From Candidatus Moraniibacteriota bacterium (GTDB lineage: Bacteria; Patescibacteriota; Minisyncoccia; Moranbacterales; GCA-2747515): a stretch of DNA of 5,577 bases. The position numbers were made by a program, and so were the translations under genes. The DNA is taken from assembly GCA_027069365.1 (NCBI GenBank), contig JALXES010000062.1:1-5577 (forward strand), in the 5' to 3' direction. Under the pieces are notes generated by a model. That model was not told the origin of the DNA. It ran no database searches and saw only the letters and a list, made by a program, of their open reading frames with translations. Each line of letters starts with the position of its first letter. Position 1 is the first letter of the stretch. Of this stretch, positions 1 to 5,577 are shown in pieces.

Positions 1-760
1 GAATGTACACCATATCCACATAGAAGAAAAACGCCTGCCTCATTGATGTATTGCGATGCACAAGAACATCTTGTGGCGCCATAAAAAGTGTCGCGATATC
101 AATATGTGTCACTGAAAAAAATCCTTTTGTAACACCAATAACCAAGATGCCAACTAGAGATATCAATGCAGATACAGCAAAGAAAACGCTGTATGTCCCA
201 AGCGCCACAAGGAATATTCTGTAGAATTTTTTTGTATGGACACGTGCATATAACACTGCAAAAATTACTGAAAATATAATCTCAAGGCGATAGCCAATGG
301 TAATGCCAGTTTGTGGTGTCTGCCCAAAAACTGTAAAAAACGATAACATGAGTCCCGGTATATTTGTAATCTCATAGTAACTAATGATTTCTCCTTTGTA
401 TACCAAATCAAAAAGCGGTGCAATCAAAATAATCGGCATTCCCGTGAGGAGTACTGGAAGCACATTATGCAACGGCAATTGCAATATCAATCGCCACACA
501 AAGACAAGTGCCATCAGCACAAAGAGGAATGCAAAGACCATTTCCGCAGAACGCAATGCGGTATCTACAAATGACTCCACTTTAAAACCACCGATCCACC
601 ATTGCTCTACCAAACGTATGACGATGATTGCAAAAAAGGTAGCGAAAAATGCATGCGCAGATAATGACCTTCTCTCAACCGTTTTGATTACACTAACAAA
701 AAAGTGCCATGGCGCACGTATTGATGCGAATACTTTTTTTGTGAGAGATTCATATAGCAT
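1..760 (-). CDS. Multi-pass membrane protein, function unknown (partial, C-terminus off window)
   Basis: The reverse strand is open from an ATG at 760-758 to the left edge, giving 253 residues with no stop. An in-frame TAG lies about 50 nt upstream, and this is the first ATG after it. The protein is strongly hydrophobic with about five or six predicted membrane segments, near residues 36-52, 72-94, 100-122, 133-146, 158-174 and 180-210. Basic residues follow several of them (HTKKFYR near 175-181). The first 35 residues are amphipathic and basic (KTVERR). I see no catalytic motif and do not recognise the family. It could be the N-terminal part of a larger membrane enzyme or transporter, since the C-terminus is missing. 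The gene is divergent from rpsF and has its own promoter at 767-795. The reading frame is well supported; the function is unknown. Confidence 0.8.
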   Translation of the reverse strand, partial: MLYESLTKKVFASIRAPWHFFVSVIKTVERRSLSAHAFFATFFAIIVIRLVEQWWIGGFKVESFVDTALRSAEMVFAFLFVLMALVFVWRLILQLPLHNVLPVLLTGMPIILIAPLFDLVYKGEIISYYEITNIPGLMLSFFTVFGQTPQTGITIGYRLEIIFSVIFAVLYARVHTKKFYRIFLVALGTYSVFFAVSALISLVGILVIGVTKGFFSVTHIDIATLFMAPQDVLVHRNTSMRQAFFFYVDMVYI

Positions 761-766
761 ACTGCC

Positions 767-795
767 ATCATACAGGGCTCTTGTCAGGCTGTCTA
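767..795 (-). promoter_or_regulatory. Sigma70-type promoter for the membrane protein gene, predicted leaderless
   Basis: Read on the minus strand, TAGACA (795-790) and TATGAT (772-767) are separated by 17 nt, each one base off consensus. Transcription should start about seven bases past the -10 box, at 760, which is the A of the ATG. The predicted mRNA therefore has no 5' leader and no ribosome binding site. The -35 box lies inside the spacer of the plus-strand rpsF promoter, so the two divergent promoters share DNA. Confidence 0.55.
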
Positions 796-809
796 CTGTG
801 TGCTACAAT
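781..809 (+). promoter_or_regulatory. Strong extended -10 promoter of the rpsF-ssb-rpsR operon
   Basis: TTGTCA (781-786), a 17-nt spacer and TACAAT (804-809) match the sigma70 consensus closely. TGC directly before the -10 box makes the extended -10 form TGCTACAAT. The predicted start is near 816, giving a leader of about 132 nt before the rpsF ATG at 948. The same TGC-plus-TACAAT arrangement recurs in the minus-strand promoter at 3295-3323. Confidence 0.75.
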
Positions 810-870
810 CACAGCAAACAAGCAAAGTCCCTGCGCATCCCGCTCCTTCGTGTGAGACCAGGATGTGCCA

Positions 871-925
871 CGTCCGCGTCGGTGCGGACATGCGCACGCG
901 CGGACGCCTTGTTTGCGTGTTTTTT
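871..925 (+). promoter_or_regulatory. Structured rpsF leader with competing hairpins, candidate bS6:bS18 control site
   Basis: The leader contains a perfect 8-bp stem, CGTCCGCG (871-878) with CGCGGACG (899-906). It is extended inside by GTGCG (882-886) with CGCAC (893-897). GTCCGC (872-877) can instead pair with a nearer GCGGAC (884-889), so two hairpins exclude each other. A third weak stem, CACGC (895-899) with GCGTG (915-919), runs straight into six T residues (920-925) and resembles a weak terminator. In many bacteria the bS6:bS18 complex binds its own operon leader at a stem with a bulged CCG. A CCG occurs at 874-876, but I cannot show it bulged. The structure is seen in the sequence; the regulatory role is inference. 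Confidence 0.5.
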
Positions 926-947
926 AATCCATTTAATATTCATTCGC

Positions 948-1403
948 ATGAAAGAATATGAACTCATCTACCTGATCGGTGCGTCGCAGAAGGAGAACTT
1001 CCGCGCCATTGATAAGGATGTCCACGCCATCGTTGAGAAGTTCGGCGGCACATGGCTGGACAAGCAAGTGACCGAAGAGCGTCGCTTGGCCTATGAGATC
1101 AAGCACGAGCGCAACGGCCTGTATGTCACACAGCGTTTTACGCTCCCGGATGTGGACGAGCGCGAGGAGAACGGCATTGAGCTGAGCGACAACCCTATCG
1201 CTGAAATCAACCGCGAGCTTGGTCTGCACACCGGCATCCTGCGCGCACTCATCGTCAGCGCAGAAGACCTGCCGCCGCTGATGACTAAGGAAGAGAAAGA
1301 TGCTCTGCGCATCAAAAAGCAGCAAGAACGTGAACTGCGGGAGAACAAGAACGTCTCCGGCGCCGCGATTGACAAGCAAGTGGAAGACGCGCTCCACATC
1401 TAA
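948..1403 (+). CDS. rpsF: 30S ribosomal protein bS6
   Basis: A 151-residue protein with the bS6 fold signature. It opens with MKEYELIYLIGA (first beta strand), followed by the alpha helix (residues 16-33) and FGGTWLDKQ. RRLAYEIKHERNGLYV (45-60) is the characteristic basic strand region, and the second helix (NPIAEINREL, 82-91) leads to the last strand (ILRALIV, 97-103). A highly charged tail (about 110-151) makes it longer than the roughly 100-residue core, as in several lineages. bS6 sits on the 30S platform, where it binds bS18 and the central domain of 16S rRNA. I chose the ATG at 948 because homology starts exactly there. The frame stays open upstream to 384, but that stretch has no ribosomal character and contains the promoter. 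No Shine-Dalgarno sequence is present. It is the first gene of the operon with ssb and rpsR. Confidence 0.96.
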   Translation: MKEYELIYLIGASQKENFRAIDKDVHAIVEKFGGTWLDKQVTEERRLAYEIKHERNGLYVTQRFTLPDVDEREENGIELSDNPIAEINRELGLHTGILRALIVSAEDLPPLMTKEEKDALRIKKQQERELRENKNVSGAAIDKQVEDALHI

Positions 1404-1411
1404 AACACATC

Positions 1412-1443
1412 ACTGTGAGTTTTTCATAATCAGCACTCACAGT
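1412..1443 (+). promoter_or_regulatory. Perfect 9-bp inverted repeat in the rpsF-ssb gap
   Basis: ACTGTGAGT (1412-1420) and ACTCACAGT (1435-1443) are exact reverse complements around a 14-nt AT-rich loop. The arms fill most of the 53-nt gap between the rpsF stop and the ssb ATG, ending 13 nt before that ATG. It could be an RNA hairpin tuning ssb translation or processing, or a DNA operator. No T-run follows, so it is not a terminator. Confidence 0.5.
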
Positions 1444-1456
1444 TAACACAATACGT

Positions 1457-1951
1457 ATGAACCTCAACAAAGTTCAACTCATCGGCCGCCTCACACGCGA
1501 CCCGGAAGTACGCACCACACAGAGCGGACAAACCGTTACGACCATTGGTCTGGCCACCAACCGCAACTGGACCGACAAAAACGGCCAGAAGCAGGAGCAG
1601 TCGGAGTACCACAACATCGTGCTGTGGGGTAAATTGGCAGAAATCGCCGGACAGTACCTCGTGAAGGGGCAAGAGGCCTACTTTGAAGGGCGACTGCAGA
1701 CACGCAAGTACCAGGCAAAAGACGGCTCCGAGCGCTACACAACGGAGATTGTCGCAGAAAACATGCAAATGGGTGCCAAGCCGCAGGGCGCAAGCTACAC
1801 GCCACGTCCGGCAGCTGCTCAAGCTGCAGCACCGGCAGCCGCAGGTGCTGCAAGTACACCAAAAGCAGCAGCGCCACAACAGTCTGAAGACATCCCTACC
1901 ATCAACCTTGACGACGTGGACGATGTCAACATTGAAGATGTACCATTCTAA
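1457..1951 (+). CDS. ssb: Single-stranded DNA-binding protein SSB
   Basis: A 164-residue SSB. The OB-fold DNA-binding domain spans about residues 1-106: MNLNKVQLIGRLTRDPEVR, then ATNRNW (33-38), YHNIVLWGKLAE (51-62), YFEGRLQTRKY (75-85) and RYTTEIVAENMQM (93-105). Aromatic residues at W38, Y51, W57 and Y85 match the DNA-stacking positions of bacterial SSBs. An Ala/Pro-rich disordered linker (about 112-143) follows. The acidic tail ends in NIEDVPF, which corresponds to the DDDIPF-type tip that recruits replication and repair proteins. SSB coats single-stranded DNA as a tetramer during replication, recombination and repair. The start at ATG 1457 is fixed by the homology, with an ACA-rich upstream region and no Shine-Dalgarno. 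It lies between rpsF and rpsR, the common bacterial arrangement. Confidence 0.97.
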   Translation: MNLNKVQLIGRLTRDPEVRTTQSGQTVTTIGLATNRNWTDKNGQKQEQSEYHNIVLWGKLAEIAGQYLVKGQEAYFEGRLQTRKYQAKDGSERYTTEIVAENMQMGAKPQGASYTPRPAAAQAAAPAAAGAASTPKAAAPQQSEDIPTINLDDVDDVNIEDVPF

Positions 1952-1961
1952 CAACACACCT

Positions 1962-2165
1962 ATGAAGAAACCGTGCATTATCGGTGGCAAGAGGATTGAC
2001 GTCATTGACTACAAAGACGCCGACTTCCTCCGCCGCTTCCTGAATTCTCAGGGCAAAATCTATCCCCCAAAGCGCTATGGTGTGAGCGCCTCATGCCAGC
2101 GCAAGATTGCCGCTGCTATCAAGCGCGCACGCTACATGGGGCTGCTGCCATACGTTGTAAAGTAG
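1962..2165 (+). CDS. rpsR: 30S ribosomal protein bS18
   Basis: A 67-residue protein carrying the bS18 signature IDYKDADFLRRFLNSQGKI (15-33). It is followed by PPKRYGVSASCQRKIAAAIKRARYMGLLPYV (35-65), the basic region that contacts 16S rRNA. bS18 partners bS6 on the 30S platform. The ATG at 1962 lies 10 nt after the ssb stop and gives the expected MKKPC start. The frame extends upstream inside ssb, but that part is a shadow of ssb. No Shine-Dalgarno is seen; the bases before the ATG read AACACACCT, repeated almost exactly before efp. It is the last gene of the rpsF-ssb-rpsR unit, followed by a hairpin with a T-run at 2175-2206. Confidence 0.97.
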   Translation: MKKPCIIGGKRIDVIDYKDADFLRRFLNSQGKIYPPKRYGVSASCQRKIAAAIKRARYMGLLPYVVK

Positions 2166-2174
2166 CACGAGAGG

Positions 2175-2206
2175 AAATCCGTTGCGCGTATGCCCAGCGG
2201 ATTTTT
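2175..2206 (+). terminator. Moderate intrinsic terminator between rpsR and efp
   Basis: AAATCCG (2175-2181) pairs with CGGATTT (2198-2204), with two further pairs (TG with CA) after a one-base mismatch and a loop of about 12 nt. A run of five T residues (2202-2206) closes it, but three of them are used in the stem, so termination is probably partial. It ends the ribosomal-protein operon 10 nt after the rpsR stop. I see no clear promoter between it and efp, so read-through may feed efp. Confidence 0.6.
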
Positions 2207-2230
2207 CTATCACACCTAACAATCACACCT

Positions 2231-2788
2231 ATGCTTAATCTCAGCGACATCAAGGCCGGCAAGCTCATCCTCCTGGATGGCGAGCCGCACAAAGTCCTCA
2301 CAAACGAACACTCCAAAATGGGCCGCATGGGCGCTGTGATGCGCACCAAGCTCAAAAACCTCATCACCGGCGCCGTCTTTGACAAGACCTTCCAAGGCGC
2401 CGACAAAGTGGACGAAGCCAGCGTCACCACGACCAAAGCGCAGTATCTGTACCGCGAGGGCAACGAGTTTGTATTTATGGACACCGCTACCTACGAGCAG
2501 TTCTCTCTGGATGCACGCGTTGTGGGAGATGCCACAGCCTATCTCACCGAGGGCTTGGAAGTGAGCATCATGATCTTCAATGACCAACCCATTGATCTGC
2601 GCCTCCCGGCGAAGGTCACACTCACTGTCACCGAAGCGCCGCCATCCATCAAGGGCAACACCAGCTCCGGCGGTGACAAGCTCGTGACCGTGGAGACCGG
2701 CGTCAAAATTACAACACCGCTCTTTGTAGAAGCCGGCGACAAGATTGTTGTCAACACGGACCGCGGCACGTATGTGAGCAAAGAATAG
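2231..2788 (+). CDS. efp: Elongation factor P (EF-P), arginine-tipped
   Basis: A 185-residue protein, the usual EF-P length. Domain I (about 1-62, KOW/SH3-like) contains LSDIKAGKLILLDGEPHKV and the tip loop EHSKMGRMGAVMRTKLKNL. Domain II (about 65-126) includes QYLYREGNEFVFMDTATYEQ. Domain III (about 128-185) carries APPSIKGNTSSGG and ends NTDRGTYVSKE, the EF-P C-terminal signature. EF-P binds between the ribosomal P and E sites and relieves stalling at consecutive prolines. The residue that reaches the peptidyl-transferase centre, Lys34 in E. coli, is Arg32 here. That argues against beta-lysylation; arginine-type EF-Ps are rhamnosylated by EarP in some proteobacteria, while others act unmodified. 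The ATG at 2231 follows a CACACCTA direct repeat (2211-2218 and 2225-2232) and no Shine-Dalgarno. Confidence 0.96.
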   Translation: MLNLSDIKAGKLILLDGEPHKVLTNEHSKMGRMGAVMRTKLKNLITGAVFDKTFQGADKVDEASVTTTKAQYLYREGNEFVFMDTATYEQFSLDARVVGDATAYLTEGLEVSIMIFNDQPIDLRLPAKVTLTVTEAPPSIKGNTSSGGDKLVTVETGVKITTPLFVEAGDKIVVNTDRGTYVSKE

Positions 2789-2814
2789 CTGCATCGCGCC
2801 ACCGACCGCGTAAG

Positions 2815-2845
2815 AAAAAACCCGTCCTCGTCAGGACGGGTTTTT
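2815..2845 (+). terminator. Strong, probably bidirectional terminator after efp
   Basis: CCCGTCCT (2821-2828) and AGGACGGG (2833-2840) form a perfect 8-bp GC-rich stem with a CGTC loop. Five T residues follow (2841-2845) and six A residues precede (2815-2820), so the stem extends with A-T pairs and works in either direction. It ends the plus-strand efp transcript and can also stop the convergent minus-strand transcript of the cysteine-rich gene. Confidence 0.92.
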
Positions 2846-2966
2846 GTGAGCGTCTCACATGTTCTTCAATTGTCTTTTTGTTTGTGTTTGTGTGCGCGAC
2901 TTCGGCGTCGCGCAAGTAAAGTACTTTGTTTGTGTTCTGTGGAAGTGTGCGTGTGACCACGCACAC
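2845..2966. repeat. Intergenic tract with three hairpins and a palindrome
   Basis: No gene is seen between the efp terminator and the stop of the cysteine-rich gene. The tract holds TGTGAG (2845-2850) with CTCACA (2854-2859), and GCGCGAC (2894-2900) with GTCGCGC (2907-2913). It also has the palindrome AAAGTACTTT (2918-2927), and a 9-bp stem GTGTGCGTG (2945-2953) with CACGCACAC (2958-2966) around a TGAC loop. The last lies 4 nt past the stop of the minus-strand gene at 2971, so it may protect that mRNA 3' end; no T-run follows it. Confidence 0.5.
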
Positions 2967-2970
2967 CGTC

Positions 2971-3183
2971 CTACAAGAGTCCCATCATGTTAAACGCGCT
3001 GAGCGTCAACATTGGCATGAGCATCAGGAGTGTTGCAAACTTTGCATCCTCACTGACGTTGAACTCTACGTCACATAAGCCGCCGGAGCAGGTGCCTGTC
3101 CCCTCGCAGGAACATGCCTCTGTCTCTGCTGACTCTTCTCTGCCGGAGCATCCACAGCCCCCGCACGTGTGTGTTTCTTCCAT
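2971..3183 (-). CDS. Small cysteine-rich protein with hydrophobic C-terminal segment, function unknown
   Basis: A 70-residue reading frame starting MEETHTCGGCGCSG. It has seven cysteines in the first 37 residues (7, 10, 12, 24, 26, 32, 37) arranged as CxxCxC, CxC and CxxxxC. The spacer is acidic (REESAETEA), and a hydrophobic stretch from about 48 to 70 (KFATLLMLMPMLTLSAFNM) could span or anchor to a membrane. The clustered cysteines suggest metal or iron-sulfur binding or disulfides; no family is recognised. No signal peptide precedes the cysteines, so a cytosolic head with a C-tail anchor is possible. A near-consensus promoter and a structured leader lie about 105-140 nt upstream on the same strand, and a strong hairpin follows the stop, which supports a real gene. 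The start has no Shine-Dalgarno but an ACA-rich upstream region like ssb and rpsR. It could still be a chance frame. Confidence 0.6.
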   Translation of the reverse strand: MEETHTCGGCGCSGREESAETEACSCEGTGTCSGGLCDVEFNVSEDAKFATLLMLMPMLTLSAFNMMGLL

Positions 3184-3214
3184 AGTTTGTGTTTTTATGG
3201 ACGGATTACGACAT

Positions 3215-3277
3215 AAAAAAATCGGGCATCTGAAGAGCTCTTTCCGGAGGAAATGCGCTCAACAGAATCACCCGATT
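3215..3277 (-). terminator. Intrinsic terminator inside the leader of the cysteine-rich gene (copy A)
   Basis: On the minus strand, AATCGGG (3277-3271) pairs with CCCGATT (3226-3220), followed by a run of seven T residues (3221-3215). The 44-nt loop contains smaller stems, TTTCC with GGAAA and the palindrome AAGAGCTCTT. With a start near 3288, termination would release an RNA of about 74 nt before the gene at 3183. Its 5' arm overlaps a competing hairpin, GAATC-GGGT-GATTC (3278-3265). Confidence 0.65.
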
Positions 3278-3324
3278 CCTTTATTGACACTTCTATTGTA
3301 GCACGCCAAATTGCTTTTGTCAAT
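3264..3324 (-). repeat. 61-bp promoter-leader element, copy A
   Basis: This block aligns without gaps to 4779-4839 with 48 of 61 bases identical by hand count. Identity starts at ATTGACA (-35 region) and ends at TCT after the small hairpin; sequence outside is not similar. Shared parts are ATTGACA, AAAGC, TTTGGC, AGTGTC, TAAAG and TCGGGTGA. Identity in the promoter spacer and the first transcribed bases exceeds what a promoter alone needs, so it is likely a duplicated regulatory unit. Confidence 0.75.
3295..3323 (-). promoter_or_regulatory. Near-consensus promoter for the cysteine-rich gene (copy A)
   Basis: On the minus strand, TTGACA (3323-3318) is a perfect -35 box, followed by 17 nt and TACAAT (3300-3295), preceded by TGC (extended -10). 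The predicted start is near 3288. A 7-bp inverted repeat, ATTGACA (3324-3318) with TGTCAAT, flanks the core promoter; its second arm lies just after the start site and could serve as an operator half-site. Confidence 0.8.
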
Positions 3325-3543
3325 GCTGCCGCTCGTGGCATGTTCTGCCATCCCTTCCCTGCCGCGTGTACGGCATCGCGACGGCGAACTGCAGATGTGT
3401 AACGGGCACTGCATGCGTGACATGCACATAGCGATGTCTGGTGTGTGCTCTCACGCTACGCACTGTACCCCAGCATATGACGCACGTGCGCAGCGTGACC
3501 GTGTTGTGGTTGTGTGTTGTTAATGATTACCGACCGTGCGTGG
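3325..3543. other. Intergenic region with one long imperfect hairpin
   Basis: About 220 nt between promoter copy A and the stop of the surface protein gene show no convincing gene. TCACGCTACGCAC (3451-3463) pairs with GTGCGCAGCGTGA (3486-3498) over 13 positions with a single A/C mismatch and a 22-nt loop. CGCACGTGCG (3481-3490) is a perfect palindrome inside it. Lying 46 nt past the surface gene stop, it could be a 3'-end structure of that mRNA, although there is no T-run. Confidence 0.45.
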
Positions 3544-4536
3544 TTACGCATTTGTCGCAATAGTGAATGTCACCACCTGGCTGTACTCTCCCGCAACCGT
3601 GTCACCGTCAATCGCTGCCTTGTAGGTGATGTCAAACTTGTCTTTGTTGACAGTTGTTGCACTGTCTACAATTTCCTTTGGGCCGTCAGCGGCAGTTGGT
3701 AGCGCATCGTCGCCGCTCCCAAAGAGCGTGTTGTCCGTGTCCTCTACGGCCAGCGTGACAACGCTGTCATCAGACCGGAAGTTGGACACTTCTATACCGT
3801 ACCCTTCCGTGCCGGCTGTCACAACATCTGTAGTGATGCGGTCAATAGTGTTCAGTCCACCGGCATCGCGTAAGTCACCGTCGGTTTCCACATAGACCTG
3901 CACACCGGAACGGTTGTTGGAGTGCACCTCGTAGGTCTGCGTCACCTCTTTGACAGAAGCGACAGACAGTGTGCCGAGGTCCATTGTGACGTCATCTACA
4001 GCCAGCGTTGTAAACAGTGGAACTGTCGCCGTCACGTCCGTTGTGTTGTCATTGGTCTTGATCGCCAGACCGAAGTCATAGGGATACTTCTCAAAGTTGT
4101 TGATGTTGATTGCCACGGACTGCTGCGCGTAGGTTGTTGCCGTGTAGCTTGATAGCACATTGGCCATTTCCACCGTGACCGGTGTGTTGGCGCTGATCGC
4201 GCTGCCCACCGTCAGTGTGATGGAGTTGTCCACTGCATCAATAGCATGTGCTGTCGTCGCGCCATTGAGTGTCACCGTGTCATCGCTGGTGTCACTGTCC
4301 ACAGGCGCTTCCGTGACCGGGAATGTAAAGATAATCTTGTCACCGCCGGCGAGTGCCTCACCCGTGGTAAACGAGATTGTCGTGGTCCCCGGCGTGCTGC
4401 CGGAGCCGGTCTGCTCCCAGACACCATCAGAGATTTTCTTTGGTGTCGCGGCATTCGCATGCGGCAGTGCAACCATCGCATTTGCAAACGCACAAAGCGT
4501 CAGGAAGGAAACCTTCCGCAATACATTCTTGTTCAT
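3544..4536 (-). CDS. Secreted beta-rich surface protein, function unknown
   Basis: A 330-residue protein with a clear Sec signal peptide: basic MNKNVLRKVS, hydrophobic core FLTLCAFANAMVAL and a likely signal peptidase I site after ANA (residues 27-29). The mature part is rich in Thr, Val, Ser and Asp and poor in Lys, typical of beta-sandwich surface proteins. An N-terminal module (about 35-150) contains TTTISFTTGEALAGGDKIIFTFPV. A second module (about 165-330) contains TMDLGTLSVASVKEVTQTYE, SNNRSGVQVYVETDGDL and GTEGYGIEV, and ends YKAAIDGDTVAGEYSQVV plus a short TFTI strand. The latter pattern resembles secreted proteins I associate with Patescibacteria, and loosely the C-terminal WxL/coat-like sandwiches of Gram-positives. 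No sortase signal, lipobox or C-terminal membrane helix is present, so attachment would be non-covalent or the protein is released. A 267-nt leader with a terminator and promoter (copy B) precedes it. The function is not known. Confidence 0.88.
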   Translation of the reverse strand: MNKNVLRKVSFLTLCAFANAMVALPHANAATPKKISDGVWEQTGSGSTPGTTTISFTTGEALAGGDKIIFTFPVTEAPVDSDTSDDTVTLNGATTAHAIDAVDNSITLTVGSAISANTPVTVEMANVLSSYTATTYAQQSVAININNFEKYPYDFGLAIKTNDNTTDVTATVPLFTTLAVDDVTMDLGTLSVASVKEVTQTYEVHSNNRSGVQVYVETDGDLRDAGGLNTIDRITTDVVTAGTEGYGIEVSNFRSDDSVVTLAVEDTDNTLFGSGDDALPTAADGPKEIVDSATTVNKDKFDITYKAAIDGDTVAGEYSQVVTFTIATNA

Positions 4537-4580
4537 ATGTCAACGAGTTATGTTTTTATTTTTGTTTTTTCTGCAAAGGT

Positions 4581-4664
4581 CATGCAGTGCATGTGGTTGT
4601 GTCACACATCATGCTGCCCTCTGACCTCTGCGCCGCCCTCCTTAGAGCGATACAAAAATGTATC
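4581..4664. repeat. Two inverted repeats in the surface-gene leader
   Basis: CATGCAGTGCATG (4581-4593) is a perfect odd palindrome with a 6-bp arm. GATACA (4649-4654) and TGTATC (4659-4664) form a 6-bp inverted repeat around four A residues. Both lie in the untranslated stretch between the leader terminator and the ATG at 4536, where they could be operators or RNA hairpins. No gene is seen in 4537-4749. Confidence 0.4.
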
Positions 4665-4749
4665 AAACATACTCTCGGCTTCCCCCTCCATGACCGTGGC
4701 CCGTACGCTGCCCGGCACAAAGCGGTGTCGCCCCTCTAGAACACCCTAG

Positions 4750-4793
4750 AAAAAAAAGCCGAGGCCCTCCCGTACGGAAGAGTCACCCGACTT
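4750..4793 (-). terminator. Intrinsic terminator inside the surface-gene leader (copy B)
   Basis: On the minus strand, AAGTCGGG (4793-4786) pairs with CTCGGCTT (4763-4756), six Watson-Crick and two G-T pairs. It is followed by a T-run ending at 4750, eight T residues of which two are in the stem. A small inner stem, CTC-CC with GG-GAG, fills the loop. From a start near 4803 it would release an RNA of about 54 nt. It lies at the same place relative to the promoter as terminator A. It could also serve the upstream ParA-like gene, whose stop is at 4841. Confidence 0.65.
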
Positions 4794-4839
4794 CTTTAAC
4801 GACACTAGAAGTATAGCATGCCAAAACGCTTTTGTCAAT
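4779..4839 (-). repeat. 61-bp promoter-leader element, copy B
   Basis: The second copy of the element at 3264-3324, in the same orientation and the same position relative to a downstream minus-strand gene. The small hairpin AGTC-GGGT-GACT (4792-4781) matches AATC-GGGT-GATT of copy A, and one A-T pair is replaced by G-C, a compensatory change. The block begins 2 nt after the stop codon of the ParA-like gene. Copy differences cluster in the -10 box and the first transcribed bases. Confidence 0.75.
4810..4838 (-). promoter_or_regulatory. Near-consensus promoter for the surface protein gene (copy B)
   Basis: On the minus strand, a perfect TTGACA (4838-4833), 17 nt and TATACT (4815-4810) preceded by TGC give a strong extended -10 promoter. 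The predicted start is near 4803, so the leader to the ATG at 4536 is about 267 nt. Confidence 0.8.
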
Positions 4840-4840
4840 A

Positions 4841-5577
4841 TCAGTATGCATGGAGGATTGCAAGCATGCTCTCTGAGAGCGCACCGAACTCATCCTTTGC
4901 TTTTTCGATATTTTCTTTTGTGCCAATTTGCGTCGCCTCAAGCTTCTTGGGATCCACTGTAAAGACTGCATCCCCGGTCTCCTGACAGAGCGCAGGAATG
5001 CGCCCATAATCTTGTATTTCTTGCAGGGCCCTCTCATGCGATGTTGCCACGAGGTCATTTCTGCAATGCTTTTCTGAGAGGTATTTTTGCACAGTTGGCG
5101 GGATTTGTGCAATCCACTTACGATGATCCTTGATTGGCTGCTTTCCATAGACATTGTAAGCGTTGAGAATATAGCCAATGAACAACGCCTCTCCGTTCAG
5201 CACAAACCTACTCTCAATTTCACCGGATAATGCCGCACCTGTATCACGCCAATTACTCTTCCACCGTTCCAGTGTCGTGCCGAGATTTTCAATGCCTTGC
5301 AGACTAAAGGCGTCCGGGTTCATCGGAACAACGAAGTAATCCGTGCCTAAGAGAATGACACGATTGAGCAGTCCCATGGTTGGCGACGTATCAACAACAA
5401 AAATGTCAACCTGCTCCTCCATACCCTTCTTTTTGAGAAAACGATTGATAGCGCTTGTGTTGAAATACCCAATCTGCTCGCCCGCAGCAGCCTGATTGTA
5501 TGCAGTTGTGAGAAGGTTCTCATATGCAGAAAGCCTGATGTCACCACGCACAAGAAAGAGATTTGCAGGGTTTATAC
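4841..5577 (-). CDS. ParA/Soj-family ATPase (partial, N-terminus off window)
   Basis: The minus-strand frame is open from the right edge to a TGA at 4843-4841, giving 244 residues. A GTG at 5551 is only an internal codon, because the conserved text already reads NLFLVRGDIRLSAYE across it, so the true start and the Walker A P-loop lie beyond the window. The stretch VDIFVVDTSPTMGLLNRVIL is the Walker B/switch II region (hhhhDTSP), followed by GTDYFVVPMNPDAFSLQGIENL, typical of ParA/MinD-like ATPases. The C-terminal part (FIGYILNAYNVYGKQPIKD and on) resembles stand-alone chromosomal or plasmid ParA-like proteins. Such ATPases position DNA or protein cargo by nucleotide-dependent dimerisation. 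No ParB follows it; the next gene downstream encodes the secreted surface protein. Whether it partitions DNA here or positions another cargo cannot be said. Confidence 0.85.
   Translation of the reverse strand, partial: INPANLFLVRGDIRLSAYENLLTTAYNQAAAGEQIGYFNTSAINRFLKKKGMEEQVDIFVVDTSPTMGLLNRVILLGTDYFVVPMNPDAFSLQGIENLGTTLERWKSNWRDTGAALSGEIESRFVLNGEALFIGYILNAYNVYGKQPIKDHRKWIAQIPPTVQKYLSEKHCRNDLVATSHERALQEIQDYGRIPALCQETGDAVFTVDPKKLEATQIGTKENIEKAKDEFGALSESMLAILHAY

Follow-up and report, generated by a model that had tools for sequence, protein, structure and literature searches.

A candidate family of promoter-proximal attenuators with a GGGTG box ahead of envelope genes in Moranbacterales

Two related leaders and the genes behind them

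The window, that is, the whole stretch of 5,577 nucleotides that was analysed (positions 1 to 5,577 of contig JALXES010000062.1, assembly GCA_027069365.1, from a Candidatus Moraniibacteriota bacterium), carries two related leaders on its minus strand, each followed by a gene. The features are given below with positions counted from the first letter of the window.

2971..3183, minus strand: 70-aa protein with N-terminal cysteines (CxxC), an acidic linker and a C-terminal hydrophobic segment; its start lies 31 nt past the U-tract of copy 1
3215..3284, minus strand: predicted intrinsic terminator of copy 1, with an A-rich 5' flank, a hairpin and a 7-base U-tract (3221-3215)
3269..3273, minus strand: GGGTG box of copy 1, in the 5' arm at +16 from the putative start; conserved in relatives
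3295..3323, minus strand: predicted promoter of copy 1, with -35 box TTGACA (3323-3318), 17-nt spacer, -10 box TACAAT (3300-3295) and TG before the -10 box; putative +1 at 3288
3544..4536, minus strand: 330-aa protein whose N-terminus is signal-like and which resembles the C domain of the CPR Pam pilus pilin; its start lies 213 nt past the U-tract of copy 2
4750..4797, minus strand: predicted intrinsic terminator of copy 2, a hairpin with an 8-base U-tract (4757-4750)
4784..4788, minus strand: GGGTG box of copy 2, at +16 from the putative start
4810..4838, minus strand: predicted promoter of copy 2, with -35 box TTGACA (4838-4833), 17-nt spacer, -10 box TATACT (4815-4810) and TG before the -10 box; putative +1 at 4803
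4841..5575, minus strand: ParA/AAA_31-type gene, the upstream neighbour of copy 2, outside the element

The longest repeat family of the window is the pair formed by segments 3264-3324 and 4779-4839 of the minus strand. An earlier note on this DNA had described them as a 61-bp duplication with 48 of 61 bases identical and no gaps, and our recount confirms this; a chance origin of the pair is unlikely, since blastn against the whole of the organism's own genome gives E = 1.1e-8. The -35 box, spacer and -10 box that had been claimed for both copies are likewise borne out by a consensus scan of the minus strand, in which each promoter is sigma70-like and agrees with the consensus at 11 of 12 bases, and the same scan finds no other promoter of the TTGACA-17-TACAAT/TATACT type in positions 2800-5000. 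The promoter of copy 2 begins directly after the stop codon (4843-4841) of the ParA-type gene. The flanks of the repeat had been called unrelated, which holds for their sequence but not for their structure, because both are predicted to fold back on the repeat into a hairpin followed by a U-tract. The 61-base repeat is the front half of a longer predicted element, which consists of a promoter and then a hairpin with its U-tract. The description of the repeat as a promoter-leader with information at the RNA level stands. What it missed is that the element is built around a terminator-like hairpin close to the promoter, to which the repeat contributes the 5' arm.

The hairpin stem begins at +5 or +7 from the putative start in the window copies, 4-6 bases after it. 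For copy 1 the minimum free energy is -35.5 kcal/mol (z -5.5), and 0 of 200 shuffled sequences fold as well; for copy 2 the corresponding values are -24.6 kcal/mol (z -2.9) and 2 of 200. Both window copies can also be read as GTG-started open reading frames (MSIKESGDS.. and MSLKKSGDS..), and a leader peptide was set aside as by eye there is no consistent frame in the relatives.

The two genes behind the copies agree with the earlier suggestion that they encode surface-type proteins. The 70-aa CxxC protein matches no Pfam family up to E 0.1 and no NCBIfam family up to E 0.01, and its hydrophobic segment coincides with a predicted helix at residues 45-67 (pLDDT about 90) in an AlphaFold model whose overall confidence is low (mean 62.6). 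The 330-aa protein appears to be secreted and is pilin-like; it scores 49 bits (E 6.7e-13) against the CPR Pam pilin model NF058581, below the curated cut-off of 55, and we treat the likeness as a resemblance only. The term 'Pam pilus' was absent among the literature matches listed. Among the 54 genomes searched, the 330-aa protein finds a match in the window's genome alone, where it has two weaker relatives. For one of these, on contig C119, the 178 bases upstream of the gene contain no hairpin of this kind, and the single GGGTG there lies inside the Shine-Dalgarno-like AGGAGGGTGG just before the start.

Conserved features of the leader in relatives

A search with the 70-aa protein gave 28 places in 25 of the 54 genomes of the same order, the organism's own genome included. 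Three places (L062, L065 and L066) that lacked the family pattern were dropped, and 25 genes were kept, among them the window's own. The kept genes encode small proteins, mostly with N-terminal cysteines, and with a conserved C-terminal hydrophobic segment. In the database, 284 proteins match at E <= 0.01, and the 11 named records, for which the pattern was taken from a closer subset of 11, are from Candidatus Moraniibacteriota (6/11), Pacebacteria or Paceibacterota (3/11) and Micavibrio (2/11). This small CxxC family with its C-terminal hydrophobic segment has no name, and it is the most constant member of the set of genes found behind the leader.

Upstream of these genes a layout recurs in which a TTGAC-17-TATAMT-like promoter is followed by a short, mostly A-rich stretch, a hairpin with (C)GGGTG in its 5' arm, a U-tract, a spacer and the start codon. 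A mechanical scan of the 25 family genes found the promoter in 24, the exception being L060, where the contig end cuts it, a terminator-like hairpin in 22 and GGGTG in the 5' arm in 19. GGGTG occurs somewhere in the upstream stretch of 22 of the 25 genes; in L058, for which no hairpin was found, it lies inside the promoter spacer. The words AAAGC and TTTGGC in the spacer had been proposed as sites of a shared regulator, a proposal that the relatives do not support: a similar spacer is present in a few family members (L042 most of all), and the spacers of the other elements differ widely. By this comparison the promoter spacer is not the conserved part of the predicted element and is not kept beyond close relatives.

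To assess the pairing of the hairpin, we used 19 of 24 elements that share a common register, leaving out L044, L050, L051, L056 and L057, which have another word or register. Pairing is kept in 92.2% of cells. Sliding the partners lowers this to 56.7% or less, and shuffling the 3' letters gives a mean of 86.8%, with none of 500 shuffles reaching the observed value. The pair below CGGGUG occurs as six pair types with 9 double changes. Changes on both sides are found in only 1 of 10 pairs; 495 of 500 shuffles do at least as well, and the structural support rests on measures other than this one. Across the 19 elements the CGGGUG side is invariant, and its 3' partners drift to G-U or break.

The position of the box is also narrow. 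Of 64 elements, 42 have GGGTG between +14 and +18 and 55 have it between +7 and +19; 4 lack it. GGGTG is kept even in L115, L122, L128 and L135, four elements with a shifted register in which the leading one or two G have no partner or lie opposite the U-tract. Among 473 other terminator-like hairpins from the fetched loci, 8 have GGGTG in the 5' arm, against 37 of the 42 elements recognised by the same hairpin scan, most of which were chosen with a model that includes GGGTG. Since the word is invariant against a drifting 3' arm, is kept in shifted registers and is rare in other hairpins, GGGTG seems to be retained in its own right and not only for the hairpin. A second GGGTG follows 11-14 nt further on in nine leaders (L054, L057, L130, L214, L217, L223, L224, L228 and L234), which would suit an RNA-binding protein.

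Distribution of the leader and the genes behind it

A covariance model, R1, was trained on leaders containing GGGTG, with the same five elements (L044, L050, L051, L056 and L057) left out of the training alignment, and counts that start from this model therefore lean towards that word; only the counts that start from proteins are free of this. R1 recovers the window copies at E 3.0e-10 and 1.2e-9. These are the only strong scores in the organism's own genome, where the next match, apart from the end of contig C84, has E = 0.11. The end of C84 matches the repeat region exactly over 88 bases, and we rejected it as an independent third copy because the contig also carries this ParA-type gene and seems to be a strain variant of the window's locus. 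A match near trpS on contig C42 was also rejected as a further copy, as it spans just 23 bases around the -10 box. The search for more copies that the earlier note had proposed thus yields two strong copies only in this genome, but in relatives it yields copies ahead of envelope genes, and it is there that the family shows itself. Within the window, copy 2 is probably a duplication of a copy-1-like leader, because 79% identity runs through the promoter and the 5' arm; such a duplication would have placed a pilin-like surface gene under the same control.

In the order, a hit at E <= 1e-3 is present in 39 of 54 genomes and there is none in the other 15; 17 of the 39 supplied training sequences, and the remainder gives 22 of 37. 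A draw from the phylum gave such a hit in 11 of 191 other genomes, a comparison with 39/54 that is only indicative because 23 candidates were scored per genome for the phylum and 83 for the order.

We then took the 40 best model hits that are not next to one of the 70-aa genes collected earlier (E 1.1e-8 to 3.1e-4). Of these, 31 precede six recurring families, which include cell-wall and surface genes:

CAP proteins: 9/40, eight by Pfam and L110 (place G001:C4:97009) through a separate Pfam CAP search
70-aa-type proteins: 8/40
GYPIE-motif proteins, an unnamed family, transglycosylase-like by eye only: 5/40
MurA: 4/40
YkuD L,D-transpeptidases: 3/40
INFQGKVVN-type surface proteins, weakly like an adhesive fibre N-domain, below cut-off: 2/40

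The other nine hits precede mixed, unrelated genes, for example Fe-ADH and transketolase, and in L125 and L134 the box is not at the usual place. In L110, L114 and L130 the CAP gene is followed by murA. The model hit ends 6-40 nt before the start codon in 17 of the 30 genes measured. In the organism's own genome a GYPIE-type gene stands without such a leader, and Pfam detects no CAP gene.

As gene sets chosen independently of the model, the 30 best-scoring loci were fetched for each of the Pfam families CAP, murA, mraZ, YkuD and RecA, and 29 CAP loci (L229 has no start), 28 murA loci (L172 has a short upstream stretch and L173 is cut by the contig end), 27 mraZ loci (L253, L257 and L264 left out), 28 YkuD loci (L271 and L286 too short) and 29 RecA loci (L317 too short) were counted. 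In a strict scan, 14 of 29 CAP genes have, in the 300 nt ahead of them, a terminator-like hairpin whose 5' arm contains GGGTG, and on reading at least six more CAP leaders (L212, L215, L218, L224, L226 and L234) have a GGGTG hairpin, the other sets having been read less carefully. The strict scan found none for RecA (0/29), for mraZ (0/27) or, within 300 nt, for murA (0/28), of which the last is not a pure negative control because murA is partly targeted from further upstream. With the model, all 14 hits at E <= 0.002 in the 30 CAP loci lie upstream and on the strand of the gene, as do all 6 hits at E <= 0.01 in the 30 murA loci, some of these more than 300 nt away or before a CAP gene; the 30 mraZ loci have one hit at E <= 0.01. 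In a second protein-first test, only 2 of 28 YkuD genes carry the element: the three L,D-transpeptidases that have it belong to a minority. The bare word GGGTG is not uncommon by itself and occurs within 260-300 nt upstream of 24 of 29 CAP, 9 of 29 RecA, 7 of 27 mraZ (260 nt) and 7 of 28 YkuD genes.

A candidate attenuator, its alternatives and known systems

Taken together, we think it rather probable that both window copies belong to one leader family, in which a predicted promoter and a predicted GGGTG terminator precede genes for the cell wall and the surface in many of the order's genomes and likely act as a conditional transcription attenuator. By sequence, a predicted promoter and a predicted intrinsic terminator lie upstream of the gene and in line with it, and the arrangement is conserved across species ahead of the same genes. 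RNA polymerase would start about 15 nt before GGGTG and by default make a short RNA ending at the U-tract, about 55-75 nt for the window copies. If a trans-acting factor held the nascent GGGUG, the 5' arm could not pair, termination would fail and the downstream gene would be transcribed. In 55 of 64 elements the box has no more than 6-18 nt of RNA before it, which makes an antiterminator in cis unlikely in these, and a trans factor that binds GGGUG is our best guess. The element would likely let the cell turn envelope genes up or down together.

The same promoter and terminator also bound a complete short RNA, and the elements might instead be small-RNA genes whose short terminated transcript is a product acting in trans, with the gene behind reached by leaky readthrough; attenuated greA and rnk leaders may also act in trans according to the sections consulted of PMC2965389. 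We consider this unlikely, because across many genera the element keeps its association with the same gene families behind it, the loops and 3' arms vary, and in those 17 of 30 genes the model hit ends so close to the start codon. Control might also act on the DNA. GGGTG would then be an operator placed shortly after the start site and bound by, for example, a cell-wall regulator such as MraZ, and the hairpin would be a secondary feature. The narrow distance between GGGTG and the promoter would fit an operator, as would the cell-envelope gene set and the presence of MraZ in 48 of 54 genomes. An operator for any DNA-binding regulator would, however, leave the matching 3' arm and the U-tract unexplained, and we regard such control as quite improbable. 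MraZ in particular is an unlikely owner of GGGTG and was rejected as such: the mraZ leaders carry AAGTGG in 23 of 27 cases (two or more copies in 14 of 27) and a GGGTG terminator hairpin in 0 of 27, whereas AAGTGG occurs in 0 of 64 elements, and the MraZ sites of Mollicutes are AAAGTG[T/G] repeats in the sections consulted of PMC8475190.

The least probable of the readings, in our estimate, is that these are ordinary constitutive leaders with strong promoters, in which the 5' hairpin merely damps or stabilises the transcript and nothing is regulated. It would agree with the fact that no regulator is known and that GGGUG also forms a stable base of the hairpin, but not with a word that is kept in the shifted registers of L115, L122, L128 and L135, seldom occurs in other terminator-like hairpins and is enriched ahead of a single functional class.

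The attenuator reading can be extended, with considerable doubt, to a Moraniibacteriota antitermination system in which one RNA-binding factor reads GGGUG and might jointly turn on peptidoglycan synthesis and remodelling (MurA, CAP, L,D-transpeptidase), adhesive and pilin-like surface proteins, and the small membrane-anchored CxxC protein. If this were true, such a system could be, for example, a switch between the free and host-attached states of an ultrasmall bacterium; the sections consulted of PMC11665869 call it completely unknown how Patescibacteria differentiate into host-attached or free cells. An order-wide leader shared by envelope genes would also provide a handle, as it offers a probably co-regulated set, a single conserved word to mutate and a bait RNA for the regulator.

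Attenuator families shared by several genes have been described before (Naville and Gautheret 2010, PMC2965389, in the sections consulted). The present leaders resemble the attenuator 'regulons' and the greA/rnk-type leaders of that work, which are leader intrinsic terminators that recur across species, with some clusters before non-homologous genes. The examples in those sections differ in coming from Proteobacteria, bacilli and Clostridia and in having antiterminator structures or an origin in repeat elements, whereas in the present family, from a CPR order, the conserved word is a GGGTG box whose distance from the start varies little. A likeness also exists to the T-box riboswitch, whose 14-nt T-box sequence AGGGUGGNACCGCG contains GGGUG and forms the 5' side of an antiterminator that competes with the terminator (PMC8002221, sections consulted). 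Unlike T-box leaders, the present ones are too short for stem I and a specifier loop (the same 6-18 nt before the box in 55/64), contain ACCGCG in 0 and GGGTGG in 7 of 64 elements, and precede envelope rather than amino-acid genes. Rfam searches gave no T-box in the whole window at gathering scores or in positions 3100-4900 at E <= 5, and the T-box was rejected as the owner of GGGTG on the absent Rfam match, the missing ACCGCG and the short leader. The MraZ sites of Mollicutes (PMC8475190, sections consulted) share with our elements the cell-wall-related genes and a GTG-containing box near the promoter, but the mraZ leaders of this order have AAGTGG boxes and no GGGTG terminator.

The statement of the earlier note that it knew of no described family with this layout is supported by Rfam 15, in which the window copies match no family at the gathering threshold; in positions 3100-4900 the only entry at E <= 5 is OrzO-P, with 19.9 bits (cut-off 60) and E 3.4. 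Literature searches on leaders, terminators and antitermination in Patescibacteria, the Candidate Phyla Radiation and Moranbacteria gave no such element among the matches listed. What appears to be new here is the GGGTG box, the CPR order and the envelope gene set of an attenuator family, with window copies that have no Rfam match. Although no phage context was seen at the present leaders, they are also reminiscent of the promoter-proximal antitermination of Lambda-Q and put-type systems, in which the decision falls near the promoter, before a leader terminator.

Gene neighbourhood of the 70-aa-type gene

The gene for the 70-aa CxxC protein and the element before it lie in a recurring neighbourhood. 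In six genomes recA is directly upstream, and at some loci (the window, L047, L060 and L116) efp is convergent and lies behind the 70-aa-type gene.

Element and 70-aa-type gene adjacent to recA (genome:contig)
G003:C46
G006:C6
G028:C2
G034:C5
G042:C10
G048:C7

In the window, the gene run that includes efp is ordinary, and a terminator-like hairpin is found 3' of efp.

948-2788, + strand, rpsF - ssb - rpsR - efp run

Copy 2 and the pilin-like protein

The 330-aa pilin-like protein behind copy 2 of the element has a relative with 47% identity in its own genome (G000:C119:194-1132, L037), and the element is absent before this relative. The relative's gene is positioned behind another gene. The ParA-type gene of the window's right edge is present as a full-length 352-aa version on another contig of this genome, the end of which falls within copy 2 (G000:C84:9000-13839, L005); this version of the locus probably reflects strain heterogeneity in the assembly.

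Leader details and mraZ promoter regions

Among the 40 best further covariance-model hits (L096-L135), many genes behind the element have a start codon soon after the U-tract, in an A-rich context such as AAAAAT ATG, and for many no obvious Shine-Dalgarno sequence was seen by eye between the U-tract and the start codon. GGGTG occurs twice, at a spacing of 11-14 nt, in several leaders (L214, L217, L223, L224, L228, L234, L130, L054 and L057), most of which belong to CAP genes.

AAGTGG boxes are present in 23 of the 27 mraZ promoter regions counted in this order (L237-L266), with at least two boxes per region in 14, and they closely resemble the MraZ repeats of Mollicutes. Judging from these sequences, autoregulation by MraZ appears to be conserved in this CPR order.
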